This document shows positions 1 to 64,000 of a stretch of DNA of 64,000 nucleotides, piece after piece. The stretch lies in the NCBI RefSeq assembly GCF_001939115.1, contig NZ_MQTZ01000042.1:62001-126000 (forward strand), in the 5' to 3' direction. The notes beneath the pieces are model-generated. The model had not been told where the DNA came from. It worked only from the letters and a program-made list of their open reading frames with translations, and ran no database searches. This DNA comes from Leptolyngbya sp. 'hensonii' (GTDB lineage Bacteria; Cyanobacteriota; Cyanobacteriia; GCF-001939115). Both the position numbers and the translations under genes were made by a program. Each line of letters begins with the position of its first letter. Position 1 is the first letter of the stretch.

Positions 1-710
1 GGGACTGAAAGGATACCACTCAGAAACCCTAATTCGATATCCTGCCCCAAAACCCCCAGCAATTGACCTTTAGCACTGTAGAAAGGGAGAGAATAACTAG
101 TGGTGACAAAAGTACGAGGCGGATCAACAGTGGTTTCCTCATAGCTAACCGGCTCCAGCCAGATACCCTTACAGAGATTGATGGATGAAAGCTGCTGGCA
201 GGCTGCGATCGGTTTACGGAAGTAACCCTCCTTAAAGTTGGCTGGATCGGATTCTCCGCCTTTGGCGGTCACGGTCCCGTCACTGGCTTTAATGGCCCAG
301 GGATAGGCGTACTTACGGGAGGGGATGATCAACCGATTTTCTGGGGGTTGGCCAAAACCCAATCCTGTAGCCAGGGGAGATCTTTTCAGCGCCCCCCGGA
401 TCAGGTTGACGTACACCTCTTCCCGTTTTTCTCCGGCTTCGTAGAAGGTAATGGCCGAAGTTGCCACCAGACGGGCCGAGTTTTCAACCGTATCAAAACT
501 CCCTTCCAGGGATTTGGCCTTGACATCCAATCGAGCAATCAATTCATCCTGAGCCTGTTGCACCAGCCTTTGATAGAACAGATAGGAGGCGCAGCCCAGA
601 CCAATCAGAGAGCCGCACAAAACCGAAAGAAACAGGCGCAGGCCAACCGAATTTAATAGGGAAACCCGCCATTTACGTTTTGGAGGTGAGTCGGAAGCAG
701 TAACCTGCAT
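1..710 (-). CDS. Membrane sensor protein with extracytoplasmic Cache-like domain (partial, cut by window edge)
   Basis: An open frame runs without a stop from an ATG at 710 to the left edge (236 codons visible). Residues about 20-42 form one hydrophobic membrane segment (LFLSVLCGSLIGLGCASYLF). The following roughly 190 residues look like the extracytoplasmic ligand-binding region of the Cache superfamily found in chemoreceptors, histidine kinases and cyclases: a long helix (ELIARLDVKAKSLEGSF), then PENRLIIPSRKYAYPW and later YSLPFYSAKGQLLGVLGQDI. The output domain lies outside the window, so the protein class cannot be named. It ends a leftward unit separated from the SET gene by a 216-bp spacer in which I see no gene. 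Confidence 0.75.
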   Translation of the reverse strand, partial: MQVTASDSPPKRKWRVSLLNSVGLRLFLSVLCGSLIGLGCASYLFYQRLVQQAQDELIARLDVKAKSLEGSFDTVENSARLVATSAITFYEAGEKREEVYVNLIRGALKRSPLATGLGFGQPPENRLIIPSRKYAYPWAIKASDGTVTAKGGESDPANFKEGYFRKPIAACQQLSSINLCKGIWLEPVSYEETTVDPPRTFVTTSYSLPFYSAKGQLLGVLGQDIELGFLSGILSV

Positions 711-926
711 AGTCTCTTAAATTAGGTCTGAATCCCCAGCAGGCCCAAATCTCCAGCAACAGAGAGAGGGATCAGAGGATAGGTGTCCATATGCCCTATA
801 TCATAATGGGCCATATCCAACCCAATTGGATGAGGCTTCACCCAATCTGTACAAACCTCCTGCCAGAAATCCCTTTCAGCATACTACTGCATGGGTACCA
901 TCCGTTCTGAGGCTGAAACCCCTAAT

Positions 927-1580
927 TCAACTGACAGCTTTGAGGGGGCGAGTCCGATCGTAGTAACAATTCAGAATCGACTCCATCGGCGTTTGGCCAG
1001 AGGCCACCCAAACTAATTTCTCCCAGGCAATCTCGTCAATCAGCACTTTTAGGGGCTGATCAACCTGATTAAAACGGGTAAAGGCAGCGGCTGCTTTCCG
1101 ATCCCACTCCGGGTAATAGCGCAGGATATCATCCGGCAAAACGCGGGTGCGATCGCAGCCTGATTCTGGGAAACAGTCAAAGGGTTTATCCAGATTGAAG
1201 TAACCGTAATCATCCGTCAGCTCTTCTCCGGGGTAAATATCCCGGGCTGCCAGTTCCAGACTGTATGCTGTGCCAATATTGCTGGAGTTAAAACTATGAT
1301 TGACAAACTTAGCAATATCCCAACAAAGAATGTATTTTCCCTGCTCGTCCCGATAGGAATACTTGAGCAGGCGTTCCCGCAACACAGGTGGGGTCGAAAA
1401 TACATAGGATTCATCCAACCTCTGGTCCAGATCGTCCAGAACCCAGGTAATCGTCCCTTTGGGAATAAATTGTGTCGCGAACACGCCAAATCCAATCTGG
1501 TGATTGATAAAGCGAAGTTCAGTGTGGGGGTGCATCATAGGGCGAAACCAGTCGGAGACTCTCAAAATTGACGTTAACAT
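927..1580 (-). CDS. SET-domain protein (putative protein lysine methyltransferase)
   Basis: A compact SET-domain protein of about 217 residues. The SET signatures are visible in order: GFGVFATQFIPKGT near the N-terminus, KFVNHSFNSSNIG (the NHS motif that contacts S-adenosylmethionine and forms the pseudoknot) and the end of the core, GEELTDDYGY. The family transfers methyl groups from SAM to protein lysines; the substrate here is unknown. I chose the ATG at 1580; a longer frame to 1649 would leave only 21 bp to the divergent gene, and an ATG pair at 1535-1538 is another possibility. The C-terminal 80 residues (from DCFPESGCDRTRVLP) have Cys residues but not a clear post-SET zinc cluster. It is divergently placed from the YdcF-like gene. 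Confidence 0.8.
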   Translation of the reverse strand: MLTSILRVSDWFRPMMHPHTELRFINHQIGFGVFATQFIPKGTITWVLDDLDQRLDESYVFSTPPVLRERLLKYSYRDEQGKYILCWDIAKFVNHSFNSSNIGTAYSLELAARDIYPGEELTDDYGYFNLDKPFDCFPESGCDRTRVLPDDILRYYPEWDRKAAAAFTRFNQVDQPLKVLIDEIAWEKLVWVASGQTPMESILNCYYDRTRPLKAVS

Positions 1581-1670
1581 GAGTATTCCCGCATGGTGGG
1601 GCGGGACTGACAGATTCTCAGGTGGGCCATTGGCCCGTGATGATTGCAAGTATGACCATGGAGACTGCAG

Positions 1671-2462
1671 ATGTTCTTATTCCTCTCAAAATTACTGCCT
1701 CTGTTTTTGTATCCCCTCGGCCTGACTTGCCTCCTGATGGTGGTGGCCCTGGTTCTGATCTGGAAGCGTCCCCGTTTGGCTGCAGGTGTTATTGCGCTGG
1801 GATTGGGGGTTTTGTTACTCTCCAGCAGCAGTTGGGTCTCTGGCCAGTTGCTCAAATCTCTGGAGTGGCAGTCCCTGCCCACAACCCTACCCCAGGCAGA
1901 TGCGATCGTGGTGTTGGGTGGTTGCACCCGTCCTCCCTTACAGCCCCGACCTGGCGTAGATGTTACGGATGCGGGCGATCGGGTCATTTATGGTGCCCAG
2001 TTGTATCGTCAGGGCAAGGCCCCCTACCTGGTTCTTAGTGGTGGACGAATTGACTGGCGTCAGGGTGGTCCCCCGGAGTCCAGTGACATGGCGGACTTAT
2101 CCCAACAATTGGGAGTCCCAGCCACCGCAATTCTGCAAGATCCGACTTCCTTTAACACCCATGAGAATGCTGTGAATGTCAAAAAAATCCTGCAGGAAAA
2201 AGGGCTGCAGCGGGTATTGCTGGTGACCACTGCGACCCACATGCCCCGATCCCGATTGATCTTTAAACATGAGGGAATCGATGCCATCCCTGCTCCCACA
2301 GACTTCATCATGACCTATCAGCCTGCCTCAGAAACCTCCGAGGGAAGCTGGCAGAGCGTTATCTTGGATTTGATTCCAGATGCAGAACGGCTAGGATTCA
2401 CCACCCGGGCCCTGAAAGAATACCTCGGGATTGCGATTTACCGACTACGCGGTTGGCTGTAA
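1671..2462 (+). CDS. YdcF/SanA-like DUF218 membrane protein
   Basis: A 263-residue protein with two N-terminal membrane segments (about residues 5-28 and 36-52) followed by a DUF218 Rossmann-like domain. Visible family motifs are ADAIVVLGGC, DRVIYGAQLYRQGKAPY, LVLSGG, a conserved THENAVNV and LLVTTATHMPRS. Relatives such as ElyC/SanA act in the inner membrane of Gram-negative bacteria and affect envelope integrity and peptidoglycan or lipid-carrier metabolism; the reaction is not established. The 3' end overlaps the end of the convergent CHAD gene by 18 bp. Confidence 0.85.
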   Translation: MFLFLSKLLPLFLYPLGLTCLLMVVALVLIWKRPRLAAGVIALGLGVLLLSSSSWVSGQLLKSLEWQSLPTTLPQADAIVVLGGCTRPPLQPRPGVDVTDAGDRVIYGAQLYRQGKAPYLVLSGGRIDWRQGGPPESSDMADLSQQLGVPATAILQDPTSFNTHENAVNVKKILQEKGLQRVLLVTTATHMPRSRLIFKHEGIDAIPAPTDFIMTYQPASETSEGSWQSVILDLIPDAERLGFTTRALKEYLGIAIYRLRGWL

Positions 2463-3434
2463 CTGAGGGGCTAAAATCTGCAGTCGGAGTTGCTGGCGAA
2501 ACTCTGGACTGAGATAGCGCTGTTGTAGAGGTCGCCAGGTTTGCCAGAGCTCAATGCGGAGTTGATGCAAGTACTGCAACAAACTGGGGAATTCCTCTTT
2601 CAAATTAACGTTCAGTCGATCGACTAGAAATTCCTGCAACACAGCACTGTCCTGCAGTTGGCCCAGAAGATCCTGAATAGTCTTAAAATCCCTGATTTGA
2701 TCCGCATATGCTGGCCCGTAGAAGTTAGCAAAGAATTCGGCCTGATATCGGACACCTTTCATCTGTTTTCTCAGATCATGGAGAACTTCGCTGTACCGTT
2801 CCAGGTCACGATCGATCGCCTGCGTTCCAGATTTCTTCAAAATCTTCATCTGACCTTCCCGGAAGGTCGTCGCAACCATCCAGGCTGGGTGCAGCAGCAG
2901 ACAACTGATTAAGGGGGCCAGGAGATCGGGGACAATCTGGGTGATGGGAATCTGGGCTAAGGGTGTATAAGAGGGGTGTTTCAGCCAGCTCTGCAAGGTT
3001 TGCTTCAGGGTCGTGTAGGTCTCACCCTGTAAAGTTTTTTGCAGGCGAGCAAAGGCTTTCACCCGCTGGCGTTGCATCCCCTCCAGAACCCGCTGAAACT
3101 TTTTCTGCTCCGACTCTGAGAGATGGGGGGCATATCGGGTTTGCAAGTCGGCAGAGAGAACATCCAGATCCCGAACTGTACCTAAAATTCTAGAGACTTT
3201 AGCAATAGCCTTTCCCGTTAGTTCTGAGGGCAATTCCAGGACAGTGTCAAACACATGCAATGCAGTTCGCAGGCGGCGCATCGCCACACGCATTTCGTGC
3301 AGCGGCTCTGGGTCAACATCTTGAAGCACAGCAGATTCTAGCTTGAGCAGCTTTTTATACTGCTGTTGAATCATTTGATGGGCATAGTCACCATAGGTTG
3401 CCTGCTTTTCTGCTGTGACAGTCTGCGTTTTCAT
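2445..3434 (-). CDS. CHAD-domain protein
   Basis: A 329-residue, all-helical protein with the CHAD signature: HEMRVAMRRLRTALHVF near residues 46-62, DLDVLSADL, later DLRKQMKGVRYQAEFF and a C-terminal helical repeat with LQDSAVLQEFL. CHAD domains carry conserved histidines and basic residues and bind inorganic polyphosphate; they often accompany CYTH phosphatases, but no CYTH partner lies beside this gene. No signal peptide is seen, so it is probably cytosolic, perhaps granule-associated. Its last codons overlap the convergent YdcF-like gene. Confidence 0.85.
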   Translation of the reverse strand: MKTQTVTAEKQATYGDYAHQMIQQQYKKLLKLESAVLQDVDPEPLHEMRVAMRRLRTALHVFDTVLELPSELTGKAIAKVSRILGTVRDLDVLSADLQTRYAPHLSESEQKKFQRVLEGMQRQRVKAFARLQKTLQGETYTTLKQTLQSWLKHPSYTPLAQIPITQIVPDLLAPLISCLLLHPAWMVATTFREGQMKILKKSGTQAIDRDLERYSEVLHDLRKQMKGVRYQAEFFANFYGPAYADQIRDFKTIQDLLGQLQDSAVLQEFLVDRLNVNLKEEFPSLLQYLHQLRIELWQTWRPLQQRYLSPEFRQQLRLQILAPQLQPTA

Positions 3435-3546
3435 GGTGATATCCCTGCAAGATCAAAGTTGGTAGCTCTTCCAGTCTAAATCTTCCCCAGGCTGACTGTC
3501 TCACGGACCTCCTGATTCTTAATTAGGGCGAGACCTGCTCTGTGCC

Positions 3547-4614
3547 CTACTTTTGCTCAGGATGTTCCACTGCGGGGGATGGTACCCCTAAATGATTAAT
3601 CGCACCAATCAACTGATAGAGACGACCCAGGTCCCGTTGATTGAAAAACAGCGCCAACCTCGGAAGCTTGCTGGTTTCATCCAGGGTCTCCTGGGGCAAA
3701 GCCTGGGTTTTCTCAATTCGACCTTGAACTAAGATATCGCTGAATCGATCGTTCAAAAGTTGGACATCCCCTTCTGTTAGATCAGTCTTGAGGCGAATGA
3801 TCAGCTGATTGCCCACGTAACGACAGGAATGATAAACCCGATAAAAACTGCTGATCGCCTGACAGGCCACATCCAAATCATCGGTAATTGTAAACAGGCT
3901 GGTATCTTCGGGACTGATCAACCGATTCTGAATCAGTTCTTCTTCAATATAATCCCGCCATCTCCGCCAGTAAGTCCCACCCGGACGATCAATCAGGACT
4001 AGGGGTAAGGGGGGAGATTTTCCTGTCTGGCAGAGGGTGAGGCATTCAAAAGCCTCATCTAAGGTGCCAAAGCCACCTGGGAATAGGGCCAGAGCATCAC
4101 TCTCCCGCAGAAAGAAGAGTTTGCGAGTGAAAAAGTATTTGAAGTGAATGAGTTTGCGATCGTCTTGAATGAACGGATTAGCTCCCTGCTCAAAAGGGAG
4201 TTGAATGTTTAGACCAAAGGATTTTTCTGGCCCAGCTCCTTCATTCCCCGCCTGCATAATGCCCCCGCCCGCCCCCGTCATGATCATAAAACCCTGTTGG
4301 GTCACCTGACGGGAAAACTCTACGGCCATGCGATATTCCGGCGTATCTGCAAGGATGCGCGCTGAACCGAAAATGGTGACTTTACGAATGTGGCGATAGG
4401 CATAGAAAGTCTTAAAAGCTCGCTCCATATCTTGCAGAGAAGCGGTCAAGATTTTCCAATCTAATCGTCCAATCTCATGGGTTGTAATTCGCAGTAGGCT
4501 TGTCAGCGCCTGCTGAATCAGCTCACCCTGTTCTAGAGACGGAAGCCGTTCAATGAGTTCATTGACTTCAGTCTGTAGAGACTCAAGTTCCTTGCGGTGG
4601 AAAGATAAGGCCAT
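3547..4614 (-). CDS. LOG-family Rossmann protein (TIGR00730-like nucleotide phosphoribohydrolase)
   Basis: A 355-residue protein with the central LOG domain: VTIFGSARILADTPEY, GAGGGIMQAGNEGA and the diagnostic PGGFGTLDEAFE. LOG proteins cleave nucleoside 5'-monophosphates to base and ribose 5-phosphate (cytokinin activation in plants) and were long misannotated as lysine decarboxylases. It is much longer than the 180-220 residues of minimal LOG enzymes, with a helical N-terminal extension of about 85 residues and a C-terminal domain of about 100; this long form is common in cyanobacteria. The substrate is not predictable from sequence. Confidence 0.85.
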   Translation of the reverse strand: MALSFHRKELESLQTEVNELIERLPSLEQGELIQQALTSLLRITTHEIGRLDWKILTASLQDMERAFKTFYAYRHIRKVTIFGSARILADTPEYRMAVEFSRQVTQQGFMIMTGAGGGIMQAGNEGAGPEKSFGLNIQLPFEQGANPFIQDDRKLIHFKYFFTRKLFFLRESDALALFPGGFGTLDEAFECLTLCQTGKSPPLPLVLIDRPGGTYWRRWRDYIEEELIQNRLISPEDTSLFTITDDLDVACQAISSFYRVYHSCRYVGNQLIIRLKTDLTEGDVQLLNDRFSDILVQGRIEKTQALPQETLDETSKLPRLALFFNQRDLGRLYQLIGAINHLGVPSPAVEHPEQK

Positions 4615-4752
4615 GGATTCCTCGGATTTGCCAGACTAAGTCAGACTAAAAATGCCCCAGGTTTAACCCTAAGGCACTTAACAGGCAAACGGAAAGTATG
4701 GAAAAGGCTAGCTGAAAACCTCTAGCTCAGTGGCAGGAGCTAAAGCCACTCT

Positions 4753-4857
4753 ACGTTAGAGTTAATTACGTTAGCGTCAATTACGTTAGCGTTAATTACG
4801 TTAGAGTTAATTACGTTAGCGTTAATTACGTTAGCGTTAATTATGTTGGAGTTAACA
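4753..4857. repeat. 15-bp tandem repeat (seven units)
   Basis: Seven head-to-tail units of 15 bp, consensus ACGTTAGMGTTAATT, fill 105 bp of the 384-bp spacer between the LOG gene and trxA. Units 3, 5 and 6 are identical; units 1 and 4 are identical to each other (A instead of C at position 8); unit 2 has one further change and the last unit is degenerate. The unit includes GTTAA/TTAAC half-sites. No open frame or known regulatory element explains it. The rest of the spacer (4615-4752 and 4858-4998) shows nothing I can name. Confidence 0.95.
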
Positions 4858-4998
4858 ATTCAGGACTGTGAATCAGGCGAAAAAATGAAGCCCCCGGCAG
4901 GCAAATCTGACAGGGAAAGGATTTCTGCCTGACACGATTCCTGCAACCTCTAGCCTGAGGTGAACCACTGAATGCCAATTCAGATTGGCAGGGTTTTC

Positions 4999-5322
4999 CT
5001 AAATATACTTTTCCAAAGTGTTTGCAAGCGTTGTCTTAGGAACAGCACCAACAACCATATCCACCCTTTGACCACCCTTGAAGATCATGAGAGTCGGGAT
5101 GCTGCGAATACCATAAGTAGTAGCAACACTGGGGTTTTCATCCGTGTTGACCTTTACTACCTTCACCTGACCTTCATACTGTTGAGCGATTTCATCGACG
5201 ACCGGAGCAACCATGCGGCAGGGGCCACACCAAGGAGCCCAAAAATCAACAAGTACGGGGATGTCACTCTTAAGAACTTCTTGCTCAAATGTAGAATCTG
5301 TAACTTGCACAGCTACTGACAT
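4999..5322 (-). CDS. trxA: Thioredoxin
   Basis: A classical 107-residue thioredoxin with the redox motif WCGPC in [11 protein letters not shown] and the cis-proline loop RSIPTLMIF. It reduces protein disulfides in the cytosol, receiving electrons from ferredoxin- or NADPH-thioredoxin reductase. The ATG at 5322 gives [14 protein letters not shown], the usual length; a TTG at 5331 would add three residues. An AAGG stretch precedes the ATG. The Yfr1 small-RNA gene lies about 220 bp upstream on the same strand, the arrangement known for other cyanobacteria. Confidence 0.95.
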
Positions 5323-5542
5323 GCCTGACAAACCTTAACTGGAGTATTTTCTTAGAATTCTAACATAGTGCCGACGGTCGATTCTTGTCCCAAAGTTTAT
5401 ACATTTAGATACATTTAGACATAGGATTGATGACCCGGAACGCTAGCAAATTAAAGTTATCCCAGACATCATTGCCATTTGCATTCATTGCTGTTTAATC
5501 GTTGTTTAATAAATGCTGGGTCAATAAAGCGGTTTAATAGAG

Positions 5543-5613
5543 ATAAGGAACCGCCCGAACCGAAGTCCGGGCGGAGTGTGGTGTGAGGAGTGAACGGAAA
5601 CATTCGTCTCCGC
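5543..5613 (-). ncRNA. yfr1: Yfr1 small regulatory RNA
   Basis: Reading the minus strand: a 5' hairpin CGGAGAC-GAAT-GTTTCCG (5596-5612), the hallmark unpaired motif ACTCCTCACAC (5581-5591), and a 3' hairpin of ten pairs closed by a UUCG tetraloop (5551-5574) followed by a short U-rich tail, which is the terminator. Stem-loop, ACUCCUCACAC, stem-loop is the diagnostic structure of Yfr1, a cyanobacterial RNA of 54-70 nt that base-pairs with target mRNAs near their ribosome sites. A TAAAAT -10 element sits at 5621-5626, seven bases before the likely start. It lies upstream of trxA as in other cyanobacteria, although guaB is absent here. The rest of 5323-5751 holds nothing recognised. Confidence 0.93.
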
Positions 5614-5751
5614 TATTTCTATTTTAGGCGACGGTTGCAGATTTTCCAGTGGTTCCCCAAAAGACTAAAAACTTTTAAGCTTTCTTTAGGAAAGGGGCAG
5701 TAATTACAAAAAATTGTCAGCCTAAATTTTGCCCCCCTCGATAGCGTAAGT

Positions 5752-6675
5752 ATGACAGCGCCATTTTTAACCAAGACGTCCGTAACCTCTGCTTGCCTGG
5801 GGGGTACTGTGCAAACCTACCGGTGGAACTGGAAAGGCAAACCAGTTCAAATCACGTACGAAATTTTGGGGGAGGGCCAGCCAATCCTGCTCCTTCCTGC
5901 CTTCAGTACTGTCTCCAGCCGCACTGAAATGCGTGGCTTGGCGGAGTTGCTGGCTACTGAGTATCAAGTTTTTGCGCTGGATTGGCCAGGGTTCGGACAG
6001 TCCGATCGACCGGCTCTACAATACAAACCGGCTTTCTATCAGGGGTTTTTGCGGGATTTTGTCCAGGCCACTTTTAGCGCACCTGTGGTGGTGATTGCAG
6101 CGGGGCATGCTGCCGGATATGTGATGAAACTGGCTCAGCAACAGCCTCCTTTGTGGTCATGGGTTGTGCTGGTGGCTCCCACTTGGCGAGGCCCCCTGCC
6201 CACCGCCATGGGGGAACATCGCCGGATTTATCGCAGCCTGCAGTTTCTGGTCAACTTGCCATTTGTGGGTCAATTTCTCTACCTCCTGAATACCTTTCCT
6301 GGCTTGCTCTACCTGATGTATCGACGGCATGTCTATGCCAGCGCCAAAAAAGTAACCCGCTCCCTCATCTGGCGCAAGTGGCAAACGACTCAAAGATGGG
6401 GAGCCCGCTTTGCTTCCGTTGCCTTTGTTACGGGGGCTCTCGATCCAGTCCGACAGCGGGATGACTTCATGGCCTACTTCCAGCCGTTACCAGTACCGGT
6501 GCTGGTTGCGATCGGTGAGCAAACGCCACCAAAATCACGCCGGGAGATGGAGTTTCTGGCCCATTTCTCCGGGGCTCAGGTGTGTCGCTTGCCAGGTTCC
6601 TTAGGCCTGCATGAGGAAAATCCAGACCTCCTGATCGCTGAGATTCTGCCCTTCATGAGAAAATATCTATCCTGA
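5752..6675 (+). CDS. Alpha/beta-hydrolase-fold protein lacking the nucleophilic serine
   Basis: A 307-residue alpha/beta-hydrolase fold: ILLLPAFSTVSSRTEM (oxyanion loop region), FALDWPGFGQSDRP, the nucleophile elbow, a lid with a hydrophobic stretch around residues 165-190, and a C-terminal LGLHEENPD with the catalytic-type histidine. At the elbow the sequence is AAGHAAGYVM, so Ala120 occupies the place of the expected Ser in GxSxG. The histidine is kept but without a nucleophile it is unlikely to be a classical esterase. The same elbow may be characteristic of a cyanobacterial subfamily (from memory, unverified). No operon partner; a hairpin follows. Confidence 0.75.
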   Translation: MTAPFLTKTSVTSACLGGTVQTYRWNWKGKPVQITYEILGEGQPILLLPAFSTVSSRTEMRGLAELLATEYQVFALDWPGFGQSDRPALQYKPAFYQGFLRDFVQATFSAPVVVIAAGHAAGYVMKLAQQQPPLWSWVVLVAPTWRGPLPTAMGEHRRIYRSLQFLVNLPFVGQFLYLLNTFPGLLYLMYRRHVYASAKKVTRSLIWRKWQTTQRWGARFASVAFVTGALDPVRQRDDFMAYFQPLPVPVLVAIGEQTPPKSRREMEFLAHFSGAQVCRLPGSLGLHEENPDLLIAEILPFMRKYLS

Positions 6676-6689
6676 AAGCAAGGAATCCT

Positions 6690-6713
6690 ACAGATGGCCC
6701 ATCCTCCATCTGT
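6690..6713. terminator. Hairpin between convergent genes
   Basis: ACAGATGG (6690-6697) pairs perfectly with CCATCTGT (6706-6713) around an 8-nt loop, 15 bp after the hydrolase stop and 24 bp before the end of the convergent permease gene. There is no strong T-run on either side, so terminator function for either strand is only probable. Confidence 0.45.
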
Positions 6714-6736
6714 ACCGCGATCGCAGCGATGCCAAG

Positions 6737-7846
6737 CTAATTGAGATCCGCCAGCTTAATACGCGGATCTGCTGTTTTCAGTAGCAAGTCTGCCAGCAGG
6801 TTACCCGCAATCAACATGACTGCCCCCATCATCAAGCTAGCCATAACCAGGTAAATGTCCTGGGCATAGACGGCCTGCAAAATCAACCGACCCAGACCGG
6901 GCCAGTTGAAGAAAAATTCAGCGATGAAGGCCCCACTCAGCAGACTGGAAAATTCAAACCCCAGTAGGGTAATCAAAGGATTAATCGCATTCCGGAGGGC
7001 ATGCACGTAAATTACCTTATTTTCCGGCAACCCCTTTGCTCGGGCAGTCTGGATATAATCCTGTCGCAGCACATCCAGCAGTTCCCCTCGGGTAATGCGT
7101 TGCAGCCCCGCAAAGCTGATGATACTCAGGGCGATCGTGGGCAGAATCAGATGCCAGCCCAGATCCAGAATTTTACCCAGAAGGGTCAGGTCGGCATGGT
7201 CAATGCTAGTCATATCCCCAACGGGAAAAAGTGGTGAGGTCATTTGGGCCAGGAACAGCAAAGCCAGGGCCGTGATAAAGCTGGGAAAGCCCTGACCTGT
7301 GTAGCTGAGCACCTGCAGGACCCGATCGATCCCGCGATTCTGATTCACCGCTGCGACGATCCCCAGCGGAATTGCGATCGCCCAGGTGACGATCAGGGAA
7401 GCAAAAGCCATCAAGAGGGTGGCCGGAATCCTTTCCCACAGCAGCGACGCAACCGATCTCTGATAGATGAAACTGGTCCCAAAGTTGCCCTGGGTCAGGA
7501 TTTGCGTCAGCCAGCGCCAATACTGACCGGCCCAGCAAATCACCTCAGCCAACCAGCCAGGCCCTTGGAATTGGCCAACAAAGAGCTTGGCCCAGGTGCA
7601 ATCCAGGCCAAATTGCTGACGCAATAGATCGATCGTCTCTGGTTTAATCTTGGGATTCTGCTTCAGGGTGTCCAGGTAATCTCCCGGAGCCAGTTGAATG
7701 ATGAAAAAGCACAGGGCTGAGGCCAGGAAGAGGGTGAACAGAGCCTGTAAAAATCGCTTCAGAATATAAACAGCCGTTTCACCGGTGAGTGCTGCTACCA
7801 GGTTGTCCCAGGCTGACTGTAGTCCACGACGTTCAGATACGGTCAT
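6737..7846 (-). CDS. ABC transporter permease, DppB/OppB type
   Basis: A 369-residue inner-membrane permease of the peptide/nickel/opine ABC importer class. About six membrane segments are visible; the first is near residues 28-50 (FTLFLASALCFFIIQLAPGD). The cytoplasmic EAA loop is RGELLDVLRQDYIQTARAKG followed by LPENKVIYVHALRNAINPL, the ATPase contact site. I start at the ATG at 7846 (MTVSERRG), 14 bp after the apt stop; a TTG at 7870 would overlap apt. It sits directly downstream of apt with no second permease, ATPase or solute-binding gene in the window, so its partners must be encoded elsewhere. Confidence 0.88.
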   Translation of the reverse strand: MTVSERRGLQSAWDNLVAALTGETAVYILKRFLQALFTLFLASALCFFIIQLAPGDYLDTLKQNPKIKPETIDLLRQQFGLDCTWAKLFVGQFQGPGWLAEVICWAGQYWRWLTQILTQGNFGTSFIYQRSVASLLWERIPATLLMAFASLIVTWAIAIPLGIVAAVNQNRGIDRVLQVLSYTGQGFPSFITALALLFLAQMTSPLFPVGDMTSIDHADLTLLGKILDLGWHLILPTIALSIISFAGLQRITRGELLDVLRQDYIQTARAKGLPENKVIYVHALRNAINPLITLLGFEFSSLLSGAFIAEFFFNWPGLGRLILQAVYAQDIYLVMASLMMGAVMLIAGNLLADLLLKTADPRIKLADLN

Positions 7847-7859
7847 TTCTCTCGCAAAT

Positions 7860-8375
7860 TTAATACTCAACCAGGGTCACGATCGGAACATCTGCGGGTA
7901 ACCGCTTCCGCCCCTCCAGGTCGCGTAGTTCGATGATAAAGCCAAACCCGACCAGACTGCAGCCGCTGCGCTCCACCAGTTGAGCAGTGGCCACAGCCGT
8001 CCCCCCCGTGGCAATCAGGTCATCCACAATCAGCACCCGAGCTCCGTCATGCAGGGCGTCCTGATGCATTTCCAGGCGATCCATGCCGTATTCCAACTCA
8101 TATTCAACCGTATGGACTGCAGCTGGTAATTTGCCTGGTTTCCGCACCGGGATAAATCCTGCTTCTAAGCGATAAGCCAGGGGAGCGCCAAAAATAAAAC
8201 CCCGGGATTCCATACCAATCACATAATCCACCCCAAAGTCAGCACATTGCTCTGCCAGATAATCAATGGTGTATTGTAATCCCTGGGGATTTCTCAGCAG
8301 GGTAGTGATATCTCGAAACAGGATACCGGGTTTCGGAAAATCGGGAATTTCGCGAATCAGGGCTTTGAGGTCCAT
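7860..8375 (-). CDS. apt: Adenine phosphoribosyltransferase
   Basis: A 171-residue purine salvage enzyme that makes AMP from adenine and PRPP. The PRPP-binding motif [14 protein letters not shown] is intact, as are the N-terminal [18 protein letters not shown] and the flexible-loop region [13 protein letters not shown] chose the ATG at 8375 (MDLKALIRE), which matches the family length, over an upstream in-frame codon at 8405. It leads a two-gene unit with the DppB-like permease 14 bp downstream; whether the transporter moves a purine or peptide cannot be told. Confidence 0.95.
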
Positions 8376-8502
8376 AAAACCAAATATTCTTAAAACAAAT
8401 GCCACCGAAATCCTATACCACAGTTAGGCAGACGCACACCGTACCCATCTACACATTCCTACCTGAGCGGCTGTCCTGAACGGGTCCAACAGGAAACCTG
8501 TC

Positions 8503-8531
8503 GGATAGACTTAAAACGGGATAGACTTAAA
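8503..8531. repeat. 13-bp direct repeat upstream of the DUF3038 gene
   Basis: GGATAGACTTAAA occurs at 8503-8515 and again at 8519-8531, three bases apart, in the 292-bp spacer between apt and the DUF3038 gene. It could be a double binding site or a small local duplication; nothing else is recognised in this spacer except an AT-rich TATATAAGAT near 8571-8580. Confidence 0.7.
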
Positions 8532-8667
8532 TGCTGAAATGATTCCAGCAGACTGGGGGAATCCTATATAAGATGGATCCGAGATCGTTGGGATTGTGAG
8601 ATCCTGATTTGGGTAGAATGCTGCTGAAAGTTTCACCGTCAGGGGTTCACTTAACACACCAGTCAGA

Positions 8668-9345
8668 ATGAGTACATCTGTGAATGTAATGTCGTCAACC
8701 AGTTCATCTGCGCCAATTGCTCCGCTGATTTTGGAGAGTTTGCCGGCCATCCCATTACCGGATGATGCCTGCCCCCGCCGCCTCCGGTTGATGATTGACC
8801 TCATGCTCTTGACGATCGAAGCCCTTGATCTAGGCGGATCTGAAGCAATTCTGGCCGCATCAGAAGAGTTAGAGTTGCAAAGCATTATTAAGAACCGAGT
8901 CACCTTGTGGCTGCTTCGGAGTACAAATCCTCTGCGGCGATACAGCCAGCGTCGCCCGCTCCGTCTCATTGAAGCCAAGGCTCTAGTTGCAATCACCTGT
9001 CATCTGTCTCGGCGGCTGACTGTGCTCACCCGCCAACTCCTGCTGGCCTATCAGCAACTGGATGAAAAACAGCTTTCCGTCGAACACCATTTCCGCCTGT
9101 CTGAATATCTGGAACGGTTTCGGGTTCATTTTTGTCAGCGGATGAATCCCCGTCGCATGGCGATCGTGGCTCAATACACCAGGATTGATATTGCTGCATC
9201 TTCCCACCATGATGATAAGGGAACCTACAGTGATGAGGGATTGAATCAGCTGGCGATCTTTTTGCTAGAACGCCTGTTGTTCTGCACCGGCACAGCCGGA
9301 ATGCAACGGTTCTGGGTTAGCTTATTTGATGGAGAAATTGAATGA
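8668..9345 (+). CDS. DUF3038 family protein
   Basis: A 225-residue, mostly helical, soluble protein matching the cyanobacterial DUF3038 family: CPRRLRLMIDLMLLTIEALD, then LRRYSQRRPLRLIEAKALV, LRVHFCQRMNPRR-like segment and a C-terminal LNQLAIFLLERLLFCTG. No catalytic motif, signal peptide or membrane segment is evident. Its stop overlaps the start of the DUF4335 gene in an ATGA, so the two are translationally coupled. DUF3038 and DUF4335 genes being neighbours is from general knowledge of cyanobacterial genomes. Function unknown. Confidence 0.8.
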   Translation: MSTSVNVMSSTSSSAPIAPLILESLPAIPLPDDACPRRLRLMIDLMLLTIEALDLGGSEAILAASEELELQSIIKNRVTLWLLRSTNPLRRYSQRRPLRLIEAKALVAITCHLSRRLTVLTRQLLLAYQQLDEKQLSVEHHFRLSEYLERFRVHFCQRMNPRRMAIVAQYTRIDIAASSHHDDKGTYSDEGLNQLAIFLLERLLFCTGTAGMQRFWVSLFDGEIE

Positions 9346-10751
9346 CGATTCAGCGTCAGTACAGCCTGCCGAACTGCACCCTGACATTACAGGGCCTGGG
9401 TGAGGGAGGAGGTTTTGCGATGCAAACCGAGACCCGCCCTCTGATGTCCATTCTCATGAGCGCCGAGTGCTATATCGTCGGGCACGAAAAATCATTGCGT
9501 GGGGGAAGAGAGTTCTTCGAGAATCTGGTGGCAACAGTGAGCCACTATGCCCAAGAATTTTTCAGCACCATTGAAAGCCAGGAGCCAGACCGTCACCGGG
9601 CTTCCATCGTTCATCTCCAGAACCTGGGTCAGGGACTCCATCAATTGACCGTAAGGCCTCAACCAGGGGATGAAATGGTAACCCCCGTCCAGATTAATCT
9701 CACAACCGTGCAACTCTTTGACCTGGTAGAGGCGATCGATCAGTTTTTTGCCGATGCTCAGACCCTGCCAGCCCTGGTGCCCCAGTTGACTCCCCTGCCC
9801 AAACGGTTGACCATCAATCGAGAACCTGCGGCGAAACGAGCTTTGCCCGCAGCCCTGGGCATTTCTGGATTGGCAGTTGCTGCTGTGGCTTCTTTCTATC
9901 TACCGGTTCCTGAGGTCAAGCCACCCCAGCCCTCCCCCAACGCTGTTGAATCGGGTTCCACGCCAACTCCTGGTGCCTCCAAACCTCCTCAGCCCCAACA
10001 GGCTGGGACATCCCCGTCTCCGCAGGCCAGCCCCACCGAAAAACCTGAATCCACAAAACCGGACGATCCGAATGCCGCTGCGACAGCCGGTAATGTGCCC
10101 GAAATCTCTGATCTGGCTGTCATTGGGACCCTCCGACAAAAGCTTTACAATCAGATTGATCAGTCCTGGAAAGTGAATCCTGACTTTAAGCAGGCCTTGG
10201 AATACCGGGTCAGTGTGAATCAGGAAGGTCAGATCGTCGGTTACAAGCCCCTCAACGATGCGGCCCTGAACAATGCCGACAAAACCCCCTTGCCGAGTCT
10301 GAGGAAAATTCCTACTGGGGAATCCCCCCAGCCACCGGCTGCGATCGCCCAGTTCAAGGTGGTCTTCACCTCTGCAGGAGAATTGGATATCAGCTCCTGG
10401 AAAGGTTTTGCGGCAGCCCCTGCCGCCGCACCAGAAATCACTGAACCGGCTCAACTGAAGACATTGAACCGGGCACTATATAAGCAGATCAATGAGAAGT
10501 GGCAGACGAAACCGGAGTTTCCTAAGGAACTGATTTACCGGGTTGAGGTGGATGAAAATGGGGTGTTAGCCCATTATGAGCCCGTGAATCAACCTGCCTA
10601 TGACTACGTTCAGGACATTCCCCTGCCTGAACTGGTGAAGGCAGTTTCCCCTGAAAACCCTAAGGGCACGGCCCCCAGGAAAGGGCTGTTCAAGGTTGTT
10701 TTCCAGCCGAATGGTGTACTCCAGGTTAGTCCATGGCGGGGCTATCGTTAG
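9342..10751 (+). CDS. DUF4335 family membrane protein with duplicated C-terminal domain
   Basis: A 469-residue protein. Residues 1-150 form the cyanobacterial DUF4335 region (RQYSLPNCTLTLQGLGEG, MSILMSAECYIVGHEKSLRG). A single membrane segment follows near residues 165-187 (ALPAALGISGLAVAAVASFY), then a Pro/Ser/Thr-rich linker to about residue 245 and two copies of a roughly 95-residue domain. The copies begin IGTLRQKLYNQIDQSWK and LKTLNRALYKQINEKWQ and end FKVVFTSAGELDISSWKG and FKVVFQPNGVLQVSPWRG. The arrangement suggests a cytosolic N-terminal domain, a membrane anchor and paired periplasmic domains vaguely like TonB/TolA C-termini. Translationally coupled to the DUF3038 gene. Confidence 0.8.
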   Translation: MTIQRQYSLPNCTLTLQGLGEGGGFAMQTETRPLMSILMSAECYIVGHEKSLRGGREFFENLVATVSHYAQEFFSTIESQEPDRHRASIVHLQNLGQGLHQLTVRPQPGDEMVTPVQINLTTVQLFDLVEAIDQFFADAQTLPALVPQLTPLPKRLTINREPAAKRALPAALGISGLAVAAVASFYLPVPEVKPPQPSPNAVESGSTPTPGASKPPQPQQAGTSPSPQASPTEKPESTKPDDPNAAATAGNVPEISDLAVIGTLRQKLYNQIDQSWKVNPDFKQALEYRVSVNQEGQIVGYKPLNDAALNNADKTPLPSLRKIPTGESPQPPAAIAQFKVVFTSAGELDISSWKGFAAAPAAAPEITEPAQLKTLNRALYKQINEKWQTKPEFPKELIYRVEVDENGVLAHYEPVNQPAYDYVQDIPLPELVKAVSPENPKGTAPRKGLFKVVFQPNGVLQVSPWRGYR

Positions 10752-10787
10752 GACCCAATGCCCTCAGAGGTTTGACCGCTGCCTCCT

Positions 10788-11372
10788 TTAGGGATGGATG
10801 ATCCCATCTGCCATGGTGGCTCCACTCAGGTTCGTCCCCTCTAAATTTGCTTTCCAGAGATTGGCCCCCAGCAAATTGGCCTGTCGCAAGTCTGCCTTTT
10901 TTAGGTTCGCTGTAATCAGATTGGCCCCACTCAAATCAACTTCCCTCAAATGGGTCTCAATCAAAATCGCGCCGACCAGATCGGTAAGCCCCATATCAGC
11001 GTGATTGACTTTGGCCTGACTCAAATTAGCTCCATTCAAATTTGCTTTCCAGAGTCGGGCGGTGATTAGTTTTGTGTGGGTTAAGTTGGCTTTACAGAGC
11101 TCAGCCACAATCAAATTAGCGTGACTCAAGTTTGCCTCGCTCAGATTCGCCCCCGTAAGATTGACTGCAGTCAAAGAGGCATAACTTAAATTGGCACCCC
11201 GCAAATTCGCTCTAAACAGATTGGCGCGGCTTAAATCAGCATTCGCGAGATTGGCCTCCGCGAGATTGATTTCGCTCAGGTTAGCTCTGTAAAGATTCGC
11301 TTTACCCAGGTCTATTCTACTGAAGTCTCTTTCCCCTGCTGCGTATCGCTTCAGAAGCTCATCAATATCCAT
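10788..11372 (-). CDS. Pentapeptide-repeat protein
   Basis: A 194-residue protein made almost wholly of A(N/D)LxX pentapeptides (ANLYRANLSEINLAEANL and so on, over 30 repeats), predicted to fold as a right-handed quadrilateral beta helix. A short helical N-terminus (MDIDELLKRYAAGERDFSRI) is typical of cyanobacterial members. No signal peptide, so probably cytosolic. The fold is a protein-interaction scaffold; no specific function follows. It converges with the DUF4335 gene 36 bp away. Confidence 0.92.
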   Translation of the reverse strand: MDIDELLKRYAAGERDFSRIDLGKANLYRANLSEINLAEANLANADLSRANLFRANLRGANLSYASLTAVNLTGANLSEANLSHANLIVAELCKANLTHTKLITARLWKANLNGANLSQAKVNHADMGLTDLVGAILIETHLREVDLSGANLITANLKKADLRQANLLGANLWKANLEGTNLSGATMADGIIHP

Positions 11373-11540
11373 GCGGCCTATATCTCAATCAATGACTGCA
11401 GTTTTGAATTTCTTCCATAAAACTACAATCTAATCTTCTGAACTACTACCTTAATAGCAGGATATTCCATCGTAAACCATCCTGGAAATTCAGCAGCTTC
11501 TACTAATCGAGCAATGTCCGATCAGCCCGTTTAAACTAGC

Positions 11541-11557
11541 ACGGGCATCCTGCCCGT
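11541..11557. repeat. Short GC-rich hairpin (ACGGGCA-TCC-TGCCCGT)
   Basis: A perfect 7-bp inverted repeat with a 3-nt loop in the 357-bp spacer between the pentapeptide-repeat gene and lepB, followed by TTCT on the plus strand. GGGCAGGATGCCC-type palindromes are dispersed in many cyanobacterial genomes, so this may be a REP-like element rather than a terminator. Confidence 0.6.
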
Positions 11558-11671
11558 TTCTATAAAAGATTTGTCAGGCAGTCAGGTCCCCAAGTCATGA
11601 GAGAGAACTGAGTTCCGATCAGTTCCGAGTCTATGGCATGAAAAATTACTAGAGAATAAAGTAAGGAAAAA

Positions 11672-11690
11672 AGGTGACGATCGTTCACCT
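11672..11690. promoter_or_regulatory. Near-palindrome upstream of lepB (possible operator)
   Basis: AGGTGACGATCGTTCACCT is an almost perfect 19-bp palindrome centred on CGATCG, 40 bp before the GTG start of lepB. AGGTGA/TCACCT arms are symmetrical, with one mismatch beside the core. It could be a regulator site or part of the leader; the core also resembles the abundant CGATCG word, so chance is possible. Confidence 0.35.
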
Positions 11691-11729
11691 GCATTCCAAT
11701 CAGAACTGAGTAGGAGCATTGAACCTGCC

Positions 11730-12803
11730 GTGAATCCTAATCGGACAGGATCCGATAACCTCTCGACCCATCGTATCCCAGCTAAGAATCCCTGGTTGGC
11801 CGTCAACCTATCGATGCTGTTTCCTGGCCTGGGTCTGATTTATGCAAATCGGTTTCCTGAAGGCGGCTGTTTTCTGGCCCTTGAACTGGCCGTGCTGACG
11901 ATCCTGGGCTGGTCTGTTTTTGGAGCTAACGGCAATACTATGGTAGGTCTGGCCCTGATCCTGCCTGCCATTTTCATTTATGTTGCCAGCCTCTTTGAGT
12001 CCTATCGCTGTGTGAGTGGAATCAGTATCCTGGCAGCACAGAACAGGCTGAACCGGCAAAAGGATCCCTGGTTTGCGGTTTTTCTCTCTCAATTAATTCC
12101 GGGGTTGGGGCATTTCCACCTTGAAGATCTGGTCACAGGCTCTGCCCTGATGGTCTTGACCCTGATCGCCCTGGGTTTGAGCAGTCGCTCTTCCTGGCTT
12201 CTGCTGGCTCCTCCCCTACTCTACGCCATTGCCTGCTACCATATCTCCACCGCATTTCAACCACAGTTTCGCTCCAGGCAGCAACTTCTACTGCTCCTGA
12301 TTACGGCGATCATGGTTTTAAGGTTAACCCTCGGCTCCATCCCCATTTGGGTCCGTTTTTTTGTGGAACCTTTCATTGTTCCCAGTAGTTCCATGTTACC
12401 GACACTGCAGGTTGGCGATCGGATCTTTGTGGATAAATCCCCTGCTTACCGCCCCAGGCAGGAAGATCTCATTGTTTTCCAAGCTCCCCAAGCAGCCCTA
12501 GCCGGAGACAGCAAAAAGATCAGATTTTACGTAAAACGCATTATTGGCGAACCGGGGCAAATCATCCAGGTGAAAGACTGGCGGGTTTATGTCGATGGTT
12601 TGCCACTGCAAGAGAATTACATTGCTGAACCCCCCGCTTATCTCTGGGGACCCAAGACCGTTCCCCCAGGCTCCTATTTTGTCATGGGAGATAATCGCAA
12701 TGACAGTTTTGATTCCCATGTCTGGGGCTTTCTCTCGCAAAGCCAGATTATTGGTCGAGCTTATAAAATCTACTGGCCCCCCCGACGGATCAAGGCCCTG
12801 TAG
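11730..12803 (+). CDS. lepB: Signal peptidase I with duplicated membrane N-terminal region
   Basis: A 357-residue type I signal peptidase. The catalytic half (about residues 205-357) has the serine motif PSSSMLPTLQVGDRIF, the lysine motif FYVKRIIGEPGQ and box E MGDNRNDSFDSHVWG, so it should cleave Sec/Tat signal peptides on the periplasmic or lumenal side. The first 190 residues are unusual: two related segments begin NPWLAVNLSMLFPGLG and DPWFAVFLSQLIPGLG, each followed by hydrophobic helices, giving about six extra membrane spans before the usual anchor (RQQLLLLLITAIMVLRL). A GTG start is used here; no better ATG precedes the first repeat. Confidence 0.9.
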   Translation: MNPNRTGSDNLSTHRIPAKNPWLAVNLSMLFPGLGLIYANRFPEGGCFLALELAVLTILGWSVFGANGNTMVGLALILPAIFIYVASLFESYRCVSGISILAAQNRLNRQKDPWFAVFLSQLIPGLGHFHLEDLVTGSALMVLTLIALGLSSRSSWLLLAPPLLYAIACYHISTAFQPQFRSRQQLLLLLITAIMVLRLTLGSIPIWVRFFVEPFIVPSSSMLPTLQVGDRIFVDKSPAYRPRQEDLIVFQAPQAALAGDSKKIRFYVKRIIGEPGQIIQVKDWRVYVDGLPLQENYIAEPPAYLWGPKTVPPGSYFVMGDNRNDSFDSHVWGFLSQSQIIGRAYKIYWPPRRIKAL

Positions 12804-12811
12804 CCTGAAAT

Positions 12812-12967
12812 TCAAACTCCACCTGACGATTCCATTGTTTGCAGGGATTTCAGGGCAGCGCGACTCTGATACCGATCAGCAAAATGCTGCTTAATCTGAG
12901 TTGCATACTCCTGCACAGGTTTAGGGGGGAGCAGTGCCACAAACAGACGCAGTTTGACCAAGTTCAT
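12812..12967 (-). pseudogene. thpR: N-terminal fragment of RNA 2',3'-cyclic phosphodiesterase (ThpR/LigT family)
   Basis: A 51-codon frame starting at an ATG at 12967 reads MNLVKLRLFVALLPPKPVQE, then YATQIKQHFADRYQSRAALK, and then leaves the family with SLQTMESSGGV and a stop. The first 41 residues match the N-terminus of ThpR/2'-5' RNA ligase proteins, where RLFVALLP is the first beta strand and AALKSPPHITL carries the first HxT motif. Here the sequence diverges exactly before that HxT, and no downstream frame carries the rest, so the gene appears truncated by deletion. The remainder of 12968-13112 shows nothing recognisable. Confidence 0.75.
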
Positions 12968-13112
12968 GCCATTAGAAACTCTGGCTTCCACTGAGACAAT
13001 AGCAGCCAGAGTAAATGTAGACTAGGTATCTTTGAGGAGATATTGGCTTGAAATTATCATTCCAGCCATTGGCAGGACTGTCGTGCAGGCTACCGAGTTG
13101 AAGAAACCCTAG

Positions 13113-15191
13113 TTATCCACCCGTCCGAACCTGACTCTCAACTAGCTGCTGATGCAGTTGCTTCCAGGTCTGAGCCGGTTCCCGACACAGGAGACCCTGA
13201 CAAACCAGCCCCACCGCACCCACAGGCAAATCCTCTGTAGTCGCCAGGACGGTTGCCGGTAAGTACCGACTGGCCAGAGCATTGAGTTGATCAGCCGGGA
13301 CGCGCACCAGCGTCTGGTTATAGAACCAATCCAGGGCTGTGAAAAGGCTGGGGCAAGCCTGGGGGGTACGCTGCAGGATACTTCCAAAAGATTGTAGGGC
13401 CTGTTCTGCCCGATCGAGATAGTCCAGATTTTCGCTCAAAAGCGCCAATCGGACCAAGTTGGCGATCGCAACGCCATTGGCTGCAGGAGTGGCATTATCC
13501 ACATAACTGCGCTCCCGCACAATCAGATCTCGCCCTGCATCAGCGGCTGTGTTGTAGTAGCCTCCCAGTTCCACGCTCCAGAGAAATTCATCAAATTCTT
13601 CCTGAACCCGCATGGCCTGCTCCAACCAATTTGTCATCGGTTCTGGGGCGGCACCCACAACCACCAGGCTGGCTTGTTGTAAATCCAGCAGCGCTTTAAT
13701 AAACAGGGCATAATCCTCAGACTGGGCCAGGACTGCGATCTGCCCCTCATAGTTCAACCGGTGGAAGCGCCCATCCTGCCACTGGTGTTGCCGAATAAAA
13801 TTGGCAGCCTGGATCGCAGGTTGCAAATAGTCTGAAGCCTGAAAGGCTGTCGCAGCACGGGCCAGCCCAGAAATCATCAGGCTGTTCCAAGCCACGATCA
13901 TCTTTGTATCCGTAACCGGTGGAATTCGACCAGGCCAATCGTGGCTTTTCGCCTCCTGGTTGTTGCGAGCGGGTGGAAAAGTGGTCAGGGTCTGACGATT
14001 TTCCCCATAGCGAATCTGAAATAGCTTATCCAGAGCAGATTTGAGGTTTACACTCAGGACACCAATTTCGTACCGTTGCAGAACGCTTTTCCCTTCAAAA
14101 TTACCCTCCGGCGTAACGGTAAAGTTTTCAATGAGCTCAGCGAATTCATCCGCCGTTAACTGGGCCTCCAGTTCAGGATAGGTCCAGACATAAAATGCGC
14201 CCTCCTCCGGTTCAATATCATGCGCAGTGTGGAAGCTATCCGCATCCTGAGCGGCATAGAAGTAGCCAGCCGGAGCTGTCATTTCCCGCTGGAGCCATTG
14301 CAAAGTTCCCGCGATCGCCGTTTCAAAGGCCGGTTCCTGAACGCCAGTAGTCCAGAGATTCGCCAGGTATTCCATAATCTGGCCATTGTCGTAGAGCATC
14401 TTCTCAAAGTGAGGCACAGTCCAGTTGGGGTCTACCGTGTAACGATGGAAGCCACCCCCAACATGGTCATAGATGCCACCCAGGGCTAGCAAGATACCCC
14501 GCTGAGTAGCCAACTGACGGGCATTGTCAGGCGACTGCATCTGAAACCGGGCAGCACGCAAGGTCAGATCGGCGTAAGGAATCATGGGAAAGCTGGGACC
14601 CGATCCCCGAGGGCTCAGCACCCCCACCGTCTTTTCCACACCTTGCCGAAACTGATCCGCATTCAGAACCTGCCCGGGCTGGATCAGCACCGAACTCTGG
14701 AGTGCCCCCAGAATTTTTTCCCGAATCCCTAGCAGTTCTTCCTTGTCGGTATCGTAATAGCGGCGCAGTTCCTGCAATACCCTCAAAAAACCGGGTCGGC
14801 CATAGCGGGGTTCTACCGGAAAATAGGTTCCCCCATAGAAAGGCACCCGATCCTCCGGTGACAGAAACACATTTAACGGCCAGCCCCCCTGCCCTACCAT
14901 CATCTGCAGAGCCTGCATATAAATGGTGTCCAGATCAGGCCGTTCTTCCCGATCGACCTTGATCGGAAGAAAGTAAGTGTTCATGTACTCCGCGATCGTG
15001 AGGTCAGAAAATGCCTCCCCCTCCATCACCGTACACCAGTGGCAACTGGAGTAGCCGATCGACAGAAAAATGGGCTTATTCTCTCGCTTCGCCGTTTCCA
15101 GGGCTTCATCACACCAGGGCCACCAGTCGATCGGATTTTCGGCATGCTTCCGTAGATACAGGCTCTGAGACTGGGCGAGACGGTTTGGCAT
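13113..15191 (-). CDS. Thioredoxin-fold DUF255 protein (YyaL/SPATA20 family)
   Basis: A 692-residue protein of the YyaL family. Residues 1-160 form a thioredoxin-like DUF255 domain with the start [20 protein letters not shown], the redox-type motif [13 protein letters not shown] and [13 protein letters not shown]. The remaining 500 residues are an alpha/alpha-barrel-like region as in six-hairpin glycosidases ([41 protein letters not shown]). Relatives occur from bacteria to animals; the biochemical activity is not established. No signal peptide. It stands alone, convergent to lepB and divergent from the cyclase-TIR gene. Confidence 0.9.
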
Positions 15192-15299
15192 AGCAGGGTT
15201 GAGGGTTCGGTGAGCACTCCCAGTTTAGGATATTTACGCCAAGACACAGAAAAGGCTAAGCACAGGGCTGATAGTCTCTGCGGTGCATCTCTCCCGGTG

Positions 15300-15315
15300 A
15301 CGTAACGGATTACGT
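15300..15315. promoter_or_regulatory. Palindrome ACGTAA-CGGA-TTACGT upstream of the cyclase-TIR operon
   Basis: A perfect 6-4-6 inverted repeat 80 bp before the start of the cyclase-TIR-ATPase gene, within the 203-bp divergent spacer shared with the DUF255 gene. Its size and symmetry fit a dimeric regulator's operator. It does not match the CRP consensus TGTGA-N6-TCACA. Confidence 0.45.
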
Positions 15316-15394
15316 AAATTGAAGAAAACCCCTCAAAAACTGCGATTCAGTGAATTCACCCTGTATGAATGAAATAGAGTTCCCTGCTTGACCC

Positions 15395-18031
15395 ATGTAT
15401 TCAGGCAAAACCATCCCTTTACCCGCCCGGTTGCTTGGCTCTACCACCCTGGCGGCGATCGTCTGCACTGATGTCTTGGCCTCCACTGCCCGCATCCACA
15501 CAGACCAGGAGCAGACCTTAACGCTGATCCGCCGCGATCACCAGACCATGCAGGAAATCTGTCAACGCTACGATGGGCAGATTGTCAAATCTCTGGGAGA
15601 TGGGCTCATCCTGCGGTTTGCCAGCGTTAAGTCTGCGCTTCTATGTGCCCTGGAATTTCAGGCCACCCTGGCCACCCGATCGGAGCAACCAGGACTGCAA
15701 CATCGAATTGGGATTCATCTGGGAGAAGTGGCCTTCGGACATGAGGACGATCTGCTGGGGGATGCCGTCAATATTGCCGATTGTCTGCAGCATCTGGCCC
15801 AACCGGGGGGGGTTTGCCTGTCCCGATCAGTCTACGATGCGATCGTGGCCAGCCTCCCCATCCAGCTCCAGGACGGCGGCTTAGTTCACCTGAATGGTCT
15901 GGCATCAGAAATGCGGGTCTACCATGTGCTCCCGGCCTATTCCTTAACCAGTGCAGGACAGAGGAACTCATCGGATCAACTGGCCGCCATCAGTTTCACA
16001 GCAGTGGTTGATTACAATACCCGCATGCATCAGGATCAGACCTTGACTCTGGGACAACTGCAGCGCGATTTTCAACTTATGCGGGAGGTTGGCCTGCGCT
16101 ACGAAGGGAAAGAGATCAAATCCCTGGGCTATGGTCTGGTGATGGCTTTTGCCAGTGCCGAACGGGCTGTCACCTGGGCGATCGAAGTGCAACGGGCCCT
16201 GGCAGTCCAGACAGCACGGTTGGACCAGGAAGACAATCTGGAACATCGGATCGGCATCCATCTGGGGGATGTGGAGTTTCGGGATGGGGATGTCATGGGG
16301 GATGTGGTCAATATTGCAGCCCGACTCCAACCGCTAGCAGCGCCTGGTGGAGTCTGTCTTTCCCAGGCCGTTTATGATGCTGTCATGAGCGGGTTACAGG
16401 TTAGCGTGGAGGATGGGGGTCTGCAGAACTTAAAGGGAATTCCCCACCCGGTGCGGGTCTATGACATTCCACCCCCACCACCCGTCACCATTACGCGGCG
16501 AAAGGTGTTCATTTCTTATCGGGCCAAGGAGCCTGATTTGGGTCTGGCCAGGGAGTTTCACCATGCCCTCACGGCTGCAGGTCACGAAGTTTTCATGGCG
16601 GGAGAGAGCATTCGACCTGGTGAAGACTGGGTGCAGCGAATTGATGCAGAATTGCAGCAATGTGACTACCTGCTGTTACTGCTCTCCGAAAAGGCCGTTG
16701 CCAGTGAGATGGTCACGGAGGAAGTCCGTCGGGCCAAAGGGTTACGGGATTTGAGCCCCGATCGTAAGCCCGTGATTCTGCCCATTCGGGTCAGTTTTCC
16801 CAGAACGGCCCCCCTCAATTATGACCTGCGGGGATTCCTCAATCGCATCCAACAGCGGGAGTGGGAATCGTCCGAAGATACTCCGGCACTCCTGGAAGAA
16901 TATCTGGACCTGATTGAGCGAGGAGCCCTGTTGGAGAGTGTGGAAGGTTCGGAACTGACCCTGACCCCGGTAGTCGAGCGTTCCGATCTACCACCCCTGC
17001 CTGTTGCTGAACCAGAATTGCCGGGGGGGCAAATGGATGTGGCCTCTGCTTTCTATGTGGTGCGGGAGCCGATCGAGTCCTTCTGCTATCGGGAAATCAC
17101 AAAAAATGGGGCCTTGATTCGGATTAAGGCTCCCCGACAGATGGGTAAGACATCCCTGATGGCCCACATTCTCTACCAGGCCAAGCAACAGACCTATCGC
17201 ACTATCCCTCTAACGTTCCAGCTCACAGATGAGGCAGTCTTTACGGACCTGAACCAGTTCCTGCGCCGCTTCTGTGCTCTGGTCAGCCGCAAGCTGGGCA
17301 TTCCCCTGAAGCAACTGGACGAATACTGGGATGACCAGTATTTCGGTCCCAAGGATAACTGCACTGAATTCTTCGAACAGTGCATCCTGGCTAACCTGGA
17401 AACTCCGCTGGTGCTGGCTCTGGATGAGGTCGATCAGGTCTTTGTCAATCACCGGGTCGCTAAAGAATTCTTGACACTGCTGCGGGCCTGGAATGAACAG
17501 GCCAAGGTGAGTGATATCTGGGCCCAGTTGCGGCTGGTTCTGGTCCATTCTACGGAAGTCTACATTGTCATGGACACGAACTCTTCTCCCTTTAATGTGG
17601 GACTGCCGATCGAGCTGCCGGAATTCACGCCAGAGCAGGTCGCCGATCTGGCCGATCGTCACGGTCTGATCTGGACCCCAACCCAGATCCAGCAACTGAT
17701 GGCCATGATTGGGGGGCATCCCTATCTGGTTCGAGTCGCCATGTACTATGTCGCTCGGGGGGATGTCAACTTTGCGGAGCTGTTGCAGATGGCCGCAACC
17801 GAAGCAGGGCTCTATGGGGATCACCTGCGCCGCCACCTGTGGAACCTGGAGCAGCACAAGGATCTAGCAACTGCAATGGCTCAGGTGGTTGCGTCCGAAA
17901 TACCTGTGCGTCTGGATGCAGAGCAGGCATTCAAACTCCATGGCATGGGCCTGGTCCAGTTGCATCAGAACAAAGTGACACCCCGTTACGACATGTATCG
18001 CCTGTACTTCCGAGACCGGTTGGGAGGGTAA
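15395..18031 (+). CDS. Tandem class III cyclase domains + TIR + AAA-like ATPase
   Basis: An 878-residue four-module protein with no membrane segment. Residues 18-180 and 198-357 are class III nucleotidyl-cyclase homology domains. Domain 1 keeps both metal-binding aspartates (Asp26; Asp69 in KSLGDG) but has Cys130 in place of the transition-state arginine (VNIADC). Domain 2 keeps Asn306 and Arg310 (VNIAAR), Lys242 and Asp299 but has Tyr246 in place of the second aspartate (KSLGYG). One composite active site could form, as in mammalian C1/C2. Residues 368-510 are a TIR domain ([12 protein letters not shown]) with Glu443 at the NADase glutamate position (SEMVTEE). Residues 550-870 are an AAA-like ATPase ([19 protein letters not shown]). 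It is followed after 2 bp by a second AAA gene. Confidence 0.88.
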
Positions 18032-18033
18032 AG

Positions 18034-20904
18034 ATGCTTGAAACGATCGATCTCTCAAACCATAGCTACCAGGTTGGGGGCAGTCTTGCCGCTGATAACC
18101 CGACCTATGTGTTCCGCAGCGCGGATCAGGATCTGTATGAGCGCCTCCAAGCTGGCGAGTTCTGTTATGTTTTCAACGCTCGCCAGATGGGAAAATCCAG
18201 TCTACGGGTCCAAACTATGCGACGCCTGCAGGCAGAGGGAATCGCCTGTGCCGCGATCGACATCACGACGATCGGCAGTCAACAGGTCACGCCCATGCAG
18301 TGGTACGCAGGCATCATTGGGCAACTGATCAGTGGGTTTGGGCTGGGTAGCCGAGTCAACCGTCGCACCTGGCTGCGGGAGCGAGATACGCTTACCCCTG
18401 TAGAGTTGCTGGGGGAGTTTATTGAGACCGTGTTGCTGGTGGAGATTACCCAACCACTGGTCATCTTTATAGATGAAATTGACAGCATGCTGAGCCTGGT
18501 CAACTTTCCCAGAGATGACTTTTTTGCCCTGATCCGGGCCTGCTACAACCATCGGGCCGATCGGCCTGCTTATCAACGACTCAACTTTGTCTTGATTGGG
18601 GTCGCTAATCCCTCCGAGCTGATGCAGGATAAGGGCCGCACCCCCTTCAACATTGGTCAGGCAATTGAACTAACAGGATTCCAACTCCCAGCAGCGGCTC
18701 CCCTGGTGAGTGGTCTGGCCGATCAGGTGCGCGATCCCCTGGCGGTACTTCAGGCCATCCTGGATTGGACGGGTGGACAACCCTTTCTAACCCAGAAATT
18801 GTGTCGGCTGGTGGTCGAGGCAGCGGATCATGGGGCAGACTCCAGCCCTGACCGCTCTCCGACTGACCTGGTAGACCACATTGTTCAGGCCCGTATCCTG
18901 AGTGATTGGGAATCTCAGGACATCCCAGAGCATCTGAAAACCATCCGCGATCGGATCCGACGGAATGAGCTGCGGGTGCGGCGGATGCTGGGGCTGTACC
19001 GTCAGGTGTTGGTGACGGGGGCGATCGCGGCGGATGATAGCCTGGATCAGATGGACTTGCGTCTGTCTGGGCTGGTGGTGAAGCAGCAGGAGCACTTACA
19101 GGCTCGCAATCCCATTTACCAGCAAGTCTTTAACCTGGATTGGGTCGATCGGGAGCTGGATCACCTTCGCAGTTATGCCGATGCGCTGAAAGCCTGGTTG
19201 AAGTCCGATCGACAGGATCAGTCCTGTTTGTTGCGGGGACAGGTCTTGCAGGAGGCCCAGAGGGAGGTGCTGGGCAAAAGTCTGAGTGACGAGGATTACC
19301 AGTTTCTGGCCGCCAGTCAGGATCTGGCCCGCAGCCATTTGGAAAGTGCCCTGGATCTGGAGCGGCAGGCCAAAGAAGCCGAACGGCTGGCCAAGGAATC
19401 GGCCAAACGATCGCTGGACGAGGCCACCCAGATCCTGAATCGGGCTGAAAAACGGGCTCGTTCTCGCATCCGTCTCGGCTTCCTTGCCTTCAGTCTGTTA
19501 ACGTTGACGGGGGTGGCTGCAGCCTCCATCATTGCTGGACTGGCCATTCAAGAAGCCAATCGGAATGTGAATGAAGTTCAGGGGATCATCGATCGGGTGA
19601 TTGGGGACATGACCCAGGAGCAGGCCAAACATAACCAGATTGGGGCTCTGCTGATTGCCCTGGAAGCCGCTCAGAATCTGCAGGATATTGCGGTGAAGAA
19701 CAGTACATTGCAGCAGAAATATCCCCATGCCCGCCTGATGATGGCCTTGGGCCTGCTGGAAGCCCGTCCCCATGAGGAGCTGCGACTGGCCCTGAGTCAG
19801 ATTCTGGGCAATATGCGGGAGTATAATCAACTGAAGCAATCTGCCACGATTGCAGTTGTTGCCTTTAGCCCGGATAGTCGTTCTCTGGCCATTGCGTTGA
19901 GGAACGGCAGGGTAGTTCTCTGGGACCAGAAGACCCAGAACAAACAAGTATTTGAAGCCCATCGGGAGCGGATTACCAGTTTAAGTTTCACGCCGGACGG
20001 CACGAAACTGGTGACGACTTCTGCAGACAAGACGGCCAGCCTCTGGAATCTACCAAACCTGACCCGCAATCCCCAGCCACTGATACGTCTGCACCATCCT
20101 GATCAGGTCACAGGGAGTAGTATCAGTCCGGATGGAAAGCTGCTGGCCACGTCATCCAGCGATCGTAAGGTTCGGATCTGGAGCATGGCTGGAACCCCAC
20201 TGCAGGTGTTAACCTATCCCTCACCCATCCGGTGGGTCAGTTTTAGTGGGGATGGCCGCTATCTGGCGATGGTTGTCGATGGATCTCCCCAGATCTGGGA
20301 TTGGAATATAGGTAAGCCCCTACAAATCTTGAAAACGGAAGGGAGTGTGAATCGGGTCAGCTTCAGTCCTACCCGTCCAGTTCTGGTCTCAACCGCTTTT
20401 GATGGGTCCATCAACCTTTGGACACAAGATCCAGGCAGCGCCAACTGGCGATCCGTTCAGAAGCCGATTAAACAGCACCAGGACAGCATTCTTGGTCTCA
20501 GTTTTGGCAACCATGGGCAACAGTTTGCGACGGTATCTACCGATCTCACGATTCGGATTTGGTCTTTGCAAGGGAAACAGGTGCTGAAACTGCACCAGCA
20601 ATCTTCAGCACGGGGGGTTAGTCTCAGCCCGGATGGTAACTACATCGCCACCACATCTTCCGATCGCATCGTTCGCCTCTGGAAGACCCAACAGCCAGAG
20701 GCCCCAGGCCAACCCCAGAAGCTGGCCGAACTAGATGTGCTGGTCGGTAAGGGTTGTACCTGGTTGCAGGATTATTTTGTCAACCATCCAGAGGATCTGC
20801 AGAAACTGCCAGTCTGTCAGGCCGCGCTCAAAGCCAGTCTTCCTGATAACACCTGGAAAACCTTGACCAATTCCACATCTGGGGAATTCAGAACAGCTTT
20901 TTGA
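18034..20904 (+). CDS. AAA-like ATPase with transmembrane segment and WD40 propeller
   Basis: A 956-residue protein. I start at the ATG at 18034 ([16 protein letters not shown]), two bases after the preceding stop with GGGAGGG upstream; a longer frame to 17839 would overlap the upstream gene. Residues 20-370 are an AAA-like ATPase of the same type as the upstream gene's ([11 protein letters not shown] at 48-57; FIDEIDSML Walker B). A charged coiled coil follows (431-475), then one membrane segment (481-503, [20 protein letters not shown]) and about seven WD40 repeats from about 605 to 895 (for example VRIWSM, INLWTQ, IRIWSL, VRLWKT). The C-terminal tail [11 protein letters not shown] resembles the end of other cyanobacterial WD40 ATPases. 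Its end overlaps a convergent glycosyltransferase gene. Confidence 0.85.
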
Positions 20905-21805
20905 CCCGATCGGCCACCCTCTGCCAGAGCGGCTTCGGGGGTTTGGGCTGGAACGGGGACACGGCTGGTTTTTCTTCGTTCAGATAGCGGTAATGTTCCC
21001 AGATTTCCCAATAGGGACAACCCGGCTGTATCCGAAATCCGGCCCAATGGAGATATTGCAACGGTTGATTCACATTGGGATCTATCAAACGACCCTTGTC
21101 ATCAAACACAAAATGCTTGCTCCCTGCCCAACTTCCCGGTGCGCCCCCAGACCGATGCACCACATTGAAGCGGCGAGCCACCCGTTTTAAGATCATGTAG
21201 TTGATGATTGGCTGATCCGAGGTTTTCTGGGAGAAATCAAAATACTCGGGATGGGCAGCACAATCTCTAAAACTTTCGTATAGGTCAGATTCGGAGAGTA
21301 AACCTTTTTTAGAGGCCCAGAAGCCACCATTGAACAGACCTTTCAGATCAGCTTCAGTGAAGACCTGATCCTCCAGAACTTTAGGACTAAAGACATTGGC
21401 AATTCCTCCAGCATGCTGATAGTCATAGCAGAGAAAATCGTAGTCTTTGAGATAATCTAGAACGTTAATTAAACGATCGAAGACAACAATATCTGTATCG
21501 ATATAGGCGAATTCATCTAGGGGACCAAACCAGCAGGCTTGCTTGCGAAACTGATTCGGACGGGCGAAAAAATTCTCCCCGAAAATCTGCTGCAGTTGTC
21601 TAGAAAGTCGATCGATAAACTCTAAATCAGCAAAAGTTTGAACCCCAAACCGCTCTGCTAGAGTGGCAGCAACAATTTGATACTGATCATCGTAGGGAAT
21701 CAGGATCACCGGGGTATCTGGGTCGTCAAGGCGAATACTATTTAACAGGGCGATGGCCTGATCTAGTACTTTATCGTTGGCAGTAATATAATATCCCCGA
21801 CTCAT
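20888..21805 (-). CDS. GT8-like glycosyltransferase, Npun_R2821/R2823-type family
   Basis: A 305-residue soluble protein with a GT-A-like fold: [20 protein letters not shown] at the N-terminus, [16 protein letters not shown] with a DxD metal/nucleotide-sugar motif at the core, and a C-terminal [10 protein letters not shown]. These features resemble glycogenin-type GT8 enzymes. A cyanobacterial family named after Nostoc punctiforme Npun_R2821/Npun_R2823 fits best. Acceptor and sugar are unknown. It is 10 bp from a second family member and is the last gene of a leftward run of five, so it probably acts in the same glycan pathway. Confidence 0.75.
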
Positions 21806-21814
21806 AAATTCCCT

Positions 21815-22798
21815 TCACTGTATCAGGTTTAATTTTTTCAAAATTCTGGTGGCCAAACTCGGACCCTGATCATAAGGTTTGGGTTTGCCCATCAGCTTGG
21901 GCCGGTTTTCTGGCTCTTTCAAATAGCGATAATGCAAAAAGATATCTCGATAGAGAAAGCCGACGTTTTCACCAGCACAGAGTTGGGTAAAGACTGTGGA
22001 AGGCAGACCAATGAAATGAAGATAGGTCAGTCGATTTCCATGATCATAGAGAATGTTATTTCGGGCTTCAAAGTGGAGGGAAGTTACAGAGTTGCCAGTG
22101 ATTTTCTCTGGAGGTAATTGGAAGGCTAGATTACAAATGGAGAGGGATGATCGCATCACCATGTAGTTGAGGATTGGTTGATCTGCAGCCATCGGATATA
22201 AAACTTCCGCTTCACCTTCCCGCAGTTTGCTGAGTAGCCATTCTCGTTTTTCCGCATCAAAAATTCCCCGTTTGGTCACATACATCCCTGAACAGAAAAT
22301 CTCAGAGTTGATGCGCTCAGGTGGGAAAAGCTCAGAGAGCTTAGGGGAGGAAACTTCATAGACATGGGTCGGATCTTTGTGCTGAAAATCGTAAACAACC
22401 CAATCATGATGGTTAAGGTGCTCAAAGAGTACATCCACAGGAGCCATCAGCAGAGTATCCGCATCCATATACATGAAGCGATCGAAGGGACCGTCAAACG
22501 CAGGTAGGCGGCGGTGGGCACCCATCCGCCGGTAAGGTTCTTTCCAGCGCTGATGGGCTGTAGGATGGGCATCCCAGATATCCCGGACAAATTGATCCCA
22601 CTTTTGGATCGAGTCCTGATCGTCATAGAGCTGGACGTTAGGCCGCCGTTCTATCTCTGCTTTAATCAACTCAACCCGATCGTCGTAGGGAAACACACAA
22701 ACAGGCATGTTTGGCCCCATCATCACTTCAATGCTATTCAGCAACGCAATGAGTTGGTCGTAAACTCGATCGTTCGCTAACGTACAGATGCCGTCCAT
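21815..22798 (-). CDS. GT8-like glycosyltransferase, second member of the same family
   Basis: A 327-residue paralogue of the downstream gene: GICTLANDRVYDQLIALLNS, DRFMYMDADTLLMAPVDVLF with the DxD motif, DWVVYDFQHKDPTHVY, and YLHFIGLP near the C-terminus. Shared spacing of motifs shows an old tandem duplication; identity is moderate by eye, so specificities may differ. No signal peptide or membrane segment. It lies 30 bp after the GT10-like gene in the leftward cluster. Confidence 0.75.
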   Translation of the reverse strand: MDGICTLANDRVYDQLIALLNSIEVMMGPNMPVCVFPYDDRVELIKAEIERRPNVQLYDDQDSIQKWDQFVRDIWDAHPTAHQRWKEPYRRMGAHRRLPAFDGPFDRFMYMDADTLLMAPVDVLFEHLNHHDWVVYDFQHKDPTHVYEVSSPKLSELFPPERINSEIFCSGMYVTKRGIFDAEKREWLLSKLREGEAEVLYPMAADQPILNYMVMRSSLSICNLAFQLPPEKITGNSVTSLHFEARNNILYDHGNRLTYLHFIGLPSTVFTQLCAGENVGFLYRDIFLHYRYLKEPENRPKLMGKPKPYDQGPSLATRILKKLNLIQ

Positions 22799-22827
22799 AA
22801 GTCTGTTTTAGGGTCCTAGGGTAATCT

Positions 22828-23790
22828 TTACGCGGAAAGCCGTTGGATGAATTCAGAAAGCCAATTGAGAAGATTTAATTTGTGAAGAATAATTTGTCTG
22901 GCTTCAGCGATCGCAGCCCTGGCCTCATACCAGGCATCTGGCGTCGCCGTCACCTCCCGGATATAGGCCAAACCTTTTTCATCCAGGCTGGGCAGCCGGA
23001 GAAAACTACCGGGAGGCAGGAGGCGATCGGCGGCTGACCCTCCATGGTAGATGGGCAGACACCAGGCCAGAAGTGCATCCCAAAGCTTCTCAGTTACATA
23101 GAGGTCATTGTCAGCATAGTTCTCAACGGTTAGATTGTAGGTGTAGGGAGCCATCCCATGCCACTTTTTATCCAGTGCCCCCCAGGATTTTGTCCAATCT
23201 GGTAAGTTGCGGCCATACAGATCACAGTCCAGGCCGCTCTCACAGATCAGTCTGAGAAAATCCAGGCGTTGACGATGCCGAACTGTACGGTCAATCCCAG
23301 AGGTGATCCAACTCAAGGGTCTGACTTTCTCTGGCGGAGGCATTTCATTGAGTTCCCGAAAGGCGTTTCCGTGGTACCAGATCGCTGGCATCGGCTCCGG
23401 GTGAGGTGCAAACTGGTCCGGCCCGGAAATATACCCACAGTAGGCGGCGGCAGCCTCATAATTTCTCCGATTCTTGGCCACCACTTCCTCCAGGGGAGGT
23501 TCTCGCAATAGATAGAGGATCCGCTCTGCAGGAAGACCCCGAACTTGAGGCTCCACAAAGACCTGTTTAATTAGGGGCGATCGCCGCAGGCGATTCCAAC
23601 CCGTTTTGGGCTGGGGTAATTTCTGGTAGAAATCATACTGGTACATGACCAGGAAGTCTGGTTCAGGAGCCTGAGCCATCATCTGGATATTTCCCCAAGC
23701 ACCGAAAGGTTGGGGTGTTTGCTGCCAGAGCCAGTCAGACTGGTTCATGCCAGGATAGCTGCTCATCATCCCTACGATTTTCTTCCCCAT
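22828..23790 (-). CDS. Glycosyltransferase family 10-like protein (fucosyltransferase-type)
   Basis: A 320-residue protein whose C-terminal half carries the GT10 donor-site signature LTVENYADNDLYVTEKLWDA followed by LLAWCLPIYHGGS, comparable to the alpha-1,3-fucosyltransferase motif (FENS...DYVTEKL.DA...VPVY). The N-terminal half is a variable acceptor domain. GT10 enzymes use GDP-fucose or related GDP-sugars; which one is used here is not determinable. Its position in a cluster with four other glycosyltransferases and an ABC exporter suggests surface glycan or glycolipid assembly. Confidence 0.75.
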   Translation of the reverse strand: MGKKIVGMMSSYPGMNQSDWLWQQTPQPFGAWGNIQMMAQAPEPDFLVMYQYDFYQKLPQPKTGWNRLRRSPLIKQVFVEPQVRGLPAERILYLLREPPLEEVVAKNRRNYEAAAAYCGYISGPDQFAPHPEPMPAIWYHGNAFRELNEMPPPEKVRPLSWITSGIDRTVRHRQRLDFLRLICESGLDCDLYGRNLPDWTKSWGALDKKWHGMAPYTYNLTVENYADNDLYVTEKLWDALLAWCLPIYHGGSAADRLLPPGSFLRLPSLDEKGLAYIREVTATPDAWYEARAAIAEARQIILHKLNLLNWLSEFIQRLSA

Positions 23791-23841
23791 AATTCCCCGA
23801 TGCTTGTCCTACATTGAATTGGACCCTGCTACGGGCCGTCT

Positions 23842-25854
23842 CTAGTTTTTGATACTCTTTTCAATCACTTCCAGTGTTTTCAGGAGTTCTATGGTGGCCT
23901 GATAAGCTTCCTCAGTTAGCTCGAACCGTTCTTCCTGGTCTTCGACCATCCCGCTGGATACCAGATTAAAGTAACCCAACACTGAATTCATGTAGTTACG
24001 GACCTGGTAGGAAGCATTGGTCAGGGTTTCTGTTGGAATTGTAGATTTGGGAATCGGAATCTGGGCTTCTGCAGCAAACTGGATCGCGTAGAGGCGTTTG
24101 TAATAGCTCCCTTGCTGGAGTAGCTCTTCATGGGTACCGACTTCGACCACCTGCCCCTTATCCAGAACAGCGATCTGGTTAGCCCGCTGGACCGTAGAGA
24201 GGCGGTGGGCAATAACGAGGGTGGTACGATCGCGACTGAGGTTATCGATCGCAGCTTGAACCATCTGTTCAGAGACAGTATCCAGGGCACTGGTGGCCTC
24301 ATCTAGAATCAAAATCTCTGGATTTTTCAGGAGTGCTCTGGCAATGGCAATCCGTTGCCGTTGCCCTCCAGATAACATCACCCCTCGATCCCCAATCGTT
24401 GTGTCTAATCCCTGAGGTAATTGCTCCACAAAGTCATAGAGATTAGCCCGCTTCAACGCAGTAATGACTTCAGTTTCTGTCGTGCCAGCCCGACCATAGG
24501 CAATGTTGTTACGGAGAGAATCATTGAAGAGAAAGGTATCCTGGCTCACAATTCCCATCGCCTCCCGCAAGCTGTGGAGATCAAACTCTCGCAGGTCTTG
24601 CCCATCGATCGCAATACTGCCAGCCGTAGGGTCATAGAATCTGGCTAAGAGATCAGCCAGGGTGGATTTCCCTGCCCCTGAAGCCCCTACAATTGCCAGA
24701 GTTGTTCCCTTGGGAAGAAATAAATCTACCTCTTTAAGAACGGGTTCGGCACTTCCAGGGTAGGCAAAGGAGAGACGGTTAAAGCGAATCCCCTCTTGCA
24801 TCGATTTAAAAGAGGCCGAACCATTAACCATAAAAGGCTTGTCATCTCGCCTCAGCAAGTCATAAACCACAACAAGCCCTGCAGCGGCATTGGCAAACTG
24901 ACCTCGCTGGGTATTTAACTGGCTGACAAAGGGCAGAAGGCGGAATAGAACCAGCAAATAGGTGAGCAGAAGAGCTGAAAAGGTTTGTAAATTACTGGCG
25001 AAAAAGATCCGGCCAATGAGCACAATTGCAATCAAGGCGATGATGCTGGCTACTTCATTCAGGGGACCGATCGCCGCAGAATTTGCCTGAGATTGAAAGT
25101 CAATCTTCTCCCGTTGATCAATTAACTGCTTAAGGTGCTCATATTCTTTTTCCTCATTGCAAACAGCTTTGACTAATCGAATCCCATTCAGAATCTCCAG
25201 GATGCCAATAGAATAAAGTCTGGAAGCATCAGAAAGCTGTTGACCAAAGGCCTTAGCTCGGGAAATAATCGATTGATTAATTAGGACGACAAAGCCAAGT
25301 ACCAATGTCGAGGCCAGGGTTAGCTGCCAGGAAATCGATAGTAAAAGTACCAGAAAAACCAGGATTGTAATTCCAGTAATAATGAGCTTAATAAAGGTGC
25401 TAACAGCCGTTGCAGTTCTGGCGACTTCTCCGCCCAATCGGTTCGTTAAATCTCCGATTCTATTATTCACATAGAAGCTCAGATCAACTTCTAATAAGAT
25501 TTTGACCCCCTTCTTTCGGAGATCTCTCGTCATCGATCGGGTCAGATATCCTGACATCAGAACACTTAAATAACTGGCCAGGTTTTTGAGAATAATCAAC
25601 AGCACAACTGCCCCTAAAAGGAGCGGTAGTCGCTGATCTTCTGGCCATCCCTGAAAGGGATTGATTATTTTTTCAATTAGGGGTGGAGCCCCCTTCAGGT
25701 CAACCGTCTGCCCCAGAAAGCTCAGTAAAATAGGGACAATTAATGTTGTGCTAACCCCATTAAAAACAGCGCCTGAAAACCCTAAAATAATGGTTGAAAG
25801 CACCTGAGACGGATAACGCTGAATAAATTTGAGGATAAATGTGCTGGGAGACAT
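23842..25854 (-). CDS. ABC exporter (MsbA-like) with histidine-kinase-like C-terminal tail
   Basis: A 670-residue half-transporter. Residues 1-330 are a six-helix type I exporter membrane domain; residues 350-590 are the ATPase with Walker A GASGAGKSTL, signature LSGGQRQRIAIARALL, Walker B ILILDEATSALD and the H-loop VIAHRLSTV. Such homodimers flip lipids, glycolipids or other amphiphiles. After the ATPase comes an extra tail of about 65 residues. It aligns with the HisKA dimerisation helix-pair of histidine kinases (NASYQVRNYMNSVLGYFNLV against the usual SHELRTPLNSILGF), but Tyr replaces the phospho-accepting His. The gene sits between a GT4 and the GT10 gene, so the substrate is probably the locus's glycolipid. 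Confidence 0.88.
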   Translation of the reverse strand: MSPSTFILKFIQRYPSQVLSTIILGFSGAVFNGVSTTLIVPILLSFLGQTVDLKGAPPLIEKIINPFQGWPEDQRLPLLLGAVVLLIILKNLASYLSVLMSGYLTRSMTRDLRKKGVKILLEVDLSFYVNNRIGDLTNRLGGEVARTATAVSTFIKLIITGITILVFLVLLLSISWQLTLASTLVLGFVVLINQSIISRAKAFGQQLSDASRLYSIGILEILNGIRLVKAVCNEEKEYEHLKQLIDQREKIDFQSQANSAAIGPLNEVASIIALIAIVLIGRIFFASNLQTFSALLLTYLLVLFRLLPFVSQLNTQRGQFANAAAGLVVVYDLLRRDDKPFMVNGSASFKSMQEGIRFNRLSFAYPGSAEPVLKEVDLFLPKGTTLAIVGASGAGKSTLADLLARFYDPTAGSIAIDGQDLREFDLHSLREAMGIVSQDTFLFNDSLRNNIAYGRAGTTETEVITALKRANLYDFVEQLPQGLDTTIGDRGVMLSGGQRQRIAIARALLKNPEILILDEATSALDTVSEQMVQAAIDNLSRDRTTLVIAHRLSTVQRANQIAVLDKGQVVEVGTHEELLQQGSYYKRLYAIQFAAEAQIPIPKSTIPTETLTNASYQVRNYMNSVLGYFNLVSSGMVEDQEERFELTEEAYQATIELLKTLEVIEKSIKN

Positions 25855-25972
25855 AACTAATTAATTATCCATTTCACGTTAATGGGTTCTGATCGTTAAA
25901 TTTGTCCCCAAGATTTGCCTGCCTCATCCCTGTTGATGTATTCACGTCAATATCCGTCTGTCTGTGTTCATG

Positions 25973-27133
25973 TTATAGCTTCGAAAGAAGCTCTGAGAGG
26001 ATAGGAGCCATCACATCAATGCTATAAAGTTCTACACATCTTTTTCTGGCCCGGATACCCTGCTCAATTGCCAGGTTAAAATCCTGAAAAATCTTGCGGA
26101 TCATCTCTGCCAGTTGATTCGGACTTCCTGGATCTACCAGATAACCTGTGTTATCCAGGATACTTGGAATATCTCCAACCCGAGTCGATAACACAGGTTT
26201 CCCCATTGCCATCCCATCAGTCAACTTTAACGGAAATTGGGATCGGGCTGTTAGGGTATCTCGTTGGGGAACCACCACAATGTGGGCAGCAGCTAAAATC
26301 TCTGGCATTTTTTCTACTGGCGATCGGGGTAGATAAATCAGCCACCGTTTCCAGCGTCTCATTAACTGTTGGTCGTAGTCATCATAAGGGCTTCCCCCCA
26401 CAATCACCAGGCGCAGATCCGGCTCATTCAATTGGTCCAGAGCCATCAGCAAGTCTTCTACCCCTTTATGGGGACGGGGTGCCCCCGGAAACATAAGAAC
26501 GCGATGATCCGACAGTCCCAGATGCTTCCTAACTGTTTCTGGATGATAAGGCTCTGGGTTAAACAGAGTTGTATCCTTGCCGTTCGGTAAATAGACACCG
26601 CCAAACCGTTGCTTCAGGAATTCTGTATCTACAGTTAGAGCATTGGCCCGAGGCACCAGTTTCTCCATCCAGCGGATGTAAAGGGGATAGTCCGGATAAT
26701 GGAGTGCGCCATTGGGCTTAAACACATCCCTGTAGAGTTGCTTGGGACCGGACTGATATTTCCAGTCATCACCCCCGTACCAACTCATCTCCCAGTCATC
26801 CATATCTAAAATCACCGGTCGGCTACTCCCTAACCGCTTTAAAAGGGCAACCCCAAAGCTGGCAGGCTTCGGTTTTGCAGCATAGATGATGTCTCCACTG
26901 ATCTTGGGTAAGGTCTGCCGAATAGCTGAGAAGAAACCAGGATATGGACAGCCGGGAGTAGAGACGATCGGTAGCTGATCTGGGGGTAACGCGAACAGAG
27001 CCTGACCGAAAAGAAATCCCACGATCTCAACGTCATACTCCAGGTGCTTGAGAATTTGACCCAGTAAAAATCCCCGAACCGCCCCTCCCCCAGAAAGATC
27101 ACTCACAATCACTGAAACTTTAGTGCGTTGCAT
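25973..27133 (-). CDS. GT4-family glycosyltransferase
   Basis: A 386-residue GT-B enzyme: N-terminal KVSVIVSDLSGGGAVRGFLL, acceptor-side DMDDWEMSWYGGDDW, then the linker VLMFPGAPRPHKGVEDLL and the donor-binding half with RLVIVGGSPYDDYD, LKLTDGMAMGKPVLSTRVGD and the E/D residues of a GT4 site. It transfers a nucleotide-activated sugar to an unknown acceptor. It is a clear paralogue of the divergent gene at 27417, sharing long motifs (IDDWEMSW..GD, GAPRP.KGVED). Confidence 0.87.
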   Translation of the reverse strand: MQRTKVSVIVSDLSGGGAVRGFLLGQILKHLEYDVEIVGFLFGQALFALPPDQLPIVSTPGCPYPGFFSAIRQTLPKISGDIIYAAKPKPASFGVALLKRLGSSRPVILDMDDWEMSWYGGDDWKYQSGPKQLYRDVFKPNGALHYPDYPLYIRWMEKLVPRANALTVDTEFLKQRFGGVYLPNGKDTTLFNPEPYHPETVRKHLGLSDHRVLMFPGAPRPHKGVEDLLMALDQLNEPDLRLVIVGGSPYDDYDQQLMRRWKRWLIYLPRSPVEKMPEILAAAHIVVVPQRDTLTARSQFPLKLTDGMAMGKPVLSTRVGDIPSILDNTGYLVDPGSPNQLAEMIRKIFQDFNLAIEQGIRARKRCVELYSIDVMAPILSELLSKL

Positions 27134-27198
27134 GTGCTTGTTAGAAATGGTGATAACAAGTGAAGGCGAACTCGTAACCCTCTGAGATGACCCTTATC

Positions 27199-27297
27199 GG
27201 GTTTCCCCGTTAAAACACGTACTTTCTAAGTTCAGATTGTACTCAACTCCTGAGTCCACTGATGACTGTTGCCGGTTTTCTCCGTCAAAACACGGAC
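27199..27297. repeat. Imperfect 24-bp direct repeat between the divergent GT4 genes
   Basis: The 24-bp stretch at 27199-27222 recurs at 27274-27297 with 20 of 24 bases identical, 75 bp apart; the shared core is CCGTYAAAACACGKAC. Both copies lie in the 283-bp spacer between two divergent, paralogous glycosyltransferase genes. It may be a leftover of the duplication or a pair of regulator sites. Nothing else is recognised in this spacer. Confidence 0.6.
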
Positions 27298-27416
27298 GGT
27301 TCTGCAGCCGAAGCAAAGCGGTCTGATACAACTGCCAAAAACCCTTCTCACTGGGGGAGTTGCTATAACCGTTAATAGCGCTACAATTCCTCTGTTCTTG
27401 ATTTCCTGGCTACCTG

Positions 27417-28616
27417 ATGTCGCCTCATCTTCCCTCCGTTTCAATGATCGTGAGCGATCTATCTCCCAGTGGAGCTGGTCGTTGGGGTGGGGCAGTGCGC
27501 CCCTTTTTGATCGCACAGGCGTTGCAAAAACTAGGCTGTTCTGTCGAAATTCTCGGCTTTGGTGGAGAAGGAAATCCAGAGCTTGTCTCCAGTCCAAAGC
27601 TACCTATCTATTCCTTTCCAGCCCGTCCCTATCCCGGCTTTTTGGAATCCAGTCGTCAGCTTTGTCGCGCAATTCAGGGCGATCTGGTCTATGCTTACAA
27701 ACTCAAACCTTCCAGTTTTGGCCTTGCCTGTCTCTACAAACGTTGGACGCGAAAGCCATTGTTTCTGGATATTGACGACTGGGAGATGAGTTGGCATGGT
27801 GGCGATACCTGGCGTTATTCCCCAAACCCCAAGCAATTACTCCGAGACATCGTGAAAAGAGATGGGGCATTGCGACAACCGGATCATCCCTTTTATTTGC
27901 AAAAAATTGAATCCTGGGTGAAGTTAGCAGATGTGGTCACAACCCATAATCAGTTTTTACGATCTCGCTTCAGTGGTTACTACATTCCCAACGGCAAAGA
28001 TGTCACCCTGTTTGACCCAAAGCTGTACTCCCCAGAAGCAAGCCGTCAACGCTATGGACTCGCCAACTATCGGGTCCTGATGTTTCCAGGTGCACCCCGT
28101 CCTTACAAGGGGGTGGAAGATGTATTGGAAGCTCTAGAGCAATTGAACGAACCAGATCTGCGCCTCGTAATTGTAGGGGGCAGTCCCTATGACGACTACG
28201 ATACTCAACTGAAAAAACGGTGGGGGAAATGGATTATTCAACTGCCGAAAACACCTGTTGCCCACATGCCCGCTGTAATTGCCGCCGCTCATGTAGTGGT
28301 AGTCCCGCAGCAAAATGAGCCCGCCGCCCAGGCTCAATTTCCGCTTAAGCTGACAGATGGTATGGCTATGGCAAAGCCGATCCTCGCTACCCAGGTTGGT
28401 GACATTCCTCTGATATTGGGAGAAACAGGATATTTAGTCGCTCCCAGTGCTCCAGATCAACTGGCCAGTCAAATTCAACATATTTTTAGCCATTGGGAGG
28501 AAGCCACCGATCGGGGGCTTGCTGCCCGCGATCGCTGTACTACTCATTACAGTCTTGATGCCATGGCAACTCAACTCGCTAATATTTTTGCAGAGACTCA
28601 CCTTAACAGAGACTGA
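27417..28616 (+). CDS. GT4-family glycosyltransferase (paralogue of 25973-27133)
   Basis: A 399-residue GT-B enzyme, again with VSMIVSDLSPSGAGRWGG, a DIDDWEMSWHGGDTW acceptor-side motif, VLMFPGAPRPYKGVEDVLEA, RLVIVGGSPYDDYD and LKLTDGMAMAKPILATQVGD. Roughly half of its residues match the divergent GT4 by eye. It is the only rightward gene of the glycan island and ends before tRNA-Thr. The 150-bp stretch 28617-28767 holds nothing I recognise. Confidence 0.87.
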   Translation: MSPHLPSVSMIVSDLSPSGAGRWGGAVRPFLIAQALQKLGCSVEILGFGGEGNPELVSSPKLPIYSFPARPYPGFLESSRQLCRAIQGDLVYAYKLKPSSFGLACLYKRWTRKPLFLDIDDWEMSWHGGDTWRYSPNPKQLLRDIVKRDGALRQPDHPFYLQKIESWVKLADVVTTHNQFLRSRFSGYYIPNGKDVTLFDPKLYSPEASRQRYGLANYRVLMFPGAPRPYKGVEDVLEALEQLNEPDLRLVIVGGSPYDDYDTQLKKRWGKWIIQLPKTPVAHMPAVIAAAHVVVVPQQNEPAAQAQFPLKLTDGMAMAKPILATQVGDIPLILGETGYLVAPSAPDQLASQIQHIFSHWEEATDRGLAARDRCTTHYSLDAMATQLANIFAETHLNRD

Positions 28617-28767
28617 GTCGAGTTCCCCGGTTCAACTACTGCAATGGAACTTTGGAAATCATGTCGCCTCTGCCTGCTCACATACGCCCCCATTGATCAC
28701 CGGATGTATTGTGACAGCGATTCTGGATTCTAAGGGGCTAGATTGGGAAGACGTTCGTTTAGCTGAA

Positions 28768-28839
28768 AGCCGATGATGAGATTTGAACTCACGACCGTTC
28801 GATTACGAATCGAATGCTCTACCACTGAGCTACATCGGC
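28768..28839 (-). tRNA. tRNA-Thr (anticodon CGT)
   Basis: A complete cloverleaf on the minus strand: acceptor arm GCCGATG paired with CATCGGC, D-arm AGCTCAGTGGTAGAGC, anticodon arm TTCGA-TTCGTAA-TCGAA giving anticodon CGT (codon ACG), T-arm with GTTCAAATC, and a T discriminator base. 72 nt without an encoded CCA, as usual for cyanobacteria. Confidence 0.95.
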
Positions 28840-28920
28840 ACATCCGATCATTTAGTATAGCAGTTGAGCCCTTGGTGGGTGTATCTGTCTGATTGATCTC
28901 TCTATAGAACTTGAAATCCT

Positions 28921-29211
28921 GTGCCAGAAATCCCTTCCCAGCCTTCCCAGCAGAAGCCGGCCTCTCAAAAGCCTGAAAAGTATGCCCGCCTGCGGGCTGA
29001 AATCAAAGCTCCCTATCGCGGTTTACGCAAATTTGTCTACATTGCCTTTGGAGCCTCCGGACTGATTGGGGCTGTCGTATTCCTGGCCCAACTGGCAGCT
29101 GGTCAGGATGTCGCCACCGTACTACCAAATTTTGCCCTACAACTTGGTGTTGTGGCTTTGATGGTATGGCTATTTCGCATCGATCGAGCCTCTAATCGTA
29201 ACTCAGATTAA
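28921..29211 (+). CDS. DUF3493 family membrane protein
   Basis: A 96-residue protein with a GTG start. The N-terminus is polar; the family core is YARLRAEIKAPYRGLRKFVY, then two membrane helices (about residues 41-60 and 70-88). DUF3493 is restricted to cyanobacteria and plastids; plant homologues are linked to photosystem II assembly, but a role here is inference. It overlaps the next gene in TAATG, so the two are likely cotranscribed. Confidence 0.75.
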   Translation: MPEIPSQPSQQKPASQKPEKYARLRAEIKAPYRGLRKFVYIAFGASGLIGAVVFLAQLAAGQDVATVLPNFALQLGVVALMVWLFRIDRASNRNSD

Positions 29212-29843
29212 TGCGGAAACCTAAGCCCTCAAAAAGGGTCAATCCAGATAGAATCTCTACTTCCCCTAATCCCATGCGGTCAGCTTTCTTCACTCTCTCA
29301 GCCAAGCAAATAGCCACTGCAATCCTTCTGATAGGCTGCGCTACTGCCGTCTCCTGGAATACACCTCAGGTGCTGGCAGCTGAACAAATTCTGTTAAAGT
29401 ACCAGGGTTTTGAAGTTCCCATTTCAGTGCAGGAACTAAAGACCCTGGCAGAAACTGGAGAAGCCCCTCCAACATTGCAGGCTTACATTAGTTTAACGAA
29501 CCAAGATCCTCAGCAAGTTCGCCGCGCCTTAACCCAGGAGGTTAAGGTTAATCCCTTGCTTCTGGACAATATTTTAAATAACCCTGTAGGGGAAGCCTTA
29601 CTGGATCGAATTGGCCGTGTCGTTCATACGCCAGCCAGAAAAGCAGACAGGCAAGCGATTCGATCGGCTATTACCTTATCTGCTCTACCCGATGGCCGTG
29701 TTTCGTTATTAGAAATTATTCAAAAGTACCCAACTGCCGATGTTCAGGTTGAGGGCGACCAGTTGGTAGAAGCCTACGAACAATTGAGCCGAATTGAACG
29801 ACTGCTTCGCGATGTCAATGACTTATTCCAGGGTATCCTTTAA
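29211..29843 (+). CDS. DUF1400-domain protein without hydrolase domain
   Basis: A 210-residue protein with a signal-like hydrophobic segment (about residues 37-60, ending VLAAE) and a mature part of about 150 residues that is the DUF1400 module: ILLKYQGFEVPISVQELKTL, PLLLDNILNNPVGEALLDRI and a Leu-rich helical end. In many cyanobacterial proteins DUF1400 precedes an alpha/beta-hydrolase domain of 300 residues; here the stop follows DUF1400 directly, so it has no hydrolase machinery. Function unknown. Confidence 0.75.
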   Translation: MRKPKPSKRVNPDRISTSPNPMRSAFFTLSAKQIATAILLIGCATAVSWNTPQVLAAEQILLKYQGFEVPISVQELKTLAETGEAPPTLQAYISLTNQDPQQVRRALTQEVKVNPLLLDNILNNPVGEALLDRIGRVVHTPARKADRQAIRSAITLSALPDGRVSLLEIIQKYPTADVQVEGDQLVEAYEQLSRIERLLRDVNDLFQGIL

Positions 29844-29865
29844 ACCCATAAGAACCCCCTGACCC

Positions 29866-30072
29866 CTAATAAGCCAGGGTCTCAAGTGTTTCTCGGAGAT
29901 AAAGCCGAACCAGGTAATCAAGGCCGGAAGGGGTTGATTGGACCTGTTCATCAGTGGACCGTTCCAGTTGCCAGCGTTGAAATCCTGAACTGGAGGTAAT
30001 AACTTTCTTTAAGTTATCCCAAAGCTCTTCTTCCGCAGAATAGTTAGAGATAGAAGGGGAGGAACTCATCAT
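29866..30072 (-). CDS. Small conserved hypothetical protein
   Basis: A 68-residue acidic/polar protein ending in FQRWQLERSTDEQ and YLVRLYLRETLETLAY. I do not recognise the family, though the C-terminal RxYLRETLETLAY segment looks conserved in cyanobacteria from memory. Two adjacent ATG codons (30072 and 30069) follow an AAGG; either may start it. It converges with the DUF1400 gene. No transmembrane segment. Confidence 0.6.
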   Translation of the reverse strand: MMSSSPSISNYSAEEELWDNLKKVITSSSGFQRWQLERSTDEQVQSTPSGLDYLVRLYLRETLETLAY

Positions 30073-30250
30073 ATGCACCTTGTAAAAGGAAAAGGGGCAG
30101 TACTAGCAGAGGTTAGCCAGCGTCAATTCCGATTCAGACTTAACTTCCACAGTTAATTACTGACCAGTCCCCCGGCTTAGTGACCTACTATTCTCCAGAA
30201 TAACCGACTTATAAATTCTGTGTGTGTTCTCAATAACAGTGAGCAAGAAT

Positions 30251-30955
30251 CTACCAGGGATCTGCATCCTCCCCTAAGGAAGAATCCTCTCCAGAAGGGG
30301 GTGAGGCCAGCGGAGGAGCAGCAAAATCTGGAGGCAGGGGTGAAACTGGTGCTGGTTGAGAAGGAACGACGATCTTGGGTAAAAGTTGATTCACTTGAAA
30401 CCCAGGAATTAGAAAGCTGTGTTGGATTTGCTCAACAGCGTAAGGCTCGATCGCCGCAAAGGTAGATTCAGTCGCCAGTAGAACAGTAAAAACGCTCAGA
30501 GGCACAAGCAGAAATAAATTACAACCCAAAAAAGCCAGCCCTGCCAGGAGCAACCCTCCCAATCGCCAAGTCGATGGGAAGGGAGCAACCCCAGCAGCGA
30601 TGGGGGCCAGGCGATAAAGTTGCCATAGGCATGCAATTAACAACGCAGACCCTGTAATAGCAACCAGCTTACTTTCCTGGCGCTTAAATAAGGCTAAGAT
30701 TTGGCGTTGAACTGGAGTCAACTGTCCGGGCTTAATAGCAACAGCAATCAGGCTAAAGATATAAAAAGGACGCGACCATTGCATCCACACAATAGGCAAG
30801 ACCCCTATTGTGGCTACCAGTAAGATCTCCAGCCCAACGGGCAGAACTGGATCGCCAACGGACAACCCCATCAAACAGAGTCCGAGGAAGATGGGCAGGG
30901 CAGCCAGTCCTGCAGCATGGACCCACAAAAAAGGCTCAGACCAGAAAGAACGCAT
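30251..30955 (-). CDS. Low-complexity-tail membrane protein (cyanobacterial)
   Basis: A 234-residue protein with about four membrane helices (first at 12-32, then 41-61, 98-113 and 133-161) and a Pro/Ser/Ala-rich tail (PSQPAPVSPLPPDFAAPP...). The N-terminal MRSFWSEPFLWVHAAGLAALP and MQWSRPFYIFSLI fit the cyanobacterial family known as low-complexity tail membrane protein. Function unknown. It lies 72 bp after infB on the same strand and may be the last gene of that operon. The 170-bp spacer after it shows nothing. Confidence 0.7.
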   Translation of the reverse strand: MRSFWSEPFLWVHAAGLAALPIFLGLCLMGLSVGDPVLPVGLEILLVATIGVLPIVWMQWSRPFYIFSLIAVAIKPGQLTPVQRQILALFKRQESKLVAITGSALLIACLWQLYRLAPIAAGVAPFPSTWRLGGLLLAGLAFLGCNLFLLVPLSVFTVLLATESTFAAIEPYAVEQIQHSFLIPGFQVNQLLPKIVVPSQPAPVSPLPPDFAAPPLASPPSGEDSSLGEDADPW

Positions 30956-31027
30956 AGAGAGATAGGCAACAATGAGTTGAAATAAAACCCGGTAGGCAGA
31001 TGTGGTCCTATATCCCTACCTTCAAGG

Positions 31028-34000
31028 CTAGGCGGGAGACAAAGTTCGCCGCTTCGCAACCATCCGATAGGTGTCGATAATATCACCCTCCTTCCAGTCG
31101 TTGAAGTTGTTGATGCCAATACCGCATTCGTAGCCAGCATTAACCTCACGCGTATCTTCCTTCATCCGCTTGAGAGAATCGAGGGTCCCTTGATAGACAA
31201 CCGTGCCGCTGCGCAACACCCGCACGTTACAGTTGCGAATCGCTTTGCCGGACAACACATAGCATCCAGCCACCATACCTCGACCAACTGGGAATGTGGC
31301 TCGGACTTCCACCTGACCCAGATGCTCTTCCACCAGTTCTGGTTCCAGCAGACCTTCCATGGCCCCCTGAATGTCATCCAGCAACTTATAGATAATGTTG
31401 TACTCTCGAATATCAACAACCGCCTCATCAGCCGCCTGACGAGCACCACTGGCCAGCGTGGTGTTAAATCCAATAATCACAGCTGCACTGGCAGCCGCCA
31501 AGTCTACGTCAGTTTCGGTGACTTCTCCCGGAGCCGACAGCAGAACTCGCAAGCGAACTTCATTCTGAGGTAGTTGTTGCAGGGCAGCCAGAATCGCTTC
31601 TAGTGAACCCTGAACATCTGCTTTCAGGATCAAATTCAGTTCCTTCAGCTCACCTTCCTTAGCCCGTTCGGACAGAGAGGTGAGGGAAACCTGTCTGGCA
31701 GCCAAAGCCCGCTGTTGCAGACGAGATTGACGTTGTTGATCAGAACGAGCTGTCGCGATCGCACGAGCCTCTTTCTCATCTGGAAAGACCTGAAATTCGT
31801 CGCCCGCTGCGGGCACATCACTCAGACCCAGGACTTCAACTGCAAATGAGGGGCTGGCGGCATCCACGCGCTTGCCGCGATCGTCCACCATCGCCCGCAC
31901 CTTACCCAGGGAAGAACCTGCAACCAGGATATCCCCAACCCGTAGCGTTCCGTTTTGAACCAGCAAGGTTGCTACAGGACCTTTGGCTTTATCCAGGTGA
32001 GCCTCAATCACTGTTCCCTTAGAGAGTCGGTCCGGATTAGCATAGAGATCTTCAACCTCAGCCACCAGAAGCAACATTTCAAGCAGCGTGTCCAGATTGT
32101 CTCCTGTCATGGCGCTCACGGGAACCATGATGGTGTCGCCCCCCCATTCCTCTGCCAGGAGACCAAATTCGGTTAGCTCCTGCTTCACCCGATCGGGCTG
32201 AGCGTCTATCTTGTCTATCTTGTTGATTGCAACGACAATCGGGACTTCTGCAGCTTTCGCATGGCTGATGGCCTCGATGGTTTGAGGTTGAACACCATCA
32301 TCAGCCGCCACAACTAGAACTGCGATATCAGTGACCCTTGCCCCTCGAGCTCGCATGGCGGTAAAGGCTTGGTGACCGGGAGTATCCAGGAAGACGACCT
32401 GCTGCATATTGCCCTCATGCTCGACATCCACATGATAGGCACCAATATGCTGGGTAATACCACCCGCTTCTCCCTGAGCGACTTTGGTCTTGCGAATAGA
32501 ATCCAGAAGCGTCGTTTTACCATGGTCAACGTGACCCATGATAGTTACGACAGGAGGACGCCGCTGCAGGTTCTCCAGATCCTTAGCATCCAGCATCTCA
32601 GTGAGTTTTCGAGCCTCCGATTCTTTCTCAGCTGTCTCTACCTCAACTTCGAACTCTTGAGCCAGAGTTGTTGCTGTCGAGACATCCAGAGTCTGATTAA
32701 TGTTGGCAGCAATTCCTTTGAAAAACAGGGCTTTAATAATATCCGTTTCAGGAATACCCAGCATATCTGCCAATTCCTGCACAGAAACATTGCCTGTCAG
32801 GGTAATTTTTTCCGGACGCTCACGCTTGATTTCTTCCCGACGATCGCGGCGATGACGACCAAGGTTCTCGCCACTGGTGGGCTTCTTACCCTTGGACGGG
32901 GCTGCAATCGGAGCCACCATTTTGGGTTGCCCCGGCCGACCTTTGGGTTTGGGAGGTCGGGCTAGAGAGAGACTAACCTGGACGATCGGCTCCGGAATTG
33001 AGACATCATCTCCAATAAAGTCTTCCTCAAAATCATCATCCAGGCTGGGTTGATTCCGTCTCTTACCTTTGACCCCAACCTTAGCAACTTTCTGTGGGAT
33101 TTCCTGCAAATCATCTTCTTCTTCCTCCCGATCCTTAACCCGTCGGGGTTTGGGTGCAATCGGGCGACGGGCATCATCCCCATCCAGAAGGGGGATAGGC
33201 TGACCGTCTGGGCCGTTTCCTGGTGCCATGGGCGCACGACCAACCGGTTGCCCTCCGTCCTGAGTAGGCTTGTCCAGGCGAGGACGAACAACTTTAGGTC
33301 GTTGCAGTTCAGGAACTTGAGGCCTGGACAGCAATTGAATATCATTGACCCCAGATTCCGAAGGCCCTCTGCGACGCTGTGCATCGGGAGAAGCCGCATC
33401 ATCAACCTGTCGGTTTTGAGCGGATTTTACCAGGGGAGGCCGATTCCCTGAACCAGTTGGAGCATCCGCTCCCCTGGATTGCTTCAGCACTGGTCGATCG
33501 ACCAGGGCAGGGCGACTGACCGTCCCAGTTGAGGAATTCGCTCTGGATGGTCGCTCTACCAATTCTGACTGGCGATTAACCTTAGCCGATACTGTAGGCT
33601 TCGCCTGAGGTTGTGGCTGCTCAGGCTCCTGAACAGGCTGCTGCTTCACCTGGGGCTGTTCATCATCAACTGGATCAGGCCCAACCAGATTTAATTCAGG
33701 CTCTTCCGGTTGGTCTACCTGGGGCACGGCAACGGGCAACTCATCGGGTTCAGGAGCTTCTTCTGAACCTGAACGAACCGGACGATTAGATAAGGTTGGA
33801 TTTCGCAGAGCAGGCCTTACCTGAGGTGAACTAATTGTAGGCGCTGCAGCCAGAGGTTGGGTCGCCTCTTCAGCACCAGCATTCCCCTGAGAACTGGCGG
33901 CACCAGGAGCATGCCGCCGAATCCCCAGGATTTGTTGCTTCTTGACGATCGGCTTACTAACCGCCTCTCTGGGCGAAGAGCCTGTTCCCGGACTACTAGT

Positions 34001-34201
34001 TATCGGAGACTTATTAGGGGTCGAGTGGCCAGATGAGTACTTGGGAGCTGCTGCACGAATTCGGTCTGCCTCTGTCTCCGTAATTGTGCTGCTATGGCTC
34101 TTAACCAAAATATTCAAATCAGCACAGACGGTGAGTATATCCTTATTGTCCAAATTTAATTCCTTTGAAAGTTCGTAAACTCTAACTTTGCCGCTATTCA
34201 T
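31028..34201 (-). CDS. infB: Translation initiation factor IF-2
   Basis: A 1057-residue GTPase that positions fMet-tRNA on the 30S subunit and promotes subunit joining. The N-terminus carries the first IF2-N motif ([18 protein letters not shown]), followed by a long Pro/Gln/Arg-rich disordered stretch to about residue 470 and the second IF2-N ([20 protein letters not shown]). The G domain starts near residue 550 with [20 protein letters not shown] and NKIDK, followed by domains II-IV ending in [19 protein letters not shown]. Last core gene of rimP-nusA-ylxR-infB. Confidence 0.98.
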
Positions 34202-34260
34202 CCACTCTCCCCTCTTCGTACCGATTGCCTGTTACATAGTGACCTGCTAACGCTTCACAA

Positions 34261-34569
34261 CTAACTACAACTTGTTGAGTCTAGCACACACAGAGCATGC
34301 CACAGGAGCTGGTAAAAGTCCTGGGGAACTTGTGTTTTGAGCGATCGGCTCAGTCGATTTTTTTTCTGGGCCGTCTGCAGACAGCTTTCTTGGGGACAAA
34401 GATAGGCAGACCTTCCCATCCCCTGGTTCAATTGTAGCTCCTGGGATGAGCAAACTCTGACAACCCTAAAAAACTCATGCTTGGGAGCAATTCGACCACA
34501 ACTAATACAGCGTCGATACCCAGGCCGCTTTTTTGGGGGCTTTTCCGATGAAGCACAAAGTTCTGCCAA
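34261..34569 (-). CDS. ylxR: YlxR family (DUF448) RNA-binding protein
   Basis: A 102-residue basic protein with the family signature RRCISCGRIAPKHEFFRVVR and GRSAYLCPQESCL. YlxR proteins lie between nusA and infB across bacteria and bind RNA; some bind the RNase P RNA. A stop lies just upstream in frame and no ATG or GTG is available before the conserved region, so the TTG at 34569, preceded by GGAAG, is the likely start. It is 47 bp from nusA and 59 bp from infB. Confidence 0.85.
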   Translation of the reverse strand: MAELCASSEKPPKKRPGYRRCISCGRIAPKHEFFRVVRVCSSQELQLNQGMGRSAYLCPQESCLQTAQKKNRLSRSLKTQVPQDFYQLLWHALCVLDSTSCS

Positions 34570-34615
34570 GCGGGAATACTTCCAAATTGAGGTTCGTCCA
34601 AAGCAAGCCCAATTT

Positions 34616-35968
34616 TCAACTTAAATCTTCTGGTTCATCTGTTTCCTCTGGCTCATGCTCAGGTTGGTCTACCCGTTCTAAATCCTGAGAGTTTTGCAGA
34701 TCCTGCTCTTCATAGTCAAGTTCATCATCCGCATAATCCTCATCAGCGTAGTCATCATCTTCGTCGTATTCCTGGCTGGCCATAGATTGCCGACGACTTT
34801 CCAGGATGGCTTCTATCTTACGATTTTCAGCTTCATGGTCATATTTAGCCACATCCTTAATATCGATTTTCCAACCCGTCAACTTGGCAGCCAGTCGGAC
34901 ATTTTGCCCTTCTTTTCCGATCGCGAGGCTTAACTGATCTTCAGCTACTAGAACGTGGGCCTGGTGTTCCTCTGGATCAACCAATCGGACTTCATCGACA
35001 CGGGCCGGACTCAGGGCATTTGCGATATACGTCGCAGGATCGGGAGACCAGCGAATGACATCAATTTTTTCTCCTCGCAATTCATTAACCACAACCTGAA
35101 TTCGAGAGCCTCGGGCTCCAATACAGGCCCCTACTGGGTCTACATCCCGTTCCAGGGTATCCACCGCAATTTTAGTTCGAGGGCCAACATGGCGAGAGGG
35201 TGGATTCGCCTCCCGGGCTACTGCCACGATCCGAACGATGCCATCCTCAATCTCAGGCACTTCATTCTCAAACAGATAGACAACCAGGGCCGCATCCGCT
35301 CTGGAAACTAGCAGTTGAGGCCCTCGCTGAGAACCCTCCCCAACCCGCTTCAGATAAACTTTGAAAGTTGCATTGGCTCGATAATTATCATTGGGAAGCT
35401 GCTCTCGCTTGGGAAGTTCTGCTTCCACTTCTGGTTGACCAAAACCACTCACAACCGCCATGATCACAGATTGGCGTTCGAAGCGCAGAACCCTGGCCTG
35501 GAGGACTGTATTTTCCAGATCCTGAAATTCCTCTTGAATCAACTTGCGTTGCTGATCCCGCAATTTCTGGGCCAGCACCTGTTTAGTCTGGATCGCCGCC
35601 ATGCGTCCAAACTCACCCTGATCAGGAGTGACATCCAGGATGACCGTATCTCCAAGCTGAGCCTCATCAGCAACTTCCTGGACCTCTTGCAGCGCGATTT
35701 GATGATCTGGATTATCGACAGCTTCTACGATCGTTTTTGTTGCTAAAACACGAAATCCTTCTTCCTCAATATCCAGTTCGACCTCAAAGTTATCGAAGTA
35801 AGTTTCATCAAAACTGGTGCCGTCCATTTTCTGAGTTCGTCGATAGCGCTCGTAGCCCTTAATCAAGGCTTCCCGCAGCGCAGCTTGAACCGCATGTTTT
35901 GGTAAATTGCGATCCCGACTAATGCTATCGATTAATTCTCGTAGACCCGGCAGTTCTACCATCGACAT
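34616..35968 (-). CDS. nusA: Transcription termination/antitermination factor NusA
   Basis: A 450-residue NusA: N-terminal RNA-polymerase-binding domain (LRELIDSISRDRNLPKHAVQ), S1 domain (around 135-200), and two KH domains with DPVGACIGARGSRIQVV and LSLAIGKEGQNVRLAAKL. The C-terminus is an acidic, low-complexity tail (EYDEDDDYADEDYADDELDY) instead of the acidic repeats of E. coli NusA. It binds nascent RNA and modulates pausing and intrinsic termination, so it could act on the terminator found in its own operon leader (inference). Confidence 0.97.
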   Translation of the reverse strand: MSMVELPGLRELIDSISRDRNLPKHAVQAALREALIKGYERYRRTQKMDGTSFDETYFDNFEVELDIEEEGFRVLATKTIVEAVDNPDHQIALQEVQEVADEAQLGDTVILDVTPDQGEFGRMAAIQTKQVLAQKLRDQQRKLIQEEFQDLENTVLQARVLRFERQSVIMAVVSGFGQPEVEAELPKREQLPNDNYRANATFKVYLKRVGEGSQRGPQLLVSRADAALVVYLFENEVPEIEDGIVRIVAVAREANPPSRHVGPRTKIAVDTLERDVDPVGACIGARGSRIQVVVNELRGEKIDVIRWSPDPATYIANALSPARVDEVRLVDPEEHQAHVLVAEDQLSLAIGKEGQNVRLAAKLTGWKIDIKDVAKYDHEAENRKIEAILESRRQSMASQEYDEDDDYADEDYADDELDYEEQDLQNSQDLERVDQPEHEPEETDEPEDLS

Positions 35969-36152
35969 AAGTTTAGTACTCCGCTTCCATCATCAAACTT
36001 GAGCAGTTGTGTCATCCTGCAGCTAAAGCGCTATCAGCCCATACCAACGCTGCAGAAAAACCTTAAATGCTATAGCTGTTGTCTAATTGGTGGGCAGTGC
36101 CCCCCTGCGCCTTGTCCCACTTCAGATGGCTACTGCCATCAATGTTGAATCG

Positions 36153-36614
36153 TTAACGCTCCTCATCCAGTTGAACTTTCATAACCTGCTCCCGAGCAAT
36201 CTTGATTGTTCGTCCCTTTTGATTTAAGTAAACGGCTGTCTCATCTCTTCGAACTAATTTGCCATGCCAGTCCCGTTGAGTTTGGTTTAGCTCGATCGTA
36301 CTCACGACAACCGGAAACCCTTTGAAAGAACTAAAGTCTCGATCGTTGGTTAAGAGATGGGAAACCCCCGGACTGGAAATTTCTAATACATAGCGATCGG
36401 GAATGATCCCCGCCGCATCCAGCGTAGCCTCCAGGACTCGACTCATCTGTTCACAATCATCTAGCCCAGTGTCCTGGGCTGGATTCCGAATATCAATCCG
36501 CAGTACGGGGGGATTGTAATTGGTATGAAAGGCTGCTCCGACAACTTCCAGGCCAATAGACTCAGCTACGGGTGTAGCCAGTTCAATGACCTGGGGAATT
36601 AGGGGATGGGCCAT
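36153..36614 (-). CDS. rimP: Ribosome maturation factor RimP
   Basis: A 153-residue Rim[40 protein letters not shown] and the family core [20 protein letters not shown]. It assists 30S subunit maturation. First gene of the rimP-nusA-ylxR-infB operon, 184 bp before nusA. An intrinsic terminator ends only 26 bp before its ATG. Confidence 0.96.
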
Positions 36615-36639
36615 ATCGCAATAACCTCATTACACCAAT

Positions 36640-36663
36640 AAAAAAAGTGGGTTGACGCCCACT
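36640..36663 (-). terminator. Intrinsic terminator in the rimP leader (possible attenuator)
   Basis: On the minus strand AGTGGG-CGTCAA-CCCACT is followed directly by seven T residues, a strong rho-independent terminator, ending 26 nt before the rimP ATG. Reading the same strand, two further helices precede it: GCTTAGAC/GTCTAAGC (36789-36796 with 36754-36761, plus inner pairs) and TCATGAAA/TTTCATGA (36693-36700 with 36666-36673). A possible promoter TTGAAA-N17-TATTAC lies around 36910-36940. The terminator either ends hisB transcription or attenuates rimP-nusA-infB. The rest of 36615-36980 has no gene. Confidence 0.8.
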
Positions 36664-36980
36664 CCTCATGAAAGACCGTAATTCAAAGACCGTTTCATGA
36701 AATCCGGCAATAGAGAAAATTCCAGGAGCACACATTGCAGGGACTTGCTAAAAGCTTAGACTTCAAGATTCTCAACCTGAAGGTCTTGGTCTAAGCAATT
36801 TCAGCCTGTAATGCCTAATCACAACCTAGATCAGGCAACTCCTGACAGAACTAAATTGATTGGTTGAGCCCAATACCTCAACCGTTCAAACCTGATTCTG
36901 CTTTGCCGTAATACAGACCCACTGTAGCATTTTCAACCAATTTTCACCGGGATTCTCTAAATTTCTTGATGACGGAAGGT

Positions 36981-37619
36981 TTAGAGTATCCCCTTGGAAC
37001 TGGGAATGGTATCCATTCGGCGAGTGTCCCATTCCACAGCCATGCGTAAGGAGCGGGCAAACGCTTTAAAGGTAGCCTCAATAATGTGATGGGAGTTGAT
37101 CCCATCCAACTGACGAATATGCAGGGTCATCTGGGCGTGATTCACGATCGCCACAAAAAACTCTCGCACCAGTTGGGTATCATAGGTTCCGACCCGCTCC
37201 GTTGGGATGGTTAAGCCATAGCTGAGGTGGGGACGGCCTGAGAAGTCAAGGGCAACCTGAACCAGTGCTTCATCCAAGGGGGCCATAAAATGGCCGAAGC
37301 GCACAATTCCCCTGCGATCGCCCAGAGCCTTGGCCAGGGTCTGCCCCAAGGTAATCCCCACATCTTCGTTGGTATGGTGGTCGTCAATTTCCAGATCTCC
37401 GATCGCGGTCACCTCCAGATCAATCAACCCATGGGAGGCGATCTGATGCAACATGTGATCCAGGAAGGGAATCCCCGTTTGGGCGGAACAATGTCCCTGA
37501 CCATCGAGATTGAGGGCCACCTGAACATTTGTCTCCCCCGTGACTCGACTCACGGAAGCGATGCGTGCAGTTGGGGATGAATTCAGGCTCAGGGTTGAGG
37601 GTGCGTCACTGGTTTGCAT
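36981..37619 (-). CDS. hisB: Imidazoleglycerol-phosphate dehydratase
   Basis: A 212-residue HisB with its metal-binding histidine motifs: [14 protein letters not shown] and the C-terminal [17 protein letters not shown], plus the substrate loop SGRPHLSY. It catalyses the sixth step of histidine biosynthesis (IGP to imidazoleacetol phosphate) and is monofunctional, without a phosphatase domain. I start at the ATG at 37619 (MQTSDAPS), overlapping the end of the upstream SLH-like gene by 14 bp; the longer frame to 37682 would overlap it by 77 bp. Confidence 0.95.
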
Positions 37620-38019
37620 CAGTTGATTCAGTAGAAGGAGTAGATTCGCTTGGGGCAGCAGGAAGGCCAAGCATTTTGCCAACCCGACTATTCAAAGCCC
37701 TGATTTCAGCATTGAGTTCCAGTTGACGCTGAATTAGGGCTTTAAAGTCAGCTCTGGTAGCAAGATTCCGCCGCTGGAGTGGGAGGGTCTGCTCCACCTT
37801 TTTGAGACAGATATTCAGACCCATGGCAAATTCCTGGCGAGTTACGGGACGATCGCCTTCTGGACCCCCCACCAGACAATCTTGATGACTGCCTGATTGC
37901 GCTGGAGCAGAGCCCCCCCCAACTGGTTCAGCTTGAACACCCACTGCAGTCGCAAGACAGAGAAACAAACCGCTGGTCACAGGACCAATCTGGCGCTGCA
38001 AAAATAGGATCGTTGCCAT
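37606..38019 (-). CDS. Small exported protein with SLH-like motif
   Basis: A 137-residue protein starting at the ATG at 38019 with a signal-peptide-like N-terminus (about residues 1-31, ending VGVQA) and a mature segment [20 protein letters not shown]. That segment matches the third element of S-layer homology domains in cyanobacterial porins (TRxEFAxGLNxCL). A coiled-coil-like stretch follows ([25 protein letters not shown]), then a Ser/Thr/Pro tail. It has no complete SLH domain and no porin barrel, so it may be a free-standing relative of the OprB-type porin N-terminus. It lies between fabI and hisB on the same strand. Confidence 0.65.
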
Positions 38020-38092
38020 AGGGTATAGTCCTCCTGTCATTGCTTTGGGAAGGCGACGGCAGTGCGCAGGGAAAGGTTCCTTAAGCTCCTGA

Positions 38093-38869
38093 CTAAAGCC
38101 CCATGATCTCGTAACCTGCATCCACATACAGCACCTGGCCAGTCATGCCGCTAGACAGATCGCTACAGAGGAAAGCCGCCGTATTGCCAACTTCCAGTTG
38201 CGTCACTGTGCGGCGTAGGGGAGCATGAGCCTCAACATGATGGATCATGTCCAGGATGCCACCCACAGCCGAGGAGGCCAGGGTACGAATGGGGCCAGCC
38301 GAAATGGCATTTACCCGAATATTGCTGGGGCCTAGTTCCGCAGCCAGGTAGCGCACACTCATTTCCAACCCTGCTTTCGCAATGCCCATCACGTTGTAGT
38401 TGGGAACAACTCTGACGCCACCCAGGTAGGTGAGGGTGACAATACTCCCCCCTTCAGTCATCAGTGGTTTAGCAGCCCCACTCAAACGAATCAAGGAGTA
38501 GTTACTGACATCCATCGCCAACTGAAACCCTGACCGGGAGGTTTGACTGAAATCTCCCGACAGATCATCTTTATTGGCAAAGGCCAGACAGTGAATCAGA
38601 ATATCCAGCCTGCCCCACTTATCCTGGATAGACTGAAAAGCCGTTTCAATTTGAGCATCCTGTTGAACATCGAGAGGAAGAAATAGACTGGGCTGAAGTG
38701 GCTCGACTAATTCAGCCACTTTGCCTTCCATTTTTCCTTTTTCATCCGGCAGATAGGTAATACCAAGATTGGCACCAGCTTTGTGAAGCTGTTGGGCAAT
38801 GCCCCATGCGATCGAGCGATGGTTGGCAATGCCAGTGACTAAAGCGTTTTTTCCAGTTAGATCTAGCAT
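38093..38869 (-). CDS. fabI: Enoyl-[acyl-carrier-protein] reductase (NADH)
   Basis: A 258-residue FabI, the last reduction step of fatty-acid elongation. The cofactor loop GKNALVTGIANHRSIAWGIA is typical and the catalytic pair is present as YNVMGIAK (Tyr-x6-Lys). I start at the ATG at 38869 (MLDLTGKN), the family's usual N-terminus, rather than the in-frame codon at 38938. It precedes the SLH-like gene and hisB; fabI-hisB adjacency is familiar in cyanobacteria. Confidence 0.96.
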   Translation of the reverse strand: MLDLTGKNALVTGIANHRSIAWGIAQQLHKAGANLGITYLPDEKGKMEGKVAELVEPLQPSLFLPLDVQQDAQIETAFQSIQDKWGRLDILIHCLAFANKDDLSGDFSQTSRSGFQLAMDVSNYSLIRLSGAAKPLMTEGGSIVTLTYLGGVRVVPNYNVMGIAKAGLEMSVRYLAAELGPSNIRVNAISAGPIRTLASSAVGGILDMIHHVEAHAPLRRTVTQLEVGNTAAFLCSDLSSGMTGQVLYVDAGYEIMGL

Positions 38870-39067
38870 AAGAGTACATTCTAGATTAATTTGGGGGCAG
38901 ACTTTTCGGTGGATTGAGAGTTCAAAGGGCTCCCACATGAGTTCTGTAGCTAAGGCTACAAAAAACTCTCCCAGAGTCAGTTTAAGTGTTGTGAAGCAAT
39001 CATCCCATTAGCCTGTGTGTCTTATTGCTTAGAGATTAGTGTCTTGATATATGAACCTGCATGTAAT

Positions 39068-39081
39068 GTAAGCGCCTCTAC
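39068..39081 (+). promoter_or_regulatory. NtcA-binding site upstream of ntcA
   Basis: GTA-AGCGCCTC-TAC is a perfect GTA-N8-TAC box, 78 bp before the ntcA start. NtcA activates its own gene in several cyanobacteria, so this fits autoregulation. A canonical TAN3T element at the standard 20-24-bp distance is not clear; TGTATT at 39103-39108 is the nearest candidate. Confidence 0.7.
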
Positions 39082-39159
39082 AGAAAAGCCTTTTTATCTA
39101 AATGTATTCACCCTGAAATTGATGATCGCTATTCTGGGGCGACCCTTGAGCCAGAGGAT

Positions 39160-39831
39160 ATGGTAGTGACGCAAGATAAACCGTTAGCATCTGTGTTTCG
39201 CCAAATGGGCGGTGGAGCGTTTCCACCAGTCGTAGAAACCTTTGAGCGAGGCAAGACAATTTTCTTTCCAGGAGACCCGGCTGAACGGGTCTACTTCTTA
39301 CTAAAGGGTGCTGTTAAGCTTTCCAGAGTCTATGAAGCAGGGGAGGAAATCACCGTTGCTCTTCTGCGTGAGAATAGTGTTTTTGGTGTTCTATCCCTGA
39401 TCACAGGACATCGGTCCGATCGGTTCTATCATGCTGTTGCGTTCACACCGGTCGAGTTACTCTCTGTTCCCATTGAACAGGTCGAAAAGGCTTTGAAGGA
39501 AAACCCTGATTTATCTATGGTGATGCTGCAGGGTCTGTCCTCCAGAATCTTGCAGACGGAAATGATGATCGAAACCCTGGCCCATCGAGATATGGGATCT
39601 CGATTGGTCAGCTTTTTGTTGATCCTTTGTCGGGATTTTGGCGTTCCCACTGCAGATGGAATTACCATCGACCTCAAACTTTCCCATCAGGCGATCGCAG
39701 AAGCGATTGGCTCCACTCGGGTCACGGTCACCCGGTTATTGGGAGATTTGCGCACTGAGAAAATGATTTCGATTCACAAAAAGAAAATTACAGTACACAA
39801 TCCAGTCACCCTCAGTCAGCAATTTACCTAG
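39160..39831 (+). CDS. ntcA: Global nitrogen regulator NtcA
   Basis: A 223-residue CRP/FNR-family activator. The cyclic-nucleotide-like sensor fold (residues 25-140) ends in the dimer helix, followed by the DNA-binding helix-turn-helix [20 protein letters not shown], which is the strongly conserved NtcA recognition region. It senses 2-oxoglutarate, helped by PipX, and controls genes for nitrogen assimilation in cyanobacteria. Divergent from fabI with an NtcA box in the shared spacer. Confidence 0.97.
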
Positions 39832-39997
39832 AACCAGTCTAAATTTAAGAGGCTTGGGAAACGTTAAGACCTGCAGAAATTCCTTCGCCGATGGGTCAAT
39901 CGAGAGTCACTTTATAAAATAAATGACCTCTGATTGAATTAGGGTAGGCTTATCTGGATAGCCGGTAATTGTAGTGTGGAGTGGCTTCTCAGAATAG

Positions 39998-41413
39998 ATG
40001 ACCAGTGGGCTCATCCTGATCTTGGCGGTATTAGTGTTGGGGGGGGTGATCGCAACAGTTGGCGATCGACTGGGAATGCGGGTTGGTAGAGCCCGTCTCA
40101 GTTTGTTTAACCTGCGCCCCCGGCAAACTGCTGTTTTTATCACGATCATTACGGGCAGTGTCATTGCCGCCTCAACCCTAGGGATTCTATTTGCAGTTGA
40201 TGCCCGTCTACGCACAGGGGTCTTCCAATTGGGCAAAATCCTGAATGACCTGAATAAAGCCCGACAGGACTTGGAGCAGACCCGGGTGGAGAAAAGTGAA
40301 AATGAGAAGGAATTGACTACCGCAAGAAAAGAGAATTCCCGGATTCAAGGAGAGAACTCCCGGATCCGGCAAGAAAATGCTTCCCTGGCAGTAGAAAATT
40401 CCCGGATTGCAGCTCAAAATGCGCGCATCGCTGCTGAGAGTGCCCGGATTCTGGCTGAGAACGATCGGGTTAAGGCGGAGTACCGCCGGACTCAGGCCGA
40501 AAAGGATCGCATTTCAGCCGAACGGGCCCGGACAGAAGCTCAACTCAGGGTCGTCTCCCAGCAGGAAGCCACCCTAAGGGCTGGCATTCAAAAGTTGCAG
40601 CAAGAGCGCAATCTGGCCATTGCCCAACGGGATCGAGATATTGCGGATCGAGATCGGGTCATTGCCCAAGCTAGCGATCGCCTCAAACTCCTCGAAACTC
40701 AGCGAATTAACCTGGAAAAAGCGGTGTTGGAACTGAATCAGGCCTACCGCTACTATCAGGACCAGTACGAATCGATTGTCCTGGGTAAGGTTGCCCTGTT
40801 TCGGGGCCAGGTGCTGGCCTCAGGGGTGGTACGCATCCTCAATCCATCTGCGGCCCGTCAGGCCGTAGATCAGTTGTTGCGAGAGGCCAATCGGACTGCC
40901 TTACAATTAACCCAGCCGGGGGCCAATCCAACTGGGCAACAGGCCATTCAAATTACTCGAGCGGAAGTCGAACAACTCATCAAGCAGATTCAAGATGGAC
41001 AAGACTACGTTTTGCGTGTTCTCTCAGCCGGAAATTACGTCCTGGGCAAAAAAAATGTTCAGGTCGTCGCCAGCGCAACCTTAAATCAGTTAATTTTCCG
41101 ACCAGGAGATCTGGTAGCCTCTACTTCGATCGATCTGCCCAACGCCAGTGAGGACCAAATTCGCGATCGGATTGAGCTCCTATTAGCAGCTTCTGAATTT
41201 AGAGGTCGGGGATCGGGCATTTTGTCCCAGGGCATTCAAATCGGCGATGAATCCAGTGTTCTGGCCGTGAGTCGTTTCATTGAACAGCTCAAAGCCTATA
41301 ATCAACCCCTGGACATTCAAGCCCTAGCCTCAGAGAACATTTACACCTCTGGCCCGCTCAAGTTACAACTCATTGCCCTGCGCAATGGGCAGATTATCTT
41401 TCGGAGTAGCTAA
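39998..41413 (+). CDS. DUF3084 coiled-coil membrane protein
   Basis: A 471-residue protein with two N-terminal membrane helices (about 4-22 and 46-67) around a basic loop (GDRLGMRVGRARLSLFNLRP). A long coiled coil of about 170 residues follows (ENSRI..., AERARTEAQL..., RDRDIADRDRVI) and then a globular C-terminal domain. This is the cyanobacterial DUF3084 architecture. Function unknown; membrane-anchored coiled coils of this kind may have a structural role. The YqgF-like gene follows after 86 bp. Confidence 0.85.
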   Translation: MTSGLILILAVLVLGGVIATVGDRLGMRVGRARLSLFNLRPRQTAVFITIITGSVIAASTLGILFAVDARLRTGVFQLGKILNDLNKARQDLEQTRVEKSENEKELTTARKENSRIQGENSRIRQENASLAVENSRIAAQNARIAAESARILAENDRVKAEYRRTQAEKDRISAERARTEAQLRVVSQQEATLRAGIQKLQQERNLAIAQRDRDIADRDRVIAQASDRLKLLETQRINLEKAVLELNQAYRYYQDQYESIVLGKVALFRGQVLASGVVRILNPSAARQAVDQLLREANRTALQLTQPGANPTGQQAIQITRAEVEQLIKQIQDGQDYVLRVLSAGNYVLGKKNVQVVASATLNQLIFRPGDLVASTSIDLPNASEDQIRDRIELLLAASEFRGRGSGILSQGIQIGDESSVLAVSRFIEQLKAYNQPLDIQALASENIYTSGPLKLQLIALRNGQIIFRSS

Positions 41414-41499
41414 GGTCTGTGGATGATTAGCTGGGAAGGTGATAGGGTGGTGAGGAGAAAATCCAGAATCTCCTGCTACCGTTTCTTAAAATATTCCCC

Positions 41500-41946
41500 A
41501 TGGTTTCCACAACCCTGTCGAATGCTCAACAGCCTGTAATTCTGGGTTTCGATCCGGGCCGCTATCGCTGTGGTCTGGCTTTAATGGGAGTGGATCGGAG
41601 CCTCTACTATCATCAAGTCATTCCTGCAGAAGAGGTTCTAGCAACTATTGAAGACTTGCGAACACAATTCCCCATATCGCTTCTGGTTATGGGGGATCAA
41701 ACCACTGCCCAACTCTGGAAGGAAAAGCTGACCAGCCATCCTCACGACCCTCTGCGAATTGTGATGGTCGATGAACGCTACAGTACCCTGGAAGCTCGCG
41801 ATCGCTATTGGCAAATGTATCCGGCCCAGGGGTTATACAGTTTGATGCCAAAAGGTATGCGTGTTCCACCCCGATCGCTGGATGATATCGTAGCAATTTT
41901 ACTGATCGAACGGTACCTGGAGCAATTAGTCAACAGCCGTCATTAA
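41500..41946 (+). CDS. YqgF/RuvX-like RNase H-fold nuclease
   Basis: A 148-residue RNase H-like protein with an N-terminal LGFDPGRYRCGLALMG (first catalytic Asp), a middle LLVMGDQTTAQLW, and VDERYSTLEARDRYW with the second acidic motif, followed by SLDDIVAILL (third acidic residues). This pattern is the YqgF family, which matures the 5' end of 16S rRNA in E. coli. This cyanobacterial form following DUF3084 is more divergent, so the substrate is inferred only. Confidence 0.8.
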   Translation: MVSTTLSNAQQPVILGFDPGRYRCGLALMGVDRSLYYHQVIPAEEVLATIEDLRTQFPISLLVMGDQTTAQLWKEKLTSHPHDPLRIVMVDERYSTLEARDRYWQMYPAQGLYSLMPKGMRVPPRSLDDIVAILLIERYLEQLVNSRH

Positions 41947-42005
41947 CCTTCAGAAATCAGGTTTCTGATACAGCCCGTTGATAGAAATGTAACGGCTTTT
42001 ACGAA

Positions 42006-42269
42006 TTAGAGCTGAGCCCGAATGGTAAATGAATAATCTCCGCCTGGTTCCAGCCGATAGTCGCACCGCTCTAGAAACCGCCCCAAGGGCTCCCGGATCA
42101 GGGCTCTCCCTAAGGAGGGTTCCACTGTCAGAGCTCCTTGAGTAAAGCACCATTCAAACCGCCATTCAAACTGATTGGCCCGAACTTCCCCTTCGATTTT
42201 GCCTTGTTGCCAAGATTGGCTGGTAATCCTGACATAGGCAATGGTTTCCGGTAAGCGCTTAGTACTCAA
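42006..42269 (-). CDS. DUF3146 family protein
   Basis: An 87-residue protein rich in aromatic and charged residues (FEWRFEWCFTQGALTVEPSL), which I associate with the cyanobacterial DUF3146 family. No membrane segment or known motif. It follows the next upstream hypothetical gene by 21 bp on the same strand, so they may be cotranscribed. Function unknown. Confidence 0.65.
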   Translation of the reverse strand: MSTKRLPETIAYVRITSQSWQQGKIEGEVRANQFEWRFEWCFTQGALTVEPSLGRALIREPLGRFLERCDYRLEPGGDYSFTIRAQL

Positions 42270-42290
42270 TGACTATCTCCAGGCGAGGCT

Positions 42291-42584
42291 TCAACGGTTT
42301 GAGACCAATTGAGCCTCAGGTTCAAGCACCCAAAGCGCAATTCCTTTCGGAGTTGTCGTCAAAATAACTGAATTCCCACGGGAAATGAGACGCTGAGCCC
42401 CTCTCATGGCAGCATCCATTGCCGGAAAAATCTTGACAAAACTATAGAATTGCTTTCTGTAGTAAATCGCCCCCATTGGCCGAGGCACATCCAGGAGTCG
42501 AATATGGCAGCGCTTTACAGCGCTTTGATCGAGAATCAGAGGGGATTGATTAGGGTCTTCAGTCGAAGGAGAGGAATCCAGCAT
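42291..42584 (-). CDS. Conserved hypothetical protein
   Basis: A 97-residue protein (from the ATG at 42584; a TTG at 42602 would add six residues). Its core is IYYRKQFYSFVKIFPAMDAA, then a helix and NSVILTTTPKGIALWVLEPE, a mixed alpha/beta pattern. I do not recognise the family. It is soluble by appearance. It pairs with the DUF3146 gene downstream. Confidence 0.65.
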   Translation of the reverse strand: MLDSSPSTEDPNQSPLILDQSAVKRCHIRLLDVPRPMGAIYYRKQFYSFVKIFPAMDAAMRGAQRLISRGNSVILTTTPKGIALWVLEPEAQLVSNR

Positions 42585-42705
42585 ATTTTTATACAGGGGC
42601 AACGAGCACCCAGGCGGGGCTTAGGAACACTGTCATCACAGATCTGTTCTAATGTAACGAAATTGTTAATCTAGATCCAATAGTTGAAATTACAGAATCG
42701 CCTCC

Positions 42706-43347
42706 TTAATCCTGACTGGGTTCAAGAGAGCGATTATTGTAGAGGCTCATTGCCTTTTCGATTCCCTGCTTCAGACTCATTTCCAGCACTTCCTCCACCA
42801 GCCGCAGAATTTCCGGGAGGAGTTTACTCTCAGCCACCGAAAACTGGCCCAGCACATGGGAGATGGCGTCTTTCTCGGCTTGAGAAACGGGTGATTTAGG
42901 GCTACCAATCCCAACACGCAGGCGAGGAAAATTTTGCGTTCCCAGATGAGCGATCGCAGACTTCATCCCGTTGTGCCCACCTGCAGAACCAGACAATCGC
43001 AGACGGATTTTACCGATCGGCAAATCCATATCATCGTAGATCACCAGTACAGATTGGGGCTCCAGCTTGAACCAATCCACAACCGCTCGCATCGATTGGC
43101 CGGAGGCATTCATAAAGGTTAAGGGTTTTAATAAACGGATCTTGTGGGCTTGGGGACCCAGACCTTCGCCAAACAGGCCCTGAAACTTTCGGTTTTCAGT
43201 CAGAGAAATCTGCCAGGAACGGGCCAGGGCATCGATCACAGCAAAGCCAACATTGTGACGAGTCTGCTCATACTTAGAGCCAGGATTGCCCAGACCTACA
43301 ATGAGTTGGGGCATGACCGGCAGGGGAGGCGGTGAAGCATCGGTCAT
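42706..43347 (-). CDS. pth: Peptidyl-tRNA hydrolase
   Basis: A 213-residue Pth that releases tRNA from peptidyl-tRNA lost from ribosomes. The conserved N-terminal GLGNPGSKYEQTRHNVGF contains the catalytic His, and KPLTFMNASGQS and GSAGGHNGMKS are intact. The start overlaps the stop of tatA in ATGA, so translation is probably coupled; tatA-pth linkage occurs in other cyanobacteria. Confidence 0.96.
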   Translation of the reverse strand: MTDASPPPLPVMPQLIVGLGNPGSKYEQTRHNVGFAVIDALARSWQISLTENRKFQGLFGEGLGPQAHKIRLLKPLTFMNASGQSMRAVVDWFKLEPQSVLVIYDDMDLPIGKIRLRLSGSAGGHNGMKSAIAHLGTQNFPRLRVGIGSPKSPVSQAEKDAISHVLGQFSVAESKLLPEILRLVEEVLEMSLKQGIEKAMSLYNNRSLEPSQD

Positions 43348-43637
43348 TGTTGAGTTGTCCCGGCCTCCTCTGCCTCAGGGGTTTCAGAGAGTGCGGGGGA
43401 CAAAACTTGTGGAGTTGGCTGCTCCAGAGTCGCCTCCATGGGCTTACTGACCACCTGCTCCAGTTTTTCTGCTTCCCGCTTAAACTCAGATTTAAATTCT
43501 TCTGAAGCATCCTGAAACCCACGCAGGGCCTTGCCCAAGCTACGACCAATCTCTGGCAGCTTTTTAGGACCAAAAATCAGCAGAGCTAGCACAAAAATGA
43601 CCATCATCTCTGGCAGGCCGATACCAAATACATTCAC
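43344..43637 (-). CDS. tatA: Twin-arginine translocase subunit TatA/E
   Basis: A 97-residue TatA-type protein: one membrane helix (about 8-22, MMVIFVLALLIFGPKKLPEI), the FGPKKLPEIGRSLGKALRGF hinge and amphipathic helix, and a charged, Glu/Pro-rich tail. It forms the oligomeric channel that moves folded Tat substrates across plasma and thylakoid membranes. The start is GTG at 43637. TatC is not in the window. Confidence 0.94.
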   Translation of the reverse strand: MNVFGIGLPEMMVIFVLALLIFGPKKLPEIGRSLGKALRGFQDASEEFKSEFKREAEKLEQVVSKPMEATLEQPTPQVLSPALSETPEAEEAGTTQQ

Positions 43638-43675
43638 AACCTAATCCTCCGGCAATATCTCTTTTCAAGTATCAC

Positions 43676-43699
43676 AAAAAAACCCGGTTTAAACCGGGT
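43676..43699 (-). terminator. Intrinsic terminator downstream of psbH
   Basis: The 18-bp perfect palindrome ACCCGGTTTAAACCGGGT (43682-43699) is followed on the minus strand by a run of seven T residues, 49 bp after the psbH stop. It should end psbH transcription before tatA. Confidence 0.88.
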
Positions 43700-43747
43700 A
43701 AAAGCAGGTACTCAAAATAGCAACTATGGCTTTAACTGAAGTGGCTC

Positions 43748-43951
43748 TTAACCACCCATGCTCCGCCAATCAACGGCAAAGCCATTGAGCAGCAGGGAGG
43801 AGTTGTAGATCTGCAGGATGATCAGGAGGAAGACCAAGAACAAGAGCATAAAAGTCCCCATCAAGGGGGTTGTACCCCAACCAGGAGCAACCTTACCGTA
43901 TTCAGAATTTAAAGGCTTGAGAATATCTCCTAACCTCGTGCGCTGTGCCAT
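43748..43951 (-). CDS. psbH: Photosystem II protein H
   Basis: A 67-residue thylakoid protein with one membrane helix ([16 protein letters not shown], about 33-48), N-terminal [20 protein letters not shown] and C-terminal [12 protein letters not shown]. Like other cyanobacterial PsbH it lacks the N-terminal phosphorylation segment of plants. It supports PSII assembly and quinone-side function. psbN lies on the opposite strand 84 bp upstream, the standard layout. Confidence 0.97.
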
Positions 43952-44035
43952 GGGTCACCTGTTAATGAATTTCGACTAAACTTTTTAACACTTTGCAATA
44001 TTATAAAGTCATAGGATCACAAATTAGACAGTATC

Positions 44036-44167
44036 ATGGAACCCGCAATAGTTCTTAGCATTTCTCTCTGCACCATTCTCATCGCCATTACTGGCTTCTC
44101 TATTTACACTTCCTTTGGTCCTCCCTCCAAGAAATTGAGCGATCCCTTTGATGAGCATGAGGACTAA
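44036..44167 (+). CDS. psbN: PsbN (photosystem II assembly factor)
   Basis: A 43-residue protein: MEPAIVLSISLCTILIAITG with one membrane helix, then FSIYTSFGPPSKKLSDPFDE. The GFxxYxxFGPPSKxLxDPF signature is diagnostic. PsbN is not a PSII subunit but is needed for efficient assembly and repair of the reaction centre. It is divergent from psbH and 16 bp upstream of the tocopherol-cyclase gene. Confidence 0.95.
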   Translation: MEPAIVLSISLCTILIAITGFSIYTSFGPPSKKLSDPFDEHED

Positions 44168-44171
44168 TTGA

Positions 44172-45242
<1,071 letters not shown>

Positions 45243-45421
45243 GTTTCTGGAAGACGGGGGTTGATGCCACTGACCTGATTGGGCCTGATATAGTTGATTA
45301 GGTTAGGGTTTCCATCCCTCTAGAACCCATTGCCTGGCTCTCCTGTCTACCCAGAATCTTAGACCAAGTCTCTGTCCCCGGTTATGGGCATCAACATTCC
45401 CTACAGACATACGACCGAATT

Positions 45422-45646
45422 ATGACGAGGAAACTGCAAGCTCAGGGCTTATTCTATCGGTCTTACTGGATTGTGGCGATCGCGGATGGGGCTTACTTCA
45501 CCCCCACGATCCTGACCTCTCATGGAACATTATTGGGTGACCGCCAATGTTATACCTCAGCCATGGACGCGATCGTGGCTGGTCAAAATCTGGTCGATCA
45601 ACAGATGTATGAAGCAGTTCCAGAAGAACTTCGCTGGGTTGATTGA
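45422..45646 (+). CDS. Small hypothetical protein
   Basis: A 74-residue protein (YRSYWIVAIADGAYFTPTIL, then MDAIVAGQNLVDQQMYEAVP) without a membrane segment or known motif. The translation is well behaved in composition, and it sits in a gap otherwise empty, so it is probably real, but no family is recognised. Confidence 0.55.
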   Translation: MTRKLQAQGLFYRSYWIVAIADGAYFTPTILTSHGTLLGDRQCYTSAMDAIVAGQNLVDQQMYEAVPEELRWVD

Positions 45647-45750
45647 AGCAGAAGAAACATAAATCCCGACAGATTAAAAATTGACCTGCTTGCCTTCAAG
45701 TGTGTTTTATCCGTCTTTGTTCCTCAATCCTAAGCGCCATTCTTTGATCC

Positions 45751-46302
45751 ATGCGGGCAACTCCACCGATCACAACTCTTACTGCTCTGGCCCACCACCC
45801 ATTGAGCCTGATGATCGCTCTGTTGGCTCTGTCCTCTGCCTTACTGGTCAGTTGTGCGCAAAAAGTGGATATTGACCAGCTACAAAAAACGATTCAAACC
45901 GGCATCACACAACAGACTGGCATTGCCGTAGACTCTGTCGGCTGTCCTCAAGAAGACCGCAAACTGGCGGAGAGGGATACGTTTAACTGCAACGTCAACA
46001 CTCAAGGGGGGCCTCTGACCGTTCAGGTGACTCTGGTTGATAATCAGGGTAAAGTGACCTGGAAAGTCACGCAGGGCCTGGTTTCACTTACCCTGGCCGA
46101 GGAAAAGGTCCAAGCCGCGATCGGCAAAAGGGTGGGCATTCAGGTAATGGTTGACTGCGGTAGTAAAAAGGGGAGTTCTCGTGTCGCCCACAAAGGAGAT
46201 GTGTTTGAGTGTAGCGTTACCGATGGGAAGCAAACCCTGCCGATTAAGGTAACCATGCAGGACGATCAGGGAGGCTTTGCCTGGGAGCCTATCCATCCAT
46301 AG
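45751..46302 (+). CDS. Lipoprotein with two DUF4333-like domains
   Basis: A 183-residue protein with a lipoprotein signal (hydrophobic core LMIALLALSSALLVSCAQ; lipobox LVSC with the acylated Cys near residue 35). Two copies of a roughly 70-residue DUF4333-like domain follow: one with GIAVDSVGCPQEDRKLAERD..FNC, and one with GIQVMVDCGSKKGSSRVAHK..FEC. Each pairs a Cys early with a Cys at the end of the next strand, presumably a disulfide. DUF4333 is known in actinobacterial cell-envelope proteins; function unknown. The next spacer, 46303-46563, has no gene. Confidence 0.75.
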   Translation: MRATPPITTLTALAHHPLSLMIALLALSSALLVSCAQKVDIDQLQKTIQTGITQQTGIAVDSVGCPQEDRKLAERDTFNCNVNTQGGPLTVQVTLVDNQGKVTWKVTQGLVSLTLAEEKVQAAIGKRVGIQVMVDCGSKKGSSRVAHKGDVFECSVTDGKQTLPIKVTMQDDQGGFAWEPIHP

Positions 46303-46563
46303 CAGCAAGGTTGTCCACCCTATTGTCAACAGAGGGAAAGACAAAGGATAATTTTCCTGAAGGTAAGTGACAATTAAGCGTACCCTATGAAATGTGCAGC
46401 AGCATTTTTGGGGCTGAATTCTCGATTATTAACATCTAATTTTGCATGGGCTTTGCTTGCTTCACAGCAAGAAAACTCTATTCTTACCATCAAGCTCTTG
46501 GCATGAGTTTGTTATGGTAGCCTCAGCATTTTTTAATTCCTGGTTGAGGAGCAAGTCAGTCAT

Positions 46564-48480
46564 ATGGGTCTAAAGTTTCAGGTTGCTTACTGGGAGCTAA
46601 TGGCTCCAAGTTTAGCCTTAGCAATGCTGGCTGCTCCATGCTTTGCGATGCCTGATCAGCAGTCGCCAAAAAAACTTCCAGCATCTTACTCCTGCTCGAC
46701 TGCCACCTCTCTAACCCAGCGCTGTTCACGGGCAAAAATTCAGCTTTCTTCAGCAACCCTGCAGACCTCTGATCTGGCCTTGGCATTGCAAGGAGCAATC
46801 TTAAACCTGGCTCAAGCTACGCCCGATCGCGCTGGAGACCGGCAGTCCACCCCTAATCAGGATCGATTTCCCCAACCCGTTCCAGCCCCTGGACCGTTGC
46901 CAGCAGAGCCCCAGCAACCACTAACGCCCCTTCCTCCTGTTGAGCCAACCTCCCCTCCGCCTGCCACCGCCCAACCCATAGCAGTGCGTAAAATCGAAGT
47001 CATTGGCAGTTCCGTTTTCAGTTCAACAGACTTTTCCACCATCACCCGAACCTATGAGGGGCGCTCTGCCACCCTGGAAGAACTGCGAGAAGCCGCTGAT
47101 AAAATCACCCAACTCTACCTGGATCGGGGTTTTATTACTTCCAGAGCCATTCTAGTAGACCAGACGATCGTAGATGGTGTCGTGCAAATTCGGGTGATTG
47201 AAGGAGGGTTAGAACGCATTGATGTGGAAGGCACCCAGCGAGTCAATCCAGACTATATTCGAGCCCGCATTGAACTGGCTGGGTTAAAACCTGTGAACAA
47301 AGATCGTCTGGAAGATCAGCTCAGGTTGCTTCGGGCAGACCCCCAGTTTGACAATGTGGAAGCCAGTCTGCGGGCAGGGACACAGTTCGGCCAGAGCATT
47401 TTGACCATCCGAGTTAAGGAAGCCAATCCCTTCAATGCGATCGTCAGCATCGATAATTATTCGCCGCCCAGTGTCGGTTCTGAACGGTTCGGAATTGGTG
47501 CTAGCTATCGCAATGTATTGACCAGTAACGGTGATCAACTGGCGGCCTCCTATAGTCGCACGACTGCTGGGGGAGCCAATCTCTATGATTTCAGCTATCG
47601 CCTGACGGTCAATCCAATGAATGGCACTTTACAGGTGCGCTATGCTCCCAGTGACTATAAAGTGATTGACCCTGTCTTTGCGTTATTGAAAATCCGGGGA
47701 GGTAGCGATCTCTACGAAATCAGCTTCCGCCAACCGCTTATCAGAACGCCGCGGGAGGAATTGGCCCTCTCTTTGGGGATAGCTCGTCAAACTGGACAAA
47801 CCTTTTTGGGCTTTACAGGCAATGATATCGGCTTTGGCTTTGGATCTGGCCCTGAAGCCAATGGCACCACCCGAACCACCGTACTTAAGTTTGGGCAGGA
47901 TTACGTTTCCCGAGATGTTCAGGGGGCTTGGGCATTCCGCTCCCAGTTCAGCTTAGGCGTAGATTTATTCGGGGTTACGATCAATGCTGCCCCCACACCC
48001 GATGGGTTATTCTTCAGTTGGTTGGGGCAGGCTCAGCGCGTCCAGGTTTTGAATCCAGATCAGGTCCTTATTTTTCAAGCAGACCTGCAACTCTCGTCCG
48101 ACACCCTGCTAGCAGCTCAACAGTTTGTTATGGGAGGCGGCCAGTCTGTCCGGGGCTACCGACAGAATGCCCGTTCCGGGGACAACGGCTTTCGCTTCTC
48201 AGTAGAAGATCGGATCGTCGTTCTCCGAGATGAATCTGGGGCAGCCTTGCTCCAGGCTGTGCCGTTTCTGGATGTGGGCTATGTCTGGAATGTAACCGGC
48301 AACCCCAACCTGCTCCCCTCTCAAAATCTTCTGGCAGGGGGAGGGGTTGGTCTAATTTGGGCTCCTTTCCCTGGTTTGGGAATTCGCCTGGATTATGCCC
48401 GACCGTTTGTTAATTTGAATGATCGGGGCAATAACATTCAGGAAGAGGCATTCTATTTCAGTGTTAACTACCAACTTTAG
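46564..48480 (+). CDS. TpsB-type outer-membrane transporter (ShlB/FhaC/HecB family)
   Basis: A 638-residue two-partner secretion translocator. A signal peptide (about 1-30) and a Pro-rich linker precede the POTRA-type region with AVRKIEVIGSSVFSSTDFST and ITQLYLDRGFITSRAILVDQ. From about residue 280 onward the sequence is a 16-strand barrel with the channel-tip motif QSVRGYRQNARSGDNGF, matching the VRGY/F loop L6 of FhaC. The terminal aromatic residues fit an outer-membrane protein. Its partner TpsA exoprotein is not in the window. A terminator follows; the gene faces the DUF928 cluster. Confidence 0.88.
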   Translation: MGLKFQVAYWELMAPSLALAMLAAPCFAMPDQQSPKKLPASYSCSTATSLTQRCSRAKIQLSSATLQTSDLALALQGAILNLAQATPDRAGDRQSTPNQDRFPQPVPAPGPLPAEPQQPLTPLPPVEPTSPPPATAQPIAVRKIEVIGSSVFSSTDFSTITRTYEGRSATLEELREAADKITQLYLDRGFITSRAILVDQTIVDGVVQIRVIEGGLERIDVEGTQRVNPDYIRARIELAGLKPVNKDRLEDQLRLLRADPQFDNVEASLRAGTQFGQSILTIRVKEANPFNAIVSIDNYSPPSVGSERFGIGASYRNVLTSNGDQLAASYSRTTAGGANLYDFSYRLTVNPMNGTLQVRYAPSDYKVIDPVFALLKIRGGSDLYEISFRQPLIRTPREELALSLGIARQTGQTFLGFTGNDIGFGFGSGPEANGTTRTTVLKFGQDYVSRDVQGAWAFRSQFSLGVDLFGVTINAAPTPDGLFFSWLGQAQRVQVLNPDQVLIFQADLQLSSDTLLAAQQFVMGGGQSVRGYRQNARSGDNGFRFSVEDRIVVLRDESGAALLQAVPFLDVGYVWNVTGNPNLLPSQNLLAGGGVGLIWAPFPGLGIRLDYARPFVNLNDRGNNIQEEAFYFSVNYQL

Positions 48481-48499
48481 GCCAGAACATAGAAAGCCA

Positions 48500-48538
48500 G
48501 AAGCCAGAATTGACTGGTGGTACCTGATTTCTGGCTTC
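48500..48538 (+). terminator. Terminator after the TpsB gene
   Basis: GAAGCCAGAA (48500-48509) pairs with TTCTGGCTTC (48529-48538) in a 10-bp stem with a 19-nt loop, followed by CTTTTCT on the plus strand. It lies 20 bp after the TpsB stop. Confidence 0.7.
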
Positions 48539-48582
48539 CTTTTCTGCCTTCCTGTTTTGAGTTGAATTGAGCACCTGTGCCT

Positions 48583-49425
48583 TTACTCTTCCATCCCTTT
48601 AGGCTTGATCGAACTGACTGTACAACAATCCACCAGAGGTTCTTGAGCCAGTTTCTTCAGGTCAATTCCCTCCAACAAATCCGACCAGAGCGCAGCCAGA
48701 TTCGGATCGTTCGGTTTACTGCGACGCAAGGCGGCCAGCGTAGTCAGCGCTTCGTGCCAGATTCCAGCCGCTGCATAAATTGCCGGAACTTCAGCCACAG
48801 AAGTCTTCTTCAGCTTGCTCTGGAGATCCGGGGCAAAATTCACGCGCTCAATAAACCCATCGGCAGCATCCTCAGCCGTGCGATCGTTCAGATCACAAAT
48901 AACATTGATAGACCAGCGATAAACCTTACCAACTTGTAGAGGGGCCACTCCCGGTTTCTCCGGGAGTTTAAAGCTCATCACACCAGACTGATCTCCAATT
49001 GGGAGCAATGTCTTATAAACCACTTTGACATTTCGAGGTCCCCGCCATTCGTAAAGGATGAACTCTACGGTTTTAGCGTAATCGGGTTTGAAGGGAGGTT
49101 GATGCCAGAAAAAGGTTGGGTACCCAGAAACAGTTTGACCAATGCTGCGATCGGGGGCGGGAGTGAGGGCAGCCAGCGTCCGATAGTTCTTCGGAAAGGC
49201 ATAGGTCTGATTGGCTGGCAAAGGGGGGAGATTGGGTACCAGCTTAGCATCCAGGCATTGGCCTCGAACCCCTGCCGGTTCTCTTCGTCCCGGTAAGCCG
49301 CCTCTAGCAGGTGCCTTAAAGATGGATTTTGCCAGGGTTAAGGTGGGCAAGCTGCAAACAAACAGACCAAGGGAAATCGACAGGAAACTGCGGACCAGAA
49401 GCTTGTAAGGTATTTTACTAGCCAT
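48583..49425 (-). CDS. DUF928 family exported protein (first)
   Basis: A 280-residue protein. I start at the ATG at 49425 (MASKIPYKLLVRSFLSISLG), which gives a signal peptide and has GGAG upstream, although a GTG at 49497 overlaps the previous stop. The mature part begins with RGGLPGRREPAGVRG and continues with LTPAPDRSIGQTVSGYPTFF, the DUF928 signature. The rest is beta-rich, then helical (AIYAAAGIWHEALTTLAALR). DUF928 is cyanobacterial; genes often lie near TPS transporters or CHASE2 cyclases. Function unknown. Confidence 0.8.
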   Translation of the reverse strand: MASKIPYKLLVRSFLSISLGLFVCSLPTLTLAKSIFKAPARGGLPGRREPAGVRGQCLDAKLVPNLPPLPANQTYAFPKNYRTLAALTPAPDRSIGQTVSGYPTFFWHQPPFKPDYAKTVEFILYEWRGPRNVKVVYKTLLPIGDQSGVMSFKLPEKPGVAPLQVGKVYRWSINVICDLNDRTAEDAADGFIERVNFAPDLQSKLKKTSVAEVPAIYAAAGIWHEALTTLAALRRSKPNDPNLAALWSDLLEGIDLKKLAQEPLVDCCTVSSIKPKGMEE

Positions 49426-49493
49426 ATAGTGAAAGATCTCCCCAATAGGGTTGATAAATTGAGATGAGCGCGAACAAAAAGCAGCAGAGCTGT

Positions 49494-50375
49494 TCACCTG
49501 GATGAAACTTGATTCTTACCGGGCAAACAGCAATTTACCAGAGGCTCCTGAGCATAATCAGCCAACTCAACTGACTTCAATAAATCAGCCCAATCCTTGG
49601 CATAAACCTGGTTCTGGGGATTAGTACGCCGCAAGTCAGCCAGGGTAGAAATCGTCTCATTCCAGATTCCCTGTGCCGCCAACAGGGCCAACCGTTCCTC
49701 TGGCTTGGCATTCTGAATCTGACTCAGCAGGTCGGGTTTGGCAACCCGGCGAATCCAGCCTCCCACATAGATGTCATTATCCTCAGGATCTGCGGGCTTA
49801 TCTCCAGGCTTACGAGCAAGCTCGGGGCAGTTCACTTCAAAGTACCAGAGGTAGGTTTTATTGACCTCCAAGGCTTTCACCCCAGCGTTGCCAGGTATAG
49901 TTAAACTGAGTACACCAGGAATACTTCTGGGCCTGCCCGATTTCACTGGTTTTCCATTCCTGCCGTACTCAATTGGATCGCCCTTCTCATCATAGAAAAC
50001 AACCCGACTTTTACTATCTCGGATAAACTGAGTCTCAATGGTTGTTTTGTAAAGAACCGTCGTATTTCTCTCGTCCCGCAGCTCAAAATCAATGGACGGG
50101 GCAGAGTGTTCGGGAACGTACCACAGAAACGTCGGATACTCTGCCAAGGTAACGCTCCGGTTTGATGGCGGCACCAAAGCCACCAAAGCATTCTTCTGGT
50201 TAGGAGCAATGCAGCTTTGGGGATCACGTGAGCCTGCAGGTTCTCGCCGCCCTGGGATACCACGCTGACGCACCTTGATCCCAGCCAAAACCAGTTCTGG
50301 GAAACTGGCCATCAGCAAGCTAGTTAAGATGGCGAACGAAGCAGTCCAAAAAGTAAAACGTGATTTCTTATACAT
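49494..50375 (-). CDS. DUF928 family exported protein (second)
   Basis: A 293-residue paralogue of the gene just downstream, from the ATG at 50375 with a signal peptide (MYKKSRFTFWTASFAILTSL, cleavage after about residue 31). DUF928 motifs are RQRGIPGRREPAGSRDPQSC, LVPPSNRSVTLAEYPTFLWY and the C-terminal RLALLAAQGIWNETISTLAD. Two members in tandem imply either a heteromer or specialised roles. It lies 119 bp after the CHASE2 cyclase gene. Confidence 0.8.
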   Translation of the reverse strand: MYKKSRFTFWTASFAILTSLLMASFPELVLAGIKVRQRGIPGRREPAGSRDPQSCIAPNQKNALVALVPPSNRSVTLAEYPTFLWYVPEHSAPSIDFELRDERNTTVLYKTTIETQFIRDSKSRVVFYDEKGDPIEYGRNGKPVKSGRPRSIPGVLSLTIPGNAGVKALEVNKTYLWYFEVNCPELARKPGDKPADPEDNDIYVGGWIRRVAKPDLLSQIQNAKPEERLALLAAQGIWNETISTLADLRRTNPQNQVYAKDWADLLKSVELADYAQEPLVNCCLPGKNQVSSR

Positions 50376-50494
50376 ATGGGACCAATCCTTATGCATGTAA
50401 ATAACACCAGCGAGAGATGACTCTAGCAGCCTGCACTCAAAACAGATAGATGGTTCAAATGGACCCAATGCTTAGGATGTGAGAGCATCCCACT

Positions 50495-52528
50495 TTATTT
50501 TGCATTGAGATTACTGCTATTTATGTCTGATTCCGATGGGGAATGTTCCTGATTACCCCCACTCTGATCAGCGAATGAGTTGGCTTCTGGAGCAGGATTC
50601 GTCTCAGACAGACGGGCCAGCACCTGGTAGACATCCACCATATGTTGCTTTCCTTTCAGGGCCAAATACCCCCAGTTCTCTACCTGGAACTTATCCCGGG
50701 TATACTCATATGTTTCATGGGCGATGAGAATTCGACAAAGTCCTCCCTGCCGATCTTTCTCCACACTTTCTAGGCGAGAAGCCGTATTGACACTATCACC
50801 GATAATGCCATATTCCAGCCGTTCTTTACCCCCCAAACTACCAGCCACGATCGGGCCAGTGAAGATGCCCACCCGAATCTGGATACAGGGCAACCCCCTC
50901 TGTTTCCAGTCTTGATTCAGCAGTTGCAAATTCTCTCCCATCGATAGGGCGCAGGCCACGGCATTACAGGCATCCGCTGCAATGGCTTCCCGAGTCTCCC
51001 GGGCCACAGGCACCCCAAAAACGGCAATCAGACCGTCCCCTGTAAACTTATTGACAATCCCATGGTAGAGTTGCACTTCCCGCGTCATCACACTCAGGTA
51101 CTCATTGAGCCAGTTCAGCAGGTCTTCCGGTAGCATTTGCTCGGAGATGGTGCTGAAGTTCTTAATATCTGTAAACAACATGGTTGCCGTCAGCTTTTGA
51201 CCAGGCAGTTTACCGTCCTGCATCAGACGATCGCGAGAGTTCCAGAGGGCCGCCGCAATTTCCGGGGAGGCATTCTGCCCCAACAGAGTCATGGTCATCT
51301 GTTGTTGCCGCTGAGCCTGTTGGGCCCGATAGGCCACCACAGCCATCCCCGTCAGCAGCAGGTTCAAGGCTGGCGTAATGACTGGAATCCACCCCTGGTG
51401 TAAAAAAATAATAAAGCCACTGCCAAGGACTGTTCCCAAAGCAGCCGTTCCCCCCAGGCCCAACACCACCGGATGCCGCAAGCGCCAGGCCAGCACCCCA
51501 CCCAGCACAGACCAACCAGATATCCAGAGAATCTCTCCCCATTCGGACCAGAACCAGAAGAGAGGACGCGCTCCAGTCACTGCATCCAGAAACTGGCTGA
51601 CCATCTGGGCATGAACTTCCACACCCGGCATCTTGGGATCGATCCGTTCTGCGGCACTGAATGGCGTATTAAAAAAATCTTTTGCACTGGGAGCAATACT
51701 ACCAATCAGAATAATTTTATCTTTGATCAATTCAGGTGCAACCCGTCCATCTAGGACATCGGAAAGGCTGACACGGGTAGCAATACGCTTGTGCGTTCGG
51801 TAATTGAGAAGTATTTGGTAACTATTAGGATCATTATCCTGATACCCACCAGAGTTTTTCTCCAGGGGAACTAACAGTGCTTGCCCCCACTCAATGTTCT
51901 GGTCGCTGTCCTCACTCAGTTGAGGTTCCAACTTTAAGGGTTGCAGATACATCTGAGCTACCTGAAACGCAAAGGAAGGCAAAATCGCGTCTCCACTGGG
52001 CGTAACTAGATACAAATTGCGTCGGACGACATTATCTGGGTCAGTCACCACATCGTTAAAGCCAACCTGATCTGGCGAAATACTGGCGGGCGGAGGAATA
52101 ATGCGATCCTCTTTAGCAACTGGGAAGGTTGTAATGGCAATGATATTAGAGGCCTTGAACTCCTTGGCTAGTTCAGCATGGCCAGGCTCCTGGGGTAAAT
52201 CCCGATAGATATCCAGGCCAATCACCCGAGGTTGATGACGTTGCAGTTCCCGGAGAACCTTGGCCAGATCTCGATCGGAAAAGGGAACGCCATACTTTTT
52301 ATTGTCATCCTCCGTGATTCCAACCACGAGGAAACGAGGGTCCGGCCCAGGATCAGGGCGAAGCTGAACCATCTGATCATAGGCTTTCAGTTCCAGGGAT
52401 TGCAGCCAACCCAGCGATCGCAACCCTAATATTAATCCCGTAGCTGTAGCACTACTGATGACGACACTCAACAACCCTGTTAGGTCTGGTTTTGCATCCC
52501 GAATGCGCTGAAAAAATTTGATTACCAC
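50495..52528 (-). CDS. CHASE2-domain adenylate cyclase
   Basis: A 677-residue class III cyclase from a GTG start. An N-terminal membrane helix is followed by an extracytoplasmic CHASE2 sensor (about 45-330), two or three membrane helices (about 335-420), and the catalytic domain: LFTDIKNFSTISEQM (first Asp), NKFTGDGLIAVFGVP (Lys and second Asp) and GDSVNTASRLESVEK (Asn and Arg). All catalytic residues are present, so it should make cAMP as a homodimer. Clustered with two DUF928 genes, opposite the TpsB gene. Confidence 0.92.
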   Translation of the reverse strand: MVIKFFQRIRDAKPDLTGLLSVVISSATATGLILGLRSLGWLQSLELKAYDQMVQLRPDPGPDPRFLVVGITEDDNKKYGVPFSDRDLAKVLRELQRHQPRVIGLDIYRDLPQEPGHAELAKEFKASNIIAITTFPVAKEDRIIPPPASISPDQVGFNDVVTDPDNVVRRNLYLVTPSGDAILPSFAFQVAQMYLQPLKLEPQLSEDSDQNIEWGQALLVPLEKNSGGYQDNDPNSYQILLNYRTHKRIATRVSLSDVLDGRVAPELIKDKIILIGSIAPSAKDFFNTPFSAAERIDPKMPGVEVHAQMVSQFLDAVTGARPLFWFWSEWGEILWISGWSVLGGVLAWRLRHPVVLGLGGTAALGTVLGSGFIIFLHQGWIPVITPALNLLLTGMAVVAYRAQQAQRQQQMTMTLLGQNASPEIAAALWNSRDRLMQDGKLPGQKLTATMLFTDIKNFSTISEQMLPEDLLNWLNEYLSVMTREVQLYHGIVNKFTGDGLIAVFGVPVARETREAIAADACNAVACALSMGENLQLLNQDWKQRGLPCIQIRVGIFTGPIVAGSLGGKERLEYGIIGDSVNTASRLESVEKDRQGGLCRILIAHETYEYTRDKFQVENWGYLALKGKQHMVDVYQVLARLSETNPAPEANSFADQSGGNQEHSPSESDINSSNLNAK

Positions 52529-52750
52529 AATCCCTGGAACCTACTACACGGCAGCGATAAAACCTTGCTCCGGTGGGAGTTATGACACTTAATACGGACC
52601 CCAACTTATTATCTCCGGATGACCTGAGCTCCAGCCGATCAAGTCTTTAAAGATTAGGAGCTATCGTAGCAAGCTGCTCTTCAGAAAAGAGGCCCGATGA
52701 ACTTTGCTTCCGATAGATTTAGAACTTTAATCCATCCCAGCTTCAGGCCG

Positions 52751-52802
52751 TGACACCCCTTGATTGCATGCTGCTATTATGGCATCCAGTTGAGGGGTGT
52801 CA
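52751..52802. other. Perfect 10-bp inverted repeat downstream of pmbA
   Basis: TGACACCCCT (52751-52760) and AGGGGTGTCA (52793-52802) form a perfect stem around a 32-nt loop, 10 bp after the pmbA stop. No T-run follows, so it is a poor intrinsic terminator and could be an mRNA 3'-stabilising structure. The rest of the 284-bp spacer before the CHASE2 gene (52529-52750) shows nothing named. Confidence 0.5.
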
Positions 52803-52812
52803 CCCCCCAATA

Positions 52813-54147
52813 TTAGTGTTTACCCGTAACGGAGAGGCTCTCAACAATCAGGGACGGTGTATAGCATGACCCATTCCAGTCTGGGTCATCACCAAGCTCG
52901 ATCAGTTGTTTCAGGGCTGTGTAAACATTTCCAGCAATCATCGTATCTTTAACTCGTCCCAGAATCTGCCCCTGTCTGACCCGATAACCCAGATCCACAT
53001 TGATAGAAAAGTCACCCGAAATCCCCGCTCCGCCCCCCAGCATCTGATCCAAAATCAGACCATCCTCAAGGGTCATCATTAAGTCCAGCAGAGATTTTGC
53101 CACAGGTTTAGGACGGCGAGTTTCTGCTGGTTCAATCAGAAGATTGACTAGACCTGGAGTCGGGTAACTTCCCAAACCAGGACGAAATCCATTGCCCGTG
53201 GTGCCACTTCCCAGGGCGCGCCCCGTGGTGCGATCGGTATAAAACAACTGCAGCACCCCATTATGAATAAACGTTAGGGGGCGAGTTGAAGTCCCTTCAT
53301 CATCAAAAGGACAGCTAAAGGGACCCATACCGGGTTGCTGGGATACGGTGACTAGGGAAGAGATCACCTGCTCCCCCAGGCGATCGCTCCAGGGTGAGGC
53401 TCGTTCAATCACCTGCTTCCCATTTAGAGCTGCTTGCACGGTTCCCCATAACATGTCAGCCGCCTTTGAGGTAAACAGGATGGGAACCCGCCCCGTCGGG
53501 GGAGGAACATTATCCTGAGCCCAATCCAGACGCTGCAAAAGTTGCTGGGCTAAAGCAGCAGGATCCAGACTATCTCGCTGGATCTGGCCGTCTGAAACAC
53601 TCAGAAAATCATCTCCCCGGACCCACTCAGCGCTCATGTAGCAGTTGAGGGTGGTATCCGTATGGCTGCAATCTAACCCTTGAGAATTAACCAGGCGCGT
53701 CATTTCGACTTCGCATTCCCACTCAGCAGTACAGAGAACTTCTGGGTATCGTTCCCGCACCAACATGATCGCCTCCTTACCCCAGGCAATCATGTGATCC
53801 ACAGAGACGCTCTTTCCAGCGTCAGGATAAACCAGCCGAGAGTCTCGCCCTAGCTCGATCGGTTCAGGTTGGTTCAACTGGCTGATCGCGATCGCCCGAT
53901 CAACCAGGCTTTGAGGTTCAACCACACCATAGGCAACAGCCAACCCTGGACGACCATTCAACCATAGACGAAGTGTCGTCCCCTCAGCCTGGGTACTCTC
54001 CAATTGCTTTAATCGATTGGCCTCAAAAAATATTGGCCGAGAAAAAGACCGGGATTGAAAAACCTCTGCTGCTTCAGCTCCTGACCGGATAGCCAGGTCA
54101 ATAAGCTGTTCGACAAACGACTCTGAAGAAAGGTCTTGGGAACCCAT
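52813..54147 (-). CDS. pmbA: TldE/PmbA-family metallopeptidase subunit
   Basis: A 444-residue TldD/TldE-family protein: the N-terminal SGAEAAEVFQSRSFSRPIFF, middle LVNSQGLDCSHTDTTL and C-terminal GGGAGISGDFSINVDLGYRV are characteristic. The HExxxH zinc site of TldD is absent, which identifies the TldE (PmbA) partner. TldD/E proteases trim peptides such as microcins and gyrase inhibitors. TldD is not in this window. I use the ATG at 54147; a TTG at 54153 would add two residues. Confidence 0.88.
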   Translation of the reverse strand: MGSQDLSSESFVEQLIDLAIRSGAEAAEVFQSRSFSRPIFFEANRLKQLESTQAEGTTLRLWLNGRPGLAVAYGVVEPQSLVDRAIAISQLNQPEPIELGRDSRLVYPDAGKSVSVDHMIAWGKEAIMLVRERYPEVLCTAEWECEVEMTRLVNSQGLDCSHTDTTLNCYMSAEWVRGDDFLSVSDGQIQRDSLDPAALAQQLLQRLDWAQDNVPPPTGRVPILFTSKAADMLWGTVQAALNGKQVIERASPWSDRLGEQVISSLVTVSQQPGMGPFSCPFDDEGTSTRPLTFIHNGVLQLFYTDRTTGRALGSGTTGNGFRPGLGSYPTPGLVNLLIEPAETRRPKPVAKSLLDLMMTLEDGLILDQMLGGGAGISGDFSINVDLGYRVRQGQILGRVKDTMIAGNVYTALKQLIELGDDPDWNGSCYTPSLIVESLSVTGKH

Positions 54148-54164
54148 AGGCAACTAGTGAGACG

Positions 54165-54192
54165 TGAGGAGTGAGGAGTGAGGAGTGAGGAG
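54165..54192. repeat. Heptamer tandem repeat (four TGAGGAG units)
   Basis: Four exact copies of TGAGGAG in the 99-bp spacer between pmbA and the Tab2-like gene. Short tandemly repeated heptamers of this kind are common in cyanobacterial genomes. The spacer holds no gene. Confidence 0.9.
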
Positions 54193-54246
54193 TAGAAATC
54201 ACTTCCTGCTCACTGGCTCACTCGCTTACCTGCTCAACTACTCACT

Positions 54247-55119
54247 TTACGCCAGATTGACCTCCTGCAATAACCAAAATCCGGCAAAGGTTTCTGAACG
54301 GGGATCAGTCTGCACAGCCAGGAAATGTACCCCATTCGCCTGCTGCTTGGCTGTCTCAAAGGCTTGTGCCTCTGTTTGCATCTGAGGGGCCGACAGATTA
54401 GCCAACAGCCAGGATTCCGCAGCCCCAGTCTCCAGAATCAGTCGAGCTGGGGCGTCTACAAATCGCAGGAACGCCATTTCCAGTCCTGATATCCAGCCAG
54501 CCATGGGCAAAGCTCTGGAAGAGAAGATAATCACTCCAGGAATCAGCATCGTTGGCGTTATCCCGGCAAGTTGGAGGGGAAAAGCTTCACTGAAATCGAT
54601 CGCCCAATCCGACATTTCATCAAAAGCACCGGCCTCCAGGTTTACAAAAGCCCACTGTTGCCCAATCAGAGCATCAGGCAAGGGTTGGGGCAGCGCCGTC
54701 TCAAAGGTAGTGAGGGAGGCGATCGGATTAGCCTGCCCTTCCTGGTAGCCAGGAACAGTGGGATAGAATTTCTGCACCCGTTCTTGCAACCATTGATTCA
54801 GAGCATAGGTGCGCCGACTCGGCAGGGCATCAATGCCCAGTTCACCGCAGGCTTTTTTAATCATGTTATTCATCTGGCGGCGAAAGAACCGAATTCGGTT
54901 GGGGGGGTGCCCTCCCTTCGCGATCGCTTCTTCCAGGGCTTCCCGTAGCCACACAGAATTCACCTGAGTAGCCGAGCAAAATTTGGCATAGCGGAAGAGG
55001 GTATCGGGCGATCGAGTAATACTTTGGGGGCTTTCGCACACCACCACTTCCCACAACTTCTTGCCTTGCTCGTCCAGGATGGGACGGGAGTAAAAATCAA
55101 GTTCCCAGATGACAGCCAT
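54247..55119 (-). CDS. Tab2/Atab2-family RNA-binding protein
   Basis: A 290-residue protein of the Tab2 family (formerly DUF1092): WELDFYSRPILDEQGKKLWE at the N-terminus, FRRQMNNMIKKACGELGI in the middle and the C-terminal FAGFWLLQEVNLA. In plants and algae Tab2 is required for translation of the PsaB mRNA of photosystem I. A role in photosystem translation in cyanobacteria is probable but not shown. Single-gene unit. Confidence 0.88.
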   Translation of the reverse strand: MAVIWELDFYSRPILDEQGKKLWEVVVCESPQSITRSPDTLFRYAKFCSATQVNSVWLREALEEAIAKGGHPPNRIRFFRRQMNNMIKKACGELGIDALPSRRTYALNQWLQERVQKFYPTVPGYQEGQANPIASLTTFETALPQPLPDALIGQQWAFVNLEAGAFDEMSDWAIDFSEAFPLQLAGITPTMLIPGVIIFSSRALPMAGWISGLEMAFLRFVDAPARLILETGAAESWLLANLSAPQMQTEAQAFETAKQQANGVHFLAVQTDPRSETFAGFWLLQEVNLA

Positions 55120-55180
55120 TGAACCGTTAGTAAGGACTTCCCCTTAATTCTAGGGCTGTGGGGGGCATCCCACCTATGGA

Positions 55181-55226
55181 CATTGCATGATAGAGGCATT
55201 GCACATAGCCCCTCCACAATGCAATG
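55181..55226 (-). other. Hairpin downstream of the serine-hydrolase gene
   Basis: CATTGCAT (55181-55188) pairs with ATGCAATG (55219-55226), with an inner GAGG/CCTC helix, six bases after the serine-hydrolase stop on the minus strand. No T-run follows; it may stabilise or end that transcript. Confidence 0.45.
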
Positions 55227-55232
55227 TTGTTG

Positions 55233-56504
55233 TTAGATTCCGGTCATGTAACTGTAGACGGTACCAGAAACCTGACGAATAAAGTTCCGTCCAGCAATGT
55301 CGTTATAGGGTCGAATCACTAGGACTGCCCCCAGGTAGCGCTTGCCGTTGGGTAGCTCGATAATTCCAGCATCCCCCAGCATAAAGCCAATATCCCCCGT
55401 TTTATGGGCGATCGTGGCTCCAGTCCCCAGACCAGCGGGCAGCAGGGTTCTGGTTTTGGTTCGGCGCAGAATCCCCAGGGCCTCATCCTGACTTTGGGGC
55501 GAGAGGAGTTTTCTCTGATCCAGCAAGGACAGAAGATAGACCATTTCTCGGGCTGTCGTGGTGTTGGTGCCTGACAAATCTGGCAACCAGTTGCGAATCA
55601 CCGTCTTCTTCAAGCCCCAACTGCGAAAGCGTTGATTCAAAACACTGATCCCCCCCATACGATGAATGATCATGTTAGTGGCCGTGTTATCGCTGATCAC
55701 AATCATCTGAGTGGCTGTTTTCAGCGCACTGAATTTACTCCAGGCTGGTAGGTCTTGCATGGTTCCAGAACCGGACGCAATCAACTCAGGGCGCATCACT
55801 AGCGTCTCATCCAGGCGGATTTTCCCAGCATCCACATCCTGGAAAAAAGCGATCAGAATCGGTAACTTAATGATGCTGGCCGTGGGGAACGTCTTATTTC
55901 CATTAATGTCCAAGTAATTGCCGGTATCCACATCCAGGAAAAACAGGCCGGATTTGAGCGCAGGATAGTTCGCCCGTAAGGTCTGGATGCGATCCTGTAA
56001 CCAGGCCAGTTCTTGGCCCAGGACGATCGGTCCTTCCAGTTTCTCAACCGGGGGAGATTGCACCGCCACAGGCTGAGGCTCGGAATCAGTCACCACCGCC
56101 TCAGGGGGCAGGCGTTGGGGTTGGGGTAATTGAACACTCCACTGAGTTGAGGATTGCCCCCGCACAATCACTTGTCGTGGGTCGATCGTGTATCCCGGAG
56201 CCAATTCCACGACCAGGCGTGTCGTCGCCGCATTGAATTGACCGATCCGAATCCCTTGAATGACGCCACCTACCGACTGATTGATTTTGGGCCGACCCAG
56301 GGCAATACCGGGCAAATCAATCACCAGCCGGGTGGGATTGGCCAGCAATTGGGCCGTTGGTTCTACATCCTCATCGGTCGTGAAAGTCAGTTGATTTTGA
56401 CTGGGTTCAAAGCGCCAGGATTGCAGTTTAGCTGCCTGGGCAGGCAGAGAGAGCAGCAAAGAGCTCAGGAGCAACCCAGGAAACAACCATTGAATCTTCT
56501 TCAT
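55233..56504 (-). CDS. AMIN-domain + beta-lactamase-fold serine hydrolase
   Basis: A 423-residue exported protein from the ATG at 56504 (MKKIQWLFPGLLLSSLLLSL, a signal peptide ending AQA). An AMIN domain (about 25-140, LQSWRFEPSQNQLTFTTDED) binds peptidoglycan or localises proteins to the septum. The catalytic half has the penicillin-recognising motifs: SIIK (SxxK) at TASIIKLPILIAFF, SDN at VISDNTATNMII and KTG at AHKTGDIGF. Class A-like enzymes of this type can be beta-lactamases or carboxypeptidases; the AMIN fusion favours a cell-wall role. No general-base Glu was identified, so drug hydrolysis is uncertain. Confidence 0.85.
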   Translation of the reverse strand: MKKIQWLFPGLLLSSLLLSLPAQAAKLQSWRFEPSQNQLTFTTDEDVEPTAQLLANPTRLVIDLPGIALGRPKINQSVGGVIQGIRIGQFNAATTRLVVELAPGYTIDPRQVIVRGQSSTQWSVQLPQPQRLPPEAVVTDSEPQPVAVQSPPVEKLEGPIVLGQELAWLQDRIQTLRANYPALKSGLFFLDVDTGNYLDINGNKTFPTASIIKLPILIAFFQDVDAGKIRLDETLVMRPELIASGSGTMQDLPAWSKFSALKTATQMIVISDNTATNMIIHRMGGISVLNQRFRSWGLKKTVIRNWLPDLSGTNTTTAREMVYLLSLLDQRKLLSPQSQDEALGILRRTKTRTLLPAGLGTGATIAHKTGDIGFMLGDAGIIELPNGKRYLGAVLVIRPYNDIAGRNFIRQVSGTVYSYMTGI

Positions 56505-56646
56505 AGGATTTCGGAGGTGTGAGGAGACAAGGGCAATGTCGGACAAAGGTTGAGTTTTGTTTCTTTACAGAGCAGCGTAGTTGTGATCCGGATCTCACGG
56601 CACAAGCTCCATAGGCCGTTGGAGCTTAATAAAGTTTTAATGATAA

Positions 56647-57219
56647 TCAGGGTTCTACTTCCTGTAAAGGAGGTTCTGTTTCCAGCGATTCAATTGCGTC
56701 CTCGTCTATTTGGGCAACAGGCTGCGCCCCTTTCACCGGTCTGAGCAGAAGTTGATTGGGGAGTTGTTCAATCTGGAAGTACTGATTGAATTTATCCGTC
56801 ACTTGCAGCCAGTAAGACCGGCCATCAGATTGACGGCGCTTACGAACGAACCCCTTTTCAACCAGTTCTGGTACATGCTGATACACACCCGAGCCGCGCA
56901 AGTTGACGAGGTCTGTCTGAGAAATCGTCCCCCGCAGTGCGATCGCCGCCAGGGTCCGCAACGCCCCAACTCCCAAATCTACCGGAATTAATGTGTCCAC
57001 CAGATTCTGATAGGCTTCTCGCAATTGCAGCGTGTAGCCTTCTGCAGTTTCTACCACTTCCAGGGCACTATCCCGATGGGCATAGTCAGCCATCAGTTCA
57101 ATTAACCCGTCCTCAATGGCATCCCGATCGCATCCGGCATAGTCTGCTAGCTCATTCAGTGAGAGCGGTTTACCTTTCAGGTAAAGAATGGCCTCAATCC
57201 GGGTAGCAAGACGAGTCAT
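56647..57219 (-). CDS. scpB: Segregation and condensation protein B
   Basis: A 190-residue ScpB with paired winged-helix domains (IEAILYLKGKPLSLNELADY; RTLAAIALRGTISQTDLVNL; RGSGVYQHVPELVEKGFVRK). It forms the kleisin complex with ScpA and SMC for chromosome segregation. Start at the ATG at 57219, as MTRLATRIEA begins the family; the frame upstream to 57276 adds 19 unrelated residues. Divergent from the CadD-like gene with 73 bp between starts. The spacer to the serine-hydrolase gene has no gene. Confidence 0.92.
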   Translation of the reverse strand: MTRLATRIEAILYLKGKPLSLNELADYAGCDRDAIEDGLIELMADYAHRDSALEVVETAEGYTLQLREAYQNLVDTLIPVDLGVGALRTLAAIALRGTISQTDLVNLRGSGVYQHVPELVEKGFVRKRRQSDGRSYWLQVTDKFNQYFQIEQLPNQLLLRPVKGAQPVAQIDEDAIESLETEPPLQEVEP

Positions 57220-57292
57220 GATTTTGGGATGAAGTGGGAGGATAAACTGGGGTATTTCAACATCAATTCCTAACAAATTCCTAAGTTACCCT

Positions 57293-57934
57293 ATGGGCCA
57301 ATTTTTCAGCACTTTAATCGCCGGAGTTACGGCTTTTGTGGCCACCAATCTTGACGATTTAGTCATCCTGCTCCTTTTCTTTGCCCGCATCAACAGCACC
57401 TTTCGCCCTCACCATATTGTGAGTGGACAATACTTGGGGTTTACAGTTCTGGTGCTGCTCAGTTTACCGGGCTTCTTTGGCGGCCTGCTGATCTCAAAAC
57501 CCTGGATTGGTCTGCTGGGCCTGCTCCCGATCGCGATCGGGGTGCATGAATTCCTGTCCCAGGAGGAACCCAAGGACGGGGAGGAACTCCCCCAGGCTCC
57601 ACCCAGCTTATCCGTCATTGGGAAATTGTTGGGGCTTTTCACCCCCCAGACCTACCAGGTCGCTGCTGTGACGATCGCCAACGGGGGCGACAACATTGGA
57701 GTCTATATCTCGCTGTTTGCCGGACTGAGCCTGCCACAACTGGGTCTGATTCTGGGGGTTTTCGGAATCGGGGTGGGGTGCTGGTGTTATCTGGCCCAGC
57801 AGTTGGCGACCCATCCTGTGATGGCAACCCTTCTGATGGGTTATGGGAAAAAGGCCGTCCCCTATGTCCTGATTGGGCTGGGAATCTATATCCTGGTTGA
57901 AAATGGGAGCTACCGATTGTTCTACAGGCCGTAA
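57293..57934 (+). CDS. CadD-like cadmium-resistance transporter
   Basis: A 213-residue membrane protein with about five to six helices. The N-terminal VTAFVATNLDDLVILLLFFA and a second NGGDNIGVYISLFAGL are the duplicated N/D motifs of the CadD family, in which the two Asp residues lie in opposing membrane helices. CadD proteins export cadmium and similar divalent cations; other members are uncharacterised. Single-gene unit. Confidence 0.85.
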   Translation: MGQFFSTLIAGVTAFVATNLDDLVILLLFFARINSTFRPHHIVSGQYLGFTVLVLLSLPGFFGGLLISKPWIGLLGLLPIAIGVHEFLSQEEPKDGEELPQAPPSLSVIGKLLGLFTPQTYQVAAVTIANGGDNIGVYISLFAGLSLPQLGLILGVFGIGVGCWCYLAQQLATHPVMATLLMGYGKKAVPYVLIGLGIYILVENGSYRLFYRP

Positions 57935-58130
57935 CTTGAATCAAAACAGGAAAAATTAGAGCTTCCCCCCACAGAAAACATCTCTACAACCCCTCTACAA
58001 CCCCATGCAAATTATCAAAAAACGTGAAGGCCACCATTGACCACATCCAGTTACAGGTGAGAAACTTTGCTGGGGGTCACGAGGCGGTTGGTCACTACTT
58101 TATTTGAGTATTAAGTTTTAAGGAGATGGC

Positions 58131-58520
58131 ATGACACTGGAATATCCCGAAGACCTGAGGTACATGGACACCCATGAGTACGCCCGTTTGGAGGGCGAAA
58201 TTGCCACGATTGGCATCAGTGCTTTTGCTGTCGATCAGTTAGGGGATATTGTGTTTGTGGAGTTGCCAGAGATCGGCGACGCCTTAACCAAAGGGGAACC
58301 CTTCGGTAGTATTGAGTCGGTGAAAGCCGTTGAAGATCTGAACGCCCCAGTTTCTGGCACCGTGATCGATCGCAATCAGGTCATCCTGGATAGCCCCGAG
58401 GAAATTGCTGAAGATCCTTATGGAGAAGGCTGGCTTTTGAAAGTGCGGGTTGACGACCTGGGAGATCTGGACGATGCCCTCCCTGCGGGTGAATATCGGG
58501 CTCAGGTCGAGGGAGAATAG
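58131..58520 (+). CDS. gcvH: Glycine cleavage system H protein
   Basis: A 129-residue GcvH with the lipoylation lysine in [17 protein letters not shown] and the conserved [21 protein letters not shown]-terminus. It shuttles the aminomethyl group between P, T and L proteins. Strong ribosome site AAGGAG at the start. gcvP follows after 99 bp. I see no glycine riboswitch in the 196-bp spacer upstream. Confidence 0.97.
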
Positions 58521-58619
58521 GCCCCACCCATCCGTTTTTTTGGCTCGGAAAAGGGAGCATGCCATTTGTTAACAGATGTTGCAAAATAGTCAGAAATCCC
58601 TCAATTTTTCCCATCCCCT

Positions 58620-61600
58620 ATGTCAGAGTCCCCCGTCTCCCCCCGTTCCGACCTCAATCGTTTCAATGCAGATTTAACTGGCAGCATCGCAGCAACCCGT
58701 TCTGATCGGAAACGACAGATGACAGATCGGAGAACTACCTCGGTGCTGTCAGACCCTGACCTTGGGGAGGCAACGTCACTACAGGCAGAGGATATAGAGG
58801 TTTTTGCTGATCGTCACATCGGTCCCCGATCGCCGGAAATTCAGTCCATGCTGGCCCTGCTGGGATTTAAGAATCTGGCAGACCTGATTGCTCAGACCAT
58901 TCCCCCGGCCATTCGCCTGCAACATCCGCTTCAGATTGGATCTGGACGAAGGGAGTACGAGCTCCTTCAGGAATTGAAGGCGATCGCCCAGAAAAACCAG
59001 GTGTTCCGGTCCTTCATTGGGATGGGGTACTCCAATTGCATCACTCCCCCGGTGATCCAGCGCAACATTCTGGAGAATCCGGGCTGGTATACCCAGTACA
59101 CCCCCTATCAGCCGGAGATTGCCCAGGGACGTTTGGAGGCCCTGCTGAACTTTCAAACCATGGTTGTAGACCTGACGGGTCTGGAGATTGCCAATGCCTC
59201 CCTGCTGGATGAAGGAACTGCAGCAGCAGAGGCTATGGCCATGAGCTACACCCTGCAGGCTAAAACAGGGGTGAAAACCTTCTGGGTTTCGGAGCATTGC
59301 CATCCCCAAACGATCGCTGTGGTCCAGACCCGTGCTCTACCCCTGGGCATTGAGGTGGTTGTGGGCAATCACCAAACCTTTACCAGTGATCGACCCATTT
59401 TTGGAGCCCTGCTGCAATACCCGGCGACAGACGGCAGTATTGATGACTATCGGGCGTTCATTGAGCAAGCCCATCGGGCTGGAGCCTTGGTGACGATGGC
59501 CGCTGATCTGTTGAGTCTCACCCTGCTTACCCCACCGGGGGAACTGGGAGCCGACATTGCGATCGGGAACAGCCAGCGCTTTGGCGTCCCTCTCGGTTAT
59601 GGCGGTCCCCATGCTGCTTACTTTGCCACCCGGGAAACTTATAAGCGCCAGATGCCGGGACGATTGGTGGGGGTATCCAAGGATGTGAACGGACGCCCGG
59701 CCCTGCGACTGGCCTTACAGACTCGGGAACAACATATCCGTCGGGATAAGGCCACCAGTAACATTTGCACCGCCCAGGTCCTCCTGGCCATCATTGCCGG
59801 GATGTATGCGGTCTATCATGGTCCCGCAGGATTACAACGAATTGCCCGGCGAGTCCATCGGCTGACCGTCCAGCTAGCAAAAGGATTGCAAGAGTTGGGT
59901 TATACCCTCGGCTCAGACACCTTCTTTGATACCCTGCGCCTTGATCTGAAAGAAGCGGGTGCAGATGAAATTGTGGTGCGGGCGATCGCCCAGGGAATTA
60001 ATCTGCGCTATATCAATGATCGGACGATCGGCATTTCCCTGGATGAAACCACCACCGATCGGGATGTGGCCGATCTACTGGCCCTCTTTGCGGACGGTCA
60101 GGCCACGGCTGCTTTGCCTAATCCCCGATCGGGCTGTACTATCCAGGCCATTCCCCCAGTTTTACGTCGGACTTCCGCTTTTTTGGCCCACCCAGTCTTT
60201 AACACCTATCACTCAGAGACAGAATTACTGCGCTATCTATACCGGCTGCAAACTCGGGATCTGTCCCTGGCTACAGCGATGATTCCTCTGGGCTCCTGCA
60301 CCATGAAGCTGAATGCCACCTCCGAGATGCTGCCCGTAACTTGGCCGGAGTTCGGTCAGTTGCATCCGTTTGTGCCGATCGACCAGGCCCAGGGTTATCA
60401 GATTCTCTTCCAGCAGTTGTCCGACTGGTTAGCCGAGATCACAGGCTTCGCCGGGATTTCCCTCCAACCTAATGCGGGCTCCCAGGGAGAGTATGCCGGA
60501 TTGCTGGTAATCCGGCAGTACCACGAGCAACGGGGTGAAAGCCATCGCACAGTTTGTCTGATTCCCCAATCCGCCCACGGCACCAATCCGGCCAGCGCTG
60601 TCATGGCCGGGATGAAAGTGGTGCCCGTGGCCTGCGATCTCCAGGGCAATATCGACGTGGCCGATCTGCAGGCCAAGGCAGAAGCCCACCAGCAGAACCT
60701 GGCCGCCCTGATGATCACCTATCCTTCGACCCACGGGGTATTCGAGGAGGGAGTGCAGGAGATCTGTGCCATCATCCACCGCTATGGGGGCCAGGTTTAC
60801 ATGGATGGGGCCAATCTGAATGCCCAGGTAGGCCTCTGCAGACCAGCCGATATTGGAGCCGATGTCTGCCACCTGAACCTGCACAAAACCTTCTGCATTC
60901 CCCATGGTGGGGGAGGACCCGGCATGGGACCGATCGGCGTCCAGGCTCATCTGGTGCCCTTCCTGCCGACCCATCCCCTCATCCCCGTAGGTGGAGAGCA
61001 GGGTGTGGGAGCCGTTGCCGCCGCTCCCTGGGGCAGCAGCAGCATTCTGCCCATTTCCTGGGTTTACATTGCCCTGATGGGGGGCACTGGACTAACTCGG
61101 GCAACGGAGGTGGCAATTCTGAATGCCAACTACATTGCGAAGCGGCTAGAAGGCCATTACTCCGTCCTCTACAAAGGTCAGCAGGGCCTGGTGGCTCACG
61201 AATGTATTCTGGACCTGCGCCAGTTTAAGAAGAGTGCCGATATTGACGTGGATGACATCGCCAAACGGCTGATTGACTACGGCTTCCATCCGCCAACCAT
61301 GTCCTGGCCAGTTCCCGGAACCATCATGGTCGAACCAACGGAAAGTGAATCGAAGCAGGAACTGGATCGATTCTGTGATGCCCTGATTGCCATCCGAGAA
61401 GAAATCCGAGAAATCGAGACGGGGCAAATGGATCGGCAGAACAATCTGCTCAAGCATGCCCCCCATACGGCTGCCGATCTGACAGCAGAAACCTGGGACC
61501 GACCCTACTCCCGCGATCGGGCCGTCTTCCCCACCCCCTGGACCCGGGAACACAAGTTCTGGCCTGCCGTGGGACGCATTGACAATGCCTATGGCGATCG

Positions 61601-61649
61601 CAATCTAGTCTGTTCTTGCCTCCCGATGGACGCCTACGGAGATGCCTGA
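58620..61649 (+). CDS. gcvP: Glycine dehydrogenase (decarboxylating), P protein
   Basis: A 1009-residue PLP enzyme, the long form with both halves fused. It decarboxylates glycine and passes the aminomethyl group to GcvH. The PLP lysine lies in [37 protein letters not shown] and [14 protein letters not shown] are typical. A polar N-terminal extension of about 60 residues precedes FADRHIGP, longer than most bacterial P proteins. In cyanobacteria the system serves photorespiration. gcvT is not nearby. Confidence 0.97.
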
Positions 61650-61682
61650 TGTTCTAATTCTGAAAGTTTAAATGTCGAATAG

Positions 61683-61781
61683 GTAGGGTCTCCGGTCAAA
61701 GTCCCAGGACCGGGTGTGGTTATGGGTCTGATGTCCTTCGGCTTGCTGGGACGGTTTTCCCGGCGCAAAGCCATCGTCTAA
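61683..61781 (+). pseudogene. Possible remnant of a PEP-CTERM-type C-terminus
   Basis: A 32-codon frame after a TAG, ending in TAA, reads VPGPGVVMGLMSFGLLGRFS and then RRKAIV. Pro-rich VPxP motif, a short hydrophobic span and a terminal basic cluster are the pattern of PEP-CTERM sorting signals (usual VPEP start, here Glu changed to Gly). No start codon or upstream coding sequence remains, so if it is real it is a leftover of a deleted exported protein gene between gcvP and the flotillin. Similarity is by eye only. Confidence 0.35.
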
Positions 61782-61836
61782 CCCCTAGCAGCGAAACAAC
61801 CCTGATCTGCAAACCCCCTCAAACTTTGAACTACTA

Positions 61837-61937
61837 AGGATCGAAAACTAAATAAAGTGGGGGTTTGAGGGCGAAGCCCCCAAGCAGGGGCAACGCCCCT
61901 GCACCCCAATTGTTCACCTTATTTAATTCGTGATCCT
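61837..61937. mobile_element. MITE-like element with 23-bp terminal inverted repeats
   Basis: A 101-bp segment is bounded by imperfect inverted repeats (61837-61859 and 61915-61937; 18 of 23 bases match, ends AGGATC / GATCCT). Inside are two GC-rich hairpins, GGGGG...GAAGCCCCC and GCAGGGGC-AAC-GCCCCTGC. It has no coding capacity. This fits a small palindromic interspersed repeat or MITE mobilised by a transposase encoded elsewhere. Inside the 369-bp spacer 61650-62018. Confidence 0.6.
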
Positions 61938-61942
61938 AAGCC

Positions 61943-61970
61943 ATGGGATGAACAGTTCTGTTCATCCCAT
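61943..61970. terminator. 13-bp perfect hairpin between convergent gcvP and flotillin genes
   Basis: ATGGGATGAACAG pairs with CTGTTCATCCCAT with a two-base centre, in the space between convergent genes. TTCT follows on the plus strand but no strong T-run on either side, so it is a likely but unproven bidirectional terminator. Confidence 0.55.
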
Positions 61971-62018
61971 TTCTGATCATGCCTTTACCAAGTTCAGCAC
62001 CTGAGTTATGAGACCGGT

Positions 62019-63968
62019 TCAGGAGGGCGTATCCTGGTTGATCAAATCCGATGAGGCAGTAGGCTGGTCGATCGCCGCCCCACCCCCGCTATCCTGCAAC
62101 AGATGCTTAATCTGACCGATCAGACCCGCCAATTTGCCCTCCTCCAGTAAGGTGTTAATCAGTGCCAGCCCACTGGTGGAAAGCAGGAGTTTATTTACAT
62201 CCTGCACCCCGCTGCCATTGCTGCCATTGGCTCCGGGAAAGGCGTAGATGCGGGTATCGCCCAACACACCGGGTTGGGGAGCCAGGGCTTGCAGCACCTC
62301 TGGCAGCCGATCGGCCAGTTCTGGCCAGATGGCCAGAATCAGATTGGCCGTTAGGTTGGCATTACTGATCACATTCTTGGCTTCCATCTGAGCCTGAATC
62401 CCGGCAGCCTCCGCCAGGGCCTTATCCCGATTAGCTGCGGCCAGGGTCCGGATGGCTTCTGCTTCTAATTCAGCCGCCTGCTGGGCGATTTCCGCCTGCC
62501 GCCGCCGCCGAAACACATCAATTTCGACCACGTTCTGTTCCAGCACCCGCTTCTCCTGGGCATCTTTCTCAGCCGCAATCACGGCCAACTTCTGGGATCG
62601 TTCCGCCTTCTCAATTTCTGTGGCCGTGGTCACACTGGCTTCGGCCTTGGCTTGCTGGGCCTCAGCCATAAAACTCTCTCGCTTTTTGTTTGAGATTGAG
62701 ATAGCCACATCTTCCTGGGCCAATTTTGCCAACCGCTCTGACTCAGCCAGTTGCACCTGGGCCTGGAACTTGCTCGACTCCACCGCTTGCTGGCGGGTGA
62801 CTTCGGCAATTTCCGCTTCCTGTTGCTGGATTGCCTGGGTCACTTTTAGTTGCTTGCTCCGTTCTTCCAGGGAAATATCCGCCTCGATCTGACTCTGCTG
62901 CACCGATAGCTTCTTCCGAATTTCCTCTTCCTCAACAGCCTTCTCCTGCAGAATCCGAGTCCGACGCGCTGTTGCTGCTTCCCGGTCTTTGGCTTCCTGC
63001 ATTTCCCGTTCCTGCTGAGCCCGCAGAGCCTCAATCTGGAGTTGTTGCTCTAGGCGAGCGGCTTCTTGCTCCTGGGCAATCTGGAGAGATTTTTTCTGCG
63101 CATCCAATTCCCGTTGCTCGATCGTCACCCTTGTGGTCAACTCTACTTCCCGCTTCTGCTGAATCGATTTCTGAATTGTTTCCGTCCGCAGGCGCACCCC
63201 CTGGGCATCAAAGAAGTTATTGGTGTCATAGGTGTCACTTTCCTGAATTTCTGAAATGGCAATATTATTCAGGGTCAGTCCCACCTTGCTGATGTCCTGC
63301 TGCATCAGGTTAAGCACTTCCTGGGCGAACCCCAGCTTATCTGAGTCGATCTCCGCCAGATCCTTATTCTTGGCTGCGGCCCGAATGGCGTCATCCGCCC
63401 GCTTCTCCAGGGCATTCTTGATATCTTCAGGGGTGATCCGGTTGTACTGGGAAAGACGGGCCGCTGCCGTCAGCACATCCTCCTCACTCGCATTAATGCA
63501 CACGTAGAAAGTAACCCGCATATCCGCCCGCAGATAATCCTTTGTGCGGACCGCCAGTTTGCCCGTTCGTTCCACATCGATCGAGATTTCCCGCAAGGGC
63601 ACCCGGGTCAGTTCATGAAAGCCCGGTAACACCACACAGCCCCCATTTAAAATCACACTCTTGCGTTTAACAAAAACACCCCCCGTGCGCACAAAAGCCT
63701 CGTTGTTGGGCGTGATCACATAGACCCGGGTGTAGGCCCACACACTCAGAAGTGCCAGCAGTACCAACCCCAGGATCAATCCTGGGAAAAACAGTAGACC
63801 CGTCGTTGCCTGTCCTGTCAGTAGTCGGGGAGTGGAGATCTGGGCTACATGTAGGGCAGGATGGGTTGTGGCTGGGGATGGCAGGCTGATTTTAGGCAGC
63901 GGCGCAATCTCCGTCTTGGACGGAGCGGAGATCGGCAGGGACCTAATCAACGTTAACCAGAACAGCAT
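62019..63968 (-). CDS. Flotillin family protein
   Basis: A 649-residue protein from the ATG at 63968, preceded by GAGGAG; a TTG 15 bp upstream is less likely. The start is weakly hydrophobic and the main membrane anchor is at about residues 55-80 (GLLFFPGLILGLVLLALLSV). Then come the PHB/SPFH domain (EAFVRTGGVFVKRKSVILNG; RVPLREISIDVERTGKLAVR), a long Glu/Ala/Gln coiled coil (about 280-510) and the flotillin C-terminus. Flotillins organise membrane microdomains and protein complexes. The last gene in the window; nothing is seen in 63969-64000. Confidence 0.9.
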   Translation of the reverse strand: MLFWLTLIRSLPISAPSKTEIAPLPKISLPSPATTHPALHVAQISTPRLLTGQATTGLLFFPGLILGLVLLALLSVWAYTRVYVITPNNEAFVRTGGVFVKRKSVILNGGCVVLPGFHELTRVPLREISIDVERTGKLAVRTKDYLRADMRVTFYVCINASEEDVLTAAARLSQYNRITPEDIKNALEKRADDAIRAAAKNKDLAEIDSDKLGFAQEVLNLMQQDISKVGLTLNNIAISEIQESDTYDTNNFFDAQGVRLRTETIQKSIQQKREVELTTRVTIEQRELDAQKKSLQIAQEQEAARLEQQLQIEALRAQQEREMQEAKDREAATARRTRILQEKAVEEEEIRKKLSVQQSQIEADISLEERSKQLKVTQAIQQQEAEIAEVTRQQAVESSKFQAQVQLAESERLAKLAQEDVAISISNKKRESFMAEAQQAKAEASVTTATEIEKAERSQKLAVIAAEKDAQEKRVLEQNVVEIDVFRRRRQAEIAQQAAELEAEAIRTLAAANRDKALAEAAGIQAQMEAKNVISNANLTANLILAIWPELADRLPEVLQALAPQPGVLGDTRIYAFPGANGSNGSGVQDVNKLLLSTSGLALINTLLEEGKLAGLIGQIKHLLQDSGGGAAIDQPTASSDLINQDTPS

Positions 63969-64000
63969 GGTTTTGCTCCTCAAGGAATCAACAATTTAAG

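Follow-up and report, generated by a model that had tools for sequence, protein, structure and literature searches.

Complementary active-site losses in a tandem cyclase joined to TIR and AAA_35 domains in a cyanobacterial two-gene system

Human sAC (ADCY10) and the transmembrane ACs with their C1/C2 pair carry two cyclase domains per chain and one intact site, to which the first domain contributes the metal-binding residues and the second those for base recognition and the transition state. The cyanobacterial protein described here appears to share both features. Tandem cyclases were already known from bacteria, in the form of the clade A Pycsar cyclases with their pair of successive domains (PMC11224242). 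In addition, NTP-dependent conflict systems such as VMAP and iSTAND have been described from multicellular prokaryotes, cyanobacteria among them (Kaur et al. 2020, PMC7159879); the modules they have in common with the present system are cNMP cyclase, trypsin-like, caspase-like and TIR domains placed beside NTPases and repeat proteins. A further parallel lies in the plant TIR-NLRs (RPP1, Roq1), in which, as here, a TIR domain is followed by a P-loop NTPase, in their case of STAND type. A literature search covering TIR systems with AAA_35, tandem cyclases of bacteria and fusions of cyclase to TIR returned no direct description and no experimental work on the two-gene AAA_35 system, which was also not found named in Kaur et al. 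2020 (PMC7159879).

We analysed a 64,000-nucleotide stretch of DNA from Leptolyngbya sp. 'hensonii' (contig NZ_MQTZ01000042.1, positions 62,001 to 126,000; hereafter the window), in which one open reading frame encodes two cyclase domains followed by a TIR and an AAA_35 domain (Table 1). Using Pfam, we found two stretches of Guanylate_cyc (PF00211) in this window protein, together scoring 70.4 bits (cut-off 21.9) and each passing the cut-off singly, as well as TIR_2 (72.0 bits, cut-off 28) and AAA_35 (469.9 bits, cut-off 27).

Table 1 Features of the window protein and its partner gene, in window positions
Feature	Position	Strand	Basis or remark
Cyclase-cyclase-TIR-AAA_35 protein (window protein), 878 aa	15395..18031	+	open ORF + Pfam
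Cyclase domain 1, aa 19-178	15449..15928	+	Pfam + alignment
D26, first metal aspartate of domain 1, kept	15470-15472	+	
D69, second metal aspartate of domain 1, kept	15599-15601	+	
C130, in place of the catalytic Arg of domain 1	15782-15784	+	
Linker between cyclase domains, 15 aa, aa 179-193	15929..15973	+	low pLDDT
Cyclase domain 2, aa 194-358	15974..16468	+	Pfam + alignment
A203, domain 2, first metal aspartate lost	16001-16003	+	
Y246, domain 2, second metal aspartate lost	16130-16132	+	
TIR_2 domain, aa 371-490	16505..16864	+	Pfam
E443, putative NADase glutamate of the TIR	16721-16723	+	
AAA_35 P-loop NTPase domain, aa 543-873	17021..18013	+	Pfam; Walker motifs
Partner gene, AAA_35-TM-WD40, 956 aa	18034..20904	+	2-nt gap after the stop codon of the window protein
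Partner AAA_35 domain, aa 16-366	18079..19131	+	Pfam
Partner hydrophobic segment, ~aa 483-505, likely transmembrane	19480..19548	+	
Partner WD40 repeats (predicted propeller), ~aa 595-890	19816..20703	+	Pfam

The two cyclase domains have lost different parts of the catalytic set. Domain 1 retains D26, D69, K65, D119 and N126, its sole loss on the base and ribose side being that of the arginine replaced by C130; domain 2 retains K242, D299, N306 and R310, and both of its metal aspartates are gone. Each residue named in an earlier note on this DNA was present at its place in the translated ORF. That note had recognized Y246 as the replacement of the second aspartate of domain 2, which stands, and had overlooked the loss of the first at A203, where domain 2 reads FTAVV and its relatives FTDV. 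Two metal aspartates (D26 and D69, from domain 1) and an Asn/Arg pair (N306 and R310, from domain 2) are therefore on offer to one site. Sequencing error was rejected as the source of the substitutions, which involve three different codons and are borne out by a paralogue.

A Lys/Asp pair sets the adenylyl (ATP) specificity of cyclases. The corresponding pair in the window protein, K242 and D299, aligns with that of Ma1120 and is of the ATP type, making cAMP from ATP the most likely product.

For comparison, we assembled 28 non-redundant single-domain cyanobacterial relatives, from which the degenerate remnant L036 was left out. The full D-K-D-D-N-R set is present in 27 of the 28. The exception, a single-cyclase–TIR–AAA_35 protein of Argonema antarcticum (L040, 3307-3894), retains the metal aspartates, Asn and Arg and has A/Q in place of the K/D pair, a candidate change in nucleotide specificity. 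At the 33 columns that are near-invariant in these relatives, domain 2 deviates at three (D26A, C56G and D69Y, in domain-1 numbering), two of which are the metal aspartates. Domain 1 deviates at four (M34I, A78V, V82L and R130C); the first three changes are conservative and the fourth is the catalytic arginine. Taken alone, the loss pattern of the window protein is weakly non-random, with a chance of 0.18 by simple counting.

The same genome encodes a second tandem-cyclase protein (L007, 937-2595), which is fused to pentapeptide repeats and is 42% identical to the window protein. Six of its 12 catalytic positions are lost, namely K, D, N and R in domain 1 and both aspartates in domain 2. All six belong to the dead site, and all six composite-site residues are retained, a split with a chance of ~0.002 by simple counting, bearing in mind that L007 and the window protein share ancestry and are not independent. 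Complementary loss leaving just one workable site of two is thus present in both tandem proteins. The earlier proposal of a single intact composite site as in C1/C2 finds good support in the sequences, with L007, the only other tandem relative, conforming more strictly than the window protein; random loss of residues among tandem homologues (L007 only), which would have spoken against that proposal, was not seen. The L007 gene adjoins a histidine kinase/receiver gene.

With the catalytic columns removed before tree building, the first domains of the two tandems cluster (99/95), as do the second domains (83/75), the very long L007 branches carrying some risk of misplacement. This grouping, first domains with first and second with second, suggests one tandem ancestor whose composite-site residues were retained while its descendants diverged widely. 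A single origin of the tandem, followed by fusion to different C-terminal modules, is probable; the first domains support this origin well and the second domains more weakly. With either tandem as query, no further tandem relative was found in 389 other sampled cyanobacterial genomes, so that the arrangement is known from two paralogues of one genome; the viral contigs searched yielded none. Among plasmids, 475 records matched, and in the matches listed, the spans of ~500-600 bases represent lone cyclase domains that align with either half of the query.

We used AlphaFold to model the protein in two runs. Each cyclase domain folded confidently (pLDDT mostly 80-97), and the placement of the domains relative to each other was loose (pTM 0.61 and 0.53), with one homologue covering domain 1 in the alignment. 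The modelled domains match Ma1120, Rv1900c and S. pomeroyi cyclases (TM 0.85-0.93 on target, rmsd 1.4-2.3 A). Both domains have counterparts in human sAC and AC9, in the same order and at an rmsd of ~18-20 A, the pose in these low-pTM models not being C1/C2-like, and the full-length model found PaPycC (6YII) at rank 49, with no common pose.

The composite site might also form between chains, with domain 1 of one molecule meeting domain 2 of another, and cyclase activity would then report AAA_35 oligomerization. The same residue evidence fits such an arrangement, the 15-aa linker is short, the models show no C1/C2 packing within one chain, and the NLR-like structural match leads one to expect that AAA_35 oligomerizes. 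However, the modelled pose is unreliable, and human sAC, AC9 and other known tandem cyclases pair within the chain; we consider a between-chain site rather unlikely.

The downstream domains of the window protein carry the expected functional residues. The TIR glutamate is conserved in 38 of 40 TIR domains of the family, and E443 aligns with the Glu of a structurally solved bacterial TIR (PDB 7uwg/7uxu), of TIR NADases and of the CRISPR-associated Cat1. With a TIR fold and a catalytic-type Glu both present, the window protein contains a putative NADase. Its AAA_35 domain has a ten-residue Walker A motif and the Walker B motif LALDEVD; across the family both motifs are intact, GK being invariant and DE nearly so. 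No sequence relatives of AAA_35 were found in the PDB apart from P-loop matches. Compared by fold, the full-length model matched RPP1, a TIR-NLR of plants, across 579 columns (E 1.7e-10, TM 0.41 on target), a match that we read as covering the TIR–NTPase half.

Strong matches to the window protein occur in 52 of 96 cyanobacterial genomes, mostly through AAA_35 with or without TIR. The slot N-terminal to the TIR is filled by a single cyclase, a trypsin-like domain (Trypsin_2), a CHAT/caspase domain or a protein kinase (Pfam), and kinase–AAA_35 and cyclase–AAA_35 proteins without TIR also exist among the relatives. A second AAA_35 gene follows on the same strand at 32 of the 48 loci with enough sequence, often overlapping or a few bases away; the protein that it encodes has WD40 repeats at the window locus and TPR arrays at other loci. 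This two-gene AAA_35 system, in which cyclase, protease and kinase modules replace one another, is widespread in cyanobacteria.

Several loci show further rearrangements. The order is permuted in L013 (955-3093), a TIR–AAA_35–cyclase protein whose C-terminal cyclase has the full catalytic set. In L036 (52-2619), which has the same two-gene layout, a degenerate cyclase remnant precedes protein kinase and AAA_35 domains. An in-frame TAA separates the cyclase and AAA_35 parts in L058 (400-2079); the same parts form one gene in L057.

L036 bears on whether the tandem makes a cyclic nucleotide at all. It could be a decaying or purely regulatory pseudo-enzyme, kept for nucleotide binding or dimerization, and there are precedents both in this family, in the L036 remnant, and in related conflict systems, where several of the cyclase domains attached to the vWA component are inactive (Kaur et al. 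2020, PMC7159879). The window protein itself has three catalytic losses, but these fall at dispensable positions, and the six composite-site residues all persist in both tandem proteins despite 42% identity. We therefore judge a pseudo-enzyme improbable.

The window locus lies in a neighbourhood of mostly ordinary genes, with flanking genes on the opposite strand and no defence island. Elsewhere in the window are a CHASE2–cyclase gene (50495-52372, minus strand), an ordinary cyanobacterial sensor cyclase; a Crp-family regulator with a cNMP_binding domain (39160-39831, plus strand), which we take to be NtcA-like from its N-terminus; and two adjacent related ORFs on the minus strand (48583-49425 and 49494-50396) with a common GRREPAG motif. 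In the same genome, a kinase–AAA_35 gene (L004, 1495-4061) is directly preceded by an ORF with weak resemblance to cyclases, which may be a cyclase with a gene of its own. With 24 cyclase domain matches and, above the Pfam cut-off, 16 cNMP-binding matches in the whole genome, a cAMP network probably exists, none of its parts being tied to the window locus. Pfam found no cyclic-nucleotide-binding domain (CNBD) in the window protein or its partner, and no direct route is thus visible from the cyclase product to the TIR.

A Pycsar defence, in which cUMP or cCMP made by the cyclase would activate the TIR NADase, is highly improbable: PADLOC reports weak PycC matches (up to 34 bits), a TIR is present in the same protein and clade A PycC cyclases likewise have two consecutive cyclase domains (PMC11224242), but the K/D pair of the window protein is of the ATP type, its TIR comes without a CNBD whereas PycTIR is CNBD–TIR, the nearest solved cyclases are adenylyl (Ma1120, Rv1900c) with PycC structures matching at E 0.02-0.45 only, and the lack of a CNBD in either protein makes a direct, Pycsar-like activation of the TIR unlikely. 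Membership of Pycsar was rejected on the base residues and on the absence of a CNBD from both proteins (Pfam). Assignment to the VMAP/iSTAND ternary conflict systems was likewise set aside, the locus being a two-gene unit without MoxR ATPase and vWA (Pfam).

On balance, we think it probable, if far from certain, that the tandem is a pseudo-heterodimeric, C1/C2-like cyclase serving as the signal module of a two-gene TIR–AAA_35 alarm or suicide system. A homodimeric class III cyclase domain would have been duplicated in tandem, after which the copies would have shed complementary halves of the two pseudo-symmetric sites. In the composite site, D26 and D69 of domain 1 would hold the metals, and domain 2 would supply K242/D299 for base recognition and N306/R310 for the transition state. 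The tandem would fill the interchangeable N-terminal slot of a system composed of a signal module–TIR–AAA_35 protein and an AAA_35–TM–repeat protein. The repeat protein, WD40 or TPR, may sense the trigger and the paired AAA_35 NTPases may oligomerize; the TIR would cleave NAD+, with the cyclase emitting cAMP as a signal at the same time or beforehand, and an alarm or cell-suicide response would be the outcome. As for the coupling to NAD+ cleavage that the earlier note had proposed, in signalling or in defence by cell death, the architecture and gene context make it plausible.

More tentatively, the C1/C2 division of labour may have arisen a second time, in bacteria, stepwise in one lineage, from complete homodimeric single domains through the window protein, a tandem lacking three of the dispensable residues, to L007, which lacks all six, and the TIR-NLR-like window protein would couple a cAMP burst to NAD+ destruction. 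As part of this same, somewhat doubtful, reading, the dead second site could take on the role of a regulatory pocket. Outside eukaryotes, the proteins offer a natural gradation between symmetric and asymmetric cyclases, along which the order of losses can be traced and put to enzymatic tests, and the presence of cyclic-nucleotide synthesis and a TIR in one chain allows any part of cAMP in a bacterial NLR-like alarm to be tested directly.

The window protein resembles sAC also in having a P-loop region downstream of the cyclases, but, in contrast to sAC and C1/C2, its tandem appears to be a separate duplication of a bacterial domain like those of Ma1120 and Rv1900c, and TIR and AAA_35 domains come after it. 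PaPycC (PDB 6YII) and the other Pycsar cyclases of clade A are likewise bacterial, with tandem domains and, as proposed for the window protein, an immune setting in which TIR effectors take part; they are, however, pyrimidine cyclases acting with a separate CNBD–TIR or TM effector, whereas the window protein lacks a CNBD and has an ATP-type K/D pair and a TIR within its own chain. Cyanobacterial single-cyclase–TIR–AAA_35 proteins (for example, L002, L038, L039, L046 and L055) share its TIR, AAA_35, cyclase family and N-terminal cyclase position, and sometimes its partner gene, but have one complete cyclase domain that is presumably homodimeric. The conflict systems of Kaur et al. 2020 (PMC7159879) are built on MoxR–vWA or other cores, in contrast to the paired AAA_35 core of the window system, which is without MoxR or vWA. 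Unlike the plant TIR-NLRs, the window protein adds an N-terminal cyclase pair and leaves the putative sensor repeats to a second gene with its own NTPase. The AAA_35 family system resembles both the TIR-NLRs and the published conflict systems of multicellular bacteria.
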